Of a stretch of DNA of 64,000 bases, positions 1 to 64,000 are shown piece by piece (position 1 is the first letter of the stretch; each line of letters begins with the position of its first letter). The DNA comes from Chitinophagales bacterium (lineage in GTDB: Bacteria; Bacteroidota; Bacteroidia; Chitinophagales; UBA10324): positions 62,001 to 126,000 of the forward strand of contig JAIBAY010000002.1 in assembly GCA_019694975.1 (NCBI GenBank). The letters run 5' to 3'. The position numbers and the translations under genes are program-made. The notes under the pieces are model-generated. The model worked only from the letters and a program-made list of their open reading frames with translations, was not told the origin of the DNA and did not search any database.

Positions 1-725
1 AACTCATCCTTACTTTGCGGATCACCCAGTTTATGGTAATAGATCTTCTGAAATTTATTGGCTTGAGAAAGCTCCTCTCCCTTTTCCGGTGCGTCATAAC
101 GGCTGTAGTAGAAACCATCTTTGTACCATGCTGCACCGGAGAATTTTGTCCACTCAAGCTTGTCAGCAAGTTTTCGCTTCGTGGACACTTCCATTACATA
201 GATGTTCTGCCAGTCACTGCCGGCTTCTGCCACCGTATAGGCTAAATATTTACGGTCGTTGGAAAAACCAATGAAGTTGACTGCCGAAGTGCCTGCTGCA
301 TTCAGTGCATTAGGGTCGAGAAAAACCGATGGCTCGCCTGTTAAGCCCTTCCGGTAATAATTGACACTCTGAGGCTGGAGGCCATCGTTCTTTGTAAAAA
401 AATAATAATCCCCTGCCCTGAATGGTGCCGTTGTTCTCGGGTAATTATAGAGCGATGTAATCCGCGAGCGGATCTGATCGCGATATGGAATCTGCGACAG
501 ATAATCAAAAGTCACCTTGTTCTGCGCTATTACCCAATCTTTCGTTTCGGGAGCATTGTCATCTTCTAACCAGCGATACGGATCGGAAACCTTAGTACCG
601 AAGTAATTATCTGAAACATTTCCTTTCCTGGTGACCGGGTACTGCAGCTGAGCTGCTGCCGGGCAGTTTACCAGCAGGTGCTGAATCGAGAGCATGATGA
701 TTAATGAGAGAACAATTTTTTGCAT
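1..725 (-). CDS. Secreted prolyl oligopeptidase family (S9A) serine peptidase, N-terminal part
   Basis: The reverse-strand frame opens at an ATG at 725 and stays open to base 1, so only about 241 N-terminal residues are present. It begins with a hydrophobic signal peptide (residues 1-25, ending near PAAAQ). Next come the hallmarks of the S9A beta-propeller N-terminus: VSDPYRWLEDD at about residues 46-56, then FRAGDYYFFTKNDG and FIGFSNDRKYLAYT. Family members cleave peptides after proline. The catalytic Ser-Asp-His hydrolase domain would lie beyond the left edge, so activity cannot be judged. A signal peptide points to an extracytoplasmic enzyme. A one-mismatch reverse-strand -7 box (CGAAGATA) lies near 753-760. 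The family call is secure; the exact specificity is inferred. Confidence 0.85.
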   Translation of the reverse strand, partial: MQKIVLSLIIMLSIQHLLVNCPAAAQLQYPVTRKGNVSDNYFGTKVSDPYRWLEDDNAPETKDWVIAQNKVTFDYLSQIPYRDQIRSRITSLYNYPRTTAPFRAGDYYFFTKNDGLQPQSVNYYRKGLTGEPSVFLDPNALNAAGTSAVNFIGFSNDRKYLAYTVAEAGSDWQNIYVMEVSTKRKLADKLEWTKFSGAAWYKDGFYYSRYDAPEKGEELSQANKFQKIYYHKLGDPQSKDE

Positions 726-1140
726 AGCAGGATTTTGAGGTAAGGAGGCGAAGATAGGTATCAAACTTTAAACAGATATCCATGCATGAAAACTGCCGTT
801 GCTTTTGTAAAAGATCCTCTAATTATCCATGTTTACCGTTGTACTCAGGTCTTCTTCATTTACGCATTCAATCATACAAGTCTAGTGACACTTTTCAGAA
901 GACATCATATTGCGAAAATGGAAACCGGTGTAATCTGCTTGGTAAACATTCCCTGATTCTTCTTTTTTATGTACATGCATAACAAAAAGTCTGCGTATCA
1001 ATTCAGCGTAAATAAGCAGCAACAGCATGTTAGCAGTTGCAAGCATGGAAAGTAAATTAATTGAAGTACTGATAGCTTGCTCCGGCGCGTCATATCTCCG
1101 CGATTCCTGATTTTTGCTGAACTAAACTACCTTAGCAGCA
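726..1140. other. Intergenic region between divergent genes, no gene seen
   Basis: This 415-base gap separates the divergent peptidase and RNA methyltransferase genes. A 66-codon frame at 782-982 has no recognisable protein features and I do not call it. A weak promoter-like box TACCTTAG lies at 1128-1135, just before the methyltransferase ATG. I see no hairpin terminator, tRNA or repeat. Confidence 0.5.
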
Positions 1141-2337
1141 ATGCAGGACATTCATCCACTTTTTTCAGAAAGGCGTACTATTCTCATTTCTTCCTCGCCC
1201 TATATCACTACTTACGTGAAACAGGAAGTCGTGACTTTGGGCTTCCAGGTAACAGCAGAAGGCTTCACGACTGTGGAAACGTCAGGAACTTTTGAAGACT
1301 GCATGCTGCTGAACCTTCACTTACGAACGGCTAACCATGTGTATTTCATGGTTGAAAAATTCACGGCAGCTACCATGGATGAGTTGTATAGCCTGGTAAC
1401 GGCCATTGAATGGGAAAAAATTCTCCCTGCCGATGGCTTCTTCAGTGTGCACAATGTGAGCAATCATGAAGAAGCCGGCAATACCATGTTTCTCAACCTG
1501 CGGGTTAAAGATGCCATCGCTGATCGTTTTATGAAGGTGTTGGAGAAACGCCCTGATTCCGGCTCGGGAAAGGAACGGGCAGTACTGTTTATTTTCTGGA
1601 AAGATCATGAAGCATTTCTTTACATCGACACTTCCGGCGAACCGCTGACTAAACATGGCTACCGCAAAATATCTATGAAGGCGCCCCTGCAGGAATCACT
1701 TGCTGCCGCTATGATTATGGCCACGAAATGGAATACGGCCGCCACTTTCATCAATCCAATGTGCGGCAGCGGCACGTTGGCTATTGAAGCCGCTTTGATG
1801 GCCTGCAATAAGTCACCGGGGCTCATTCGATCTAACTACGGATTCATGCATGTCTCAGGTTATGCGCCGTCCGTTTATGATGAACTGCTTGCATCCGCAG
1901 AAAAAAAAGTGCTGCCGGTAACAGGCTGTAAAATAATTGCGAGCGACAAAAGTATCGATGCCCTCGAAGCTGCGCGAAGCAATGCGCAGCTTGCCGGTGT
2001 GCAGCACCTTATCCAATTTATTAAAAGCGATTTCGAAAGCACACCCGTTCCTGAAGAGCCCGGTGTTGTCATGTTCAATCCGCCCTACGGTGAACGGCTT
2101 GGCGCATCAGAGGAACTGGAAATGCTCTATGCACAGATTGGCAATTTCCTGAAAAAAAGCTGCAGGGGATACTGGGGATATATTTTCACCGCTAACCCTG
2201 AGCTCGCAAAAAAGATCGGGTTAAAAACCAAACGTAAAATTGATTTTTACAACGGTCAGCTGAAATGCAAATTGCTGGAATTTGAACTCTATGAAGGAAC
2301 CAAAAAGCGAAAGTCAGACGAATCCGGGGATGCATGA
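1141..2337 (+). CDS. THUMP-domain class I SAM-dependent RNA methyltransferase (RlmL N-half-like)
   Basis: This 398-residue protein matches the THUMP/UPF0020 methyltransferase family, represented by Bacillus YpsC and the N-terminal half of E. coli RlmL, which make N2-methylguanosine in 23S rRNA. The N-terminal ~160 residues fit the ferredoxin-like plus THUMP region. The SAM-binding motif I is NPMCGSGTLAIEAA at about 205-218. The catalytic motif IV is NPPYGERLG at 313-321, the NPPY type that acts on exocyclic amino groups. The length is normal for the stand-alone form. The ATG at 1141 follows a one-mismatch -7 box only a few bases upstream, so the mRNA may be nearly leaderless. It was historically misannotated as an adenine-specific DNA methylase; an rRNA substrate is more likely. 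Confidence 0.85.
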   Translation: MQDIHPLFSERRTILISSSPYITTYVKQEVVTLGFQVTAEGFTTVETSGTFEDCMLLNLHLRTANHVYFMVEKFTAATMDELYSLVTAIEWEKILPADGFFSVHNVSNHEEAGNTMFLNLRVKDAIADRFMKVLEKRPDSGSGKERAVLFIFWKDHEAFLYIDTSGEPLTKHGYRKISMKAPLQESLAAAMIMATKWNTAATFINPMCGSGTLAIEAALMACNKSPGLIRSNYGFMHVSGYAPSVYDELLASAEKKVLPVTGCKIIASDKSIDALEAARSNAQLAGVQHLIQFIKSDFESTPVPEEPGVVMFNPPYGERLGASEELEMLYAQIGNFLKKSCRGYWGYIFTANPELAKKIGLKTKRKIDFYNGQLKCKLLEFELYEGTKKRKSDESGDA

Positions 2338-2524
2338 TGCAATAGTTGGCTGACTGCCCGATTAGAGCTTCTGTTTATTCCACCGCCGGAATTGAACCCA
2401 CCATTTGACATCTCATTTGTTACGGTAACATCAATAACATAATGCCATTTCAGATCGTTTGCCTGTAAGGCATTTGTACCCCTGGCATTTGTCATTTGGT
2501 AATTTAACAGGAAGTTATAACTTC

Positions 2525-2555
2525 GTTGACTAAAACATACTCATAAGTATCTTTT
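2525..2555 (+). promoter_or_regulatory. Candidate Bacteroidota sigma-A promoter for the first haem-copper monooxygenase gene
   Basis: GTTG at 2525-2528 is followed after 19 bases by TATCTTTT at 2548-2555, close to the consensus TTTG-N19-TAnnTTTG. The ATG lies at 2569. Confidence 0.4.
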
Positions 2556-2568
2556 AATAGATTTTTAC

Positions 2569-4158
2569 ATGAAGAAAATTCATACCCTTATACTTTGCCT
2601 GGCGGTAGTCGGTTTAATCCGGCAACATGCGTCTGCACAGGTGTACTGGAAAGATGTTGCATCTATCATTTACGATAACTGTGCCGCCTGCCATCGAACC
2701 GGTGAAATCGGACCGTTCCCTCTCATGTCTTATAAAGATGCTTCTGACCCCGACCATATTTATTCTATTGAGGCATTTGTGAACAGCGGCCTAATGCCAC
2801 CGTGGAAAGCGGACCCGTCATACCGTCATTTTTTGGATGAGCGTGTTTTGTCGACGGAGGAAAAGGCGTTGATAACAGACTGGATAGAAAGTGGGGCGCA
2901 AGCCGGTGATACGACATTGGCGCCTCCGCCACCAGTTTTTGTACCGGGTTCTCAGATCGGTATTCCTGATAAGATACTGACTATGGCAGAGCCCTATTAC
3001 ATTGCCGGCGACGATTCCGATCATTACATGTGCTTCGTATTACCGACCAATCTGCTGAATAGTCAGAATGTGTCGGCTATAGAGTTCCGCCCGGGAAATG
3101 CTGCTGTGGTTCACCATGCTTTTATCTATCTCTGTGATGACAGTTCAGCTTATTATGCTGATCAGGCTACACCGGAATACGGATATCCTTCATTCGGCGG
3201 ACTGGGCAATGGTGTAAGCGCCGACTTTCTTTCTTTGTATGGGCCTGGTATGGCTGCGCGTTACTATCCGCCCGGTTCGGGAATTGAATTTCCACCTAAC
3301 AGTCTCGTAGTGGTACAGATACATTATGCCCCGCTGAGCAACCCTGATAATGACCAATCTTCCATTAACCTTTTCTATTCTCAGCAGGCTGACGTGCGGT
3401 ATGTTTTTGCCAAAAGAATTGGCGAAGGATATATCACCAATCCTCCTTTTAAAATTCTTGCCAATGAGCGCGACACTTTTTTTATGGAGTACCCGATAAT
3501 CAAGGATTATTCGCTCTTTGCCATAGCACCACATCAACACCTGCTTGGAGAATCCTTTATGATTTGGGCTGTGACACCGCAGAATGATACTATTCCACTG
3601 ATCAACATTCCCAAATGGGATTTTCACTGGCAGCTTTTATATAGTTATCCTTTCATGCTGAAAATTCCCCTCGGCTCTAAAATTTATGCCCGTTCGTGCT
3701 ATGACAATACGATTTATAATCCCAACAACCCGCACAATCCTCCGGAGGACGTGCATTATGGGGAATCATCAACAGACGAAATGTGCAAGTATCTGCTCAA
3801 TATGCTGGAATATATGCCTGGCGATGAAGACCTGATTCTCGACAGCAATTACGTAGCTACCAGTAGTGCTGTGGTAACCGGATTAGTGAACACGCCACAA
3901 CTGTATGATCTCTCACCCAATCCTGCTTATGCTTTTGTTACCATTCCATATTACCTGCCTTTTGCGGAACAGGTGCGACTGGTTGTAATAGATGAAGCGG
4001 GAAGGATTATCCGTGAAAGCGCAGTGACAGGACACACCGGATTCAATCAGTCACAAATGGACCTCTCAGGCTTGGCCGGCGGAATTTATTTCATCGTGAT
4101 GAAAACACTCCATAAAGAGATTTCAAAAAAACTGATCATTCAGCCAGAAGGCTATTAG
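2569..4158 (+). CDS. Secreted c-type cytochrome / PHM-like copper monooxygenase fusion with T9SS sorting domain
   Basis: The 529-residue protein has a signal peptide (1-24, ASAQ), a haem c site C38-x2-C41-H42, and a long region resembling the two-domain copper type II ascorbate-dependent monooxygenases (PHM/DBH). Candidate CuH ligands are H182, H183 and H252. Candidate CuM ligands are H322, H324 (APHQH) and M405 (within DEMC, as in PHM and DBH). The spacing of about 70 residues between ligand groups mirrors PHM. Residues from about 443 form a type A T9SS domain (SPNP, then ...GIYFIV...). PHM and DBH hydroxylate C-H bonds using O2, copper and external electrons; the attached haem domain could supply those electrons, which is inference. 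A 60-65% similar paralogue (by eye) follows directly. The substrate is unknown. Confidence 0.8.
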   Translation: MKKIHTLILCLAVVGLIRQHASAQVYWKDVASIIYDNCAACHRTGEIGPFPLMSYKDASDPDHIYSIEAFVNSGLMPPWKADPSYRHFLDERVLSTEEKALITDWIESGAQAGDTTLAPPPPVFVPGSQIGIPDKILTMAEPYYIAGDDSDHYMCFVLPTNLLNSQNVSAIEFRPGNAAVVHHAFIYLCDDSSAYYADQATPEYGYPSFGGLGNGVSADFLSLYGPGMAARYYPPGSGIEFPPNSLVVVQIHYAPLSNPDNDQSSINLFYSQQADVRYVFAKRIGEGYITNPPFKILANERDTFFMEYPIIKDYSLFAIAPHQHLLGESFMIWAVTPQNDTIPLINIPKWDFHWQLLYSYPFMLKIPLGSKIYARSCYDNTIYNPNNPHNPPEDVHYGESSTDEMCKYLLNMLEYMPGDEDLILDSNYVATSSAVVTGLVNTPQLYDLSPNPAYAFVTIPYYLPFAEQVRLVVIDEAGRIIRESAVTGHTGFNQSQMDLSGLAGGIYFIVMKTLHKEISKKLIIQPEGY

Positions 4159-4310
4159 TGCAGGCAGCGTAATACAATCTGAGCAGGCAGTGTTGGCATG
4201 TTTAACAGTTGATAACCGGTGATATCGTAACTTCGCGCACGTGAACAATGAGATTATTTAATCCGTTAGTCACAGATTGCAATCTTCTTAAATAACCATA
4301 CAGCAATAAC

Positions 4311-5906
4311 ATGAAAAAGGGTTCTTTACTTTTTCTCACAGTTGCCTCGGCATTGTTGAATTTTCATAACGCTTCTGCGCAGACACCCGAATGGAAGGAC
4401 GTGGCAGGTATTATCTATAACAACTGCACCACTTGCCATCGTCCCGGCGAAATTGGGGCTGATTATCTAAATGCCACCGGTTACCTCTCACTGGTCAACA
4501 GCCCTTATTTCTACAGTATACCGACACAGTTACAGTCGAAACTGATGCCACCCTGGAAAGCTGATCCGTCTTACCGGCATTTTCTCAGTGAGCGCATCCT
4601 TTCGCAAAACGATATCGATAAACTTTCCGACTGGGTGAATGCAGAAGGCCCGGCCGGTGATACAACACTCGCACCGCCTGCTCCTGTTTTCTCAACCGGT
4701 TCGCAACTGGGTGTTCCCAGTTCGGTGCTTACCATGTCAGAACCTTTCACGGTACCCGGCGACAACAGCGATCATTACCAGGTTTTTGTTTTGCCTTCCA
4801 ACTTGTTTGTTGACCGTGATGTTTCCGCTATTGAATTCAGGCCTGGAAATTCAAAGGTGGTTCACCATGTATTTATCTACACCTGTGACGACGGTTCAGC
4901 CGCAGCGCTGGATGCCACAACACCCGAATATGGATATTCTTCTTTCGGTGGTGCAGGCGAAGGCGTTAACGCTGATTTCCTTGGTTTATATGCACCTGGT
5001 TTACAGGCAAGATTTTATCCTGCAGGCTCTGGTGTAAAATTTAAAGCAGGTACCGATGTGCTGATACAGGTTCACTATGCGCCGGTCACCGAGCCCGCTA
5101 CCGATCAGAGTTCAATCAATCTTTTCTTTACCAATGAAACAGATCTGCGCAAGGTAAAGGCAAAACGTGTGGGTGAACAATACGTTACCGAACCCGTTTT
5201 CTTCATTCCTAAAAACAAGGTACTTACCTTTCATACTGCTTATCCGCTCGATACCACCTATTCCCTGTTCAGCATCGCGCCACATCAACACCTTATCGGT
5301 AAAGATTTTAAAATCTGGGCTGTTACGCCTGAGGGAGATTCTATTCCGCTCATCTACCTGCCTCAATGGGATTTTAACTGGCAGATGTTATACAGTTATC
5401 CGTTTATGGTGAAACTGGAAGCAGGCACTGTTCTTTATGCTGCTGCTACCTATGATAACACATCTAATAATCCGAATAATCCGAATAATCCTCCTATCAA
5501 TATCGGGTATGGCGAGTCCTCCTATGATGAGATGTTCAAATACTTCATGAATTTGCTTCCATACATGCCCGGCGATGAAGATATTGTTCTTGACAGTTCC
5601 TGGCATCCTGTTGGCGTGCCACCGGTTGGTAGTATTGTAAAAACTCCGCAGCTATATTCACCGTCACCTAATCCCGGAAGCAATGAAGTGGCCCTCACCT
5701 ATTACCTTCCCAGAAACTCCGCTTTCGCCCTCGATGTATATGATTTGTCAGGGAGGCTCGTTACTTCCATTAAGGATGAAGTGATTGCCGGTGCAGGCCT
5801 GCGTCGCAATATTTTAGATGTCAGCCAATTTGAAAACGGAACCTACTTATGTACGTTGCAATGTGAAGGAAAACTGATTTCGAAGAAATTTGTGGTGCAA
5901 CATTAA
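4311..5906 (+). CDS. Second secreted cytochrome c / PHM-like copper monooxygenase fusion with T9SS domain
   Basis: This is a tandem paralogue of the preceding gene (531 residues, 152-base gap) with the same architecture: signal peptide (ending ASAQ), haem site C39-x2-C42-H43, a PHM-like two-copper core and a T9SS type A tail from about residue 445. All candidate metal ligands are kept: H185, H186, H255, H325, H327 and M408. The Met motif reads DEMF instead of DEMC, so the neighbouring cysteine is lost. The segment after the haem motif also differs (DYLNATGYLS in place of the more usual GPFPLMSYKDA), suggesting a changed docking surface or substrate. A weak -7-like box TAACTTCG occurs at 4228-4235, so it may have its own promoter. 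It ends just before a strong bidirectional terminator. Confidence 0.8.
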   Translation: MKKGSLLFLTVASALLNFHNASAQTPEWKDVAGIIYNNCTTCHRPGEIGADYLNATGYLSLVNSPYFYSIPTQLQSKLMPPWKADPSYRHFLSERILSQNDIDKLSDWVNAEGPAGDTTLAPPAPVFSTGSQLGVPSSVLTMSEPFTVPGDNSDHYQVFVLPSNLFVDRDVSAIEFRPGNSKVVHHVFIYTCDDGSAAALDATTPEYGYSSFGGAGEGVNADFLGLYAPGLQARFYPAGSGVKFKAGTDVLIQVHYAPVTEPATDQSSINLFFTNETDLRKVKAKRVGEQYVTEPVFFIPKNKVLTFHTAYPLDTTYSLFSIAPHQHLIGKDFKIWAVTPEGDSIPLIYLPQWDFNWQMLYSYPFMVKLEAGTVLYAAATYDNTSNNPNNPNNPPINIGYGESSYDEMFKYFMNLLPYMPGDEDIVLDSSWHPVGVPPVGSIVKTPQLYSPSPNPGSNEVALTYYLPRNSAFALDVYDLSGRLVTSIKDEVIAGAGLRRNILDVSQFENGTYLCTLQCEGKLISKKFVVQH

Positions 5907-5952
5907 CCCTGCATGTCATTCATAAGCAGTCAACCGCATTTTTTACTTTAAC

Positions 5953-5990
5953 AAAAAAATCCCGTCTGTCTGGATAGACGGGATTTTTTT
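5953..5990. terminator. Bidirectional rho-independent terminator
   Basis: CCCGTCT (5961-5967) pairs with AGACGGG (5976-5982), flanked by an A-tract on the left and a T-tract on the right that extend the stem. It lies between the convergent monooxygenase and DoxX genes and can serve both strands. Confidence 0.85.
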
Positions 5991-6048
5991 ATGCCACTTG
6001 CCTTGACCGACAGCATAATCTTTCAAAATGCTGTCTGAAATTGCGGCC

Positions 6049-6525
6049 TTACTCGGCCTCCTTCTTCAGCTCATCCTGCCAGTCATGATCTTCGGGATGC
6101 TTTTTCATATACTCATCCACTGACCATGGCCCGGAACCTTCCACTGCAAAAAAGCACAACAGAAAAAGTATAAGTACAGAAAACCACAATTCAGCTGAAG
6201 TAGAAGTGAATAAGCCACTGTCGAGGTTAACAAACAATACTGCCCCGATCAGCACCGGTAACTGAAAGATGGCTGCTGTTCTGGTGAGCAATCCTACAAT
6301 TATCATGATACCGCCGACCAGGTGAGCAAACGCAACATAATGCGCCAGCCAGAATGAAACCTGCGCAAACCTGCTGTGATCAATCAGCTGCTGCAACGAT
6401 GCTGTGTCACTTACAAAAACGGCTCCCCGCCAGAGTATTATAACGCCGAGCAGAATACGTAAAATATCCAGCCATTTCGGGTGATGCTTGTCACCCCATG
6501 TTTCAACTCGATGAATCAGGTTCAT
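6049..6525 (-). CDS. DoxX family inner-membrane protein
   Basis: The 158-residue protein has four hydrophobic helices (about residues 20-37, 63-82, 88-105 and 112-130). The first carries the DoxX-type pattern LDILRILLGVIILWRG. Family members are small quinone-linked or redox-associated membrane proteins, originally the small subunit of archaeal thiosulfate:quinone oxidoreductase; most bacterial homologues have no proven reaction. The C-terminal ~30 residues are charged and cytosolic-looking (DEYMKKHPEDHDWQDELKK). It is transcribed alone and ends at the shared terminator. The start is the ATG at 6525. Confidence 0.8.
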   Translation of the reverse strand: MNLIHRVETWGDKHHPKWLDILRILLGVIILWRGAVFVSDTASLQQLIDHSRFAQVSFWLAHYVAFAHLVGGIMIIVGLLTRTAAIFQLPVLIGAVLFVNLDSGLFTSTSAELWFSVLILFLLCFFAVEGSGPWSVDEYMKKHPEDHDWQDELKKEAE

Positions 6526-6829
6526 GATATGAATTTTTAGGTGAGAGAATCATCCAATTTACAATTTTTATCATGGATTTTTCATGGCTGCCTGTATGAT
6601 CTTAATCATAAAATAATCAGCTATAAGTGGCTATTTACTGATCCGAAGACCTTGCTTGCATAATATTCATAAGCTCACAGCTACCTGTCAGCAATAAACT
6701 GATAAGCGTCCTTTTATTCAGAAAGGAAATTATTTTGAGAAAAGATCGGTCACTTGCAAATAGTCAGCGTCCGGCGTCATCTGGCAGCAAAACAGGTAAA
6801 CTTCAGCTATGCTGCGAAAGCATTTAATT
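6526..6829. other. Intergenic region, no gene seen
   Basis: This 304-base gap lies between two reverse-strand genes. It is AT-rich. I see no coding potential, perfect hairpin or recognisable promoter box in it. Confidence 0.4.
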
Positions 6830-7126
6830 TTAAAAACCAGTCAGCAATGTAACCGGAACAAGAATAACTTTAAAAATAACAGGCAATCCGCTTTTTGCCT
6901 CTTCACTGTCGCATAGATATTTTACAAGCCTGCCCTTATTGTCAACCAGCACACTCTCACCGTGTATCCTGGTACGGTAATAAGTCAGGTCGCAGTCGCG
7001 GAACGCCTCATAGACTGGCGCTACAATTTTTACCTTGCCGTTATCTTCCTTTTTAGGATGTGCATTGGCAACGCTTGCCGTGGAAAGAAATGTGAAAGCG
7101 ATCAACAGCAGTCTCAGGGATTTCAT
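6830..7126 (-). CDS. Small exported protein of unknown function
   Basis: I choose the internal ATG at 7126 because it gives a clean signal peptide (MKSLRLLLIAFTFLSTASVANA). A longer frame to 7189 only adds a charged leader with no export logic. The mature part is about 76 residues, with an acidic/basic N-terminus (HPKKEDNGK), two cysteines (DCDLTYY and KYLCDSEE) that could form a disulfide, and a hydrophobic C-terminal end (VIFKVILVPVTLLTGF). I do not recognise the family. The sequence shows export but no function. Confidence 0.55.
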   Translation of the reverse strand: MKSLRLLLIAFTFLSTASVANAHPKKEDNGKVKIVAPVYEAFRDCDLTYYRTRIHGESVLVDNKGRLVKYLCDSEEAKSGLPVIFKVILVPVTLLTGF

Positions 7127-7270
7127 AATCTGACGATTTTGGAACCGCCTTTTGCCAATGATATGCCAGAAGAATTCAGGCCGGAACACATTAACAGGTT
7201 TTTAACAAGTATTGAAACCAATTTGCATGTAAACCCTGACTGCATTTCAACCCTTTCACCGCAAGCCTTT

Positions 7271-8422
7271 TCAGTTGATATCCTTGCCCTGCTCTAACTT
7301 CGCCACTGCCTGCTTCATGTTTTCTTTGTTTTGCGGATCAGGCGCTTTCTCATAGGCAACTTTCGCATACTTCAACGCTGCTTTATAATTGCCCATAGCT
7401 GAGTATCCGCGTGCCAGTCCGACATTGATAACCCATTCGTTTGGATTTTTCTTGGCATTCAGCTCAAATACCTTCATGGCATCTTCCTTTTTGCCGGCTG
7501 TAAGCAACTGGCGTCCATAAAAATGTATCTCCAGCGCTGTAGCCGTCGGGTGATTGATTGCTTTCTGCATGGTAGCCTTCGACTCATCCTCTCTTCCCAG
7601 TGCAGATAACAACTGCGACCTTGTAGAAAGTGTGGTAAAATTTTCCTGCCCAATAAAAGGCAGGTTAATGGCATTGTCAGACCAGGTCAATGCTTCATCG
7701 AGATTCGTACGATTGGTAAGGCAATACTGTGCCGCATCATTCCAACCTTCCCATTTAAACCCGGCGGAATTTTGCAATTGACGCCGCATATTATCTACAT
7801 ACAGTTGTGTCATGCCGGGAACTTTAATCGTAAAGGGAATCATTTTTTGTTCCCATATCAAAGCGCAGGTGGCCTGGTCGGTGCCGCGATCTGTAAATTC
7901 ATAAGTAAGCCATTCGGTAAAAGGCGCATCCAGCGGATTGGTGGTAACACGCAATGCATCCTGTGACGGCTCATAAAAAAAACTTCCCCATGCTGTTGCT
8001 GTTTTAGAAAAAATCAGCGTCCAGGGACCTTCCCTTTCTGCAACAATAAAAAAGCCGTATGTGCCTGCTTTCAGCGGTTTATCCTGTATCAAAACATCAT
8101 GCGAAAATGAAATGGTGGTATTCTCATTAGCGCCTGCCCGCCACGGTGCCGCCTTGCTGCTTCCAAAGCCAAGATCATTGAAACCGTATGGAACAAGTTC
8201 GCCCCATATCTTGCCTTTACGATCTTCGCCGGCCGGGCCTGTCACATTCGGGCTGTTGTAGGTGACCGTCACCGATACCAGCGAGCCGATATATTGGGTA
8301 ACGATACAACGGTTGTTTTCACCGCTCGGAGGTTGGGTGATTACCTGCGCATGTGCCTGCTGCATGCAGCCGCATATTAAAAGTGGCAGTAACCATTTCA
8401 CGGTAGTAACTGAAATTTTCAT
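7271..8422 (-). CDS. DUF2911 domain protein with C-terminal TPR repeats, exported
   Basis: After a signal peptide (MKISVTTVKWLLPLLICGC...AHAQ) comes a DUF2911 domain, recognisable by VTVTYNSPNVTG, RKGKIWGELVPYG, WRAGANENTTISFS and the KAGTYGFF strand at about residues 40-130. The C-terminal ~150 residues form TPR-like helical pairs, for example GREDESKATMQKAI and GNYKAALKYAKVAYEKAP. DUF2911 proteins are common Bacteroidota periplasmic proteins without an assigned reaction. I place the start at the ATG at 8422: the -7 box at 8444-8451 would overlap the more distal ATG at 8446, leaving it outside the transcript. A GC motif before a cysteine could be read as a weak lipobox, but the AHAQ signal peptidase I site is more likely. 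Confidence 0.8.
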   Translation of the reverse strand: MKISVTTVKWLLPLLICGCMQQAHAQVITQPPSGENNRCIVTQYIGSLVSVTVTYNSPNVTGPAGEDRKGKIWGELVPYGFNDLGFGSSKAAPWRAGANENTTISFSHDVLIQDKPLKAGTYGFFIVAEREGPWTLIFSKTATAWGSFFYEPSQDALRVTTNPLDAPFTEWLTYEFTDRGTDQATCALIWEQKMIPFTIKVPGMTQLYVDNMRRQLQNSAGFKWEGWNDAAQYCLTNRTNLDEALTWSDNAINLPFIGQENFTTLSTRSQLLSALGREDESKATMQKAINHPTATALEIHFYGRQLLTAGKKEDAMKVFELNAKKNPNEWVINVGLARGYSAMGNYKAALKYAKVAYEKAPDPQNKENMKQAVAKLEQGKDIN

Positions 8423-8443
8423 GGTCATGAATTTTGTTCGCTC

Positions 8444-8451
8444 CAAACATA
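8444..8451 (-). promoter_or_regulatory. -7 box for the DUF2911 gene
   Basis: CAAACATA on the plus strand reads TATGTTTG on the minus strand, a full match to TAnnTTTG. It fixes the downstream start codon at 8422. Confidence 0.5.
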
Positions 8452-8622
8452 ACTAATCACACTAAGCAATTGCGAGGTTTTAGTTGCATCGGTCATTTTC
8501 ATCGACAAGTGGTTCTGTAGCATCGATATATGGTTGACGAGGCATACGCAATACACCGGACAACAATGCTGATCTGCTGCAACAATCTTCAGGCTCCGTT
8601 TCCACCTTACCTGCTTTAATCA

Positions 8623-8630
8623 TACCTTTG
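8623..8630 (+). promoter_or_regulatory. -7 box for ettA
   Basis: TACCTTTG is a full match to the Bacteroidota -7 consensus TAnnTTTG, 21 bases before the ettA ATG. No clear -33 TTTG is visible. Confidence 0.5.
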
Positions 8631-8651
8631 CGCAAAAATTTAAGGTAGTCT

Positions 8652-10331
8652 ATGGCAGATAATAAGATTATTTTTTCCATGCAGGGCGTCGGCAAAATCA
8701 TCCCGCCGAATAACAAGGAAATATTGAAAAACATTTACTTGTCCTTTTACTATGGCGCAAAGATTGGCATCATCGGTTCCAATGGAAGCGGCAAATCAAC
8801 GCTGCTGAAAATCATCGCCGGCATTGATAAAGAATACCAGGGAAAAATTCAGTTTGAAAAGGAATATTCCATCGGTATGCTTGAACAGGAACCTCACCTG
8901 GATCAATCCAAAACCGTGATTGAAATTGTAAGAGAAGGTGTGAAACCGGTGATGGACCTTATTAAAGAGTTTGAAGAAATCAGCAATAAATTCTCCGAGC
9001 CCATGACCGATGAAGCCATGGAAAAGCTTACCAACCGCATGGGCGAAGTGCAGGAGAAGATTGATGCAGTGGATGGCTGGGAAATTGATTCAAAACTCGA
9101 AAGAGCGCTGGATGCCCTGAACTGCCCGGAAGGCGATTCACCGGCAAAAAATCTCTCCGGCGGTGAGCTAAGGAGAGTGGCACTGTGCAGGCTGCTGCTG
9201 CAACAGCCTGATATCCTGTTGCTGGATGAGCCGACCAACCACCTTGATGCGGAATCAATCCTGTGGCTTGAACAATACCTGCAGGAATACAAAGGCACCG
9301 TGATAGCCGTGACGCACGATCGTTATTTCCTCGATAATGTGGCCGGCTGGATTTTGGAGCTCGATCGCGGAGAAGGGATACCCTGGAAAGGCAATTACTC
9401 ATCCTGGCTGGATCAAAAACAAATCCGGCTGGCGCAGGAAGAAAAAACAGAATCAAAACGCCAGAAAACGCTGCAACGGGAATTGGAATGGGTACGCATG
9501 GGACAAAAAGCACGGCAGGCCAAGTCGAAAGCCCGTATTCAGAATTATGAGAAAATGGCCAGCGAAGAAACAAAACAGAAAGAGGAAAAGCTGGAGCTCT
9601 TTATTCCGCCCGGACCCCGTCTTGGCGCCCAGGTGATTGAAGCTAAAGACCTGATGAAAGCATTTGGAGATAAAGAATTGTTTGAGCATTTGAATTTCAG
9701 TTTGCCCCAGGGTGGAATCGTTGGGATAATTGGTCCGAATGGTGCGGGCAAAACAACGTTGTTCCGCATGATATTAGGTTTGGAAGCGCCTGATCAGGGC
9801 GAAATAAAAATCGGCGAAACCGTTAAGATTTCCTACGTTGATCAGCATCATACAAAAATTGATCAGAGCAAGACTGTTTTTGAAGTGATCAGCGGAGGCA
9901 CTGACTGGATAGAAATCGGTAAATACAAAGTGCTGTCGCGCGCTTACGTCGGCAAGTTTAATTTCCAGGGTAACGATCAGCAGAAAAAAGTAGAGGTGCT
10001 TTCCGGAGGAGAGAGAAATCGCCTGCACCTTGCCCTCACTTTACGGGAAGAAGCAAACGTGCTATTACTGGATGAGCCAACCAATGATCTTGACGTGAAT
10101 ACTTTGCGCTCACTGGAAGAAGCGTTGGAAAACTTCGCCGGCTGCGCTGTAATCATTTCCCATGACCGTTGGTTCCTTGACAGGGTTTGTACGCACATCC
10201 TGGCATTTGAAGGTGATGGAAATGTTTATTGGTTTGAAGGAAGCTTCTCTGATTATGAAGAAAATAAGAAAAAGAGGTTGGGCGATGTTCAGCCACATCG
10301 ATTCCGGTATAAAAAACTGGTGGCCAACTGA
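8652..10331 (+). CDS. ettA: Energy-dependent translational throttle protein EttA (ABC-F)
   Basis: The 559-residue soluble ABC-F ATPase has two nucleotide-binding domains and no membrane segment. The first NBD has Walker A GSNGSGKST (42-50), signature LSGGELRR and Walker B LLLDEPTNHLD. A charged arm/linker (KQIRLAQEEKTESKRQK...) follows. The second NBD has GPNGAGKTT, LSGGERNR and LLLDEPTNDLD. E. coli EttA (555 residues) binds the ribosomal E site and gates the first elongation step according to the ADP/ATP ratio. The length, the second-NBD sequence DLDVNTLRSLEEAL and the C-terminal basic end fit EttA better than Uup or YbiT. It stands alone behind its own -7 box. Confidence 0.93.
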   Translation: MADNKIIFSMQGVGKIIPPNNKEILKNIYLSFYYGAKIGIIGSNGSGKSTLLKIIAGIDKEYQGKIQFEKEYSIGMLEQEPHLDQSKTVIEIVREGVKPVMDLIKEFEEISNKFSEPMTDEAMEKLTNRMGEVQEKIDAVDGWEIDSKLERALDALNCPEGDSPAKNLSGGELRRVALCRLLLQQPDILLLDEPTNHLDAESILWLEQYLQEYKGTVIAVTHDRYFLDNVAGWILELDRGEGIPWKGNYSSWLDQKQIRLAQEEKTESKRQKTLQRELEWVRMGQKARQAKSKARIQNYEKMASEETKQKEEKLELFIPPGPRLGAQVIEAKDLMKAFGDKELFEHLNFSLPQGGIVGIIGPNGAGKTTLFRMILGLEAPDQGEIKIGETVKISYVDQHHTKIDQSKTVFEVISGGTDWIEIGKYKVLSRAYVGKFNFQGNDQQKKVEVLSGGERNRLHLALTLREEANVLLLDEPTNDLDVNTLRSLEEALENFAGCAVIISHDRWFLDRVCTHILAFEGDGNVYWFEGSFSDYEENKKKRLGDVQPHRFRYKKLVAN

Positions 10332-10419
10332 AGCTGACGCACCAGATGCTCTGACATTGGCCGTTTAATCACAACAACGATGCTGTAACAAAGCAGGTAT
10401 CTGCATCCGTCATAGGCAC

Positions 10420-10995
10420 ATGACAGGAAAATGCAAATGGAGTCTGCGATTGCTGTTAGGCGGCTGCCTCCTGATGACAAGCACGTTTTGTGCCATGGCA
10501 CAGGAAAAGATACTTGTTTTCCGAAATATATTTGACGGGAAAACAGTGGTACTCAAAGCCGGTGACCGCGTTCGACTTCGTTTTACGGTGCAGGATACCA
10601 TGAATGCACCTTTTGATGTTGCGGTGAATGACATCACCGTTGAAGGTACCATAGAATCCATCACCAATAAGTCCGTTAACCTATCTGCCAGGAATAAATA
10701 TTTTGACCGTGCGTCGCTCACGGTGCCACACAATGGGATTGAATCATTCAGAAAATACAAAGCGCTTCGGCCAATCATGAAAGCCGGCACCACGGTGCTG
10801 GCATCAGCAGTGGCAATGCTTGCTACATTGCAGATTTCTGAAAGCGGCGAAGTGCTTAGCTGGCAAAACGCCGGTCTGGCTATAGCAGCAGGAAGCGCTA
10901 TGCTTTTCAGCCGTGAAATATTTTCTGACCGCATGAAGTACTATGCAGTAGAAGGCTGGCGCCCGGAAGTGATGATTGCACCACATAGGCATTGA
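10420..10995 (+). CDS. Exported protein of unknown function with C-terminal hydrophobic hairpin
   Basis: The 191-residue protein opens with a signal peptide (LLLGGCLLMTSTFCAMAQ). A beta-rich stretch follows (residues 30-105: KTVVLKAGDRVRLRF, VEGTIESITNKSVNLS, PHNGIESFRKYK), reminiscent of a small barrel that senses or sets a surface. Two hydrophobic segments come next (about 118-135 and 145-163). The charged end RMKYYAVEGWRPEV is conserved-looking but I do not recognise it. Similar short proteins are common and unnamed in Bacteroidota. It lies 88 bases after ettA and may be co-transcribed, with a possible structured terminator downstream. Confidence 0.6.
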   Translation: MTGKCKWSLRLLLGGCLLMTSTFCAMAQEKILVFRNIFDGKTVVLKAGDRVRLRFTVQDTMNAPFDVAVNDITVEGTIESITNKSVNLSARNKYFDRASLTVPHNGIESFRKYKALRPIMKAGTTVLASAVAMLATLQISESGEVLSWQNAGLAIAAGSAMLFSREIFSDRMKYYAVEGWRPEVMIAPHRH

Positions 10996-11009
10996 AGAAT
11001 TCCCAACAA

Positions 11010-11105
11010 CCGGCAGGACTTAAATAATCGCTTGGCACCTGTTAGGAGTTGCACTCCGGGTAAAGCGTATATAACCCTGCCGCCTGATAGCTGCCGGATT
11101 TTTTT
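11010..11105 (+). terminator. Long branched hairpin ending in a T-tract: terminator or structured RNA
   Basis: CCGGCAG (11010-11016) pairs perfectly with CTGCCGG (11091-11097), followed by ATTTTTTT. Inside, GGAGT-TGC-ACTCC (11045-11057) and GGGT/ACCC (11058-11061 with 11074-11077) can form two further stems. The outer stem plus U-tract resembles a terminator, but the multi-branched interior is unusual for one. Confidence 0.4.
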
Positions 11106-11130
11106 CCTAATTTTCACGTCATCTCAATGA

Positions 11131-13098
11131 ATGAAACCTCACTTAACTTTCAGTAGCATTGTTTGTTCCCTGTCCTTGCTGATGGCTGTAAGCGTTACAG
11201 CACAGCCAATATTTGATCCTGCTTACCTCGAAAAAATAATTGAACGTGAGCAACTCGCCGGGAAACAGATGGTGGCATTTCGTGAATCAACCGCTACAGA
11301 CAATTATCAGCTTAGCTATCTGAAAGCTTATTGGGAAATTGATCCGGCCATTTATTTTATCAGGGGGGCCATCACTTACTTTTTTCAACCGGTAAATGTC
11401 TCTCTGAATGTTATAACGTTTGATCTTTCTGATTCTTTAACCTTCAGTTATTTTGTTTTTCATGGCGACACCTCCATGAATTTCTCACGGCCTGGCAATA
11501 ACACTATTGAACTGCATCTGCCATCTGATATCGCTGCAGGCATCACTGATTCAGTAACATTGTATTATGAAGGAGAACCTGTTGCAACGGGTTTCGGAAG
11601 TTTCACCCGGGAAACGCACAACGACATTCCGATCATCTGGACTCTCTCTGAACCTTATGGAGCAAGTGACTGGTTCCCTTGTAAAAACAGCCTCGCAGAT
11701 AAAATCGACTCCACCGACATTTTTATAAAGACGCCGGCCATTAATCATGCAGGCAGCGCTGGTAAACTGATTGCTGAAACACTGCTGGACAACAATGCAT
11801 CTAAATTAATTCACTGGCGGCATCGCTATCCTGTTGCCACTTATCTTATTGGCATTGCCGTAACAGATTATGCCGTCATTCAGCAGCATGTTTTGCTGAA
11901 CAGCGGCAAAGAGGTTCCCGTATTGCAGTATGTATATCCGGAAGATTCGGCAGCTTATATGAATGATACAAGCCTCATTGGGAAGTTCATAATTCTATAT
12001 TCCGATCTCTTCGGAGATTATCCCTTCGCGGATGAAAAATACGGCCATGCACAATGGAGCTGGGGCGGCGGTGAAGAACATCAGACAATGAGCTTCGTAT
12101 ATAATCCGGGCTTTTTTGAGCTGGTCGCCCATGAACTTGCCCATCAGTGGTTTGGTGACAAAATAACCTGCGGAAGCTGGAAGGATATATGGCTGAACGA
12201 AGGATTTGCCACCTATCTGTCGGGCTTATGCTATGAACATATTGCTCCCGAATACTGGCGTCCATTTCTCGACACACAGCAAGGGAGAGCTTTTAAGGAT
12301 TCAACCGGCGCGGTCTTTTGTGAAGATACTACCAATGTCGGGCGCATCTTCAGTGGTTCCCTTTCCTATGCAAAAGGAGCATATCTGCTGCACATGCTAA
12401 GGTGGAAACTCGGTGATGAATTTTTTTTTCAGGCTGTTGAATCCTACATCAATGATGTATCACTCTGCTTTGGCTTTGCACGCACTGCTGACCTCAAGCA
12501 ACACCTGGAAGCAGCAAGCGGACAGGAACTTACCGGATTTTTTAACGACTGGTTTTTTGGAAAAGGCTATCCCACCTATTCTGTGAAGTGGGCAAATCTC
12601 ACCGACGGAACCTGCAATATAGTTTTGCATCAGACACAAAATAATCCCGCTGTCAGCTTCTTTGAAATGCCGGTGCCTCTCCTGCTCAAAGGCGAAGGGC
12701 AAGATACCACCATTATCATTCAGCAAAATGAGAACGACCTGACCTACCATACCGGCCCGCTTTCATTTACACCTGACAGCCTTTTTATAGATCCTGATCT
12801 GTGGCTTCTCGCGAAAAAAAAACCTGCAATCTATGATGCCTCGCTGGCTGACATTATTGATGTTTTTCCAAATCCGGCGGGCAATGCAGTGTCTGTATCA
12901 TTTCATGGTAAGGAAGATGCAATTGTCCGTATTGTCATCTATGACCTTTCCGGAAAAAGGCTGAAAGAAATACCGTCTGCCGGCAGTGGTGCATATTCGC
13001 CCTTGTGGATGGACATAACTAATCTTTCCGCCGGATGCTATCTTATCGAAGTTATCACAGGAAAAAGCAAGTATACAGTATCGCTTATCAAGCAGTAA
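11131..13098 (+). CDS. Secreted M1 family zinc aminopeptidase with T9SS sorting domain
   Basis: The 655-residue protein has a signal peptide (1-25) and an N-terminal beta domain. The M1 metallopeptidase core carries the zinc site H334-E335-L-A-H338 and E357 (HExxH-x18-E) in AHELAHQWFGD and WLNEGFA. The exopeptidase (GAMEN-equivalent) motif is the GGGEEHQTM form seen in other Bacteroidota M1 enzymes. The helical C-domain of animal APN is shortened. Residues from about 568 form a T9SS type A tail (VFPNPAGNAVSV ... LSAGCYLIEV). The enzyme should remove N-terminal residues from peptides at the cell surface or in the medium, consistent with a scavenging lifestyle. Its start follows the structured element by 26 bases. 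Confidence 0.9.
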   Translation: MKPHLTFSSIVCSLSLLMAVSVTAQPIFDPAYLEKIIEREQLAGKQMVAFRESTATDNYQLSYLKAYWEIDPAIYFIRGAITYFFQPVNVSLNVITFDLSDSLTFSYFVFHGDTSMNFSRPGNNTIELHLPSDIAAGITDSVTLYYEGEPVATGFGSFTRETHNDIPIIWTLSEPYGASDWFPCKNSLADKIDSTDIFIKTPAINHAGSAGKLIAETLLDNNASKLIHWRHRYPVATYLIGIAVTDYAVIQQHVLLNSGKEVPVLQYVYPEDSAAYMNDTSLIGKFIILYSDLFGDYPFADEKYGHAQWSWGGGEEHQTMSFVYNPGFFELVAHELAHQWFGDKITCGSWKDIWLNEGFATYLSGLCYEHIAPEYWRPFLDTQQGRAFKDSTGAVFCEDTTNVGRIFSGSLSYAKGAYLLHMLRWKLGDEFFFQAVESYINDVSLCFGFARTADLKQHLEAASGQELTGFFNDWFFGKGYPTYSVKWANLTDGTCNIVLHQTQNNPAVSFFEMPVPLLLKGEGQDTTIIIQQNENDLTYHTGPLSFTPDSLFIDPDLWLLAKKKPAIYDASLADIIDVFPNPAGNAVSVSFHGKEDAIVRIVIYDLSGKRLKEIPSAGSGAYSPLWMDITNLSAGCYLIEVITGKSKYTVSLIKQ

Positions 13099-13412
13099 TC
13101 CGTTGCTAACGTTTTATTCATTCATTACTGCATGAAGTCAGGCTTTAATGACATAGTCATACGAAGATTATACAATAACACAATGCTTTGCCGGCAACAG
13201 ACGGTATGCATCATGCAAACAATTTAAAATACCATTAATTCATTCTGCCGAACAAAAAGCCAGGTTGTTTGTTAATTAATTCTTTTCATTTCAACTAACG
13301 TCTGCTTGCCGAACATGTTTGCCTTCCGGCAGATAAATTTCAATAACAGCAGATTCACCGATGCAATAATGAATTTGTCATATGCCACCTTCCATGTACC
13401 TTTAACCAACAA
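13099..13412. other. Intergenic region holding the hydrolase promoter
   Basis: The 314-base AT-rich gap between the aminopeptidase and hydrolase genes contains no coding frame I can support and no strong terminator. The only recognisable element is the promoter near its right end (13374-13404). Confidence 0.45.
13374..13404 (+). promoter_or_regulatory. Bacteroidota sigma-A promoter for the dienelactone hydrolase gene
   Basis: TTTG at 13374-13377 and TACCTTTA at 13397-13404 are separated by exactly 19 bases. This is the consensus spacing, with one mismatch in the -7 box. Confidence 0.6.
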
Positions 13413-14270
13413 ATGATGAATAATATGAACAAACTGATTCTTCTGCCAATGACATTGATGATACTTACTTCCACCACGATGGCACAGCAACAAAAATCCT
13501 GCTGCCAGGCACCTTCCTCAACAGTTGCCTTCGCTTCCTTCGCCGGGCAAACTGCATTTACCGGTGCGCATGAATCACCACTGCCGTTAACATATGCCGG
13601 GCAGGGAAGCATGATTACCTACAACACACCGGATGGAAAAACAGGCAGTGCCTACCTTGTGCCCGCTGCGGGCAAATCCAACAAATACCTGTTTGTGTTC
13701 CAGGAATGGTGGGGGCTGAATGATTACATCAAAAGACAGGCTGACATCTATGCTGATTCATTGAAAGATGTAAACGTTTTGGCTATTGACCTCTATGATG
13801 GCAAGGTGACTTCAAATCCTGAAGAAGCAGGCAAACTGATGCAATCAGTGAATGATACCCGTCTCCGGAATATTATCACCGGCGCCTTTGCTTACGCGGG
13901 GAAAGGTGCAAATGTGGGAACCGTTGGATGGTGCTTCGGAGGCGGATGGTCGATGCAGGCCGCATTGATGGGTGGAAAACAGACGAAAGCATGCATCATG
14001 TATTATGGTATGCCGGAAACGGATGTGGCCAAACTAAAAAACCTGAACAGTGATGTGATTTTCATGTTTGCAAAAAAAGATCAGTGGATCAATGAAGACG
14101 TCAAATCAGCCTTTATTAAAAACATGCAGACGGCGGGAAAGAAACTGACGGTAAAGGAATACGATGCTGATCACGCTTTTGCAAACCCTTCAAATCCGCA
14201 TTACAACAAGGAGTTTGCTGATGATGCTCAGCAAACTGCTATCCGCTATCTGAAAGCTGCGCTGAAGTAG
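13413..14270 (+). CDS. Exported dienelactone hydrolase family protein
   Basis: The 285-residue alpha/beta hydrolase has a signal peptide (cleavage near TTMAQ) and the Cys-type catalytic triad of dienelactone hydrolases: nucleophile C174 in GWCFGGGW, D223 in AKKDQW and H254 in DADHAF. E98 in QEWWGLN corresponds to the conserved Glu that tunes the cysteine. Cytosolic family members open dienelactones in aromatic degradation; exported Bacteroidota members have no proven substrate. A double cysteine (CC, residues 30-31) at the mature N-terminus is unusual and could be redox-active, since thioredoxin-like proteins follow. In-frame ATGs at 13416 and 13425 are alternative starts. Confidence 0.85.
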   Translation: MMNNMNKLILLPMTLMILTSTTMAQQQKSCCQAPSSTVAFASFAGQTAFTGAHESPLPLTYAGQGSMITYNTPDGKTGSAYLVPAAGKSNKYLFVFQEWWGLNDYIKRQADIYADSLKDVNVLAIDLYDGKVTSNPEEAGKLMQSVNDTRLRNIITGAFAYAGKGANVGTVGWCFGGGWSMQAALMGGKQTKACIMYYGMPETDVAKLKNLNSDVIFMFAKKDQWINEDVKSAFIKNMQTAGKKLTVKEYDADHAFANPSNPHYNKEFADDAQQTAIRYLKAALK

Positions 14271-14403
14271 TTGATGCAATTCAGCATAGAACTCTATTAT
14301 TTAATCGCTGTTGAAAGGCATTCTGTTAGGAAGAAATATAAGTTGGTCGAATTTTTGTCAGTGGCTGCGCTTCCTGCTGAAATTAATCCCGAATTTCGAA
14401 ACC

Positions 14404-14886
14404 ATGATGAGGACACTGTTCATTTCATTTATGATGACTTGCGGAATATCGTCTGTGTATGCTCAGGAGCTTAATATTGTAAATTATGAAGAATTAGAAA
14501 ACATACTGGCCGCTTCACCCGGGAAGGCGAAACTTGTTAATTTTTGGGCTACATGGTGTAAGCCGTGCGTGGAAGAACTTCCCTATTTTAATGCATTACA
14601 GAAGGAGGCAGATGATAAATCGCCGGAATTTATTTTCGTTTCGCTGGACTTTATGTCTCAGACTCCAAAGGTGAAAGACTTGATAAAAAGACTCTCGCTG
14701 AACGGAACGCAGTTGCAACTGAATCAACCCGGCGGTGAATGGATCGATCAATTTGACAGCAATTGGTCTGGCGCTATTCCATACACCATCTTACTTCTGC
14801 CCGGCGGTGAAAAAATTGAGCATTACGATGCTTTTGACTCAGTGGAAGAATTGAAATCATTCTTAAATAAAAATATTGTTAATTAA
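14404..14886 (+). CDS. Exported TlpA-like thioredoxin-fold protein
   Basis: I start the protein at the ATG at 14404, which gives a signal peptide (MMRTLFISFMMTCGISSVYA). The longer frame from 14311 would bury this peptide inside. The mature domain (about 140 residues) has the thioredoxin fold with the redox motif WATWCKPC and the cis-proline loop AIPYTILL. TlpA/ResA-type proteins reduce disulfides in periplasmic clients such as apocytochromes. The gene sits 133 bases after the hydrolase and 12 bases before a second thioredoxin-like gene, forming a probable exported redox operon. The client protein is not evident. Confidence 0.85.
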   Translation: MMRTLFISFMMTCGISSVYAQELNIVNYEELENILAASPGKAKLVNFWATWCKPCVEELPYFNALQKEADDKSPEFIFVSLDFMSQTPKVKDLIKRLSLNGTQLQLNQPGGEWIDQFDSNWSGAIPYTILLLPGGEKIEHYDAFDSVEELKSFLNKNIVN

Positions 14887-14898
14887 ACTCCTTAAAAG

Positions 14899-15516
14899 AT
14901 GAATATGAAAAAATCAGTGCAAATTTTAGCAGTAGCTCTTGTAGCTATTACATTCCTCACTTCGGCAGCTACTAATGGATATAAAGTGGGTGATACTGTT
15001 AAAGACTTCAGTCTTAAAAATGTTGATGGCAAAATGATGTCGCTGAAGGATAACACCAATGCGAAGGGAGCTATTGTCATCTTTACCTGCAATCATTGCC
15101 CTTATGCCAAAGCGTATGAACAACGTGTGATGAATCTGGACAAAATGTACCGCAGCAAGGGATTTCCGGTAATCGCCATCAATCCGAACGATCCTGTTGC
15201 CGTACCGGATGATTCTTATGACAACATGGTAAAGAATGCACGGCAGAAAGGATATACTTTTCCCTACCTGTTTGATGAGACACAGCAGGTCGCCCGTCAG
15301 TTTGGTGCAGCACGCACCCCACATGTTTATGTATTGAACAAGACCGACAAAGGATATGAAGTTGCTTACATTGGCGCCATTGATGACAATACCGAAGATG
15401 CCGGTGCCGTGCAACATAAATACGTGGAAGATGCCGTGAATGCACTGCTGAACGGAAAAACTATTCCTGTAACTGAAACCAAAGCGGTTGGTTGTACCAT
15501 CAAGTGGAAATCATAA
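14899..15516 (+). CDS. Exported AhpC/TSA-type thioredoxin-like protein
   Basis: The 205-residue protein has a short signal peptide (NMKKSVQILAVALVAITFLTSAA) and a peroxiredoxin-like thioredoxin fold. The usual redox pair is replaced by the motif NHCPYAKAYE, with a single Cys in the CxxC position. Further family marks are VIAINPNDP, FGAARTPHVYVL and the C-terminal VGCTIKW. Such 'thioredoxin family / redoxin' proteins are frequent in Bacteroidota and Planctomycetes, often beside TlpA-like partners as here. A second conserved Cys lies near the C-terminus and could act as resolving residue. It follows its neighbour after 12 bases and ends at a strong terminator. Confidence 0.8.
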   Translation: MNMKKSVQILAVALVAITFLTSAATNGYKVGDTVKDFSLKNVDGKMMSLKDNTNAKGAIVIFTCNHCPYAKAYEQRVMNLDKMYRSKGFPVIAINPNDPVAVPDDSYDNMVKNARQKGYTFPYLFDETQQVARQFGAARTPHVYVLNKTDKGYEVAYIGAIDDNTEDAGAVQHKYVEDAVNALLNGKTIPVTETKAVGCTIKWKS

Positions 15517-15532
15517 GCAGCTGATGTGCTAC

Positions 15533-15569
15533 AAAAAGAGCATCTGAAAAATCGGATGCTCTTTTTTTT
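15533..15569 (+). terminator. Rho-independent terminator of the exported redox operon
   Basis: AAAAAGAGCATC (15533-15544) pairs with GATGCTCTTTTT (15555-15566), followed by further T residues. It may also serve the convergent clpB gene. Confidence 0.88.
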
Positions 15570-15647
15570 GCAATGGCTGCAGTGAAAAATCCGGAAACTA
15601 AAATGCTGATTGCCGGATATTGGAATGCAAATAACTCAGCTACTGTC

Positions 15648-18272
15648 TTATCCCGCAACTACAGCATTTGCCGCTTCCGCATTTTTAAAAACAAGCAGTC
15701 CATTTCTGTCTTTCGTTACTATGATCGCGCTGTCACTGCTGACTGTACCACTCAGTATCTTCTTTGATAGTTCATTCACTATCTCTTTTTGAATCACCCT
15801 CTTAAGTGGCCTTGCCCCAAATTGAGGATCAAATCCCTCATAAGCCAGTTGCTCCACCACCTCCTCGGTAAACCCGATGGATACATTGTTCTTCATCAGC
15901 ATCTTTTCCAGTGCAGCCAACTGCAAACGGACGATCTCCGTAATCTCATCGCGCATCAGCGGCGTAAATAAGATGATGTCATCGATCCTGTTCAGGAATT
16001 CGGGGCGCACCGATTTTTTCAGCAGATTCATCACCTCAATCTTTGTTGTTTCCATGATACCCTGCTTGTTTCGCTCATTCACCTTTTCAAAATTCTCCTG
16101 TATTACCTGCGACCCGAAATTGGAAGTCATGATGATGATGGTATTTTTGAAATTAACCACCCTGCCTTTGTTATCCGTCAGCCTTCCGTCATCCAGCACC
16201 TGCAACAGGATGTTAAATACATCCGGATGTGCTTTTTCAAACTCATCCAGCAATATCACTGAATAAGGTTTCCGGCGCACGGCTTCGGTAAGCTGTCCGC
16301 CTTCATCATAACCTACATAACCCGGAGGAGCGCCAATGAGTCTTGATACAGCATGCCTTTCCTGGTATTCACTCATATCAATCCGTGTCATTGCATTATC
16401 ATCGTTGAACAACACTTCCGCCAGTGCTTTGGCCAGTTCCGTTTTTCCGACACCGGTGGTACCGAGGAAAATAAATGATCCAATCGGCCGCTTTGGATCT
16501 TGCAGCCCTGCCCTGCTTCTTCTGATTGCATCACTTACAGCAACGATGGCTTCTTCCTGTCCTACAACACGCAAGTGCAGCTCCTCTTCGAGGTGCAGCA
16601 ACTTCTCTTTCTCTGATTGCAACATGCGCGACACAGGCACCCCCGTCCACTTAGAAACGATTTCCGCTATGTCTTCCCCATCCACTTCTTCCTTCAGCAT
16701 GCGGCTGCCTTTATTGATCTCCGCCAGCTTTTGTTCGAATACTTTCAGTTGTTGTTCGGCATCCCTGATCTTGCCATATCGCAATTCCGCTACCTTGCCA
16801 TAATCACCGCTTCGCTCTGCCTGTTCTGCCTGTAACTTAAATTCTTCTATCGCCTGCTTTGTTTCCTGCACATCATTGGCAATATCTTTCTCCGATTGCC
16901 ATTTTGCCTTCAGCTGATTGCGCTCTTCGGTAAGGTTGGCGATTTCCCGGTTCAATTCATCCAGTTTCTTTTTATCGTTTTCCCGCTTGATCGCTTCCCT
17001 TTCAATTTCCAACTGACGTATCTTTCTTTCAATCTCGTCCAGTTCCTCAGGTACCGAATCCATCTGCAGCCGCAGCTTGGCAGCCGCTTCATCAATCAGG
17101 TCAATTGCCTTGTCAGGAAGAAAACGATCGGAGATATACCGGTGGGACAACTCCACGGCGGCGATGATCGCTTCATCCTTGATACGCACTTTATGATGTG
17201 TTTCATACCGTTCTTTCAATCCGCGTAAAATGGACACGGCATCTTCTTCACCCGGTTCATCAATCATCACTTTCTGGAAACGGCGCTCCAGTGCTTTATC
17301 TTTCTCAAAGAATTTCTGGTATTCGTTCAAGGTAGTTGCTCCAATCGTTCGCAACTCGCCACGGGCCAATGCCGGCTTGAGAATATTTGCCGCATCCATG
17401 GCACCTTCTGTGGCACCGGCACCAACAAGGGTATGGATCTCATCAATGAATAAAATAACCTGTCCATCGCTTTCCGTTACTTCCTTGATTACCGCTTTCA
17501 GCCGCTCTTCAAATTCACCACGGAATTTTGCACCTGCCAGCAATGCACCGGTATCCAGTGCGAAGATGCTTTTCGATTTCAGGTTTTCCGGAATATCACC
17601 ATTCACAATCCGGTGTGCAATGCCTTCGGCAATAGCTGTTTTACCGACGCCCGGCTCTCCTACCAGTATTGGGTTGTTCTTTGTTCTTCTGGAAAGAATA
17701 TGCAGCACGCGCCTGATTTCTTCATCACGCCCTATCACGGGATCCAGTTTGCCGGATTGGGCAAGTGAATTCAGGTTCTTGGCATACTTATTCAGCGCAT
17801 TGTAGGTTGATTCAGCGCTTTGATCGGTCACCTTTCTGCCTTTACGCAATTCGGCAATCGCCAGCTTTAAATCCTTTTCGCTCAGTCCCGCATCTTTTAA
17901 CAATTTAGAGGTATCGTCTTTACCAGCCAGCAAAGCAAGCAGAAGATGTTCAACAGCCACAAATTCATCTTTATATTCTTTCATGAAGCTCTGCGCCTTC
18001 AGCAATACCTGGTTGCCATCATTGGAAAGATACTGACCGCTGCCACCACTCACTTTAGGATACTTATTGATTTGTTCGTCGAGACGCGACGCAAGATGAC
18101 TGCTGTTAACGCCTAATTTCTTCAGGAGGAAATCAACCACGTTCTCATCAACAAGCAGCAGGCCCTTTAACAGGTGACCTGTTTCAATAAACTGATGCTG
18201 ATGTGAAAAGGCAAGTTCCTGCGCCTTTTGAATTGCTTCCTGCGACTTAATCGTCAGATTATTTGGGTTCAT
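15648..18272 (-). CDS. clpB: ATP-dependent disaggregase ClpB
   Basis: The 874-residue Hsp100 chaperone has the double Clp_N repeat (residues 1-145). AAA1 has Walker A GEPGVGKT at 205-212 and Walker B LFIDEIHTL. The long coiled-coil middle domain (about 400-525) defines ClpB rather than ClpA or ClpC. AAA2 has GTTGVGKT near 610 and ILLDEFEKAH. There is no IGF/L tripeptide for ClpP docking. Together with DnaK it threads and refolds aggregated proteins. It is monocistronic; I did not find an obvious CIRCE element or -7 box in the 280 bases upstream. The C-terminal tail (VFKNAEAANAVVAG) is slightly longer than in E. coli (857 residues). Confidence 0.97.
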   Translation of the reverse strand: MNPNNLTIKSQEAIQKAQELAFSHQHQFIETGHLLKGLLLVDENVVDFLLKKLGVNSSHLASRLDEQINKYPKVSGGSGQYLSNDGNQVLLKAQSFMKEYKDEFVAVEHLLLALLAGKDDTSKLLKDAGLSEKDLKLAIAELRKGRKVTDQSAESTYNALNKYAKNLNSLAQSGKLDPVIGRDEEIRRVLHILSRRTKNNPILVGEPGVGKTAIAEGIAHRIVNGDIPENLKSKSIFALDTGALLAGAKFRGEFEERLKAVIKEVTESDGQVILFIDEIHTLVGAGATEGAMDAANILKPALARGELRTIGATTLNEYQKFFEKDKALERRFQKVMIDEPGEEDAVSILRGLKERYETHHKVRIKDEAIIAAVELSHRYISDRFLPDKAIDLIDEAAAKLRLQMDSVPEELDEIERKIRQLEIEREAIKRENDKKKLDELNREIANLTEERNQLKAKWQSEKDIANDVQETKQAIEEFKLQAEQAERSGDYGKVAELRYGKIRDAEQQLKVFEQKLAEINKGSRMLKEEVDGEDIAEIVSKWTGVPVSRMLQSEKEKLLHLEEELHLRVVGQEEAIVAVSDAIRRSRAGLQDPKRPIGSFIFLGTTGVGKTELAKALAEVLFNDDNAMTRIDMSEYQERHAVSRLIGAPPGYVGYDEGGQLTEAVRRKPYSVILLDEFEKAHPDVFNILLQVLDDGRLTDNKGRVVNFKNTIIIMTSNFGSQVIQENFEKVNERNKQGIMETTKIEVMNLLKKSVRPEFLNRIDDIILFTPLMRDEITEIVRLQLAALEKMLMKNNVSIGFTEEVVEQLAYEGFDPQFGARPLKRVIQKEIVNELSKKILSGTVSSDSAIIVTKDRNGLLVFKNAEAANAVVAG

Positions 18273-18498
18273 TTTTCAAAAAATTTCAGCAAGTGCCCGT
18301 CAAATACGTTGCCATGAGGTATTATTCATACATCAATCGGCAATTTTGGCGGTGATTTTTAATTTAAATAGACTTTATGTCTATGTTATAAACAGGATGA
18401 TGTAGTACAATGGCTCTCACATAAACAGACTTATCCAGCCTTCAGAAAATTGCCGGCATACATCAACCGCAGCAAAAAAATTACTGTCGATCATTACT

Positions 18499-18506
18499 TA
18501 CTTTCG
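18499..18506 (+). promoter_or_regulatory. Candidate -7 box for queG
   Basis: TACTTTCG matches TAnnTTTG with one mismatch and lies 46 bases before the TTG start. Confidence 0.35.
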
Positions 18507-18551
18507 CGGGAACCTTGCTGAAAATAATTCCCTTCATTAAGTTAGCCGGCC

Positions 18552-19487
18552 TTGAATATCACGCAACGTACCACACTGATCAGGAATGAGGCTGCACGCC
18601 TCGGCTTTGATTATTGCGGTATCTCCAAAGCAGAAAAACTCGACGATGATGCACGAAGGCTGGAGAACTGGCTGAACAAGGGAATGCATGGCAAGATGAA
18701 ATACATGGAAAATCATTTTGACATGCGGGTGGATCCCTGCAAACTGGTTCCCGGCGCAAAATCAGTAATCTCTTTGCTGTATAACTATTACAATGATGAT
18801 ACACATCTGAACAAAACGATTCCAAAAATTTCCATGTATGCTTTAGGTAAAGATTATCACGGTGTAATCAAAGCAAAATTGCATGAGCTGTTGCACAACA
18901 TAATTGCGCAGGCTGGCAGTATAAATGCCCGTGTTTTTGTGGATTCAGGGCCGGTACTGGAACGAACGTGGGCAGCGAGAAGCGGCCTGGGCTGGATTGG
19001 TAAGAATGGTAACCTGATCAATAAAAGCCATGGTTCCTTTTATTTTCTAGCCGAAATAATTCTTGATCTTGACCTGCTACCGGATGCTCCAATTCGTGAT
19101 TATTGCGGCACCTGCACGAAATGCATTGATGCATGCCCAACGGATGCCATCAGGGAGAACAAAGTGGTAGATGGCAGTAAATGTATTTCCTATTTCACGA
19201 TTGAATTGCGTGAGGCGATTCCCCTTGAAATGAAAGGGAAATTTGAGGATTGGATGTTCGGTTGTGATATTTGCCAGGATAGCTGCCCATGGAATCGATT
19301 TGCTGCGCCGCATCATGAAAACCAGTTTCTTCCTTCTCCGTCGCTGCTGTCGATGAAAAAAAATGACTGGGTCGAGCTCACGGAAGAAATTTATCGCAAA
19401 CTATTCCGCGATTCAGCAGTCAGCCGCCCAAAATTTGAAGGACTGCGCAGAAACATATCATTTCTGGAGGAAGAAGGTTTCCATTAA
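18552..19487 (+). CDS. queG: Epoxyqueuosine reductase QueG
   Basis: The enzyme reduces epoxyqueuosine to queuosine in the wobble position of GUN tRNAs, using cobalamin and two [4Fe-4S] clusters. The sequence shows the N-terminal domain ([13 protein letters not shown]), the cobalamin-region motif [14 protein letters not shown] and two ferredoxin clusters, [12 protein letters not shown] and [10 protein letters not shown], at about residues 184-250. The start must be the TTG at 18552: an in-frame TAG lies at 18543-18545, there is no upstream ATG, and the N-terminal family residues are in place. At 311 residues it is shorter than E. coli QueG (379), lacking the C-terminal HEAT-like repeats, as is common in Bacteroidota. 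Confidence 0.93.
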
Positions 19488-19529
19488 TTTTGAAATATTT
19501 AAAACAGGGTTGGTAATACTGGAGGTCAT

Positions 19530-20429
19530 TTGAATGGAAAGAAAAATATGAAGACATACATTCTACTCTTTGTAATCCTGCTTACAGGCTTCCTGCCACA
19601 TCGCAGCAAAGGGCAAAATTCCATGCTGGTTATAGAAGCAGATTCAACAATAGACTGTAAGGTGTTTGAACCAATCCTCAATATTACGGACCTGTTAAAT
19701 CATCCGGCAGGAAAAAACTTCGCCAATTTTGATTTTACCAATGACAATGTGGCTGACCTCGAATTCAGTGTCGATGCCTATATCGCACCGATGTCAATCA
19801 GCAACGGCACGGCCAATGCCTATTCCTTTCACAACAACCTTGAGTTTGCATGTGACACCTATTATTATGCATGGCCTGACACTTTTGCTATCGGAGATAC
19901 GCTTCAGCAAGCAAGCAAAGAAATTGCCTGGACCTCACGGCTGCAATGGCCGGATTATCCTTTTAATCTGCGATATGTAATAACCGGCAATGGAGGTAAC
20001 GGTGGTACAGGTTTATGGCAAGACACTGGTTTTCACTACCTGGCCTTTCGTTTCATTGCGCCAACGGATACATTGTATGGCTACTTCAAAATGTCAGTAG
20101 ATGTTTCAGCCGGCAGCAGCCGCATTTCTGTTGCATCACTTTGCTTTCAGGGCAACTTTAAATACCTTTCTGGTGTAGAGGATCTGCAAGAATCAACAAC
20201 AGATTTTATACTATCTCCAAATCCGGCTTATACTTCATTTTTAATCAGCTTTGCGCAAAAAGGAAATTATACGGCACGCATACAGAATGTATTTGGCGAC
20301 ATGCTTAAAGTGTTTCAGTTTTCCAATACATACACTGCAGATATTTCAGATCTGCCGGACGGAATTTATTATGTAACGCTTGAGAGAGCGGGTAAAAAAC
20401 TTTCTGCCGCGAAATTAATAAAGCAGTAA
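19530..20429 (+). CDS. Secreted T9SS-sorted protein of unknown function
   Basis: The 299-residue protein has a signal peptide (MKTYILLFVILLTGFLPHRSKGQ), a beta-rich domain of about 190 residues without a family I recognise (it contains NFDFTNDNVADLEFSV and FHYLAFRF), and a T9SS type A tail from about 215 (LSPNPAYTSFLISF ... LPDGIYYVTL). The phrase DFTNDNVADLEF resembles the layout of Bacteroidota exported 'hypothetical' proteins with concanavalin-like folds. A strong GGAGG at 19521-19525 sits four bases before a TTG at 19530, favouring that start; the ATG at 19548 is the alternative and still leaves an intact signal peptide. Confidence 0.65.
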   Translation: MNGKKNMKTYILLFVILLTGFLPHRSKGQNSMLVIEADSTIDCKVFEPILNITDLLNHPAGKNFANFDFTNDNVADLEFSVDAYIAPMSISNGTANAYSFHNNLEFACDTYYYAWPDTFAIGDTLQQASKEIAWTSRLQWPDYPFNLRYVITGNGGNGGTGLWQDTGFHYLAFRFIAPTDTLYGYFKMSVDVSAGSSRISVASLCFQGNFKYLSGVEDLQESTTDFILSPNPAYTSFLISFAQKGNYTARIQNVFGDMLKVFQFSNTYTADISDLPDGIYYVTLERAGKKLSAAKLIKQ

Positions 20430-20435
20430 GAGCGG

Positions 20436-21017
20436 TTAATGTATGCGTTCACCGCGTATTTCCAGCGATTTCATTATTTCCTTTTCCGCCTCCAGCATCT
20501 CGCGCCACCGTTCATTCACCACCTTTGCCGGCATATACTTTTTTGCCAGCTTCATAAAAAGTGTGTAATGCCCGGCTTCTGACTCCATAAAAATGCGGTA
20601 AAATTTACGCAACTCCGGCTGTGGCAGATTCTCGGATAATATTCTGAACCGCTCGCAACTCCTTGCTTCAATTAAAGCCGAAACCAATAATTTATCCATC
20701 AGCTGACGTTCCACCCTGTCACCCGTTCGAATCAATTTTCTTAACGCAATAACATATTCGTCCTTGCGTTGCTTTCCTAGTTTCAGCTTCCTCTTTTTAA
20801 GTTCCGATATCACCATCCTGAAATGTGCCCACTCTTCAGTCACGATGGGCGCCAGCTGTTTCACCAACTCTTCACGGTCAGGATAATTCTGAATCAGGGA
20901 TATACAGGTTGATGTTGCTTTCTGCTCGCAATATGCATGATCGGTCAGAATTTCCTCCAATGAAAGAGATGCAAGGTCGGCCCAACGGGGATCGGTAGGA
21001 AGTTTAAGTCTGAACAT
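20436..21017 (-). CDS. miaE: tRNA-(ms2io6A)-hydroxylase-like protein MiaE
   Basis: The ~193-residue four-helix diiron protein belongs to the ferritin-like MiaE family, which hydroxylates 2-methylthio-N6-isopentenyladenosine-37 in tRNA. The expected ligands are visible: E in HAYCEQKA, E and H in EEWAHFRM, E in LIEARSCERF and E/H in ESEAGHY. The start is the ATG at 21017, because the -7 box at 21024-21031 overlaps the more distal ATG at 21038, which would not be transcribed. The transcript would be almost leaderless. In Bacteroidota this family is widespread and the exact modification is inferred from homology. It is convergent with the T9SS gene, six bases apart. Confidence 0.88.
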   Translation of the reverse strand: MFRLKLPTDPRWADLASLSLEEILTDHAYCEQKATSTCISLIQNYPDREELVKQLAPIVTEEWAHFRMVISELKKRKLKLGKQRKDEYVIALRKLIRTGDRVERQLMDKLLVSALIEARSCERFRILSENLPQPELRKFYRIFMESEAGHYTLFMKLAKKYMPAKVVNERWREMLEAEKEIMKSLEIRGERIH

Positions 21018-21023
21018 TTTATG

Positions 21024-21031
21024 CAAAGATA
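21024..21031 (-). promoter_or_regulatory. -7 box for miaE, implying a near-leaderless mRNA
   Basis: CAAAGATA reads TATCTTTG on the minus strand, a full consensus match. It ends only six bases upstream of the ATG at 21017. Confidence 0.5.
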
Positions 21032-21189
21032 AGATCATATACAGCGAATTGACAACTGCATATCATGGTGCTAAGGTGTTGTTAATTTATAGTCGTAACC
21101 GGATAGTTGAAGAAGGATAAGGCCGGCAATCATTTGCAAAACCGGTATTGCATTTCCGATTATGACGCTGAATACACATTTTTACAGGG

Positions 21190-22191
21190 ATGAAAATTCT
21201 GATAATCCGGTTCAGTTCCATTGGTGATATCGTACTGACCACGCCCGTTATCCGCTGCTTAAAGAAGCAATTGCCCGGGGCAGAAATTCATTATCTCACG
21301 AAATCAGCGTACAGAGATATTATTGAAGCCAATCCTTACCTCACACGGAGGTTCTATCTTGATAATAATTTCGGCACCATTATTCAGCAACTGAAAAACG
21401 AGCGCTATGACTTTATTGCTGACCTGCATACCAGCCTGCGTTCGCTGCTTGTGAGGCTTCAGTTGTGGCGGCCGTCGAATACTTTCAATAAACTCAACTT
21501 TGAGAAGTGGCTGCTCGTAAATTTGAAATGGAATGTGCTGCCTGATGTACACATCGTTGACCGTTACCTTGAACCGGTAAGAATGCTTAGCGTAAAGAAT
21601 GACGGCAAAGGGCTGGATTATTTTATTCCTGCAAAAGAAGTTTACCCCATCAGTTCATTGCCCTTGACGCATCTTCACGGCTACATTGCCCTGGTGATTG
21701 GCGCCAAACATGCCACGAAAAAACTACCCTTTGAAAAACTGCATCGAATATGCAGCCTGTTGTCCCTGCCCATTGTCTTGCTGGGTGGCCCTGAAGATGC
21801 GGCGGAGGGAGAAAGATTAGCGCAAACTGATCCCGTAAAAATTTACAACAGCTGCGGAAAGCTTTCGCTCAATCAATCCGCATCGCTGCTGCAGCAATCG
21901 AAATTGGTTATCACCCATGATACCGGCCTGATGCATATTGCAGCCGCTTTCAGAAAAAAGATCATATCGATCTGGGGAAATACCATTCCGGAATTTGGCA
22001 TGTCCCCCTATTTCGGCTCTGGTAAAGTGAATCATCTTGCGCTGGAGGTGAAAAACCTTTCCTGCCGCCCGTGTTCCAAAATCGGATATGATCAATGCCC
22101 GAAAGGACATTTCAAATGCATGACGCAAATCGAGGAAAGTGCAATCACAACAGCATTCAGTAATTTACTGCATGGGCATGCAGGTCAGTAA
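21190..22191 (+). CDS. Family 9 glycosyltransferase (heptosyltransferase-like)
   Basis: The 333-residue GT-B protein begins with the family 9 signature MKILIIRFSSIGDIVLTTPVIRCL. In the C-terminal half it has the donor-binding region VLLGGPEDAAEGERL, then SLLQQSKLVITHDTGLMHIAAAF and CRPCSKIGYDQCP. These match WaaF/WaaC/RfaF-like ADP-heptose:LPS heptosyltransferases, which build the inner core on the cytosolic face of the inner membrane. Whether this enzyme uses ADP-heptose or the GDP-heptose made by the operon at 33.3-36.3 kb cannot be read from sequence. The last seven bases overlap the convergent DUF4294 gene. Confidence 0.88.
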   Translation: MKILIIRFSSIGDIVLTTPVIRCLKKQLPGAEIHYLTKSAYRDIIEANPYLTRRFYLDNNFGTIIQQLKNERYDFIADLHTSLRSLLVRLQLWRPSNTFNKLNFEKWLLVNLKWNVLPDVHIVDRYLEPVRMLSVKNDGKGLDYFIPAKEVYPISSLPLTHLHGYIALVIGAKHATKKLPFEKLHRICSLLSLPIVLLGGPEDAAEGERLAQTDPVKIYNSCGKLSLNQSASLLQQSKLVITHDTGLMHIAAAFRKKIISIWGNTIPEFGMSPYFGSGKVNHLALEVKNLSCRPCSKIGYDQCPKGHFKCMTQIEESAITTAFSNLLHGHAGQ

Positions 22192-22751
22192 TTACCTTCT
22201 ATGGACCTTACAATAAACTCTATATCTTTTTCCTGTTGCGGATCATATTCATAGCGCAGGCTATATCCTAAAAACTGGCTCATCTTATTCCAATAGAAAG
22301 CAGAAAGCGGATTTTTAAATTCACGGATCAGGTCGTACACACTGTTACCTGTTTCCCGTGCCACCAGTTTGCATAATATCTCGCCCTGCGTAATCGTAAG
22401 ATTCTTGAGTTCGCCCTCGAACAAAACATTGAGTTCTTCTTCCTTCTGCTTAATAAACCGTTTGCGTTCCTTTCGCTTGTCCATAGATGCCATTGCAGCA
22501 TTCACCTCATTAAAAATTCCGCCCGCTTCTTTGGCAAACGGATAAACGACCAGTACGTTACGTTTCAACGCATTAAACCTCGACTGGTCCTCGCCGCTCT
22601 TAAAAATCCTTTTTGAAACTACCACCACATCCTGCAGCTGATATGCAGGAAAAGTATCTCTTCCCACTACCACAGCCGGCAGCAACATGCCTGTTTGCGC
22701 ATGGATAGTTAAGGGAAGCATAAATAAAACAAACAATGCCCTGTTTTTCAT
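22185..22751 (-). CDS. DUF4294 domain exported protein
   Basis: The ~188-residue protein has a signal peptide from the ATG at 22751 (MKNRALFVLFMLPLTIHAQ) and a DUF4294 domain with VVVVSKRIFKS, NVLVVYPFAKEAG and the C-terminal GYSLRYEYDPQ. The middle is highly charged and probably helical (MDKRKERKRFIKQKEEELNV). The family is confined largely to Bacteroidota and has no assigned function. The C-terminal portion TQGEILCKLVARETGNSVYDLI is well conserved in my recollection of the family. The 3' end overlaps the convergent glycosyltransferase by seven bases. An ATG at 22769 is possible but would add six residues before the signal peptide. Confidence 0.8.
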   Translation of the reverse strand: MKNRALFVLFMLPLTIHAQTGMLLPAVVVGRDTFPAYQLQDVVVVSKRIFKSGEDQSRFNALKRNVLVVYPFAKEAGGIFNEVNAAMASMDKRKERKRFIKQKEEELNVLFEGELKNLTITQGEILCKLVARETGNSVYDLIREFKNPLSAFYWNKMSQFLGYSLRYEYDPQQEKDIEFIVRSIEGNY

Positions 22752-22888
22752 TACACCGAATTGTGACATACAGTTGGTTTCAACTTCCGTTCCAAAAGTG
22801 CATCTGCTCCTAACTAAACAAATGGCCGGTTATTGTGAATGCTGTTGAAAAGTTGCAAAACCGGTTAGCAAATAAGCCTTAAATATCC

Positions 22889-22896
22889 TACTTTTG
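22889..22896 (+). promoter_or_regulatory. -7 box for the small lipoprotein pair
   Basis: TACTTTTG is a full match to TAnnTTTG, 25 bases before the first lipoprotein ATG. A weak TTAG lies about 20 bases upstream of it. Confidence 0.5.
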
Positions 22897-22921
22897 TACT
22901 CAAATTTTAAACTCCACCAAA

Positions 22922-23173
22922 ATGAAAAGACTTTATTTCCTCCTTGCGGGAGGGTTTATTCTGACACTTGCAACGGCAGGTTGCCAGCAAGGTCCTAAGC
23001 CTATGGATGCAGCCGCGATGGCGGTTAAAGCAGATTCTGTGGCCCGGTCGCAGATGCAGGCAGTTGCTGAAACAGCTATGAGTGAATGTGCCAACAATGA
23101 GGCCATCATGGTGCAGATGAAAGCTGATTCGCTCTACAATTCTGCCGTCGAAGCCATGAGTGCCAAAAAGTAA
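22922..23173 (+). CDS. Small lipoprotein, paralogue of the next gene
   Basis: The 83-residue protein has a lipoprotein signal (FILTLATAGC, lipidation at C21). The short mature region is rich in Ala, Met and Asp and predicted to be helical (MDAAAMAVKADSVARSQMQAVAE ... MSECANNEAIMVQMKADSLYNSAVEAM). It contains the pattern C-x2-N-x-x-x-M-x-Q-x-K-A-D-S, which recurs in the downstream lipoprotein. I do not recognise a family. The two genes are 38 bases apart, share one promoter and probably arose by duplication; the second gained a long repetitive tail. A periplasmic or surface helical protein is the most that can be said. Confidence 0.7.
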   Translation: MKRLYFLLAGGFILTLATAGCQQGPKPMDAAAMAVKADSVARSQMQAVAETAMSECANNEAIMVQMKADSLYNSAVEAMSAKK

Positions 23174-23211
23174 CCACATCAACCGATCTCACAACATTCA
23201 AATTCCAAAAA

Positions 23212-23640
23212 ATGAAAAAACTGCTTTTAATATTCTCGTCAGGATTGATGGTTGCACTGGCTTTGCAAAGCTGCAATCAACCAAAAGCTGATGTTGTCAA
23301 AGAAATGGCTATGATTGATTCAATGGCTAATGCTAAAATTACAGCCTACCGCGATTCGCTGAACATCGTATGTATGAACAATATCATGGTGCTTGCACAG
23401 GCAAAAGCCGATTCGATGATGACGGCAGCCATGAAAAAGACATCTTCTGGATCAAAGCCCAAGCCTAAACCTGTTGCTAACCCGGCCAAACCCACGGTGT
23501 CGAACAGGCCAGGAACAACTGAAGCCGCGAAACCAACAGTTACCAATCGTCCGGGAACAACTGATGCTGCAAAACCATCCGTTTCCAACCGCCCTGGCGC
23601 AACCAATCAACCGGCTACTGTTACGCCGCCTAAGTTTTAA
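23212..23640 (+). CDS. Lipoprotein with basic, proline-rich triple-repeat tail
   Basis: The 142-residue protein has a lipobox ending at C21 (LALQSC), a helical domain (residues 25-75) similar to the upstream lipoprotein (MIDSMANAKITAYRDS ... CMNNIMVLAQAKADSMM), and a low-complexity tail. The tail starts with SKPKPKPVANPAKP and then repeats a 13-residue unit three times: KPTVSNRPGTTEA, KPTVTNRPGTTDA and KPSVSNRPGATNQ. Basic proline/threonine tails of this type often span or bind peptidoglycan, but that is inference. It ends at a terminator and is probably translated from a two-gene message. Confidence 0.7.
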   Translation: MKKLLLIFSSGLMVALALQSCNQPKADVVKEMAMIDSMANAKITAYRDSLNIVCMNNIMVLAQAKADSMMTAAMKKTSSGSKPKPKPVANPAKPTVSNRPGTTEAAKPTVTNRPGTTDAAKPSVSNRPGATNQPATVTPPKF

Positions 23641-23663
23641 GCTTAGTTAATCTGCTTTTATTC

Positions 23664-23699
23664 AAAAAAACCATTCCTCTGCGGGAGTGGTTTTTTTTT
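23664..23699 (+). terminator. Rho-independent terminator of the lipoprotein pair
   Basis: ACCATTCC pairs with GGAGTGGT (one G-T pair) around a CTGCG-type loop, with an A-tract before and a nine-base T-tract after. Confidence 0.8.
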
Positions 23700-23984
23700 G
23701 CACTTATTTTAACAGGCAGGAACTTGCCCTCGGCGGCAAACAGTATTGAGCAGTGTTGCACGCTGGTTTTGAGTCAGTCCTTCACTGACAGGCATTACCG
23801 GGTTAGCATTCTTAATGATGAATGAAATACTGCTTCATGAAATGCCGGAGACAACTGATTGAAGCAACAGGATCTGATTTGAATCCGTTGTCGGTGTATT
23901 TTTCTTAGAAGTACAGGATATTCCGGGCCTCTTCCCTAGCTGATTCAACGGGAACTTCTGACGTTATCATTCTGAAAGAGGTCA
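23700..23984. other. Intergenic region, no gene seen
   Basis: The region lies between the lipoprotein terminator and the convergent EGF-like lipoprotein gene. I see no coding frame, strong hairpin or promoter box in it. Confidence 0.4.
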
Positions 23985-24497
23985 TTACTTTTGCCAGACG
24001 GAATTACTGCAATTATTGGCAATGCCGCCTGATGAAACAATAGTATAGTTCCATATAATAGTAGACCCGCTGCTGAATATGCCGGCCCCTGAAACAGAAC
24101 GGCCGTCATAATCCGGGCTTTGAATAGGAATCTCGATATTATCACCGGATATAACTGCAATTACAAGGTTCCCGAAATCTCCATTGAAGTTGGCGATTGC
24201 AACTCTTGTGACACTTGTATCTACAGCACTCATATTTACCGTATAGTGCGCATTGCCGGTTACACTGCAATTGTCGGAAACATTATAAGTACCAAGAAAC
24301 TTCTCCCGCACTTCAAGGCTGCAGTCATCCCCTTCAAATCCGGGAGTGCAGCCGCAAATGCCATCCACACAAATAGCACCGTTATAGCAAATAATTTTTT
24401 TGCATTTATCTGCGCAGGATGCAAGGAGCAAAATGGAAGCCGTCAACATAAGTAAACAGGTAAAAGCCAGCCATTTCTTAAGGTAAACCAACTTCAA
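23985..24497 (-). CDS. EGF-like domain lipoprotein (first of a pair)
   Basis: The 170-residue protein has a lipoprotein signal with lipobox LLASC. A six-cysteine EGF-like module (about residues 28-59) follows immediately: CADKC, IICYNGAICVDGICGC and PGFEGDDC, matching the C-x-C-x(n)-G-F-x-G-x-x-C end of EGF repeats. The remaining ~110 residues form a beta-rich domain starting EKFLGTYNVSDNCS and ending NNCSNSVWQK. A paralogue with the same layout lies 165 bases upstream on the same strand. Such 'calcium-binding EGF-like domain' lipoproteins are common in Bacteroidota, but the beta domain's function is unknown. Acidic residues soon after the lipid Cys could act as a surface export signal. Confidence 0.75.
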   Translation of the reverse strand: MKLVYLKKWLAFTCLLMLTASILLLASCADKCKKIICYNGAICVDGICGCTPGFEGDDCSLEVREKFLGTYNVSDNCSVTGNAHYTVNMSAVDTSVTRVAIANFNGDFGNLVIAVISGDNIEIPIQSPDYDGRSVSGAGIFSSGSTIIWNYTIVSSGGIANNCSNSVWQK

Positions 24498-24610
24498 TTT
24501 GTGTATATTAATTGGATTAGCAAATGTGGAAAATCTTGACGGAAATGAGGTGTTTTATTTACTGCCCTTTCAAAGATAGTCTTTGAACTTGATCGGCTTA
24601 TAAAAAGACA

Positions 24611-24640
24611 AAAAAAAACCAGCCTTGCTGAAGGCTGGTT
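24611..24640 (-). terminator. Rho-independent terminator downstream of the second EGF-like lipoprotein gene
   Basis: AACCAGCCTT (24617-24626) pairs perfectly with AAGGCTGGTT (24631-24640) around a four-base loop. The plus-strand A-tract at 24611-24618 supplies the U-tract on the minus strand. Confidence 0.85.
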
Positions 24641-24661
24641 TATTAAAAATAAAATTAAAGT

Positions 24662-25162
24662 TTATTGCAGATCCCAGGTGGATGTGCAATTATCAGAATT
24701 CACACCATCATTGGCAGTGTAAGTAAACTGAATTTGTGTGGCCGAACTGTTCAGCACGCCTGAACCACTTACGTTAACGCCTCCAAGGCTCTGACTGGGA
24801 ACAGTCACATTGCTTCCATCAACGGTTGCCGTAGCAGTAAGCGTCGAACCGAAACCACCAAAGTTGGTAATAATCAATCCATTAACGGTTGTAGATGAAG
24901 CGGCAATTGTTGAATTGTACTGGTAAGTTCCCGATGAACAAACATCAATAGCGGAATAGCTTCCTACAAACTTTGTTACACTCTTAGTGCTGCAGTCTGT
25001 GCCTTCATAGCCAAGATCGCATGCACACGTACCGCTAACGCAATCACCATTAACGCAAACTACATCCTTACATGGATCGTCAGTACAGGAATTAAAAAAT
25101 AATACGGTTACTAAGGCGATCATGGATAAAAATGAAGCGCCGATGATTGAGATTTTTTTCAT
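24662..25162 (-). CDS. EGF-like domain lipoprotein (second of a pair)
   Basis: The 166-residue protein shares its layout with its neighbour: lipobox FFNSC, then CTDDPC with acidic residues right after the lipidated Cys (a candidate Bacteroidota surface-export signal), an EGF-like module (VVCVNGDCVSGTCACDLGYEGTDC), and a beta-rich C-terminal domain (KFVGSYSAIDVCSSGTYQY ... NCTSTWDLQ). Two Cys in the C-domain are placed as in the paralogue, suggesting a conserved disulfide. It has its own promoter and terminator, so the two genes are separately regulated. The C-domain family is not one I can name. Confidence 0.75.
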   Translation of the reverse strand: MKKISIIGASFLSMIALVTVLFFNSCTDDPCKDVVCVNGDCVSGTCACDLGYEGTDCSTKSVTKFVGSYSAIDVCSSGTYQYNSTIAASSTTVNGLIITNFGGFGSTLTATATVDGSNVTVPSQSLGGVNVSGSGVLNSSATQIQFTYTANDGVNSDNCTSTWDLQ

Positions 25163-25208
25163 AACAAAGTTGAATTTGGTTTTTTTGTTTTCTAAGAAAT
25201 TTTCGGGG

Positions 25209-25239
25209 CAAATATAAATGTATTACTTTGAATAGACAA
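25209..25239 (-). promoter_or_regulatory. Promoter for the second EGF-like lipoprotein gene
   Basis: CAAATATA (25209-25216) reads TATATTTG on the minus strand, a full -7 match. CAA at 25237-25239 sits 20 bases further, consistent with a -33 TTG. Confidence 0.5.
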
Positions 25240-25445
25240 CCTGTCCGGCAAAAGGGTTGTACACAGCTGAACTTTACCTTAATTTCCATGACAGTCAATG
25301 ATACCAACTGGTCATATTGGAATTTTATGTATTCGTTCCGGCTCATAATATATTCCCGGCCAGGCTGGGTTCAGCGAATGTCCTGGAATTTCTATCTTAA
25401 CAGGATTCATCCGCCCGGTATTTATTAATGAGTTGCTCATAAATC

Positions 25446-26783
25446 ATGCTTCCTGAAGTATTATCCTTTATCGCAAAACACAAACTCTTTGCGCCCAAAG
25501 AACCGGTACTGCTGGCGGTCAGCGGTGGCGTGGACTCCACGGTTCTGGCTTACCTTTTCAAGGCGGCCGGCTTCAGGTTTGCGCTTGCGCACATCAATTT
25601 TCGCTTAAGGGCTGAAGATTCGGAAGCAGATGAGCATTTTGTCAAAAACCTTGCACAGGAGATGTCCGTACCCTTTTTCTCCACTGCATTTGATACACAG
25701 CAAATAGCCAGCGAAAGAAAAATTTCCATCCAGATGGCAGCGCGGGAGTTGCGTTACGAATGGCTGGAACAGGTGAGGCGGGAAAATGGTTATCATTTTA
25801 TCGCCACAGCACATCATTGCGATGATCAGGTAGAAACGGTGATGCTGAACATGTTCAGGGGCACGGGCATTCATGGATTGCAGGGCATCAAAGCAAAGCA
25901 TGGAAAAGTGATCAGGCCGATGCTGACCTGCTCCAAGAATGAGATCTTGTCGTTTGCGCGAAGTGAGCGCATTGCTTTCAGGGAAGATGCCTCCAATAAA
26001 AAGACGGACTATGACAGAAATAAAATCCGCCTGGAGATTATTCCTGCTATTGAGCAATTTTATCCGGCCTTTAAGTCCGTCTTTCAAGAAAATATATCGC
26101 GATGGAATGATGCAGGCCACTTATATGATGCGCAGGTAGGCCTGCAAAAAAAGAAGCTGATTGCTTACGGAAAGAACGAAGTTGTGATTTCCATACCGAG
26201 GCTACGACTGCAATCTGCCGCTGCTGCCATCTTATACGAAATACTGAAGGAATATGGGTTCTCGCCTGAGCAGTCTGCCTTTGTGCATGCGGCCTTTGAT
26301 GCACAACCCGGAAAGGTTTTCTATTCTTCAACGCATCGCATCCTGAAAGACCGGAATCAGCTTATTATCACTGCCAGGCAGGAAGAAAGTTCTACTGCAA
26401 TATATATTTCAGGACAGACCCGCAGCATTCGTACAGATGCATTTGAGCTTTTGATCAGTGTGCATCAGGCTGAGGGATTTAAGCTGCCAAAGGATCAACT
26501 TATAGCCTGCCTCAATTATGAAATGCTGCAGTTTCCATTGCTGATGCGCAAGTGGAAAACCGGAGACTACTTTTATCCTTTAGGTATGAAAAGCAAGAAG
26601 AAAAAAATAAGCGATTACCTGATCGATAAAAAAATGCCTTTGCATAAAAAAGAGCACGTCTGGGTAATTCAATCAGGTGACAGAATCGCCTGCATTATCG
26701 GTGAACGGATCGATGAACGATTTAAGGTGACCGCTGCTACCGGTAAAATATTGGTGCTAACACCTTCCATGAAAATCAATTGA
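25446..26783 (+). CDS. tilS: tRNA(Ile)-lysidine synthase TilS
   Basis: The 445-residue protein has the N-type ATP pyrophosphatase PP-loop SGGVDST (26-32), followed by LAHINFRLR, the catalytic-region motif TAHHCDDQVETVMLNMFRGTG and FREDASNKKTDYDRNKIR. These define TilS, which converts C34 of tRNA-Ile(CAU) to lysidine so that it reads AUA; the gene is essential in most bacteria. The C-terminal TilS_C domain (from about 360: LLMRKWKTGDYFYPLGMK ... KKKISDYLIDKKMP) is complete. The length is normal. No clear promoter box is seen upstream. Confidence 0.96.
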   Translation: MLPEVLSFIAKHKLFAPKEPVLLAVSGGVDSTVLAYLFKAAGFRFALAHINFRLRAEDSEADEHFVKNLAQEMSVPFFSTAFDTQQIASERKISIQMAARELRYEWLEQVRRENGYHFIATAHHCDDQVETVMLNMFRGTGIHGLQGIKAKHGKVIRPMLTCSKNEILSFARSERIAFREDASNKKTDYDRNKIRLEIIPAIEQFYPAFKSVFQENISRWNDAGHLYDAQVGLQKKKLIAYGKNEVVISIPRLRLQSAAAAILYEILKEYGFSPEQSAFVHAAFDAQPGKVFYSSTHRILKDRNQLIITARQEESSTAIYISGQTRSIRTDAFELLISVHQAEGFKLPKDQLIACLNYEMLQFPLLMRKWKTGDYFYPLGMKSKKKKISDYLIDKKMPLHKKEHVWVIQSGDRIACIIGERIDERFKVTAATGKILVLTPSMKIN

Positions 26784-26805
26784 CCGGCAGCTTACTAAAG
26801 TAGAA

Positions 26806-27252
26806 TCAAGGGTAGTAAAGAGGTTTCAGTTTGGTCCAGCTTTGTATAACAAGATATTGTCTTTTGCCCTTGTAAAAATAGCCCAGTATGCCTTCTGCGG
26901 AAACAGGAACGGGAAAAGGAATGGGTTTCACTTCTTCCGCCTGCTTTTCGTAATCCTGCATATTCCTGATGGATTGTGACATATCAGTGGCCGACAATAC
27001 AAGGCTGTCACCTGCCGATTTCCTTTCATTCACTTCTACCCTTACTCTGCGTTCATTCACCCAAAGTGAATCAAACGTATAGTCAGGTTGATTTTGGATA
27101 CCTAATACTATTTCATAATTAACCCCTCTGCCCGAACCGGCAGCACCACCCGACCATGCTTGTGAATTGGCTGATTTTAAAGGCAACGATTGTTGCTTAT
27201 CACAGCTTTTTTCGGCAGATAAAAAAACCATCAGCATCAGCAAATACTTCAT
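26806..27252 (-). CDS. Exported or lipid-anchored protein of unknown function
   Basis: The 148-residue protein opens with a hydrophobic segment (MKYLLMLMVFLSAEKSC) that could be a non-canonical lipoprotein signal. A glycine/serine linker (SGGAAGSGRG) and a beta-rich domain (NYEIVLGIQNQPDYTFDSLWVNERRV) follow. The C-terminus contains IPFPVPVSAEGILGYFYKGKRQYLVI, which reads like the end of a small beta-barrel. No family is recognised. It is convergent with tilS and lies 34 bases downstream of holA on the same strand, so it may be co-transcribed with holA. Confidence 0.6.
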   Translation of the reverse strand: MKYLLMLMVFLSAEKSCDKQQSLPLKSANSQAWSGGAAGSGRGVNYEIVLGIQNQPDYTFDSLWVNERRVRVEVNERKSAGDSLVLSATDMSQSIRNMQDYEKQAEEVKPIPFPVPVSAEGILGYFYKGKRQYLVIQSWTKLKPLYYP

Positions 27253-27286
27253 AGCAAACTTTTATCAGTTTTAAAATTACAATGCA

Positions 27287-28303
27287 TCAGTGCAAAATCT
27301 TATAAACCAATTCCTTCAGCAGGGCTGCCTCTTCACTGCCCGTGTCATTAACACCCTTTGATCGCAGATCATAATCCTGCAGCAGGCCAATGACTTGCTC
27401 GGTTTTTTGCGGCGAATAGTTACGTGCCGCGGTTTTGTATTCGTTAATAATCACTGAAAATGCTTTAATACCGAGCACAGCGACGATCTCACTGTCCGTT
27501 TTCGGTTTGGCCTGGTGCATCAGGTAAATCCTGGAAAAATAGCCATATAGCGATCCGATTGTCAGCACCAGCGGATTTGGTTTGGGATTAGCCTTGAAAT
27601 AACTCACGATCCTGTTGGCCTTCAATACATCTCTCAAACCAAGCGCTTTACTCAGTTCAAATGTATTGTACTCTTTGCTGATACCAATGTTCTTTTCAAT
27701 ATCATCGGCTGAAATTTCCTTACCGGGCCCGACATTCAATATCAGTTTCTCCAGTTCATTGGCAACCCTCGACAGTTCATTTCCCACATATTCCACCAGC
27801 AATGCAGCGGCATGATGGCTGATGCTGAATTTCCTTTCTGCAAGGTATTGATTGATCCACTCCGGCACCTGGTTGTCATATAGTTTCTTCGTGGTCATGA
27901 GCACACAGTCCGGCCTTTCCTTCATCAATTTTCCCACCTTGGTACGCTTATCGAAATTTTCATAACGGTGGCAAAGTACGAGGATGGTTGTTCTGACCGG
28001 ATTTTCCACATACTTCAGCAATTCATCCCACTTCTTCAGCATCTGCGCTTCCTTCACAATTAATACCTGGTAATTGGAAAACATGGGATAATTCATAGCG
28101 CGCTGCCGGATTTCATTTACCGTAGTGTCCTTCCCATACAAAACCGTTTGATTAAAGCTCCGCTCTGCTTCCGGCAAGAGATTGTTTTCAATATAGTCGC
28201 TTACGAGATCAATAAAGTAAGGTTCTTCACCTTCCAGCAGATAAACAGGATGAACGATTTTGTTTTTCAGATCACGAATTATAGCATCGTAAGTAGTAAC
28301 CAT
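27287..28303 (-). CDS. holA: DNA polymerase III subunit delta HolA
   Basis: The ~338-residue clamp-loader delta subunit opens the sliding clamp during loading. Family marks are the N-terminal PVYLLEGEEPYFIDLVSDYI, LIVKEAQMLKKWDEL, TILVLCHRYENFDKRTK and the helical domain ELSRVANELEKLILNVG. There is no functional Walker A, as expected for delta. I place the start at the ATG at 28303 (MVTTYDAIIRDL); the ATG at 28315 adds four residues without family support. Adjacency to an HsdR_N-type protein and an AMP nucleosidase is typical of Bacteroidota genomes in my recollection. Confidence 0.92.
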   Translation of the reverse strand: MVTTYDAIIRDLKNKIVHPVYLLEGEEPYFIDLVSDYIENNLLPEAERSFNQTVLYGKDTTVNEIRQRAMNYPMFSNYQVLIVKEAQMLKKWDELLKYVENPVRTTILVLCHRYENFDKRTKVGKLMKERPDCVLMTTKKLYDNQVPEWINQYLAERKFSISHHAAALLVEYVGNELSRVANELEKLILNVGPGKEISADDIEKNIGISKEYNTFELSKALGLRDVLKANRIVSYFKANPKPNPLVLTIGSLYGYFSRIYLMHQAKPKTDSEIVAVLGIKAFSVIINEYKTAARNYSPQKTEQVIGLLQDYDLRSKGVNDTGSEEAALLKELVYKILH

Positions 28304-28388
28304 ATGAACGGACAATCCCGATTTTAATCAGACAGTGTGCAGTAATATTTTAATAGTGGTGCCAGCATGGTGACAACCATCAGCTAAA

Positions 28389-29159
28389 TTAAAATCGCAA
28401 ATGCTTTACTGTATCGCGGTTATTAATGAGTTGTTTCAAAGAGTCAATACCAATCTTGAGATGTAACTCTGCAAATTCATCAGTCACTTTCTTATCACTA
28501 ACCTCCGTTTTTACACCTTCGGGAACCATAGGCTGATCAGAAACCAGTAACAGGGCACCTGCAGGAATTTTATTTTTGAATGCTGTTACAAAGATGGTTG
28601 CTGTTTCCATGTCAATCGCCATACATCGCAATTGCTGCAAATATTTTTTAAATGGCTCGTCATACTCCCAAACCCTTCTGTTGGTTGTATAAACAGTGCC
28701 TGTCCAGTAGTCACGCTTGTGATCGCGGATGGTGGTTGAGATGGCCTTCTGTAAGGCAAAGGCCGGGAGTGCAGGCACTTCCGCCGGGAAATAATCATTA
28801 GACGTCCCTTCGCCCCTGATAGCCGCAATAGGCAATATGAGATGACCGATCTCATTTTTCTTTTTCAACCCGCCGCATTTCCCAAGAAACAACACCGCCT
28901 TGGGCTCGATCGCCGACAGCAAATCGATGATGGTGGCGGCATTCGCGCTTCCCATACCAAAATTGATAATGGTTATTCCCTTGGCTGTTGCACTCATCAT
29001 GGTACGGTCGCGGCCCTTTACTTTGGTGTCATTCCATTTGGCAAAGAGCTCAACATAATGGCTGAAATTAACGACGATGATATATTTTTCAAATTCGTTC
29101 AACGCCAGGCCTGTATACCTTGGCAACCAATTATCAACGATTTCCTTTTTCGTTTTCAT
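28389..29159 (-). CDS. amn: AMP nucleosidase (short Bacteroidota type)
   Basis: The 256-residue enzyme of the PNP/UDP phosphorylase superfamily cleaves AMP to adenine and ribose 5-phosphate. Motifs include the phosphate-site region FGMGSANAATIIDLL, FLGKCGGLKKK, the base-site motif CMAIDMETATIF and the catalytic Asp in LLVSDQP. It corresponds to the catalytic half of E. coli Amn (484 residues) without the N-terminal regulatory domain, as is usual in Bacteroidota. The promoter lies so close to the ATG that the mRNA should be almost leaderless. Confidence 0.88.
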   Translation of the reverse strand: MKTKKEIVDNWLPRYTGLALNEFEKYIIVVNFSHYVELFAKWNDTKVKGRDRTMMSATAKGITIINFGMGSANAATIIDLLSAIEPKAVLFLGKCGGLKKKNEIGHLILPIAAIRGEGTSNDYFPAEVPALPAFALQKAISTTIRDHKRDYWTGTVYTTNRRVWEYDEPFKKYLQQLRCMAIDMETATIFVTAFKNKIPAGALLLVSDQPMVPEGVKTEVSDKKVTDEFAELHLKIGIDSLKQLINNRDTVKHLRF

Positions 29160-29164
29160 AGAAT

Positions 29165-29195
29165 CAAAAATACAGTAATTAGTTGCTGATGCAAA
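29165..29195 (-). promoter_or_regulatory. Full-consensus promoter of amn
   Basis: CAAAAATA (29165-29172) is a perfect reverse-strand -7 box. CAAA (29192-29195) is a perfect -33 TTTG, separated by exactly 19 bases. The -7 box ends six bases before the ATG. Confidence 0.7.
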
Positions 29196-29373
29196 GGCTG
29201 TATGGCAGATTTGCCATCCATATCCTCATCAGGTTGGATTTTGCACTATTAAAAAGCGGCGTTGCTGCCGGCCGGCCATCACAGATTTCCGTTGCTGTAT
29301 ATTGATGCATCATTGCTGCCCTAAAGTGTTTGAAAATGCAGCCGCAATGGATGATTATCTTTATACTTCCTGC

Positions 29374-29823
29374 ATGCAAATCAATTTTCCAAAATACGAA
29401 TTCAAAGTCAGGCACATGGGTGAACAGCCGCAGATTTTTGATGCAATCCGTAAACGCTTTGTCGCCCTGACGCCGGAAGAATGGGTGCGTCAGCATTGGT
29501 TACGTTACCTGGTGGAGGAGAAAAAATATCCCCGTTCTTTGGTAGCCGTTGAGATGTCGTTGAAGCTGAATAAGCTTTCAAAACGATGTGACATTGTGGT
29601 ATTCGGCAGAAACGGATTGCCGCAACTGATTGTGGAATGCAAGGCGGCAGAGGTGAAGCTGTCGCAGAAGGTGTTTGATCAGATTGCGCGCTACAACCTT
29701 GCTTTGAAGGTAAGCTACCTGGTTGTATCGAATGGCTGGAAGCACTACTGCTGTGCCATTGATGCCGGAAAGGGGAGCTATCATTTTATGGAAGCCTTAC
29801 CCGACTGGTCCGCCTTTCATTGA
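29374..29823 (+). CDS. Stand-alone HsdR N-terminal domain-like (PD-(D/E)XK) protein
   Basis: The ~149-residue protein starts at the ATG at 29374 (MQINFPKYEFKVR); upstream residues in the frame are not family-like. It carries the type I restriction enzyme R subunit N-terminal fold: EEWVRQHWLRYLVEEKKYP, then the nuclease motif D in RCDIVVF and ECK in LIVECKAAEV, with a following Q in FDQIARYN. No helicase, HsdM or HsdS is nearby, so this is not a restriction system. Such small proteins are conserved in Bacteroidota near holA; a DNA repair or processing role is plausible but unproven. Confidence 0.8.
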   Translation: MQINFPKYEFKVRHMGEQPQIFDAIRKRFVALTPEEWVRQHWLRYLVEEKKYPRSLVAVEMSLKLNKLSKRCDIVVFGRNGLPQLIVECKAAEVKLSQKVFDQIARYNLALKVSYLVVSNGWKHYCCAIDAGKGSYHFMEALPDWSAFH

Positions 29824-29924
29824 AGCTGCACTGCCTGCTACCCGTTTTTTGATCTGCTGGTTCAGGCGAAAGGTTAATTTCCTGCATGCAAAATCCTGTA
29901 CTTCCAATATCAATTCAGCGCTGT

Positions 29925-30638
29925 ATGAAAAAAGTTATCATTATTGGTGCATCTTCAGGCATTGGCCGTGAACTGGCCATCTTATACGCCAGGCAAAGCT
30001 GTATTGTCGGCATTACGGGAAGGAAAAAGGAATTGCTGGATGAACTGCATTCCCTGTATCCTGATCGGCTTGTTACAAGGCCATTTGACAATACCAAAGA
30101 TGATGTGGAATATCATATTAGTGAGCTGATTGCTCAACTAGGCGGGCTTGATTTGCTGATACTGAGCGCCGGAAACGGAGAATTAAACACCACACTTGAC
30201 TGGGCGCCGGAACAAAGTACTGTTGCGCTGAATGTGATGGCCTGGACGCAGATTGCCGGCTACACCTTCCGGTATTTCCGGCAGCAAAACCACGGGCAGT
30301 TGGCTGCAATTACTTCCATTGCATCCATTCGCGGAGAAGGCCGGGCACCTGCCTACAATGCAAGCAAAGCTTTTCAGGCAAATTACCTGGAAGGGCTTCG
30401 GAAACTTGCAACCTATAAAAAGCTCAACATCTATATCACCGATATTCAGCCAGGATTTGTGAAAACTCAGATGGCAAAGGGTAATGGCCGCTTTTGGGAA
30501 GCGCCCGTAGAGAAAGCCGCATTACAAATTTATGCAGCTGTTGAAAGTAAAAAACGGAAAGCATATATCACCAAAAGATGGTGGCTTATTGCACAACTTT
30601 TAAAGATTGCACCGGATTGGATTTACAACAGGCTCTGA
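29925..30638 (+). CDS. Short-chain dehydrogenase/reductase
   Basis: The ~237-residue Rossmann oxidoreductase starts at the ATG at 29925 (MKKVIIIGASSGIG), placing the NAD(P)-binding GASSGIG at residues 8-14. Other SDR landmarks are the LSAGNGE strand (NAG-like), the catalytic Ser in AAITSIASIRG and YNASKA with the Tyr-x3-Lys pair. The C-terminal stretch VEKAALQIYAAVESKKRKAYITKRW is typical of the 'classical' SDRs grouped with DltE/YdfG-like enzymes. The substrate cannot be inferred. It follows the nuclease-fold gene by 101 bases and is convergent with the FG-GAP protein gene. Confidence 0.88.
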   Translation: MKKVIIIGASSGIGRELAILYARQSCIVGITGRKKELLDELHSLYPDRLVTRPFDNTKDDVEYHISELIAQLGGLDLLILSAGNGELNTTLDWAPEQSTVALNVMAWTQIAGYTFRYFRQQNHGQLAAITSIASIRGEGRAPAYNASKAFQANYLEGLRKLATYKKLNIYITDIQPGFVKTQMAKGNGRFWEAPVEKAALQIYAAVESKKRKAYITKRWWLIAQLLKIAPDWIYNRL

Positions 30639-30713
30639 ACAACTAATTGCAGTATGGAAGCCTTTCACCAACAATATCCATCACTAACACGATGATTAAG
30701 TCAAATCCAAAAA

Positions 30714-30746
30714 AAAGCCTCCGGTCAGAATGCAACCGGAGGCTTT
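30714..30746. terminator. Rho-independent terminator between convergent genes
   Basis: AAAGCCTCCGGT (30714-30725) pairs perfectly with ACCGGAGGCTTT (30735-30746). The preceding A-tract provides a U-tract for the reverse-strand FG-GAP gene. Confidence 0.85.
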
Positions 30747-30764
30747 CTCTGCAATTACTAACAA

Positions 30765-33053
30765 CTACATATTCATCATATGATGGCCCGTCATGGTAGA
30801 ATCGCCTTCTGCCATTCTGCGTTCCATTGTCTTAAATTCAAAAGGTTTGATATCCCATACAGCAAGTTGCTTATCTCCTTCTTTCGCTTTGTAAATTTTA
30901 TTAACAGCAACATTGGTATAAACATCCTTCTGTCCGGTGGCAGGCCAGGTCACTTCAATCTCATCAATCACCGTTGCTTTTCCAACGCCGGCTTCTAAAC
31001 GTATTGGATTGCCACCAAAGCTCGCGCCTTTGCTCACAGTAAGATACGTGGACCGCTTGGTTCCATTATCGTTAAATGTAAGCTTCACGCGTGTGCCAAC
31101 GGCTGCCTTGTTACTCTTCACACCTTCAAACTTGATGTTGATCCAGTTGTTGCCAAAACCTGGATTTTCATAAAGCGCGTTCTCATAGATGTCGCCATAA
31201 TAGAACCCGCCAAAGTCTGCATACACATCCTGGTCTCCATCCATGTCAAAATCGCAGAAGGCGATCGCATGGCCCTTTTGCAGCTGGCCGAAACCGCCTG
31301 AAATCGTACAGTCTTCGAAGTACTGTCCTTCGTGATTATGAAACATACGGTTAGGGAAAATTGCCTTGTAGTCGGGTGCTCCTATACCGAGATAGAAATC
31401 CAGCCAGCCGTCGTTATCGAGGTCGCCATAGTTGCAACCCATGGTGAAGGTTTCATACTGAATGTGTACCTGTTTCGCGATATTAGTGAAGGTTCCATTT
31501 TTGTTGTTCAGATACAGGCAGGGAAACAAGGTTGAATCCATTGGCAGTCCCATAAACTCGCGGCAACTGTTAATAGTGTAACCCGGCTGATAAGCTGAAA
31601 CATATAAATCATCGTAACCATCATTGTTAAAATCGAACCACCAGCAAGGGAAATTGGAAGGTGTTCCCGGACAACCGGCCTCTTTCGTTACATCGGTAAA
31701 ATGCACCTTGCCATTCTTCACCCCATCATTCCTGTAGAGGCGGGCCGGTTTCTGAAAACTGGATGCATAGAGGTCGGGATAGCCATCGTTGTTGTAATCG
31801 CCCCAGGAAGCACCCTTAATATACAGTTTGAAATCAATGCCGGCTTCATGTGAAATATCAGTAAAAGTTTCGTCGCCGTTGTTACGATAGAGATTGCTTT
31901 GGTAGCCCATTTCATGGCCAAGAAAGAGATCTAAATCACCGTCCTTATCAATATCTGCCCATTCGGCTGATTGCGTGGGGTTGTAATTCATCAATCCTGC
32001 TTTAATAGTAACATCGCTGAAAGTGCCATTGCCATTGTTGCGCATGAGTGACGGAGGCAAATGACCGGCTTCATATTTCCATCCGCCGCGGGGAATAAAA
32101 AAGTCCATATTGCCATCATTATTATAATCCATATGTACCACGTTCAGTCCTTCCATTTCTCCTTTCAGCCCTGCACGCTCGGTGTAATCGGTAAATGTGC
32201 CATCCCCATTATTATGAAAGTATTTCACATTATCATCAAGTATAGCGCTGCTACTGATGATATCAGCATAGCCGTCATTGTCAAAATCATCCGCACAAAT
32301 ACCCCCTGCCCAACCGGTATTTTCGATACCAAGATCCATGGCAACTTCATTAAACCGCGGGCAGTCCCATTCATTTTTATACAACTTTTTATCCAGGATT
32401 AATTGCTGCGGCACTTCCGGAGGAACAGATCCATTGGCCTGGCATGCAATATTCAGCAACCATATGGAGAGATAGTCTTTCGGCTTCTTTTCAATAATTT
32501 TCAGGTACCTCCTGATGGCTTCCTCCACCGGTTTTTTCATGGTGTGAACACCGCTGCCTGATATAGGAAAGGCGCAGGAAGCATCATTCCTGTTATCCAA
32601 ACAATTCTGCTGCTCTCCCAGGCGTAAATAAGCGATAGCCAGAAAGCTTTCGAGTGAATCCAGCTTCGACCAGCCTTTTCCATTAGCTTTTGCTTTTGCC
32701 GGGTCGCTCATGTAGGCAGGATCATTTTCCAGTTTCAGCAGGTAATCAATTCCTTTCTGTGTGGTGCCGTTATAGATATGCTGTAAACCCAAATTGAATT
32801 GTAACTGCTGATTGGAAGGATCCTTCTCCAATCTTTTTTCCAATATGGGAATCATCTCATTATTTCTTCCATAGAGAGTAAATGGATCCGATTCCTTCAC
32901 AATTTCCTGGTAGATTTCAGGCATGGTGGTGCTTTCAATCTTAAGATTCGCATAGGCTGATTTTGCTCTTGTTTTCATCTTAAAAACAACAAAGCTGCCA
33001 ATCAAAACAACTGCAACTAAGGAAACAAGGAAGAGTATTCTGCCCTTTTTCAT
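30765..33053 (-). CDS. CRTAC1-type FG-GAP/VCBS repeat protein with ASPIC/UnbV domain and TPR
   Basis: The 762-residue protein has an uncleaved-looking N-terminal membrane anchor (residues 6-26), TPR-like helices (50-190), and seven FG-GAP blades each with a calcium loop: DNDGYAD, NNDGNMD, DKDGDLD, NNDGYPD, NNDGYDD, DNDGWLD and DMDGDQD. An ASPIC/UnbV domain follows (LEAGVGKATVIDEIEVTWPATG). This is the CRTAC1 family, presumably a calcium-bound seven-bladed propeller outside the cytoplasm. Related genes are abundant in Bacteroidota and Planctomycetes; the ligand is unknown. A -7 box lies at 33089-33096. Confidence 0.87.
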   Translation of the reverse strand: MKKGRILFLVSLVAVVLIGSFVVFKMKTRAKSAYANLKIESTTMPEIYQEIVKESDPFTLYGRNNEMIPILEKRLEKDPSNQQLQFNLGLQHIYNGTTQKGIDYLLKLENDPAYMSDPAKAKANGKGWSKLDSLESFLAIAYLRLGEQQNCLDNRNDASCAFPISGSGVHTMKKPVEEAIRRYLKIIEKKPKDYLSIWLLNIACQANGSVPPEVPQQLILDKKLYKNEWDCPRFNEVAMDLGIENTGWAGGICADDFDNDGYADIISSSAILDDNVKYFHNNGDGTFTDYTERAGLKGEMEGLNVVHMDYNNDGNMDFFIPRGGWKYEAGHLPPSLMRNNGNGTFSDVTIKAGLMNYNPTQSAEWADIDKDGDLDLFLGHEMGYQSNLYRNNGDETFTDISHEAGIDFKLYIKGASWGDYNNDGYPDLYASSFQKPARLYRNDGVKNGKVHFTDVTKEAGCPGTPSNFPCWWFDFNNDGYDDLYVSAYQPGYTINSCREFMGLPMDSTLFPCLYLNNKNGTFTNIAKQVHIQYETFTMGCNYGDLDNDGWLDFYLGIGAPDYKAIFPNRMFHNHEGQYFEDCTISGGFGQLQKGHAIAFCDFDMDGDQDVYADFGGFYYGDIYENALYENPGFGNNWINIKFEGVKSNKAAVGTRVKLTFNDNGTKRSTYLTVSKGASFGGNPIRLEAGVGKATVIDEIEVTWPATGQKDVYTNVAVNKIYKAKEGDKQLAVWDIKPFEFKTMERRMAEGDSTMTGHHMMNM

Positions 33054-33088
33054 AAATGATTTGATTTCGTTGACGTAAAATTTGCCTG

Positions 33089-33096
33089 CAAATATA
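33089..33096 (-). promoter_or_regulatory. -7 box for the CRTAC1-type gene
   Basis: CAAATATA reads TATATTTG on the minus strand, a full consensus match about 36 bases upstream of the ATG. Confidence 0.45.
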
Positions 33097-33289
33097 AACG
33101 CTCTGTCATAAGGTGTATATCGCTAATGCCTAATGGTATGTGAATGTTTGTTAAGGAAATACAAACATCGGACACTAAATGCTGTGCGGCTATATATAAC
33201 AGGTACTTTACGATGTAATCGAAGCAGGAAACAGGCAGAGAATTCTACATATTGCGTTGCCCCTTCTTTCCTCACATTCGATTTTACCA

Positions 33290-33853
33290 TCATTTGCCCT
33301 GCAGCACGCATTCAGCAAACGACGGCAGGTCATTAAAGCAATCATCAATAAGCGGATTTACAGCCGGAGCACTTTTGCCATTCAGGATAAACGCCGTTTT
33401 CATGCCTGCTCTTCGCCCAAACTCCATATCGCTTATAGAATCACCTACCACTACTGATTTTATAAATTCAATATCCGGGAAATCCTGCTTCGCGAGCAAT
33501 GCCATGCCTGTATTGGGTTTCCTGAGTTCAGAATTGTCAGATTTGAGGTGAGGCGCATAATAAACAGCATCAATTTTGCCGCCGGAATCCCGGATAGAAC
33601 TGATAATGTGGCTGTGAATATGTTCTACTGCTTCTCCTGTCATCAGTCCCTTACCAACACCTTGCTGATTGGTGATGATGATTGTTTTTCCGAAATGCGC
33701 CGACAATTTGCTGATGGCCTCCCTGGCACCGGGCAGCCATTCAAACTGATCGATGCTGCGCACATAGTCGTCATCAATCTTTTTATTGATGACGCCGTCG
33801 CGGTCGAGAAAAAGCGACCAGGACTTATCGATGTGTAAATCTTTCCAGTTCAT
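33290..33853 (-). CDS. gmhB: D-glycero-alpha-D-manno-heptose 1,7-bisphosphate 7-phosphatase GmhB
   Basis: The ~187-residue HAD phosphatase removes the 7-phosphate from heptose 1,7-bisphosphate. It shows the HAD motif I FLDRDGVIN, motif II IIITNQQGVGKG, a possible Zn-loop region (YYAPHLKSDNSELRKPNTG) with fewer Cys than E. coli GmhB, and motif IV VVGDSISDMEFG. I use the ATG at 33853 (MNWKDLHID); an ATG at 33868 is possible. Either way it overlaps the upstream guanylyltransferase gene by 29-44 bases, showing tight translational coupling. It is the third enzymatic step of the pathway and the last gene of the operon. Confidence 0.9.
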   Translation of the reverse strand: MNWKDLHIDKSWSLFLDRDGVINKKIDDDYVRSIDQFEWLPGAREAISKLSAHFGKTIIITNQQGVGKGLMTGEAVEHIHSHIISSIRDSGGKIDAVYYAPHLKSDNSELRKPNTGMALLAKQDFPDIEFIKSVVVGDSISDMEFGRRAGMKTAFILNGKSAPAVNPLIDDCFNDLPSFAECVLQGK

Positions 33854-34532
33854 GCTTTGATCTTTCATAATCTTCGGGGATGCCGATATCAATAAAATAA
33901 TCATCGAACACAACACCATAAACAGACAAGCGCGCAAGATGAGATTCCATCAAATCCTTTTCGAAAGAAAATTTTTCAGGAAGATCAAGCCCATCAAAAA
34001 GACGCTTGCGCAAAAGGTAAATGCCCCCATTGATATTGCCTTGCTGATAAAACTTTTTTTCTTCAAAAGAAGTGACTTTTCCCAATGCATCCGTCACAAC
34101 GACACCATAACGGTCGAAGTCAGTCATTCTTTTCAGCGCAAGCGTAAGCACCGAATCTTGGCTTTGATGTCGCCGGTAAAAATCCTTCAGATCAATACCA
34201 AAGAAGGTATCACCGTTAAAAACGAAGCATTCATCACCGGAAATTTTTTCCAATGCCATTTTGATGGCGCCACCGGTTCCCAGCGGACTTTCCTCCACCG
34301 AATAAGTAAGATGGAGCGAACCATATTTTGAGCCGAAATAATCCTGAATTGACTCCCATTTATAGCCTACAGAGAGGATGCAATTCTCTATGCCCTGCAG
34401 TTGCAGGTAATCGAGCAGGTATTGCAGAAAGGGCTTCCCGTTGATATCGGCCATTGGCTTCGGGCGGTCTTTAACCACAGCCTGCAGCCTGGTGCCGAAT
34501 CCGCCGGCAAGAATGATGGCAGTATTAACCAT
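33825..34532 (-). CDS. hddC: D-glycero-alpha-D-manno-heptose 1-phosphate guanylyltransferase HddC
   Basis: The 235-residue nucleotidyltransferase has the Rossmann-type motif LAGGFGTRL (8-16), the PKPM lysine region, the metal site FNGDTFF and the C-terminal FIDIGIPEDY. These fit HddC, which uses GTP to activate heptose 1-phosphate to GDP-heptose, the final step. The family resembles mannose/glucose-1-phosphate transferases, but the flanking genes (hddA, gmhA, gmhB) decide the substrate. It overlaps the downstream gmhB start and is preceded by gmhA with a 63-base gap. Confidence 0.9.
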   Translation of the reverse strand: MVNTAIILAGGFGTRLQAVVKDRPKPMADINGKPFLQYLLDYLQLQGIENCILSVGYKWESIQDYFGSKYGSLHLTYSVEESPLGTGGAIKMALEKISGDECFVFNGDTFFGIDLKDFYRRHQSQDSVLTLALKRMTDFDRYGVVVTDALGKVTSFEEKKFYQQGNINGGIYLLRKRLFDGLDLPEKFSFEKDLMESHLARLSVYGVVFDDYFIDIGIPEDYERSKHELERFTHR

Positions 34533-34595
34533 GGATGATTGTCAGCATAATTAACAGCAGCATGTTTTACAACTGTGACAGCAGCAAAGTAATAA

Positions 34596-35177
34596 CTACT
34601 TACCTCTTTCAAACATTCGTTCTTCCACCAGCTCACAGATGATATGCCCCATCATGATATGCGATTCCTGAATGCGGGGCGTATCGGAGGATGGTGCATT
34701 GAGCAAATAAGTTGAAAGCGCTTTCATTTTACCTCCTGATTCACCGGTCATACCAACCGTGATCATCCCGATTTCCTTTGCAAGTTCAAAGGCTTTGATC
34801 ACATTACCCGAATTACCTGAAGTGGAGATACCTACGAGCACATCACCTTTTCGTCCCCTGGCCTTAATCAGGCGGGAATAGATCTGATCATAGGAATAAT
34901 CATTGGCAACCGCAGTGAGGTAAGAGGTATTCACATGCAATGCTTCCGCATCAAGCGGATCGCGGTCAAAATAGAAACGTCCGCTTAATTCTGCTGCAAT
35001 GTGTTGTGCATCAGCGGCACTGCCGCCGTTTCCGCAAAACAATACCTTTCCGTCATGTGCATAGCAGTTCACAATTTCATCTGCCACCTGCTGCAGGATG
35101 GTGATAAGTGCAGGGTCATGCAGGATTTTTTCCTTCACCGAGATGGAAGCCGTGATTATTTCCTTTATTTTATTCAT
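34596..35177 (-). CDS. gmhA: D-sedoheptulose 7-phosphate isomerase GmhA
   Basis: The 193-residue SIS-domain protein converts sedoheptulose 7-phosphate to D-glycero-D-manno-heptose 7-phosphate, the entry step to heptoses. Features: LFCGNGGSAADAQHIAAELSGRF (phosphate and zinc-side region with H near residue 59), LVGISTSGNSGNVI and the C-terminal zinc-side ESHIMMGHIICELVE. The length equals E. coli GmhA (192). It lies between hddA (93-base gap) and hddC on the same strand. Confidence 0.94.
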   Translation of the reverse strand: MNKIKEIITASISVKEKILHDPALITILQQVADEIVNCYAHDGKVLFCGNGGSAADAQHIAAELSGRFYFDRDPLDAEALHVNTSYLTAVANDYSYDQIYSRLIKARGRKGDVLVGISTSGNSGNVIKAFELAKEIGMITVGMTGESGGKMKALSTYLLNAPSSDTPRIQESHIMMGHIICELVEERMFERGK

Positions 35178-35270
35178 GATGTAGTTTTCTTTTGTGGTTA
35201 GTTATTATTTATGGTTACAGGCTGGACAATAATTATCTTCCTTCGCACTGTTGCCGGGATGACAGCAATA

Positions 35271-36296
35271 TTATTTGGCAAGCCAGGAAGTTGCGCCTGA
35301 TTTAGTGAACTGAAAACGACGGAACTCGCCACCGAACTGATGAAGGCGGTCGAGTACGGCATATCTGGTATGCCCCGGGCAATAAAAAAACATGAATCCG
35401 CCGCCGCCTGCACCCGAAATCTTTCCTCCATTGGCACCGGCTTGCAGGGCTGCATCATAAATCTCATCGATCATAGGATTTGAAATACCGTCCGCTGTCT
35501 GTTTTTTGTACTGCCAACCGAAATTCAATATCTCTCCAATCTCAGCCAGATTTCCCTGCAAAATAGCTTCTTTCATATGCACTGCCTGTTCTTTCAGTTT
35601 ATGCATGGCATCTACTGATTTTTCCTTTTTCGCAGTGATATTTACGCTCTGCATCTCAATAATTTTTGATGAGAGCCGGCTGGTTCCTGTATAATAAAGC
35701 AACAGGTTATATTGCATTTCATTCAGGTAATGCTCTTTTATACGCAGCGGATTTACAATTACCTTATCTTCTTTATAAAACTCCATAAAGTTGAAGCCAC
35801 CAAATGTAGCAGCATACTGATCCTGCTTTCCACCCGCCATGGCAAGATCCTTTCGCTCGATGTCAAATGCCAGTTTCGCCATATCATACTCGCCCAGCGG
35901 CAGCTTCAGCCATTCCGCAAAAGCCCCGATGATGGCCACCACAAGCGTTGAAGAAGTGCCGAGGCCTGAACCTGCCGGAGCATCAACATACGTGGATAGC
36001 CGAAAACTGAGTGGCTTGTGCGTAAATTGTTTCACAATCCGGTTGTATATCCCTTTGGCCAGGATGAGCTCTCCGTCGATGGGAAGTTCATCATCGGCAT
36101 CCAGTTCAATCAATTGCTTTTTGTCGATCGCATGCAGAATGATTTTACCGGTATCAAGTGGTTCAATGGTTGCATACGCAAACATGCTGATGGTGGCATT
36201 GAGTATGGCACCGCCAAACTGGTCGGAATAGGGACTCACATCCGTACCGCCACCTGCCAACCCGATTCTTAATGGCGCCCGGCTTCTGATCATCAT
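35271..36296 (-). CDS. hddA: D-glycero-alpha-D-manno-heptose 7-phosphate kinase HddA
   Basis: The ~341-residue GHMP kinase phosphorylates the 1-position of heptose 7-phosphate. It shows the N-terminal RAPLRIGLAGGGTDVSPY, the ATP loop PAGSGLGTSSTLVVA and the C-terminal GHMP motif KISGAGGGGFMFFY. The start is the ATG at 36296 (MMIRSRAPLRIG); the frame extends upstream to 36365 but that would overlap the -7 box and add a hydrophobic leader unlike the family. It is the first gene of the heptose operon. Use of HddA/HddC rather than HldE marks the GDP-linked pathway. Confidence 0.92.
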   Translation of the reverse strand: MMIRSRAPLRIGLAGGGTDVSPYSDQFGGAILNATISMFAYATIEPLDTGKIILHAIDKKQLIELDADDELPIDGELILAKGIYNRIVKQFTHKPLSFRLSTYVDAPAGSGLGTSSTLVVAIIGAFAEWLKLPLGEYDMAKLAFDIERKDLAMAGGKQDQYAATFGGFNFMEFYKEDKVIVNPLRIKEHYLNEMQYNLLLYYTGTSRLSSKIIEMQSVNITAKKEKSVDAMHKLKEQAVHMKEAILQGNLAEIGEILNFGWQYKKQTADGISNPMIDEIYDAALQAGANGGKISGAGGGGFMFFYCPGHTRYAVLDRLHQFGGEFRRFQFTKSGATSWLAK

Positions 36297-36314
36297 ACTT
36301 TTTCTGATTTGCGA

Positions 36315-36322
36315 CAAAAATA
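36315..36322 (-). promoter_or_regulatory. -7 box of the GDP-heptose operon
   Basis: CAAAAATA reads TATTTTTG on the minus strand, a full -7 consensus 19 bases upstream of the hddA ATG. Confidence 0.45.
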
Positions 36323-36520
36323 GAAAAATGGAACAAAGTAGAAGATAGATAATGTTTGAATGCACTGCCTGTTTATTATGTCATACGGAATAACTGAATT
36401 TCTTCGATTGTTTTTCCTAACAACGGCAGCCGGAAAATAGTAGTGGCTCATCTTAATAGGCCTGATAGGCAATTTATAGCCTGATTAGTCAGCAACACTT
36501 AGAGCAGAGATCAGCAACGA

Positions 36521-37123
36521 TCATGAATGTGCGCCAATTGTGGTTTGCGCAAACTCCATTCTTGCTGCTACACCTTGTTCCAGTTCAATACCAAATAATT
36601 TTCCCGTCAGCATCAGGCACATATCAATTCCTGCTGAAATGCCTGCAGAGGTAATCACTTTGCCGGTATCAACATATCTGATATTACGCAACAGTTGTGT
36701 CTGCGGAAACTCATTCTCAAATTCATCAAAAGACTGATGATGCGTTGTGGCAGGCAAATGATTCAGCAAACCGGCATTGCCCAGGATAAATGCACCGGTA
36801 CAAACGCTTAAGACATAAGACGCCCTGCTTGCTTCATGCTTCACCCAATTCAGTACCGGTATTTCGTGCATCTGCATTTTTCTTCCGATTCCACCGGGAA
36901 TAACAAGGATGTCCGGTTCCGGCATCTCTGCAAAATCATAGTCGGGCACAACGCGGAAATTGTTCTTTGCAAAAACCATCTGATCCGTTTCGGCTACCAG
37001 GAAAACGTCAAACAGTTGTTTTCCCGCTACTGTATTAGCCAGGTTGAACACTTCAAACGGACCGGCAAAGTCAAGTACTTCAGCATCATTATAGATGAAG
37101 ATGGCTACTTTAAGTGCTTTCAT
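36521..37123 (-). CDS. DJ-1/PfpI family protein (isonitrile hydratase-like)
   Basis: The 200-residue class I glutamine amidotransferase-like protein has the nucleophile elbow SVCTGAFILG with C108, the upstream acidic residue in LDFAGPFEVF and the strand PDILVIPGGIGR. The pair SAGISAGIDM further on is typical of the isonitrile hydratase (InhA) and AraC-associated subgroup, but no AraC-type DNA-binding domain is attached. Reactions in this superfamily range from isonitrile hydration to protease or deglycase activity, so the substrate is open. The gene appears monocistronic. Confidence 0.85.
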   Translation of the reverse strand: MKALKVAIFIYNDAEVLDFAGPFEVFNLANTVAGKQLFDVFLVAETDQMVFAKNNFRVVPDYDFAEMPEPDILVIPGGIGRKMQMHEIPVLNWVKHEASRASYVLSVCTGAFILGNAGLLNHLPATTHHQSFDEFENEFPQTQLLRNIRYVDTGKVITSAGISAGIDMCLMLTGKLFGIELEQGVAARMEFAQTTIGAHS

Positions 37124-37292
37124 AATTATGAATTTAATGGTTTGCTTCTATTTCAAAAAAATGCCACCTAAAGTTATCGCAAAATCAGCCGTTAAATTCA
37201 TGACTTTCCCATGATTTCGTTATTATTTTTGGGCAGGAAGCAAGCGACCTCGCCTATGCTCTGCAGAACAAATCGCTTGATGTTCCCTGCCT

Positions 37293-37697
37293 CTACCTGT
37301 TGGATTTTCTGTATACCAGCTTAAGCGCAGACCAGCGATTATCTATGGCACAAACCTTTATATCAACAAGACCCAGGGCAATAGCCGTTTGCCTGATATA
37401 ATCTTCCGTAACATCGGTTGGAATGCCGGCCGCTTTCTTGTACCACGAAACCCAAAGCATGCCGTTGTGTTTCATTTGTCCGGCAAGCGCAGGCAGGTGT
37501 AATTCCAGCTCTTCCATGCTTGTTGCGAAGAATTGAATTATATCCACCTCAGCAGCATTGCTGCTTACCAGTTCCACACCACGAGGCAGCCGGCCTGTCA
37601 GTTTCAGATAACCGGCAGGCGCATTAACTAAAAGCAAGCGAACCCCTTCCTTTATGCCGAGTTTACGGATCAGCGGAACCGTAGTGTATCCTGCCAT
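37293..37697 (-). CDS. DUF3052 family protein
   Basis: The 134-residue protein begins MAGYTTVPLIRKLGIKEG and contains VDIIQFFATSMEELELHLP, MKHNGMLWVSWYKKAAG and VTEDYIRQTAIALGLVDIKV. This layout matches DUF3052 proteins, small alpha/beta proteins without a known reaction. The KLGIK and SWYKK lysines are the usual conserved positions in my recollection. It lies six bases after the acetyltransferase gene on the same strand, so the two are likely an operon with the acetyltransferase first. Confidence 0.78.
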   Translation of the reverse strand: MAGYTTVPLIRKLGIKEGVRLLLVNAPAGYLKLTGRLPRGVELVSSNAAEVDIIQFFATSMEELELHLPALAGQMKHNGMLWVSWYKKAAGIPTDVTEDYIRQTAIALGLVDIKVCAIDNRWSALKLVYRKSNR

Positions 37698-37703
37698 AAT
37701 AAT

Positions 37704-38132
37704 TCAGCTGATACGCCTGGCGAAATGAAAACTGGTAATATTAAAACCTTTGTTGAGGTAAAGGCGATGTGCATCATACCTTCCTGGGTTAGCCCCGGAA
37801 TCGAGATGCACCTGCTCAATGCCCTGTGCTTTGGCATCTTCGAAAATCCTGTCGAGCAAAAGCGAGGCATATCCTTTCCGGCGTGCACCCGGAAGAGTGG
37901 TGAGATCATCAATGTAAAAGTATCGTCCCCTGTAAAGGTTGAAGCCCCATTCATACATCGCAGCTGCAACAGCAACTCCATTCTCTTCGATAAAAAGCAA
38001 TTTCCTGTTGTCGGCCAGCGTATCCTTTACAGCCTGCATAAATGATTCCTGTTGCAGGTGCGGCCGCAGCACCATCAGCACCTCGCGGCATTTATTGATA
38101 TCCTGATCGGTGATGGCAGTTTTTATCTCCAT
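37704..38132 (-). CDS. GNAT family N-acetyltransferase
   Basis: I start at the ATG at 38132 (MEIKTAITDQDINKC), giving about 142 residues, the usual GNAT size. The frame extends to 38315 but the extra 61 residues look like a random hydrophobic leader. The acetyl-CoA loop is visible in LPGARRKGYASLLLDRIF, followed by the beta-5 region VHLDSGA and the C-terminal helix DAHRLYLNKGFNITSFHF. Such enzymes acetylate small amines or protein N-termini; the target is not evident. It heads a two-gene unit with the DUF3052 gene. Confidence 0.85.
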   Translation of the reverse strand: MEIKTAITDQDINKCREVLMVLRPHLQQESFMQAVKDTLADNRKLLFIEENGVAVAAAMYEWGFNLYRGRYFYIDDLTTLPGARRKGYASLLLDRIFEDAKAQGIEQVHLDSGANPGRYDAHRLYLNKGFNITSFHFARRIS

Positions 38133-38536
38133 AAAAAAAATTGTAAGTAAATGTAAGCAGCATGCAATCAATATTGAAATCGTCAGCCATGTATTCCTCA
38201 TGCAAAACATCTTTTGGAAGGATAACATCGCATTTCGTTGGTTATATCTCAACTCCGGAAGATCAATGTGATTTATTAAATGCATTCCGTTTTTCTCATC
38301 GCATTTGCTTTTCAAAAGAGGATTGGGTTAGCCGGAGAGGCTGCAGGGTAAAGACGTACAAATTATTTTAGCTTACTCAGAAACTGCAAACCAATTGCCT
38401 TTCAAGGTTATGGCTATATAAAATTCACTGTATAAAGCCAGTGTATAAATAAAATGTCTGCTGTCACCTATCGGGAAACAAACCGAGCAGACAGTATTGC
38501 CGGTTCCGAAAATATATCTTTGCAGAAATCATCGGA
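38133..38536. other. Divergent intergenic region with inverted repeats and the purC promoter
   Basis: The 404-base gap holds no supported gene. Two inverted repeats are present. One is CACTG (38426-38430) with CAGTG (38439-38443). The larger is TGTCTGCT (38455-38462) with AGCAGACA (38486-38493), inside which CGG and CCG also pair. They lie 22-90 bases upstream of the purC -7 box and could be an operator or a terminator for upstream read-through. Confidence 0.4.
38515..38522 (+). promoter_or_regulatory. -7 box for purC
   Basis: TATCTTTG is a full match to TAnnTTTG, 14 bases before the purC ATG, so the leader is very short. Confidence 0.5.
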
Positions 38537-39487
38537 ATGACCAACACTATTTACCGGACTGATTTCCGGTTTCCGGATCAGACTGCAGTTTACCACGGCA
38601 AAGTAAGAGATGTGTACACCATTGCTGATCAGTACCTGGTTATGGTTGCTACAGACCGCATATCTGCATTTGATGTAGTTCTGCCGCGGCCGATTCCGTA
38701 TAAAGGCCAGGTTTTAAACCAGGTGGCGGCTCAATTTCTATCTGCAACAAAAGATATCATACCGAATTGGGTGCTGTCAAACCCTGATCCCAATGTTACC
38801 ATCGGCAGAAAATGCAATCCCTTCAAACTGGAGATGGTAATCAGGGGCTACCTGGCAGGCCATGCTGCCCGGGAGTATAAGCTGGGAAAGCGAATGCTTT
38901 GCGGCGTTGCATTGCCGGATGGAATGCAGGAAAATGATCCGTTTCCTGTACCTGTCATTACGCCGACAACCAAAGCTGCAGCCGGCCACGACCTTGATAT
39001 CTCACGCGAAGAAATACTGGAAAGTGAGATAGTGCCTGTATCCACTTATGAGCGGCTCGAAGACTATACAAGGAAGTTGTTTGACTTTGGGACCCGTTTC
39101 GCCAGGGAACGAGGGTTAATACTGGTAGATACAAAGTATGAATTCGGTGAACTGGACGGAGCAATTTATCTAATGGATGAAATTCATACACCGGATTCAT
39201 CGCGTTATTTCTATCTCGACGGATATGATGAACGTCAGAAAGACAGTCAGCCGCAAAAGCAACTCTCGAAAGAATTTGTCCGCGAATGGCTGATCGCAAA
39301 CAATTTCATGGGAAAGGAAGGTCAGCAGGTACCGGAAATGTCGGACGAGTGGATTGAAATCATTTCAGCGCGTTACATCGAGCTTTATGAAAAGATTACC
39401 GGTAAGCGTTTTGAAAGATACACGAATGAAGATCCGCTGGTGCGTATACAAAGGAATGTACTAAACGAACTGGAAATATTGCGGTAG
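38537..39487 (+). CDS. purC: Phosphoribosylaminoimidazole-succinocarboxamide synthase PurC
   Basis: The 316-residue enzyme joins CAIR and aspartate in de novo purine synthesis. Diagnostic motifs are [39 protein letters not shown], the [11 protein letters not shown] region with its metal/nucleotide residues, and [14 protein letters not shown]. Its length matches the ~300-residue form found in Bacteroidota and yeast Ade1 rather than the ~237-residue E. coli form. It stands alone with a short leader. The upstream inverted repeats might be purine-control sites, but no PurR-type gene is visible here. Confidence 0.96.
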
Positions 39488-39606
39488 ATTATGCTTTTCA
39501 ATAATACAGACCTGCTTTAGGCAGGTTATACTATTCAAAAAAATAAGCGTATCAAAAACATGATATCTATCACCTCTCATTATTGAAGTAGAACCTGTCA
39601 GGTACG

Positions 39607-39614
39607 TAAATTTG
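39607..39614 (+). promoter_or_regulatory. -7 box for the di-haem lipoprotein gene
   Basis: TAAATTTG is a full consensus match. An ATTG at 39582-39585 lies 21 bases upstream as a possible -33 element. Confidence 0.45.
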
Positions 39615-39643
39615 CCCTTGAAATATTGTTAATCAAAATCAGT

Positions 39644-40324
39644 ATGAACAGATCTTCCGTAAAAGCTGCAGTGGTAATTCTTTTGTCCTTTAGTTTTTTT
39701 ACCTGGTTTGGCGGCTGCACTTTTGATAAAAGTTTTCCGGATCTGAGCACCAACGGCAATGCTGTTTGCTTCGAGACAGATGTGTTGCCGCTGATACAGT
39801 CGAATTGCGCCAAATCAGGATGCCATGATGCAGACACCAAAGCAGAAGGGTACGATTTTTCCAATTATGATGGCATCATGAAAGCCGTAAAGCCATATAA
39901 GCCAAATAACAGCAAGTTATATAAAGTATTAACCGGCAATGGTGAAGACAAAATGCCTCCTGCGCCCAATGAACCTTTAAACAACGACCAGGTAAATACC
40001 ATTAAAACATGGATTGAAGAAGGAGCAACAGACGGACCCTGCAATACTGTAACCTGCGACACAGCTAATGTCACTTATTCCGGTACTATTGTTCCCATCC
40101 TGCAAACAAGTTGTCTGGGATGTCATGCAAATGCTTCTACCGGAGGCGGCATCCTGTTAAACAATTATCCTGATGTTTTTGATCAGGCGATGTCAGGAGC
40201 ATTGATGAATTCCATACAATGGACAGGCAGTGTAACACCAATGCCTGAGAATGGAAATCAGCTGGACGACTGCAGCATAAAGATGTTTGAGATCTGGGTA
40301 AACGATGGCGCATTAAATAACTGA
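39644..40324 (+). CDS. Di-haem c-type cytochrome, probably lipid-anchored
   Basis: The 226-residue exported protein starts at the ATG at 39644, since the upstream TTG gives no added signal. Its signal peptide ends WFGGC, a near-lipobox. Two haem c sites are seen. The first is the unusual C55-x4-C60-H61 (CAKSGCH), the second a normal C157-x2-C160-H161 (CLGCH). Likely axial methionines are M104 (DKMPPAP) and one in VTPMPENG. The layout matches the planctomycete-type/DUF cytochromes exported by Bacteroidota, which take part in extracytoplasmic electron transfer. The CX4CH spacing is rare and needs a suitable haem lyase. Confidence 0.8.
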   Translation: MNRSSVKAAVVILLSFSFFTWFGGCTFDKSFPDLSTNGNAVCFETDVLPLIQSNCAKSGCHDADTKAEGYDFSNYDGIMKAVKPYKPNNSKLYKVLTGNGEDKMPPAPNEPLNNDQVNTIKTWIEEGATDGPCNTVTCDTANVTYSGTIVPILQTSCLGCHANASTGGGILLNNYPDVFDQAMSGALMNSIQWTGSVTPMPENGNQLDDCSIKMFEIWVNDGALNN

Positions 40325-40391
40325 GATTGCAGGGCTGATCTTTCAGTTTAATAAAGAGAAACGCAGGCATTGCTGGATTGGAGAGCGATCT

Positions 40392-41105
40392 TCAGTCTTG
40401 TAGCAATAAAGATTCCGATAAATAGTTTTTGTCGGGATAATAGAGGAAAATGCAGGAGCCATTCTTCAATTCATTTATTATGGCGGAACACTGTTCAGCA
40501 GGTAATGCCGGACAGCCCTGGCTCCTGCCGAGCCGCCCGTTTTGGCTCACAAACTGCTGACTGACATATCCTGCACCATGCATCACAATGGCCCGATCAA
40601 ATGCATTGTTATTTATTCCCGCCTCTTCACCCTTCAATCGAAGAGACAGCCCATGTTCACCGTAGTAGGTTTCCAATGTTGTATAGAAACCAAGACTTGA
40701 CTTATTGGATTGCGGCTCATTCGAAAAATACTGTGCATACTCCTCTCCTGAATTTTTTCCATGCGCTACAAATGTCTGAAACAGTATCTTTTGCTGAACC
40801 AGGTCAATGACATATAATCTCTTACGACAGGATGACTGACTGAAATCAGCAATCGTGATGAGATTTGTTTTCTCAATCTTGCCCTCGGCTTCCAGTTTCT
40901 CTTTGCCTTTCAGCGCCAGGCTGAATGCATCATAATTCAATCCACGTGCTTTAAGTCCTGCTGCGTCAAACAAACTTGCAGAATGATCTGCCAAAGCAAT
41001 ACCAGCAGGAGATTCTTCCGCGCCTGTAGATTTCGGAAGAAACGAAAGCAACATGAGAAAGCAGGGAACGATCAACAGGAGCAGAAGAGGCCTAATAATT
41101 TTCAT
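40392..41105 (-). CDS. Murein L,D-transpeptidase catalytic domain family protein (YkuD_2-like)
   Basis: The ~237-residue exported protein starts at the ATG at 41105, giving a signal peptide (MKIIRPLLLLLIVPCFLMLLSFLP). It contains the catalytic His region IVMHGAGYVS and the nucleophile motif GRLGRSQGCPALP, placing Cys in the usual SxGC context of L,D-transpeptidase-like enzymes. Earlier motifs are NLITIADFSQSSCRKRLYVIDL and TFVAHGKNSG. Members of this subfamily are annotated as peptidoglycan-modifying enzymes, but few have been tested. No partner gene is evident nearby. Confidence 0.85.
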   Translation of the reverse strand: MKIIRPLLLLLIVPCFLMLLSFLPKSTGAEESPAGIALADHSASLFDAAGLKARGLNYDAFSLALKGKEKLEAEGKIEKTNLITIADFSQSSCRKRLYVIDLVQQKILFQTFVAHGKNSGEEYAQYFSNEPQSNKSSLGFYTTLETYYGEHGLSLRLKGEEAGINNNAFDRAIVMHGAGYVSQQFVSQNGRLGRSQGCPALPAEQCSAIINELKNGSCIFLYYPDKNYLSESLLLQD

Positions 41106-41335
41106 GGCTGTTGTTCTTAAGGTCGGCAATTAAGACTGAAAATTTTCTGCGCAACCGACCCCTTCCAAAAAAATCATTCAGGACAACAAAACTGCTGAAG
41201 CGGCTGATGAATGCTGTTGCGGCATGCAAATAAAAGACCTACATACATTTTAAACAAATAAACTTCACTGTCATATCACTTCACCGTATTACTTTCATCT
41301 AAATATTTACATTTACTCCGGTCATTTATAAACAG

Positions 41336-42796
41336 ATGGAATCAACACAAGGGACATTCAGACGGGAAATAAGGTTAGTTGACGGCGTAATGCTTGTTGC
41401 CGGAACTATGATCGGTTCGGGTATTTTTATCGTGAGTGCGGATATCGCACGTAATGTGGGATCATCCGGTTACCTGTTGCTTGTATGGGCATTATCAGGA
41501 TTTCTCACCATTGTTGCAGCGCTCTGTTACGGGGAACTGACCAGCATGTTTCCCAAAGCCGGAGGACAGTATGTTTTTCTTCGTGAAGCTTATAACCCGA
41601 TGATGGGTTTCTTATATGGATGGACCTATTTTTTTGTTATACAAACAGGAACGATTGCTGCAGTGGCAGTTGCATTTTCGAAATTTACGGGTGTATTCAT
41701 CCCGTTGTTCGGACCCGGATATATTGTTGCCGATGTTGGATTGCTGAAAATCACTACACAGCAAGTGCTTGCCATCATCATCATTGCATTGCTGACTTTT
41801 GTAAACATACAGGGTGTACGATATGGAAAATGGATACAGACATTTTTCAGTGCCACTAAGATTCTTGCCTTATTCGGATTAATCGCCATTGGCATTTTCG
41901 TCAGTAACAGCGAAGCCGTTATGCAAAACTTCTCCCATATATGGGACGCCAAAAAGGTAGTAGTTGAAAACAATCAGCTGATAGGACGTGTACCCATCAG
42001 CGGCTGGGCTGTAATAGTAGCTGTTGCCTCTGCTATGGTCGGAAGCATGTTTTCGATGGATGCCTGGAACGGCATCACCTTTACGGGAGATGAGGTAGTT
42101 AATCCAAAGCGGAATATTCCGTTGAGTATGGCCATTGGCGTGGGACTGGTATCGCTCATTTACTTGCTGATGAATATCGTTTACCTCACCAATCTACCCC
42201 TCGAAGGCATTCCGGGTGAAGCAACAAGAGTAGTTTTTGAACGGGGCATTCAGTTCGCCACCGACGACCGCGTTGGAGTGGCTGCTGCAGATGCCATGGC
42301 CGGTCATACTGCTGTGTTAATGGTAGCGGCCTTGATTATGCTTTCAACATTCAGTTGTCTGAACGGATTAATATTAACCGCACCCAGGATGTTTTATAAA
42401 ATGGCTGAGGACCGGTTATTTTTTTCCCGAATGGGAAAACTGAACAGCCATGGCGTTCCGGCTGTTGCTACTATTTTCGCATCGGTATGGGCAAGTTTGC
42501 TTTGCCTGTCAGGCACCTATGGTAACCTGCTTGACTATGTAGTATTTGCCGTGCTGTTGTTTTACATATTCACCATCATCGGCATATTTGTGCTGCGCAG
42601 GAAAATGCCGGATGTCCGGCGTGAATACAAAACCTTTGGTTACCCTGTTCTGCCGCTTATCTACATAGTACTGATCAGCATGATCTGTTTTATTCTGCTG
42701 TTATACAAAAGCAATTATACGGTACCCGGATTGTTTATTGTGGCTTTAGGCGTTCCGGCCTATTATCTTTTCCGATCGTCTGCGAGAAAAGAATAA
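41336..42796 (+). CDS. APC superfamily amino acid permease
   Basis: The 486-residue protein has about 12 hydrophobic helices. The substrate-site motif GTMIGSGIF lies in helix 1 (about 22-31), AALCYGELTSMFPKAGGQYVFLREAYNP in helices 2-3, and the C-terminal half contains TFSCLNGLILTAPRMFYKMAEDRLFF. The LAT-like arrangement suggests exchange or proton-coupled uptake of neutral or branched amino acids; specificity cannot be set from sequence. The gene is monocistronic, and I see no obvious regulator. Confidence 0.92.
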   Translation: MESTQGTFRREIRLVDGVMLVAGTMIGSGIFIVSADIARNVGSSGYLLLVWALSGFLTIVAALCYGELTSMFPKAGGQYVFLREAYNPMMGFLYGWTYFFVIQTGTIAAVAVAFSKFTGVFIPLFGPGYIVADVGLLKITTQQVLAIIIIALLTFVNIQGVRYGKWIQTFFSATKILALFGLIAIGIFVSNSEAVMQNFSHIWDAKKVVVENNQLIGRVPISGWAVIVAVASAMVGSMFSMDAWNGITFTGDEVVNPKRNIPLSMAIGVGLVSLIYLLMNIVYLTNLPLEGIPGEATRVVFERGIQFATDDRVGVAAADAMAGHTAVLMVAALIMLSTFSCLNGLILTAPRMFYKMAEDRLFFSRMGKLNSHGVPAVATIFASVWASLLCLSGTYGNLLDYVVFAVLLFYIFTIIGIFVLRRKMPDVRREYKTFGYPVLPLIYIVLISMICFILLLYKSNYTVPGLFIVALGVPAYYLFRSSARKE

Positions 42797-42818
42797 TCGC
42801 TTGCAGACATACATTCAG

Positions 42819-43985
42819 CTATAATTTGAGAAGTAATTCTTCCGCCTGTTTACGGTGCTCGCCATTTAGCCTGATCACTTTATTCAGTATAGATTCCGCA
42901 TTCTTCTTCTCCCCTTTTTGGACATAAGCAAGTGCTTCATACCATAAGGCCGGCTCATAATAGTCACCTGACTTGTTGTTTTCCAGCTTCTTCAGCCTGA
43001 CAAGTGCCTCATCCGCATTCTCAAGCGCCAGGTAGCTTACACCCGCGTAAAAGATTGCTGTCTCATTTTCTCCGTCCATCTTCAGCACTGCTTCAAAGCT
43101 TTTTATGGCATCTGCATAATTGGCATCATGATATTGGGCGAGTCCGGCATCGAGTATTCCCTGAAATTCGTTCTTCTTTTTAAATGCGCCATCCTTTTCA
43201 GCAACAGATTGTTTTACTTCATCCTGCATACTTTCCTTCCTGGTGGTGGCAGCAGATGGCTTACCAACTGATTCCGCCGTAGTTTGCTCGTAGCTGTAAG
43301 ATTTATCAGTAACCTGGTCAGCTTCCTGCTTAGCATTGCTTCCTGCCGTTGCATCTGAAATAATATCTTCCTGTGGCGCCATTGCACGTTCTGCAACCTC
43401 GTTTTCATCAAGGGAAATTTCCGGTGCAGCGTCAGTGGTTGATTCCGTTGTATATTTAACTGATGGTTCCACCACTTGCGGTGCCGGCAATTTTTCCTGC
43501 TTTTTAGCGGATACAACTTTTTTTGAAAGTGTATCATTTAATGGCCTGAACTCCGTGCTGGCAGCATCATCAGCTTTTGCAGCATCTGTTGCGGTTGGAG
43601 CAGGATATGGTTCAAATTCATGGGTAAATATCTTTTCAGTCGATTGCTGAAGCCGGCTGTTTACAAACCAGATCGCGCTGATCAACAGGCATAAAGCTGC
43701 GGCAACTTTAAGCCAGGCAGTGCCAGAATTAAAGATTCGTATCCGGGGAGCTGTCCTTTCCTTCATGGCGGCGTGAATTGTTACGAGGTCTTCTTTTAAC
43801 GCCTGCTCATTCTTCACCTTTAGCATTCCTTCCACTGCATCTGCAAGAAACGGGTCATCCACCATCTTTTCCTCTACCCAGCGAATTTCTTCAGGAGAAG
43901 CAATGCCACTGACATAACGCAACAGGACTTCCTGTGGCACTTCATCACGCTGATCCGCAAAAAATTTATCCCTATCCACCTTCAT
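42819..43985 (-). CDS. Membrane-anchored anti-sigma-like protein with TPR domain
   Basis: The 388-residue protein starts 14 bases inside the end of the ECF sigma gene. The N-terminal ~75 residues (RDEVPQEVLLRYVSGIASPEEIRWVEEKMVDDPFLADAVEG) have the layout of Bacteroidota anti-sigma domains. A single membrane helix (about 91-108), a long low-complexity periplasmic stretch rich in Ala, Thr, Glu, Lys and Gln (110-270), and a C-terminal TPR region (YADAIKSFEAVLKMDGENETAIFYAGVSYLALE ...) follow. It probably holds the sigma factor inactive and releases it on an envelope signal sensed by the TPR part. That is inference from gene order and topology. Confidence 0.75.
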   Translation of the reverse strand: MKVDRDKFFADQRDEVPQEVLLRYVSGIASPEEIRWVEEKMVDDPFLADAVEGMLKVKNEQALKEDLVTIHAAMKERTAPRIRIFNSGTAWLKVAAALCLLISAIWFVNSRLQQSTEKIFTHEFEPYPAPTATDAAKADDAASTEFRPLNDTLSKKVVSAKKQEKLPAPQVVEPSVKYTTESTTDAAPEISLDENEVAERAMAPQEDIISDATAGSNAKQEADQVTDKSYSYEQTTAESVGKPSAATTRKESMQDEVKQSVAEKDGAFKKKNEFQGILDAGLAQYHDANYADAIKSFEAVLKMDGENETAIFYAGVSYLALENADEALVRLKKLENNKSGDYYEPALWYEALAYVQKGEKKNAESILNKVIRLNGEHRKQAEELLLKL

Positions 43986-44577
43986 ATTGCCGGTTTATCA
44001 GGTTTTTCAAATTCCGCTTTCCATTCTGAATATAGCTTTTAACCTGTTTGAAATCGAATCCTGTTAATTCCATCACCTGCTGATAACTCTTCTCCTGCAT
44101 ATAAAATAACTCTATGCAGCGTTTTTGTTCCGTTGGCAGTTGTTCGATAGCCTCCTCCATTGTTAATATTTGTTGTTTCCCGGTTTCATCACTGTTATGA
44201 TGCTGGTTTTCATTCCATTCCATAACCACAGCCAGTTCAGCCTGCAGTTCAGGCCGGTTTTCTATCCTGTTTTTATCCTTTCTGAACTTCATCAGGCAAT
44301 GATTCCTGGCAACACTATAGAGCCAGCCCCTGAAATTTTCAACTTCATGTTTTTTCAGGTCATCGAGTAACTTAACAAAGATCTCCACGGTTGCATCGCG
44401 GCTGTCCTCGCGGTCTTCCAGGTACTTCATGCATACACCATAAACAAGGTGTGTATACCGTTCATACAATTCACCAACGAAGACATTATTACCTGTCTGC
44501 CTGTACCGTGCGACAAGTTCATGGTCATCCAGTGATTTTATCTGCTTGTTAACCGGCAAATGCGCATTCATCTTCAC
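43972..44577 (-). CDS. ECF-type RNA polymerase sigma-70 factor
   Basis: The 201-residue protein has sigma region 2 (VARYRQTGNNVFVGELYERYTHLVYGVCMKYL ... FRGWLYSVARNHCLMKFRK) and region 4 (MEEAIEQLPTEQKRCIELFYMQEKSYQQVMELTGFDFKQVKSYIQNGKRNLKNL), and lacks regions 1 and 3, as expected for an ECF factor. Its stop lies within the start of the putative anti-sigma gene (14-base overlap), indicating coupled production of the pair. A one-mismatch -7-like box occurs just upstream near 44590. Target promoters are unknown. Confidence 0.92.
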   Translation of the reverse strand: MKMNAHLPVNKQIKSLDDHELVARYRQTGNNVFVGELYERYTHLVYGVCMKYLEDREDSRDATVEIFVKLLDDLKKHEVENFRGWLYSVARNHCLMKFRKDKNRIENRPELQAELAVVMEWNENQHHNSDETGKQQILTMEEAIEQLPTEQKRCIELFYMQEKSYQQVMELTGFDFKQVKSYIQNGKRNLKNLINRQYEGG

Positions 44578-44827
44578 AACAAAGAAACATAAACGCCGCG
44601 AAGTATCTCAGGTTTTGCGTGAGCCGGAAAAAACATCAAAATATCCGGTGTTTTAATCAGTGTGGAATATTGCTGCATAACCAAATAAACAGCCATCATA
44701 GTTTATTCATCGTGGAGATTTTGTAAAGCGTATCAAAAATCAAATAAAGTATAATGCGCAAAGGCTTAGCCTTTCCCTTTACAATAGGTGAATTCTGCCA
44801 TCAGCAATCGACTCAAGCGAGGATCGA

Positions 44828-45607
44828 CTAAAATGACAGTTCAAGCTCAATCGGACAATGGTCACTGCCCGTAACATCGGCATGAATGCGGGCGGCCGTC
44901 ACAAACTTCCTTGCTTCCCGGTTGACGAAAAAATAATCGATACGCCATCCAACATTTCTTTCCCTTGCACGGGTGATCTGATCCCAATACGTATAGCAAT
45001 CAGGTTGCTGATTGAATTCCCTGAATGTGTCGACATATCCGAGGTCAACAATCTTATCTATCCAGCGCCGCTCTTCAGGCAGAAAGCCACTGGTGTTTAC
45101 ATTTTCTTTAGGACGGGCGAGATCAATTTCCTTATGGGCAGTATTGTAATCGCCACAGATAATAATATGCTTCTGCTGCTGCCTAAGTGCTTCCGCTCTC
45201 TGAAAAAGCGCATCATAGAAATCAAGCTTATACTTTACACGCTCCGGGCCTCTTCCGCCATTCGGAAAGTATACGTTGAACAATACGAAGTCCGGAAACT
45301 CCATTTCAATTACACGCCCTTCATTGTCAAAATCTTTGTTTTGTAAGCCGTTTTGCACTCTCAGCGGTTCATGCTGTGTATAAATGGCAACACCGGAATA
45401 TCCTTTCTTCTCAGCAGCATTAAAATAACTCCGGTAGTCTTCGAAATTCACTATTTCATGATCCAGCTGTTCGACTTGTGCTTTTGTTTCCTGCAAACAC
45501 AGGATATCAGGTGCTTCCCTGGAGAACCAATCCGGCAGGCCTTTTTTCCAGGCCGCCCTGATGCCATTAATATTCCAGCAAAGAATCCTCATTTTTTTAC
45601 CCGCCAT
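44828..45607 (-). CDS. xth: Exodeoxyribonuclease III (AP endonuclease)
   Basis: The 259-residue EEP-fold nuclease acts in base excision repair at abasic sites. Motifs are ILCWNINGIRAAWKKGL, the metal-binding Glu in LCLQETKAQ, VYFPNGGRG, ICGDYNTAHKEIDL and the catalytic Asp-His in VTGSDHCPIELEL. The ordering and the KKGYSGVAIYTQHEP segment match ExoA/XthA. An internal ATG (MRILCW) at residue 6 is an alternative start. The gene is convergent with none and appears monocistronic. Confidence 0.95.
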   Translation of the reverse strand: MAGKKMRILCWNINGIRAAWKKGLPDWFSREAPDILCLQETKAQVEQLDHEIVNFEDYRSYFNAAEKKGYSGVAIYTQHEPLRVQNGLQNKDFDNEGRVIEMEFPDFVLFNVYFPNGGRGPERVKYKLDFYDALFQRAEALRQQQKHIIICGDYNTAHKEIDLARPKENVNTSGFLPEERRWIDKIVDLGYVDTFREFNQQPDCYTYWDQITRARERNVGWRIDYFFVNREARKFVTAARIHADVTGSDHCPIELELSF

Positions 45608-45736
45608 TAGATTTTATTAAAGTGAAAAAAAATAACCGGTCAGTATGCGCTACACCGGTTTTCTGCAGAATCAAAAATAATAAAATTTCAACCCGGCCAA
45701 TCTTTCAACTTACTACCTTTTCATCAAATTAAATTT

Positions 45737-46066
45737 ATGATCAGCCGGAATGATTTCGAAAAAGTAGAGATGAGGGTAGGCACCGTGATGGAGGTGCGTG
45801 ACTTTCCTGCAGCAAGAAATCCCTCATATCAGCTATGGATTGATTTTGGTGAATACGGAATCCGAAAATCTTCTGCACAACTCACCAAACTTTATTCGAA
45901 GGAAGATTTATTAAATAAGCAGGTAGTTGCCGTGATGAATTTGCCAGTTAAGCAGATCGGTAGTTTTTTCTCCGAATGCCTTATTCTTGGCACTATTGGG
46001 CAAGACAATACAATAACCATATTGCAACCGGAACAAAAAACTGTCAATGGATTACGAATCGGCTGA
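45737..46066 (+). CDS. csaA: CsaA-like tRNA-binding domain protein
   Basis: The 109-residue single-domain OB-fold protein begins DFEKVEMRVGTVMEVRDFPAARNPSYQLWIDFG and contains KSSAQLTKLYSKEDLL, VVAVMNLPVKQIGSFFSECL and the C-terminal ITILQPEQKTVNG, the complete tRNA_bind (EMAP/CsaA) domain. CsaA is described as a chaperone-like, tRNA-binding protein involved in export in Bacillus; the physiological role elsewhere is uncertain. A near-consensus -7 box TACCTTTT lies at 45714-45721. Confidence 0.9.
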   Translation: MISRNDFEKVEMRVGTVMEVRDFPAARNPSYQLWIDFGEYGIRKSSAQLTKLYSKEDLLNKQVVAVMNLPVKQIGSFFSECLILGTIGQDNTITILQPEQKTVNGLRIG

Positions 46067-46108
46067 AGGTAATGCTGCTTCAATTGTATATAATGCTCTG
46101 CAACTTTT

Positions 46109-47203
46109 TTAAAACAGCGACAGTTGCGACTTGCAGGGGTTGTTGTTGAATAATGAATAATCCAATTCCGGAAAAACACGGCCTTCAAAGTACTTCTTCC
46201 TGGCTACTGTGAACAGTTGCCTGATCGACTCTGCAATCTCGCCTTCTCCCCTCATCCGTGTGCCAAACCGGCTGTCATTTAATCTGCCGCCATGAAGTGA
46301 CCGTATCTGATTCAGGATTTTCTCAGCCCTGTCAGGAAAATTTTTATGTACCCAGTCGGTGAAAACAATAGCCACATCGCCATTCAACCTCACCATTGTA
46401 TAGTGCGCCGAGAGTGCCCCTGCTGTTGCGGCGGCTTCCAGAATGACAGGAATTTCATCGCTGTTAACAGCAGGTATGATGGGCGCAACATTTACATTTA
46501 CAGGAATACCATTCGCCGATAACGCCCTGATTGTTTCCAGCCGCCGCCTGGCTGTTGCCGTTCTTGGCTCCATTAATTGCCGCAAATCTTCTTTCAGCGT
46601 TGTGATACTCAGTGTTACTGACACCAGTTGCAAGGCCGCCATTTTTGATAGAATATCAAGATCACGAAGTATCAATGAGTTCTTGGTAATAATTCCCACA
46701 GGGTGTTTATGCAGTAACAAAACTTCCAGCATGCGACGGGTAATTCCAAGCTTCCGTTCCAAAGGCTGATAGCAATCGGTATTGCCGGATAACATGATTG
46801 GTTGCGCAATATGCCTTTTATGACGAAGTTCCTTGTCTAATAGATCGGGCGCTGTTGGCTTTACAATGATCCTGCTTTCAAAATCAAGTCCTGCATTAAA
46901 ACCCCAGTAAGTATGCGTATTCCTGGCATAGCAATATATGCATCCATGCTCACAACCCTGATATGGATTCATGGAAAAAGCCATTCCCAGATCAGGGCTT
47001 TCCACCTTGTTCAGTATTTTTTTCGGGAACTCTTCAAATACTTTAGTCTCCGGATTTGAAAACAATGGTTCATCCAATGCTTCTACATGATCCGTTACAT
47101 ATTCCAGCCTCAGATATTTATTTGCAGGTTTGAGCTGAGCGCCGCGTCCTTTAAGATATTCCGGCACTCCTCTCTCGGATGATTGTAATGTCGTCCTTTT
47201 CAT
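46109..47203 (-). CDS. PA0069-family radical SAM protein
   Basis: The 364-residue protein carries the radical SAM cluster C84-x3-C88-x2-C91 (YQGCEHGCIYCYARNTH) within the PA0069/SPL-like family. Supporting motifs: an N-terminal KRTTLQSSERGVPEYLKGRG leader, HRHIAQPIMLSGNTDCYQPLERKL-type segment, LVSVTLSITTL and the C-terminal RMRGEGEIAESIRQLF. Family members are often linked to DNA repair by comparison with spore photoproduct lyase, but no activity has been assigned to this branch. It is not an anaerobic sulfatase-maturing enzyme: the extra Cys clusters of that family are absent. Confidence 0.85.
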   Translation of the reverse strand: MKRTTLQSSERGVPEYLKGRGAQLKPANKYLRLEYVTDHVEALDEPLFSNPETKVFEEFPKKILNKVESPDLGMAFSMNPYQGCEHGCIYCYARNTHTYWGFNAGLDFESRIIVKPTAPDLLDKELRHKRHIAQPIMLSGNTDCYQPLERKLGITRRMLEVLLLHKHPVGIITKNSLILRDLDILSKMAALQLVSVTLSITTLKEDLRQLMEPRTATARRRLETIRALSANGIPVNVNVAPIIPAVNSDEIPVILEAAATAGALSAHYTMVRLNGDVAIVFTDWVHKNFPDRAEKILNQIRSLHGGRLNDSRFGTRMRGEGEIAESIRQLFTVARKKYFEGRVFPELDYSLFNNNPCKSQLSLF

Positions 47204-47297
47204 TTCCCATAAAATAAAAAGAATTTGTTACTGGGATAGCTAAATGCAGCGCTCCTGAAAAAAACACAAGGATGAATGACTTGCATTTACCGAAGGT

Positions 47298-48872
47298 TTA
47301 CCGGAGAATCTGCAACGGAATAACTGCCTGTTCCGCACCGGCCTGTACACGGCAAAAATAAAAACCGCCGCTGATGCCTGATGGAACAGGCAGATTGAGC
47401 TGCTGCTTTCCCTTTGCTAGATGATCACCGAACAATGTTGCAAGCTTTTTTCCCGTAGCATCACAAAGTGAAACCTCAACCGTTGCAGCTGTATTCATGT
47501 TGAAGGTCAGGAAAGCTGCATCCGTAACCGGATTCGGAAATACATTGCATGAAAAACCCGTCGTTGCGGGTGAATTGATACCGATGAATAACCCTGAGTA
47601 TCTTGCTACCATAGCGTCCTCTCCATTATAGCCGGCTGCAAGCAATTTACCGTCAGGCTGAATAGCCGAACAGGTGGCGATGGCAGCATTGAATCCAAAA
47701 TTATTTTCGGTGATGCCATTCGTACCAAAAGTATTGTCGGGTGCGCCATTGTCAAGCATGCGCATCATCACAAAGGACTCATCTGAAGTAAGATTAGAGG
47801 CATATCCGGAGAGCACAATTTTTCCGTCGGTCTGCAACATGACAGATGTTGCGCTGCTTGAGGTTACACCCCAGTTCAACATTTGTTTACCTCCGCCCTG
47901 GAAACCATCGTCCAATGAACCATCAGCTTTAAAACGGGCGACGCAGGCACTTGATGACAGCGTATACACTTTACCTGTAGCCAGAATTTTACCATCCTCC
48001 TGCAAAGCAATTTTTGTAAGAAACTGATTGGTGCCCGGACCAAAATCCATCGTAACGATACCATCGTTATCGAAAGTGCTGTCGATTATGCCGTCGTTAT
48101 TAAACCTCGCAAGGTAGAACCAGTTGAGATCCGTTACAGGATCCATATAGTAGCCAGCTGCCACATATTTACCATCAGCCGGTTGTTGAATCACATCAAT
48201 GAAATTACCGAAGTTGGCAATGTTTGGAATAACCGTATAACCGGAAGACGTGCCAAAAGACGGATCGAGGGTTCCATCAGACAGGAAGCGGAGTATTACC
48301 GGTTTCAGCAGATTACCAACCAGGGTTTGTCCAACAGCAACCAGCTTTTCATCAGATTGCTGTATGAATCCATGCGCAAGGTCATAGGTGCCGTTCAGGT
48401 CAATAACAGACTTACCGTTATCGGCGAAGTTGTCATCAATAGTGCCATCCTGCAATACCCGCACGATAAAGAAATCTGATTTTCTGCTGCCAAAGAACAA
48501 CAGTTTACCGCTCGCATCCTGCAAGACATCGGTAAAATAAGAGTTGGCAAAAGTGGGCGCCGTTAGCTCTGTTAACATGATGGCGTTGAAAGCGGTATCC
48601 GCTTCACCGGTAGCGCTGAAACGGCAAACGATCGGAATAAGCACTGAAGTGCCTCCATCTGGGTCAGTATACTGGGCTGAACCGCTCATCACAATCTGCC
48701 CGTCCTGCTGAACGATGACGCTGGTGATGTCATCAGTAAAGCCACTTACATCCGCCAAAGCCACACCGTTGATACCAAATCCGGCATCCGGCACACCATA
48801 CTGGCTAAAGGAAAACAAAGGCAATAGAACAAGCACTACAGCAGAACTTGTTAACCTGTAAATAAGATTCAT
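47298..48872 (-). CDS. Secreted delta-60 repeat protein with T9SS sorting domain
   Basis: The 524-residue protein has a signal peptide (LVLLPLFSFSQ) and about seven 'delta-60' beta-propeller repeats marked by paired motifs such as GTIDDNFADNGKSVIDL, DPSFGTSSGYTVI, IIDSTFDNDGIVTMDFG and APDNTFGTNGITENNF with DGKILATGK/DGKIVLSGY strands. The T9SS type A tail starts near 435 (FSCNVFPNPVTDAAFLTFN ... ISGGFYFCRVQAG). Such proteins are probably displayed propellers; ligand and partner are unknown. The gene stands alone, divergent from prfC. Confidence 0.85.
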   Translation of the reverse strand: MNLIYRLTSSAVVLVLLPLFSFSQYGVPDAGFGINGVALADVSGFTDDITSVIVQQDGQIVMSGSAQYTDPDGGTSVLIPIVCRFSATGEADTAFNAIMLTELTAPTFANSYFTDVLQDASGKLLFFGSRKSDFFIVRVLQDGTIDDNFADNGKSVIDLNGTYDLAHGFIQQSDEKLVAVGQTLVGNLLKPVILRFLSDGTLDPSFGTSSGYTVIPNIANFGNFIDVIQQPADGKYVAAGYYMDPVTDLNWFYLARFNNDGIIDSTFDNDGIVTMDFGPGTNQFLTKIALQEDGKILATGKVYTLSSSACVARFKADGSLDDGFQGGGKQMLNWGVTSSSATSVMLQTDGKIVLSGYASNLTSDESFVMMRMLDNGAPDNTFGTNGITENNFGFNAAIATCSAIQPDGKLLAAGYNGEDAMVARYSGLFIGINSPATTGFSCNVFPNPVTDAAFLTFNMNTAATVEVSLCDATGKKLATLFGDHLAKGKQQLNLPVPSGISGGFYFCRVQAGAEQAVIPLQILR

Positions 48873-49027
48873 CTTGATTTTTTTATGGCGAAAAGTTAGG
48901 CATAAAATTCAAATCACCTTGCCGTGCATATTCTTTCACAGCAGAATCAGCATATTAAGAAAGCCTGCATATATATTTATGTAAGTTGCCTCTACCATGC
49001 ATGCGTCAAATTAAATAATTGTTTGGA

Positions 49028-49035
49028 TACCTTTG
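49028..49035 (+). promoter_or_regulatory. -7 box for prfC
   Basis: TACCTTTG is a full match to TAnnTTTG and ends 11 bases before the ATG at 49047. A start at the more distal 48924 ATG is therefore ruled out. Confidence 0.55.
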
Positions 49036-49046
49036 CACCCGCCAAC

Positions 49047-50654
49047 ATGAAACAAACAGAAGAACTCGCACGAAGAAGAACATTCGCCATTATCAGTCAC
49101 CCTGATGCGGGAAAAACTACACTCACGGAAAAATTTTTGCTGTATGGTGGCGCCATACAGGTAGCCGGTGCCGTAAAATCGAATAAAATCAAGCGTGCTG
49201 CGACTTCCGATTTTATGGAAATAGAAAGACAGCGTGGTATCTCCGTGGCTACGTCTGTGATGACCTTTGAATATAACCAGGCACTGATTAACCTGCTCGA
49301 TACGCCCGGGCACAAGGACTTTGCGGAAGATACCTACCGGACACTAACAGCAGTGGACAGCGTGATCCTGGTGATTGACTCGGTGAAAGGAGTGGAAACA
49401 CAGACGGAACGGCTGATGGAAGTATGCCGGATGCGCAAGACGCCGGTGATTGTATTCATCAATAAAATGGATCTCGAAGGACGCGATCCTTTTGACCTGC
49501 TGGATGAACTGGAAAAAAAACTTGATATCAGGGTGCAGCCTTTAAGCTGGCCTGTAAATAAAGGATCCGAATTCAAGGGCGTATATAATTTATATGACCG
49601 TACACTTCAACTTTTTCAGCCGGAAAAGCAAACCATTGAAAAAGACAGGGTAGAGATCAGCAACCTGCAGGAAGGCATGCTGGATGAAATTATTCCGCGT
49701 GATGCCGAACAATTGCGGGAAGATGCGCACCTGCTGAGCGGTGTATATCCTGATTTTGATACAGATGCTTACCTGAAAGCGGACATCGCTCCTGTATTTT
49801 TCGGCAGTGCGCGCAATAACTTTGGTGTAAAGGAATTGCTGGATACTTTTATCAGGATCGCTCCCAGGCCACAATGCCGTGAAACGGATAAGCGGGTTGT
49901 GCATCCCGAGGAAGAGGTCTTTACGGGATTTGTATTTAAAATCCACGCCAATATTGATCCGAAACACCGTAACCGTATCGCCTTTGTAAGAATCGTATCC
50001 GGCAAATTTGAACGCAACAAATATATCTTTCACTGCCGTCTTAGGAAAGAGCTTAAGTTCAGCAGCCCGGCCACTTTCCTGGCTGCGGAAAGGAATATTA
50101 TTGATGAAGCCTATCCTGGAGATGTTATTGGACTGTATGATACCGGCAATTTTAAGATTGGCGATTCCTTATCAGAAGGAGAAGTGCTGCAATTCAGAGG
50201 TATCCCCAGTTTCTCACCGGAAATATTCAAGGAACTCATCAACCGCGATCCGATGAAAACCAAGCAGCTGGAAAAAGGAATTGAACAGCTGACGGAAGAG
50301 GGTGTTGCCCAATTATTTTACCAGCAGCATGGCAGTAAAAAAATTGTTGGTGTTGTCGGCGACCTGCAGTTTGAAGTGATTCAGTATCGGTTGAAAAATG
50401 AATATGGCGCCTCCTGTGAGTTCGTACCGAAAGACATTCATAAGGCATGCTGGATTACTTCCCCTGATAAAGCGAAGCTGGCTGAATTTATCAGGTTTAA
50501 ATCGCAAAACGTTTATAATGATAAGGACAACCACCTGGTTTTCCTGGCTCCCTCCGACTGGCTGCTTCGTGTAACCAAGGAAGCAAACCCTGACATTACC
50601 TTTCACACCACCAGCGAATTCAAAACCGAAGGTGAATTAAATAATGTGCGTTGA
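49047..50654 (+). CDS. prfC: Peptide chain release factor 3
   Basis: The 535-residue GTPase recycles class I release factors after termination. The start at 49047 ([30 protein letters not shown]) places the P-loop at 17-24. The rest matches RF3: [64 protein letters not shown] and the C-terminal [17 protein letters not shown]. coli RF3 has 529 residues. The 41-codon upstream extension is not family sequence and lies upstream of the promoter. It is convergent with a small reverse-strand gene. Confidence 0.95.
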
Positions 50655-50748
50655 TGGTAGCAGGCTCCGCTTCGAACTTGATACTCCAGAAAAAAATCCG
50701 GGATCATTCGAATTGGCATATTGTGAATACTCTGCACCTGGCAGATGC

Positions 50749-51027
50749 TCAGATAAGCACTTCCCTGATGCAACTGATGGGAATATCGATCCCACCTTTC
50801 AATTCAATATGCGAATCGGTGGTGTCCCAAACTGTTGTTTCCACCATATATAAGCCATCTGCTGTCTCAAAAATTATCCGCACCTTATGCTTTTCTCCAT
50901 TGCCCAGCAGCATTGCTTCTTCGAGGAGAATTTTGCGTAAGTCTATTTCATACTGACTTGATAATACTTCATACTGCACAAAATCAAAGTCAACCAGTTT
51001 TTCTTTCTCGATGAGTGGAATGTCCAT
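50749..51027 (-). CDS. Small conserved-looking protein of unknown function
   Basis: I start at the ATG at 51027 (MDIPLIEKEKLVDFDFVQYEVLSSQYEIDLRKILLEEAMLLGNGEKHKVRIIF-type sequence), giving about 92 residues; the extension to 51087 looks like noise. The protein is soluble, with an amphipathic helical first half and a beta second half (KVRIIFETADGLYMVETTVWDTTDSHIELKGGIDIPISCI). The GGIDIPISCIREV end resembles small Bacteroidota proteins with a PilZ/SH3-like barrel, but I do not assign a family. No partner gene is evident. Confidence 0.5.
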   Translation of the reverse strand: MDIPLIEKEKLVDFDFVQYEVLSSQYEIDLRKILLEEAMLLGNGEKHKVRIIFETADGLYMVETTVWDTTDSHIELKGGIDIPISCIREVLI

Positions 51028-51202
51028 ATAACGGAATTTGCTCCTGAAATTTAGTGATTTAAGCAGAATTTCGATGCAGCAATGCATTCTGAATTAAAAC
51101 TTATTAAGAAACCGGCGGTTGGCCGGTACCGGCGACCTCCGGCAACTGTAAAACAGACAGTCGCATAGCTATATCCTGATGCGCTGCTATCCGGAGAAGT
51201 CA

Positions 51203-51210
51203 TACTTTTG
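51203..51210 (+). promoter_or_regulatory. -7 box for the outer-membrane barrel gene
   Basis: TACTTTTG is a full consensus match, 41 bases before the ATG. No clear -33 element is seen. Confidence 0.45.
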
Positions 51211-51251
51211 CAAAGAACTCATTTCCATATAAGCTTATCTCACAAGTTGCA

Positions 51252-53861
51252 ATGAAAAATATACTATGGCTTGCGCTGGGCATGTTTTTGTCAATTTCGC
51301 TGCATGCACAAACTCCGGCAACCGGTGGCGGCAGGCAAATGAATGCAGGCCATTTCTATGGAAGAATACTGGATGCGAAAACAGGCAAAGGCATTGAGTT
51401 TGCCACAGTGCAATTATTCCAGGTAAAGTATGATTCAGTAAAAAAACAACAAACGCAAAAGCTGCTCACCGGGGCGCTGACAGCCGAGAATGGCGATTTC
51501 AGCCTGGAAAACCTTCCCGTGAAAGCAAAATTTTCTATGCTTATCACTGCCATTGGCTATGATTCCTTGACGCTGCCAGTGGCATTTGACAGCAAGCCGG
51601 CACAGCAAGGAAATATGCAGCAGATGATGAGTGCATTTGATAAAGATCTTGGCAATATCAAGTTAAAATCGCTGGCAATTACTTTATCTGAGGTGGTGGT
51701 GACCGGTGATGAACCATTGTACAAGCTCGAGCTGGATAAAAAAGTATACAACCCTGATAAAGATCCTTCCAATGCCGGAGGTACTGCCGAAGATGTGCTG
51801 AAGAAGGTACCTTCCGTCCTGGTAGACCTTGATGGCAATGTAACCCTGCGCAATGCTGCACCGCAGATATTCGTGGACGGAAGGCCCACCACCCTGTCGA
51901 TTGACCAGATTCCTTCCGATGCCATTGAAAAAATTGAAGTTATCACCAATCCATCTGCCAAGTATGACGCCTCAGGAGGGCAATCAGGGATAATAAATAT
52001 TGTCATGAAAAAAAGCAGGCGCATTGGTTACAACGGCAACCTCCGTGCAGGCATTGATAAACGTGGGAAGATTAATACCGGTGGAGATATTAATATCAGG
52101 GAAGGCAAGGTGAATGTTTTTGCCAATGTCAATTTCATGCAGCGAAAATCTATCAGTTACAGCAATACAGAACGCTATAACCTTTATGGCGATCCGCTGA
52201 CCAATGTATTTCAGCGCGATACGCCTGTCAACAATAACCAGTTTTTTTCCGGCGGCACCGGCATTGACTATTTCCTGAACAACAGGAACACTATCACCCT
52301 GAGCGGCAATTATACACAAGGAAAATTTTCATCCACCGACCAACTTTTTCTTGTTACAGATACCCTTCATGAGTCGGGTATTATTAGCAGCAACGGAATA
52401 CGCAATACCGGCAGCGAACGCCAGTTTCAAAATGTGGGCGGATCACTGCTCTTCAAACATCTTTTTCCTAAAGAAGACAATACGCTTACGGCAGATTTAA
52501 ATTACAACCAAAGTACAAGTGATAACAGTTCCTCCTATCTCACGCAATACTATGATCCGCAACAGATGCCGGTCGGCTCACAAGGAAGACAGGAGCAGGA
52601 AGGAGGCGGGACCAACCGTTATTTTACTGCACAGACAGATTATGATAATGTGATTAAAGAAAATGTTAAGATTGAAGCGGGCGCGAGGGCCGCTCTTCGT
52701 CATTTTACGGCGGAGAACCACGTGTATGTCTACAATGATTCGCTGGACTACCTGGTAGAAGTCCCCGACATCAACAATTATGCATATGATGACCAGGTAT
52801 ATGCAGGCTATGCGACTTTCAGCAGTGATTATGGAAAATTTCAATATCAGGCAGGATTGCGCGTGGAAAGCTCTTTTTACTCCGGTACGCTTACCAATGA
52901 AGGAGAGTCATTCAGAAACAATTTTCCACTTAGTCTTTTTCCGAGCGGCTTTATCAGCTATGCAATCACTGACGAACGTTCGCTACAATTGAGTTATTCA
53001 CGGCGGATTGACCGTCCTACTTTTTTTCAACTGATGCCCTTTATCGACTATTCCGATTCATTAAACCTGCAGCAGGGCAATCCTGACCTGCTGCCGCAAT
53101 TCACCAATACCTTTGAACTCAGTTTCGACCAGAATTTTAATAAATCCAACAACCTGCAGGCAACGGCATACTTCAAATACACGAACAACCTGATCACTAA
53201 ATACCAGGACTTGTCCTATGACAGTGTCTCCATGAATCAGATCATCATCAACACTTATCAGAATGCGAACTCCAGCTACCTTGCAGGCCTTGAGTTTACC
53301 TCCAGCAACTCCATTAAGAAGTGGTTCAATCTTACTACCAATATCAACCTGTTTCAATCTTTCATTGACGGCAGCAACATCGAACAAGATCTGACAAACA
53401 GCCAGTTCTCCTGGTTTGCCAAGGTGAATGCCAGCTTCAGGTTGCCGCTCAATTTTACGATTCAACTCAGCGGTGATTATCAGTCGAAGACCTCCGTGCC
53501 GCAAACTGGAGGAGGCGGAGGCAGAGGTATGGGCATGGGAGGTGGCTTTTTTGGTACCCCTCCTGCCACATTGCAAGGTTATGTGAAACCCGTTTATGGT
53601 GTTGACCTCTCTGTAAAGAAGGAATTTCTGAAAAACAAAGCTGCTGCGCTGACGCTCAGCTTTACCGATATCTTTCGTACGAAAGAATACACTACTTACT
53701 ATGATACCGAGTATTTCACACAAACTTCTACCAGGGTACGCGACCCGCAATTTATCAGGCTGAACTTCAGCTATAAGTTTGGAAAGTTCGACGCATCACT
53801 CTTCAAGCGAAAAAACACCAACAACGGAGGAGACATTTTACAGGATATGAATGGTGGATGA
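51252..53861 (+). CDS. TonB-dependent-receptor-like outer-membrane beta-barrel protein (OMP_b-brl_3 type)
   Basis: The 869-residue protein has a signal peptide (1-19), a carboxypeptidase regulatory-like domain (about 32-110: GRILDAKTGKGIEFATVQLF), a plug-like domain (150-250: DVLKKVPSVLVDLDGNVTLRNAAPQIFVDGRPTTLS and SAKYDASGGQSGIINIVMKK) and a C-terminal barrel ending FNFSYKFGKF-like strands. The set fits the Bacteroidota 'outer membrane beta-barrel family' (PF14905 type). A Gly/Met-rich insertion (about 752-766) lies in an extracellular loop or turn. No SusD partner follows, so it is probably a SusC-independent transporter or siderophore/peptide receptor; the ligand is unknown. Confidence 0.88.
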   Translation: MKNILWLALGMFLSISLHAQTPATGGGRQMNAGHFYGRILDAKTGKGIEFATVQLFQVKYDSVKKQQTQKLLTGALTAENGDFSLENLPVKAKFSMLITAIGYDSLTLPVAFDSKPAQQGNMQQMMSAFDKDLGNIKLKSLAITLSEVVVTGDEPLYKLELDKKVYNPDKDPSNAGGTAEDVLKKVPSVLVDLDGNVTLRNAAPQIFVDGRPTTLSIDQIPSDAIEKIEVITNPSAKYDASGGQSGIINIVMKKSRRIGYNGNLRAGIDKRGKINTGGDINIREGKVNVFANVNFMQRKSISYSNTERYNLYGDPLTNVFQRDTPVNNNQFFSGGTGIDYFLNNRNTITLSGNYTQGKFSSTDQLFLVTDTLHESGIISSNGIRNTGSERQFQNVGGSLLFKHLFPKEDNTLTADLNYNQSTSDNSSSYLTQYYDPQQMPVGSQGRQEQEGGGTNRYFTAQTDYDNVIKENVKIEAGARAALRHFTAENHVYVYNDSLDYLVEVPDINNYAYDDQVYAGYATFSSDYGKFQYQAGLRVESSFYSGTLTNEGESFRNNFPLSLFPSGFISYAITDERSLQLSYSRRIDRPTFFQLMPFIDYSDSLNLQQGNPDLLPQFTNTFELSFDQNFNKSNNLQATAYFKYTNNLITKYQDLSYDSVSMNQIIINTYQNANSSYLAGLEFTSSNSIKKWFNLTTNINLFQSFIDGSNIEQDLTNSQFSWFAKVNASFRLPLNFTIQLSGDYQSKTSVPQTGGGGGRGMGMGGGFFGTPPATLQGYVKPVYGVDLSVKKEFLKNKAAALTLSFTDIFRTKEYTTYYDTEYFTQTSTRVRDPQFIRLNFSYKFGKFDASLFKRKNTNNGGDILQDMNGG

Positions 53862-54137
53862 ACGCCGTGCATGAATATGCATTTATGTGCGTTGACTTAA
53901 TATGCATCCTTTGAACTTCAACCTACTCTGCCGGTGCTAATGGCTCCCATTCGCGCTGCATCATTTTACATGAGCTTTCCGTATTACTATCAAAACAAAT
54001 CGCTTCTTGCATGGTACAGGTATCACCCTGTTGACATCATAACAAGAGAGCGACTATAAACAGTATCTGTTACGCCTCAATCAGCTATAAAAAGCGCTGG
54101 CTGATAACTTTACTTTTCGTTTATTTGTCTCTCCGCT

Positions 54138-57100
54138 ATGATCATAAACATCTACGAACTTTTAACAGTACGTTTAACGAAATGCATTGCCGGTTTATGG
54201 CCTCGCATCCTGATGGAATTGCAGAAGCCGGCTATCAAATATAATGACAGGCCGGCTATCGTGGCATCCGATTCAATATTGGCGCGATACGGGAAATTAT
54301 TCGTCATTGTGTTCAGTCTTCTGATGGCTGAAGGCGTCGAAGCGCAGCAGAGCAAGCCCAATATTGTGGTAATCATGCTGGATGATGCGCGGTATGACAT
54401 GTTCGCACCCAATGGCGGACCGGCATTTTTTAGCACTCCATCCATCAACAGGATTGCCGAAGAAGGCGTCAATTTCAGGTTTACGGGAGTTACCACGTCG
54501 CTATGCGCTCCAAGCCGCGCATCCATCTATACAGGTCTCTACGCACATCATCATGGAACGCTGGATAATGGAACTTCCCCAAATCCAGGATTAACCTACG
54601 TGTCTTCTGTACTACAGGATAATGGTTATAAGACTGCTTTTATAGGTAAATGGTTACTGGATTTTCACATACCTGATGATCCCGTAGGATTCGATTTCTG
54701 GGCCGTAACTGACTCCATCGAACACGACAGTATGACCATCCGTTTTGATGATGGCTCCCTCGCTTATTATATTGAACCGGAAGCAACCGTCTATACCGAT
54801 TTAGGGTTGAATTTTGTAGAAAACATGGTGCCCGACGGATCTCCATGGGCACTTTTTCTCTTTTACCGCTATCCGCACAGTCCGTATGAACCCTACCCGG
54901 GAGAAGAGACCTTGTATCAGCAGGCTAATATCAATTACCCCGAAAATACAGGTCTTTATACCAAAGATTTTCCTTCGTACTTGTACCCGGGACATTTGTT
55001 TGAAGGTGACTCCACAGACCTGGATCAGGCAATAAGGGATTATTATGAAACAGGACATGCTGCAGAATATGCAGTTGACAGTGTAATGAAATACCTCGAA
55101 GCGCATCAGATTCTCGACAGCACATTAATTATTTTTTCGAGCGATAATGGATACCTGCTGGGCGAACATGGCATGGAGAAAAAAATTCTCGCCTATGAAG
55201 AGTCGCTCCGTGTGCCGCTATTTGTGCGATATCCGGCCTGGTTTCAAGCTGGCACTGTGATAGACAATGAAATTGCCGCCAATATTGATATCGCTTCTAC
55301 GCTGCTGGAAGCCGCAGGTATTCCTGATACTTTTAATATGGATGGCGTGTCACTGCATCAGCTTGCACAGGGTCAGGTACATCGCAAATACTTTTATTAC
55401 GAAAACTATCCCGAAGGCGGTAATAAATGGGAAGCCGTGAGGTCACTGGATTATACTTACATCTACAGCCTTTGTAACAGCACCACAGAAGAGTTTTTTG
55501 ACCTCATTAATGACCCTCAGCAGAATATCAATCTTATCAACGATCCTGCTTATGCCGCCTTAATACAGATTCACCGGGATCAGCTGGATAGTCTCCGGCT
55601 ATCGACTGGTGATACCACAAACTTCAAACTTGGAAAATGTAAACTCGAGAACGCCTATTTTGCCGATGCAGATGGCGATACTTATGGAAATTTCGATATA
55701 AGAAAAGATTCTGTTGCACAGCCTATCGGTTATGTTACAGATACAACAGATTGCAACGATTCAAATGCACAAATTCATCCTGGTGCTGCAGAAAACTGCA
55801 ATGGCCTCGACGATAATTGTAATGGCCTCGTTGATGAAGGATTAGTTTTTACAACCTATTATACCGACGCAGATGACGATGGTTTCGGAAACCTGTCAGC
55901 TCAAGGCGTTTCTTTATGTAACAATCCCGGCGCAGGATATGCGGTTAGCCATGATGACTGCAATGATGCTAATGCGGCAATTCATCCATCAGCCACCGAG
56001 TTATGCAATACTTTGGATGATAACTGCAATGGAAGCATTGATGAAGGATTGGCTGTACTTTATTTTCCGGATATTGATGGTGATGGCTATGGAGATCTTC
56101 TTCTGCCGGGCGAATTATTTTGCAATAATCCAGGCAGTGGATTTTCAATAATAAATACCGACTGCAACGATTTAAATCCGGAAATACATCCTGACCTGGC
56201 AGAAAATTGCAATGGAACAGATGATAATTGTAATGGTCTGACTGATGAAGGGCTAAGTTTTATCACATACTATTCTGATATTGATCTGGACACGTACGGA
56301 AACATCTCCGATCCGGGAAATTCACTTTGTGCTGATCCGGGTGCAGGTTTCTCCGTTAATCATCTCGATTGTAATGACGGAGATGCTGCCATCAATCCTG
56401 CAGCTATTGAAATATGCAACGCTGCTGATGATGATTGTAACGGAAGTGCTGATGATGCTTTAGCTTTCATCACTTATTATATTGATCAGGACAATGATGC
56501 TTACGGAAATATCTCCGATCCGGGAAATTCGCTCTGTGCTGATCCGGGTTCAGGCTTTTCCTTTAATCATCTCGATTGTAATGACGGAAATGCAACCATC
56601 AATCCTGCAGCTATTGAAATATGCAACGCTGCTGATGATGATTGTAACGGAAGCGCAGATGATGGTTTAGCTTTCAACACTTATTATATTGATCAGGACA
56701 ATGATGCTTACGGAAACATCTCCGATCCGGGCAATTCGCTTTGTGCCGATCCGGGCTCAGGCTTCTCCGTTAATCATCTCGACTGTAATGACGGAAATGC
56801 AACCATCAATCCTGCAGCTTTCGAGATATGCAACGCTGCTGATGATGATTGTAACGGAAGCGCAGATGATGGTTTAGCTTTCAACACTTATTATATTGAT
56901 CAGGACAATGATGCTTACGGAAACATCTCCGATCCGGGCAATTCGCTTTGTGCCGATCCGGGCTCAGGCTTCTCCGTTAATCATCTCGACTGTAATGACG
57001 GAAATGCAACCATCAATCCTGCAGCTTTCGAGATATGCAACGCTGCTGATGATGATTGTAACGGAAGCGCAGATGATGGTTTAGCTTTCAACACTTATTA

Positions 57101-60100
57101 TATTGATCAGGATAATGATGCTTACGGAAATATCTCCGATCCGGGCAATTCGCTTTGTGCCGATCCGGGTTCAGGCTTTTCCTTTAATCATCTCGACTGT
57201 AATGACGGAAATGCAACCATCAATCCTGCAGCTATTGAAATATGCAACGCTGCTGATGATGATTGTAACGGAAGTGCTGATGATGGTTTAGCTTTCATCA
57301 CTTATTATATTGATCAGGACAATGATGCTTACGGAAATATCTCCGATCCGGGAAATTCGCTTTGCGCCGATCCGGGCTCAGGCTTTTCCTTTAATCATCT
57401 CGACTGTAATGACGGAAATGCAACCATCAATCCTGCAGCTATTGAAATATGCAACGCTGCTGATGATGATTGTAACGGAAGTGCTGATGATGGTTTAGCT
57501 TTCATCACTTATTATATTGATCAGGACAATGATGCTTACGGAAATATCTCCGATCCGGGAAATTCGCTTTGCGCCGATCCGGGCTCAGGCTTCTCCGTTA
57601 ATCATCTCGACTGTAATGACGCAAATGCAACCATCAATCCTGCAGCTTTCGAGATATGCAACGCTGCTGATGATGATTGTAACGGAAGCGCAGATGATGG
57701 TTTAGCTTTCATCACTTATTATATTGATCAGGACAATGATGCTTACGGAAATATCTCCGATCCTGGAAATTCACTTTGCGCTGATCCGGGTTCAGGCTTC
57801 TCAGTCAATCATCTCGATTGTAATGACGGCAATGCTGCCATCAATCCTGCTGCTTTCGAGATATGCAATGCTGCTGATGATGATTGTAACGGAAGCTCAG
57901 ATGATGGTTTAGCTTTCATCACTTATTATATTGATCAGGACAATGATGCTTACGGAAATATCTCCGATCCTGGAAATTCACTTTGCGTTGATCCGGGTTC
58001 AGGCTTCTCAGTCAATCATCTCGACTGTAATGACGGAAATGCAGCCATCAATCCTGTGGCTGCTGAAAGCTGCAATACTTTAGATGATAATTGTAATGGA
58101 ACCATAGATGACGGTATTGTTTTCATTATCTATTATGCCGATAATGATATTGATGGTTTTGGCAGTATTTCAGATCCCGGAAATTCGCTATGCAATAATC
58201 CAGGTATTGGATTCTCCGCTAATAATTCCGATTGTAATGATACTAATGCATTTATTCATCCATTAATGGCTGAAAGCTGCAATGCAATCGATGACAATTG
58301 TAATGGAATATCAGATGAAGGATTAACTTTCAATACATATTATGCCGATCAGGACAATGATGGCTTCGGTAATATGTTTGTGACTGGCGCAACTTCATGT
58401 ATAGATCCGGGTGCCGGATTCGCAATAAATAATTTTGATTGTTATGATTTAAATGCATTGATCAATCCCAATGCCGCAGAAAATTGCAATGGCATCGACG
58501 ACAATTGCAATGGCAATACAGATGAAGGCTTAAACTTTATCAACTACTATGCAGATAATGATAATGATGGATTTGGAAATATACTTGATCCCGGAATCAA
58601 TCTCTGCTATAATCCCGGTGCCGGACACGCTGCTAATAATAGTGATTGCAATGATGCGAGTGCTGCCATTAATCCGTCTGCACTGGAAACATGTAATGGC
58701 ATTGATGACAACTGTAACGGATCTGCCGATGATGGCCTGTTATTCACCACTTACTACGCTGATCTCGACAACGACACCTTTGGTGATCTGAACGATGCCG
58801 GTACTTCACTTTGCAGTAACCCCGGAATCGGCTTCGCCATAGTCAATACCGATTGTAATGATGCCAATGCTACCATCAATCCTGCTGCTGCCGAAAGTTG
58901 CGATGGCATTGACGATAACTGTAACGGAAGCACAGATGATGGGATGATCTTCACTACTTATTATGCCGATCTCGACAACGATAGTTTTGGTGATTTGAAT
59001 GATGCCGGAACTTCCCTTTGCAATAATCCGGGTGTAGGCTTCGCCATAGTCAATACCGATTGTAATGATGCCAATGCTAACATCAATCCTGCTGCTGTCG
59101 AAAGTTGCGATGGCATTGATGATAACTGTAACGGAACTGCAGATGACGGACTCGTCTTCACCACTTATTATGCTGATCTCGACAATGACAATTTTGGTGA
59201 TCTGAATGATGGCGGAACTTCCCTCTGTAATAATCCGGGAATCGGCTTTGCTGTAGTCAATACTGATTGCAATGATGGTAATGCTTCCATTAATCCCGCT
59301 GCAATAGAAACTTGCAATGGCATTGATGACAACTGTAACGGATCTGCCGATGATGGCCTGTTATTCACCACTTACTACGCTGATCTCGACAACGACACCT
59401 TTGGTGATCTGAACGATGCCGGTACTTCGCTATGTAATAATCCCGGTGCAGGTTTTTCATTAAGTCATAGTGATTGCAATGATGGTAATGCTTCCGTTAA
59501 TCCCGCTGCAGTTGAAAGCTGCAATGGTATTGATGATAACTGTAACGGTACAGCCGATGATGCGGTGGGAATCATTTCTTATTACGCCGATGCAGATGGT
59601 GATGGCTTTGGAAACCCTGCAATACAGATCGACAGCTGCGCCCAACCCGCAGGATTCGTGCTCCTCCCCACTGACTGCAATGATGCAATTGCTTCCATCA
59701 ACCCGGCCGCTCCTGAAATCTGTAACACCATTGATGACAACTGCAGCGGTTCCGCTGATGAAGGACTCTTTGTGACTTATTATACCGATGCCGATGGCGA
59801 CGGATTCGGAAACCAGGCTGCCTCGGGTGTCGACCTTTGCAGCAATCCCGGAACCGGATTTGCCATCAACAACCTCGACTGCAATGATGCCAGTGCTTCC
59901 ATCAACCCGTCGGCTACAGAAACCTGTAACAGTACCGATGATGACTGCGATGGCACTGCCGATGACGGACTGGTATTCACCACCTACTACCCTGACCAGG
60001 ACCATGACGGTTACGGCAAGCTTTCAAACCCGGGCAATACGGTTTGTTATTATCCGGGGCCCGGATTTGTTACCAATCATACTGATTGTAATGACGGTAA

Positions 60101-63100
60101 CATAGCCATCAATCCCGGAGCAGCTGAAAGCTGTAATAACATTGATGATAACTGCAATGGCACAGCAGATGATGGCTTAGTTTTTATCACCTATTATGCT
60201 GATCAGGATCATGACACCTATGGAAATGTCTCGGATCCCGGAAATTCACTTTGTGCTGATCCCGGCTCAGGCTTCTCCGTCAACCATCTCGACTGTAACG
60301 ACAACAATGCCATCATCAATCCGGCTGCATCAGAAAGCTGCAACAGCATAGATGACAATTGCAACGGGGCAACGGATGACGGATTGGTTTATTTATCCTG
60401 GTATATTGATCTCGACAATGATAGTTATGGCAATACAAATGATCCGGGCATTTCCGCTTGCAGCAACCCCGGTACAGGCTTTGTCCTGAATAACAGTGAT
60501 TGCAATGATGAAAACTCCGCTGTTAATCCCGGTGCGGCAGAAAGCTGTAATGGTTCAGATGATAACTGTAATGGTATCACTGATGAAGGACTTGTTTTTA
60601 CTACTTATTTTCCTGACACAGATCAAGATGGATTCGGTGATGCCTTTGAGCCCGGCATTTCCTTATGCAATCAACCAGGCAATAACTATGTAGAAAATAA
60701 TGATGATTGCTATGATTATGATGCAGCAATCAATCCTGATGCGCCCGAAAACTGTAATGCCCTTGATGATAATTGCAACGGCCTTACCGATGAGGGGCTG
60801 ATTTTCACTGTTTACTACACCGACCTGGATCAGGATGGGTTTGGAAATATACTCGATCCGGGAACTGCTTTTTGTGTTAACCCGGGCAATGGTTATGCTG
60901 CCAGCAATACAGATTGCAATGATATAAATGCTTCCATAAATCCTGCGGCTGCGGAAAACTGCAACGGCATTGATGATAATTGCAACGGAACAGCTGATGA
61001 TGGCCTGGCCTTCACTTCTTATTATGCTGACCTCGATCATGACACTTTTGGTGATCTCAACGATGCCGGCACTTCGCTTTGTAATAATCCGGGCTTCGGC
61101 TTCTCATCAAACCACAATGATTGTAATGACAATAATGCATCCATCAATCCTGCAGCGGCAGAAAGCTGCAATGGCATAGATGATAACTGCAACGGAACAG
61201 CCGATGACGGGCTCGTCTTCACCACTTATTATGCTGACCTCGACAACGACAATTTTGGTGATCTGAATGATGGCGGTACTTCCCTTTGTAATAATCCGGG
61301 AGTAGGCTTTGCAATTGTAAACACTGATTGTGATGATGGTAGTGCCGTAATCAATCCTGCTGCAATAGAATCCTGCAATGGCATTGATGACAACTGCAAC
61401 GGAACAGCCGATGACGGACTCGTCTTCACCACTTATTATGCTGACCTCGACAACGACAATTTTGGTGATCTGAATGATGGCGGCACTTCCCTTTGCAATA
61501 TTCCGGGAATCGGCTTTGCTGTAGTCAATACTGATTGCAATGACGGTAATGCTTCGATTAATCCAAATGCCCTGGAAAGCTGCAATGGCATAGACGACAA
61601 TTGCAATACATTGACTGATGACGGCATAGTTTTCACCACCTACTATCTCGACCTTGATCATGATGCATTTGGCAATATCGCAGATCCCGGCACTTCCCTT
61701 TGTATTGATCCGGGAATTGGTTTTGCCGTATTAAATACTGATTGTGATGATGCCAATGCTTCCGTTAATCCTACGGCTATTGAAAGCTGCAACGGTATTG
61801 ATGATAACTGCAACGGATCAGCTGATGACGGCCTGGTCTTCACTACTTATTTTGCTGATCTGGATAACGACAGCTTTGGTGATTTGAATAATGCCGGAAC
61901 TTCACTCTGTAGTAATCCCGGAATTGGTTTTGCTGTAGTCAATACCGATTGCGATGATGCTAATGCCTTCATCAACCCTGCTGCTGCCGAAAGTTGCAAT
62001 GGCATTGATGATAACTGTAACGGAACAGCCGATGATGGGCTCGTCTTTGTTACCTATTATCCTGATCAAGACGGTGATGGATACGGAGATTTCTTTCTGC
62101 CAGGAATTTCTTTGTGCAATAATCCAGGGGCCGGTTTTGCAAACAATAACACCGACTGCTACGACATCAATGCAAGCATTCATCCCAATGCTGCCGAAAT
62201 ATGTAACAGCCTTGATGACAACTGTAATGGCTCAGCAGATGACGGGCTCGTCTTCACTACTTACTATGCCGATCTCGACAACGATAGTTTTGGTGATCTG
62301 AATGATACCGGAACTTCACTTTGCAGTAACCCCGGAATCGGCTTCGCCATAATCAATACCGATTGTAATGATGCCAATGCTACCATCAATCCTGCTGCTG
62401 CCGAAAGTTGCGATGGCATTGATGATAACTGTAACGGAAGCACAGATGATGGGCTGGTCTTCACCACTTATTATGCTGATCTCGATAATGACACTTTTGG
62501 TGATTTGAATGATGCCGGAACTTCCCTTTGCAATAATCCGGGTGTAGGCTTCGCCATAGTCAATACCGATTGTAATGATGCCAATGCTAACATCAATCCT
62601 GCTGCTGCCGAAAGTTGCGATGGCATTGATGATAACTGTAACGGATCTGCCGATGATGGCCTTTTATTCACCACTTACTACGCTGATCTCGACAACGACA
62701 CTTTTGGTGATCTGAACGATGCCGGTACTTCGCTATGTAATAATCCCGGTGCAGGTTTTTCATTAAGTCATAGTGATTGCAATGATGGTAATGCTTCCAT
62801 TAATCCCGCTGCAATAGAAAGCTGTAATGGCATTGATGATAACTGTAACGGATCTGCCGATGATGGCCTGTTATTTACCACTTACTACGCTGATCTCGAC
62901 AACGACACTTTTGGTGATCTGAATGATGCCGGTACTTCGCTATGTAATAATCCAGGAAGCGGTTTTGCTGTAGTGAATACTGATTGCAATGATGGCAATG
63001 CCTTTATCAATCCTGCTGCTACAGAAACTTGCAATGGCATTGATGATAACTGTAACGGCACAGCCGATGATGCGGTGGGAATCATTTCTTATTACGCCGA

Positions 63101-64000
63101 TGCAGATGGTGATGGCTTTGGAAACCCTGCAATACAGATCGACAGCTGCGCCCAACCCGCAGGATTCGTGCTCCTCCCTACTGACTGCAATGATGCAATT
63201 GCTTCCATCAACCCGGCCGCTCCTGAAATCTGTAACACCATTGATGACAACTGCAGCGGTTCCGCTGATGAAGGACTCTTTGTGACTTATTATACCGATG
63301 CCGATGGCGACGGATTCGGAAACCAGGCTGCCTCGGGTGTCGACCTTTGCAGCAATCCCGGAACCGGATTTGCCATCAACAACCTCGACTGCAATGATGC
63401 CAGTGCTTCCATCAACCCGTCGGCTACAGAAACCTGTAACAGTACCGATGATGACTGCGATGGCACTGCCGATGACGGACTGGTATTCACCACCTACTAC
63501 CCTGACCAGGACCATGACGGTTACGGCAAGCTTTCAAACCCGGGCAATACGGTTTGTTATTATCCGGGGCCCGGATTTGTTACCAATCATACTGATTGTA
63601 ATGACGGTAACATAGCCATCAATCCCGGAGCAGCTGAAAGCTGTAATAACATTGATGATAACTGCAATGGCACAGCAGATGATGGCTTAGTTTTTATCAC
63701 CTATTATGCTGATCAGGATCATGACACCTATGGAAATGTCTCGGATCCCGGAAATTCACTTTGTGCTGATCCCGGCTCAGGCTTCTCCGTCAACCATCTC
63801 GACTGTAACGACAACAATGCCATCATCAATCCGGCTGCATCAGAAAGCTGCAACGGCATTGATGACAACTGCAACGGGGCAACCGATGATGGCTTAGTAT
63901 ATGTTACCTATTACCCTGATCAGGATGGCGATGGCTATGGAGATTTTTTCCAGCCCGGCATCAATTTCTGTAATGATCCCGGAAATGGATTTGCCGCTAA
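54138..64000 (+). CDS. Giant secreted sulfatase fused to a MopE-type metal-binding repeat array (continues past window)
   Basis: The frame is open from the ATG at 54138 to the window end: more than 3,287 codons with no stop. An export signal lies at about 51-70 (KLFVIVFSLLMAEGVEAQ); an ATG at 54213 is an alternative start. A type I sulfatase domain follows: metal Asps D82-D83 (IMLDDAR), formylglycine motif C123-x-P-S-R (SLCAPSR), IGKW (169-172), H247 (PHSPY), SSDNG (334-338), GEHGMEKK and YEESLRVP. From about 506 the protein consists of ~40 repeats of about 69 residues of the MopE type (DxDxDGFG ... DCND ... CNGIDDNCNG ... DDGL), each with four cysteines. Sulfatases hydrolyse sulfate esters; the repeats probably form a disulfide- and calcium/copper-bound stalk. 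A T9SS tail is expected but lies outside. Confidence 0.9.
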   Translation, partial: MIINIYELLTVRLTKCIAGLWPRILMELQKPAIKYNDRPAIVASDSILARYGKLFVIVFSLLMAEGVEAQQSKPNIVVIMLDDARYDMFAPNGGPAFFSTPSINRIAEEGVNFRFTGVTTSLCAPSRASIYTGLYAHHHGTLDNGTSPNPGLTYVSSVLQDNGYKTAFIGKWLLDFHIPDDPVGFDFWAVTDSIEHDSMTIRFDDGSLAYYIEPEATVYTDLGLNFVENMVPDGSPWALFLFYRYPHSPYEPYPGEETLYQQANINYPENTGLYTKDFPSYLYPGHLFEGDSTDLDQAIRDYYETGHAAEYAVDSVMKYLEAHQILDSTLIIFSSDNGYLLGEHGMEKKILAYEESLRVPLFVRYPAWFQAGTVIDNEIAANIDIASTLLEAAGIPDTFNMDGVSLHQLAQGQVHRKYFYYENYPEGGNKWEAVRSLDYTYIYSLCNSTTEEFFDLINDPQQNINLINDPAYAALIQIHRDQLDSLRLSTGDTTNFKLGKCKLENAYFADADGDTYGNFDIRKDSVAQPIGYVTDTTDCNDSNAQIHPGAAENCNGLDDNCNGLVDEGLVFTTYYTDADDDGFGNLSAQGVSLCNNPGAGYAVSHDDCNDANAAIHPSATELCNTLDDNCNGSIDEGLAVLYFPDIDGDGYGDLLLPGELFCNNPGSGFSIINTDCNDLNPEIHPDLAENCNGTDDNCNGLTDEGLSFITYYSDIDLDTYGNISDPGNSLCADPGAGFSVNHLDCNDGDAAINPAAIEICNAADDDCNGSADDALAFITYYIDQDNDAYGNISDPGNSLCADPGSGFSFNHLDCNDGNATINPAAIEICNAADDDCNGSADDGLAFNTYYIDQDNDAYGNISDPGNSLCADPGSGFSVNHLDCNDGNATINPAAFEICNAADDDCNGSADDGLAFNTYYIDQDNDAYGNISDPGNSLCADPGSGFSVNHLDCNDGNATINPAAFEICNAADDDCNGSADDGLAFNTYYIDQDNDAYGNISDPGNSLCADPGSGFSFNHLDCNDGNATINPAAIEICNAADDDCNGSADDGLAFITYYIDQDNDAYGNISDPGNSLCADPGSGFSFNHLDCNDGNATINPAAIEICNAADDDCNGSADDGLAFITYYIDQDNDAYGNISDPGNSLCADPGSGFSVNHLDCNDANATINPAAFEICNAADDDCNGSADDGLAFITYYIDQDNDAYGNISDPGNSLCADPGSGFSVNHLDCNDGNAAINPAAFEICNAADDDCNGSSDDGLAFITYYIDQDNDAYGNISDPGNSLCVDPGSGFSVNHLDCNDGNAAINPVAAESCNTLDDNCNGTIDDGIVFIIYYADNDIDGFGSISDPGNSLCNNPGIGFSANNSDCNDTNAFIHPLMAESCNAIDDNCNGISDEGLTFNTYYADQDNDGFGNMFVTGATSCIDPGAGFAINNFDCYDLNALINPNAAENCNGIDDNCNGNTDEGLNFINYYADNDNDGFGNILDPGINLCYNPGAGHAANNSDCNDASAAINPSALETCNGIDDNCNGSADDGLLFTTYYADLDNDTFGDLNDAGTSLCSNPGIGFAIVNTDCNDANATINPAAAESCDGIDDNCNGSTDDGMIFTTYYADLDNDSFGDLNDAGTSLCNNPGVGFAIVNTDCNDANANINPAAVESCDGIDDNCNGTADDGLVFTTYYADLDNDNFGDLNDGGTSLCNNPGIGFAVVNTDCNDGNASINPAAIETCNGIDDNCNGSADDGLLFTTYYADLDNDTFGDLNDAGTSLCNNPGAGFSLSHSDCNDGNASVNPAAVESCNGIDDNCNGTADDAVGIISYYADADGDGFGNPAIQIDSCAQPAGFVLLPTDCNDAIASINPAAPEICNTIDDNCSGSADEGLFVTYYTDADGDGFGNQAASGVDLCSNPGTGFAINNLDCNDASASINPSATETCNSTDDDCDGTADDGLVFTTYYPDQDHDGYGKLSNPGNTVCYYPGPGFVTNHTDCNDGNIAINPGAAESCNNIDDNCNGTADDGLVFITYYADQDHDTYGNVSDPGNSLCADPGSGFSVNHLDCNDNNAIINPAASESCNSIDDNCNGATDDGLVYLSWYIDLDNDSYGNTNDPGISACSNPGTGFVLNNSDCNDENSAVNPGAAESCNGSDDNCNGITDEGLVFTTYFPDTDQDGFGDAFEPGISLCNQPGNNYVENNDDCYDYDAAINPDAPENCNALDDNCNGLTDEGLIFTVYYTDLDQDGFGNILDPGTAFCVNPGNGYAASNTDCNDINASINPAAAENCNGIDDNCNGTADDGLAFTSYYADLDHDTFGDLNDAGTSLCNNPGFGFSSNHNDCNDNNASINPAAAESCNGIDDNCNGTADDGLVFTTYYADLDNDNFGDLNDGGTSLCNNPGVGFAIVNTDCDDGSAVINPAAIESCNGIDDNCNGTADDGLVFTTYYADLDNDNFGDLNDGGTSLCNIPGIGFAVVNTDCNDGNASINPNALESCNGIDDNCNTLTDDGIVFTTYYLDLDHDAFGNIADPGTSLCIDPGIGFAVLNTDCDDANASVNPTAIESCNGIDDNCNGSADDGLVFTTYFADLDNDSFGDLNNAGTSLCSNPGIGFAVVNTDCDDANAFINPAAAESCNGIDDNCNGTADDGLVFVTYYPDQDGDGYGDFFLPGISLCNNPGAGFANNNTDCYDINASIHPNAAEICNSLDDNCNGSADDGLVFTTYYADLDNDSFGDLNDTGTSLCSNPGIGFAIINTDCNDANATINPAAAESCDGIDDNCNGSTDDGLVFTTYYADLDNDTFGDLNDAGTSLCNNPGVGFAIVNTDCNDANANINPAAAESCDGIDDNCNGSADDGLLFTTYYADLDNDTFGDLNDAGTSLCNNPGAGFSLSHSDCNDGNASINPAAIESCNGIDDNCNGSADDGLLFTTYYADLDNDTFGDLNDAGTSLCNNPGSGFAVVNTDCNDGNAFINPAATETCNGIDDNCNGTADDAVGIISYYADADGDGFGNPAIQIDSCAQPAGFVLLPTDCNDAIASINPAAPEICNTIDDNCSGSADEGLFVTYYTDADGDGFGNQAASGVDLCSNPGTGFAINNLDCNDASASINPSATETCNSTDDDCDGTADDGLVFTTYYPDQDHDGYGKLSNPGNTVCYYPGPGFVTNHTDCNDGNIAINPGAAESCNNIDDNCNGTADDGLVFITYYADQDHDTYGNVSDPGNSLCADPGSGFSVNHLDCNDNNAIINPAASESCNGIDDNCNGATDDGLVYVTYYPDQDGDGYGDFFQPGINFCNDPGNGFAA
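56619..57112 (+). repeat. Perfect 287-bp self-match at 207-bp offset
   Basis: Bases 56619-56905 equal 56826-57112 without mismatch. The flanking subfamily A copies differ by a few bases, so this is the most recently copied unit in the array. Confidence 0.9.
59550..60344 (+). repeat. 795-bp direct repeat, upstream copy
   Basis: This block recurs at 63060-63854 with one difference (C at 59669, T at 63179). The offset is 3,510 bp, equal to 17 repeat units, and keeps the reading frame. Confidence 0.92.
63060..63854 (+). repeat. 795-bp direct repeat, downstream copy
   Basis: The second copy of the block at 59550-60344. It includes four consecutive repeat modules with unusual sequences (for example CNSTDDDCDG and CAQPAGFVLLPTDCND) that occur nowhere else in the window. 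Confidence 0.92.

Follow-up and report, generated by a model that had tools for sequence, protein, structure and literature searches.

We analyzed a tandem pair of genes on the forward strand of a 64,000-nucleotide stretch of Chitinophagales DNA (hereafter, the window). Gene 1 (positions 2569..4158, 529 aa) encodes, from N- to C-terminus, a signal peptide, a putative c-type cytochrome domain, CuH and CuM domains resembling those of PHM (the monooxygenase half of PAM, EC 1.14.17.3, 1PHM), and a T9SS type A sorting domain. Gene 2 (4311..5906, 531 aa) is a tandem paralogue of the same architecture, and the two proteins are 53% identical from end to end. The signal peptides, read off the sequence, lie at the start of both proteins; that of protein 1 putatively covers residues 1–24, ending in ASAQ (2569..2640). 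Promoter and terminator scans over 2200–6200 gave hits at chance level only.

In protein 1, the haem-attachment site is CAACH (residues 38–42, 2680..2694), followed by M76 of an MPPW motif (2794..2796), the probable distal haem ligand. The candidate CuH ligands, assigned by profile alignment and conservation, are H182 and H183 (3112..3117; PHM H107/H108, DBH H262/H263) and H252 (3322..3324; PHM H172, DBH H333), and those of CuM are H322 and H324 (3532..3540; DBH H412/H414) and M405 (3781..3783; DBH M487). The counterparts of the last three in PHM, which we take to be H242/H244 and M314, were used with these numbers in the spacing comparison below. The sorting domain occupies residues 443–529 (3895..4155). 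Protein 2 repeats this arrangement at positions located by script: CTTCH at residues 39–43 (4425..4439), M79 of MPPW as the probable distal haem ligand (4545..4547), H185 and H186 (4863..4868) and H255 (5073..5075) as CuH ligands, and H325 and H327 (5283..5291) and M408 (5532..5534) as CuM ligands, with a sorting domain matched by Pfam/NCBIfam profiles at residues 453–530 (5667..5900). A preliminary description of this DNA had proposed, for both proteins, a CxxCH haem site together with six PHM/DBH-type copper ligands in the right order and spacing. All of its coordinates and residue numbers were reproduced by script in both proteins, and the positions, conservation, and spacing reported here agree with that proposal.

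Family profiles connected the copper core to PHM and DBH. The Pfam profile Cu2_monoox_C scored 24.1 bits in protein 1, above its cut-off of 23, and 21.7 bits in protein 2, just below it; Cu2_monooxygen, with a match spanning H182–H252, scored 22.9 and 21.9 bits, both below the cut-off of 30. When the PDB was searched with a single sequence, no match was returned, and DBH and PHM were reached by the family profile only, which by sequence alone ranked DBH 4zel best (3e-7) and also matched PHM 1yjk (3.7e-6). In the profile alignment, five of the six ligands (H182/H183, H252, and H322/H324) align with the copper histidines of DBH and PHM. A profile of the CuM domain only found no PDB chain, so that Met405 is not sequence-aligned to PHM; this sixth ligand was assigned by its position and the Pfam range, as it falls within the Cu2_monoox_C match and outside the HMMER alignment. 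Successive ligand groups are 69/70/81 residues apart, which fits the 64/70/70 of PHM (CuH positions from PMC6123673) and the 70/79/73 of DBH (positions from PMC4846438).

Homologues were gathered by a scan of 84,980 genomes, which yielded 500 relatives, and 80 loci were kept. The scan seeds were MPPWKAD and P[KQ]WDF[HN]W; the conservation of M76 was thus partly selected for, and neither the copper ligands nor CxxCH were part of the seeds. Conservation was measured on 90 proteins (the kept loci and those of the window's own genome) and again on a curated alignment of 82 rows, which are 33–56% identical to protein 1. In both sets, C38, C41, H42, M76, H182, H183, H252, H322, H324, and M405 were invariant where aligned (the haem-attachment site in 90/90 and 82/82, M76 in 90/90), and the six copper ligands, CxxCH, and the distal Met were also kept in 20/20 distant relatives of another phylum. 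Loss of the six residues in homologues had been named beforehand as evidence against the copper assignment, and no homologue in the three sets lacked them. Further invariant residues of the homologue alignment include E404, W350, F352, Q355, N380, N384, P226, and G227, among others.

An AlphaFold2 model built on the homologue alignment reached a mean pLDDT of 90.7 and a pTM of 0.79. In a Foldseek search of the PDB with this model, the first 31 matches were all DBH or PHM, with DBH at the top (best E 5.7e-13), and the next unrelated match followed at 3.6e-6. Superposition on 1PHM, the structural check suggested in the preliminary description, gave a VIA-align Z of 22.3 over 261 residues (3.1 A, ~17% identity), and that on DBH a Z of 20.6; the predicted fold is thus that of PHM. 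Based on this modelled two-domain fold and the six ligands, the protein is a member of the PHM/DBH copper type II monooxygenase superfamily.

The best VIA-align row outside PHM and DBH was the C-terminal domain of mirolase (8qb1), a T9SS sorting domain, which matched residues 443–525 (Z 11.8, 1.6 A). The Pfam profile Por_Secre_tail was above its cut-off in both proteins (37.1 bits in protein 1, where NCBIfam TIGR04183 scored 33 bits), and the genome encodes the T9SS translocon protein SprA (2545 bits). The predicted tail, its structural match, and the translocon together argue for the T9SS route that had been proposed for this pair.

The N-terminal 109-residue domain, folded alone, was modelled as four helices (pLDDT 86.5). 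Its fold search returned weak rows only, cytochromes c6 and cd1 among them (best cytochrome Z 2.8, Foldseek E >1). Cytochrome_CBB3 of Pfam was below the cut-off in both proteins, and a profile of the haem domain matched CcoP and c6 weakly. The assignment as a c-type cytochrome follows from CxxCH and Met, both invariant, and from these weak c6/CcoP profile matches; CxxCH with a distal Met is a feature of class I-like c-type cytochromes and was present in 90/90 homologues and 20/20 other-phylum relatives. Genes for cytochrome c assembly are present in the genome. The earlier suggestion of a covalently attached c-type haem is therefore supported at the level of sequence by the two invariant features.

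We investigated how widely this fusion is distributed. Four cytochrome-PHM copies were found in the window's own genome, namely the window pair, a T9SS-tailed copy (C2:338829-340382), and one without a T9SS tail (C1:715215-716552), and full-length matches occurred in 16/16 genomes of the same family. A tally of 61/61 was discarded, as it was inflated by matches to the T9SS tail, and the tail-less profile A3 was used for the distribution counts instead. With this profile, 21 of the 296 Bacteroidota genomes matched at 1e-20, and in the planctomycete sample (the phylum of a MAG titled Pirellulales, hence the name used here) 45 of the 119 genomes matched at 1e-3 and 42 also at the stricter 1e-20. 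A search with the copper domain only gave 29 newly fetched loci in the planctomycete sample, all of which (29/29) carry CxxCH 139–147 residues before the HH pair, together with MPPW. Among the 29 Bacteroidota loci found in this way, 15 have CxxCH at the same 139–147 distance and one is cut by the contig end; the other 13 form a second class with the motif SHHF[ILV]xY, which either has no CxxCH or has one ~173–180 residues before HH without MPPW. Hence, the fusion of cytochrome and PHM core is the rule in the planctomycete sample, and Bacteroidota have it alongside the second form. It is thus a usual bacterial form and not a peculiarity of the window locus.

Compared with PHM, the window proteins have the same two-domain copper core, in which the order of the six ligands is identical and their spacing nearly so, but they extend it by a putative c-type haem domain in front and a T9SS tail behind, and they have no PAL. 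DBH (4ZEL) likewise has an N-terminal accessory domain ahead of its copper core, which is a DOMON beta-sandwich with a cytochrome-domain fold that lacks haem ligands and is haem-free (PMC4846438), and a C-terminal dimerisation domain that is absent from the window proteins. No DOMON domain was found in the window proteins, which have the helical CxxCH domain in its place; a haem-bearing bacterial counterpart of the DOMON arrangement of DBH would be an interesting parallel. The bacterial PF03712 proteins of the planctomycete sample and of Bacteroidota have the same cytochrome-PHM architecture and the same invariant residues. Many of those in the planctomycete sample begin with an AhpC/TSA redoxin domain, and Pfam detected no T9SS tail on them; the window proteins carry the tail, and no redoxin gene adjoins theirs.

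The preliminary description had also raised hydroxylation or amidation of peptides, the reaction of animal PHM, and for this we found no support. PHM Arg240, Asn316, and Tyr318, which we take to bind the carboxylate of the peptide, correspond to A320, K407, and L409 of protein 1 and are variable in the family. At the Arg240 position, two residues ahead of the first CuM His, both window proteins have Ala and most family members have Ala/Phe/Met/Leu/Thr; the Asn316 and Tyr318 positions (M+2 and M+4) are mostly Leu/Tyr/Val/Lys and Tyr/Pro/Phe, respectively. The disulfide cysteines of PHM have no conserved counterpart in the 82-row alignment, where the two haem Cys alone are conserved, and no PAL or NHL-repeat was found in either chain or among the flanking genes scanned. 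A true bacterial peptidylglycine alpha-hydroxylase making amidated peptides would share the PHM fold and ligands, as these proteins do, and Q250, two before the third CuH His, matches PHM Q170 and is found in 75 of the 82 rows. However, the residues at the carboxylate-binding positions differ from those of PHM, and the flanking genes scanned include no PAL; this argues against peptide amidation and makes such an enzyme very improbable here.

In the established chemistry of PHM and DBH, CuH and CuM each take up one electron before O2 is activated at CuM. We consider the attached haem to be the likeliest donor to copper here. The occurrence of CxxCH 139–147 residues before HH, with MPPW, in 29/29 planctomycete-sample loci points to a rigid arrangement and supports the haem as a part of the machine. 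The window proteins are probably O2-dependent, secreted dicopper monooxygenases of the cell surface, in which copper would be reduced by the attached c-type cytochrome instead of ascorbate. As proposed, Sec would carry the protein across the inner membrane, its CxxCH would receive haem c in the periplasm, and T9SS would export the protein to the outer surface. There, an external donor would reduce the haem, which would pass electrons one by one to the CuH copper (three His), and a second electron would move from CuH to the CuM copper (His-x-His and Met). O2 would then bind at CuM and give one O atom to a C-H bond in an extracellular substrate that is either small or exposed. Since each turnover of PHM chemistry consumes two electrons and a single haem holds one, the haem would need to be re-reduced from outside. 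The earlier notion of a self-contained hydroxylase is therefore too strong, as the fusion would exchange one donor for another and an outside donor is still needed.

A working precedent for electrons passing from a haem domain to an extracellular copper monooxygenase is cellobiose dehydrogenase, which feeds LPMOs. The likeness is one of operation only: cellobiose dehydrogenase carries a b-type haem on a DOMON fold, and it is a polypeptide separate from the LPMO, a mono-copper enzyme of unrelated copper fold.

It is also conceivable, if rather unlikely, that the PHM/DBH-type core is active and fed by ascorbate or a soluble reductant, with the haem domain as a sensor, structural element, or electron outlet. 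PHM works without a second redox domain, the DOMON of DBH has a cytochrome-domain fold and binds no haem (PMC4846438), and the second PF03712 class of Bacteroidota has the same copper core without a haem domain, from which it follows that this core does not need haem in general. On the other hand, in the homologues examined CxxCH and Met are never lost, and they stand at a fixed distance from the copper domain in two phyla, which would be unusual for a dispensable domain.

The neighbourhood of the genes offers a further component. Of ~104 cytochrome-PHM copies, 42 have a gene for an AhpC/TSA redoxin of ~120–206 aa next to them on the same strand, in most cases no more than 80 bp away, and none has one adjacent on the opposite strand. 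In the redoxin cluster, a C-terminal GC motif is present in 41/41 members counted and CxxC in 28/41, and most of the others keep the first Cys as C-x-I-S or similar. In other-phylum relatives, a domain of this kind makes up the N-terminal part of the same chain and closes with the GC motif just before the haem domain. Several loci (L008, L031, and L073) have in-frame N-terminal extensions that might have been redoxin fusions, but these resemble out-of-gene reading and were dismissed; those of L031 and L073 had no Pfam match at E 0.01. The tail-less copy of the window's own genome (C1:715215-716552) has a redoxin with a lipoprotein-like start upstream (L105:7846-8421). The window pair has no adjacent redoxin, and a member of the same sequence cluster lies on the forward strand at 14899..15516; being 9 kb away, it is linked to the pair by family only. 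Neither BLAST clusters of neighbours nor a Pfam tally of 84 flanking proteins revealed another conserved neighbour. The redoxin may serve in peroxide removal, thiol exchange, or copper loading, and in the many relatives that have it beside or fused to the enzyme, it would deal with thiol or peroxide by-products or load copper.

As the one conserved neighbour in the genomes is a thiol-redox protein, the enzyme could also be a copper oxidase or dehydrogenase, in which electrons would run from a substrate (thiol, Cu(I), or phenol) through copper to haem, with the redoxin as thiol partner and no O insertion; the haem could just as well accept electrons. Both copper sites are fully conserved, including the weak Met of the O2-binding site, which fits a monooxygenase, and we know of no characterised member of the PHM/DBH fold that runs as an oxidase or dehydrogenase, which counts against this reading. 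We regard it as quite improbable and retain the monooxygenase.

In animals, the two-copper core of PHM and DBH makes hormones and noradrenaline, and its electron supply, with ascorbate and long-range transfer between the coppers, has been studied for decades, above all in the animal proteins. Since Pfam recognises the copper domains, the family is already known to databases. We found no description of the cytochrome-PHM fusion in the literature, although most subscription journals lay outside the search and this absence is weak evidence. The enzyme superfamily is thus a known one, and the architecture found here is real, widespread, and apparently undescribed. Somewhat more tentatively, at a little under even chances, these proteins would represent an ascorbate-independent bacterial dicopper clade with haem c as built-in donor, the redoxin as third module, and an extracellular substrate, constituting the usual bacterial form of PHM/DBH. 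If so, the haem-free DOMON of animal DBH would be a parallel, degenerate version of a haem-donor arrangement. A widespread haem-attached form would allow electron entry to be followed optically and timed within one chain, and a bacterial form would show what work the PHM/DBH family does outside animals.

The window's tandem pair goes back to an old duplication. In a 42-row tree, the first copies (of the window, L006, and L007) and the second copies (of the window, L005, L006, and L007) formed separate clades with supports of 99/95 and 100/95, respectively, indicating that the duplication is older than these lineages and that both copies were retained. The same tree shows that tandem pairs also exist in other genomes of the family, as a set distinct from this one.

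The DoxX family gene at 6049-6525 of the window is convergent with the two cytochrome-PHM genes (2569-4158 and 4311-5906, both on the + strand), and the same gene order, again with DoxX on the opposite strand, was found in relatives (L007/L110). Because DoxX lies on the opposite strand in this conserved order, its position next to cytochrome-PHM genes is synteny, not an operon. In five genomes of the window's own family (L108, L109, L111, L112, and L113), a DUF4199 membrane protein gene, assigned by Pfam in L109 only, follows the cytochrome-PHM gene or genes on the same strand, with a gap within ~70 bp.

Some cytochrome-PHM proteins have a C-terminal TPR domain (L140 and L148). At L049:2311-4605 and L054:5050-7551, a stop-free frame runs from an upstream fatty-acid hydroxylase gene (domain tested in L054) into cytochrome-PHM, representing either a natural fusion or two in-frame genes.

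A second class of PF03712 proteins in Bacteroidota carries the motif SHHF[ILV]xY and keeps the copper motifs; CxxCH is absent from L193, L197, L198, L202, L207, L208, L211, L217, and L218 (frames of ~443-527 aa), and some class members have lipoprotein-like starts. In L204, L205, L206, and L212, CxxCH is present but lies at another distance from the HH pair.

Window positions 13413-15516 hold a dienelactone-hydrolase-like gene followed by two adjoining redoxin/thioredoxin genes, the last of which shares a C-terminal AVGC motif with redoxins encoded beside cytochrome-PHM genes.
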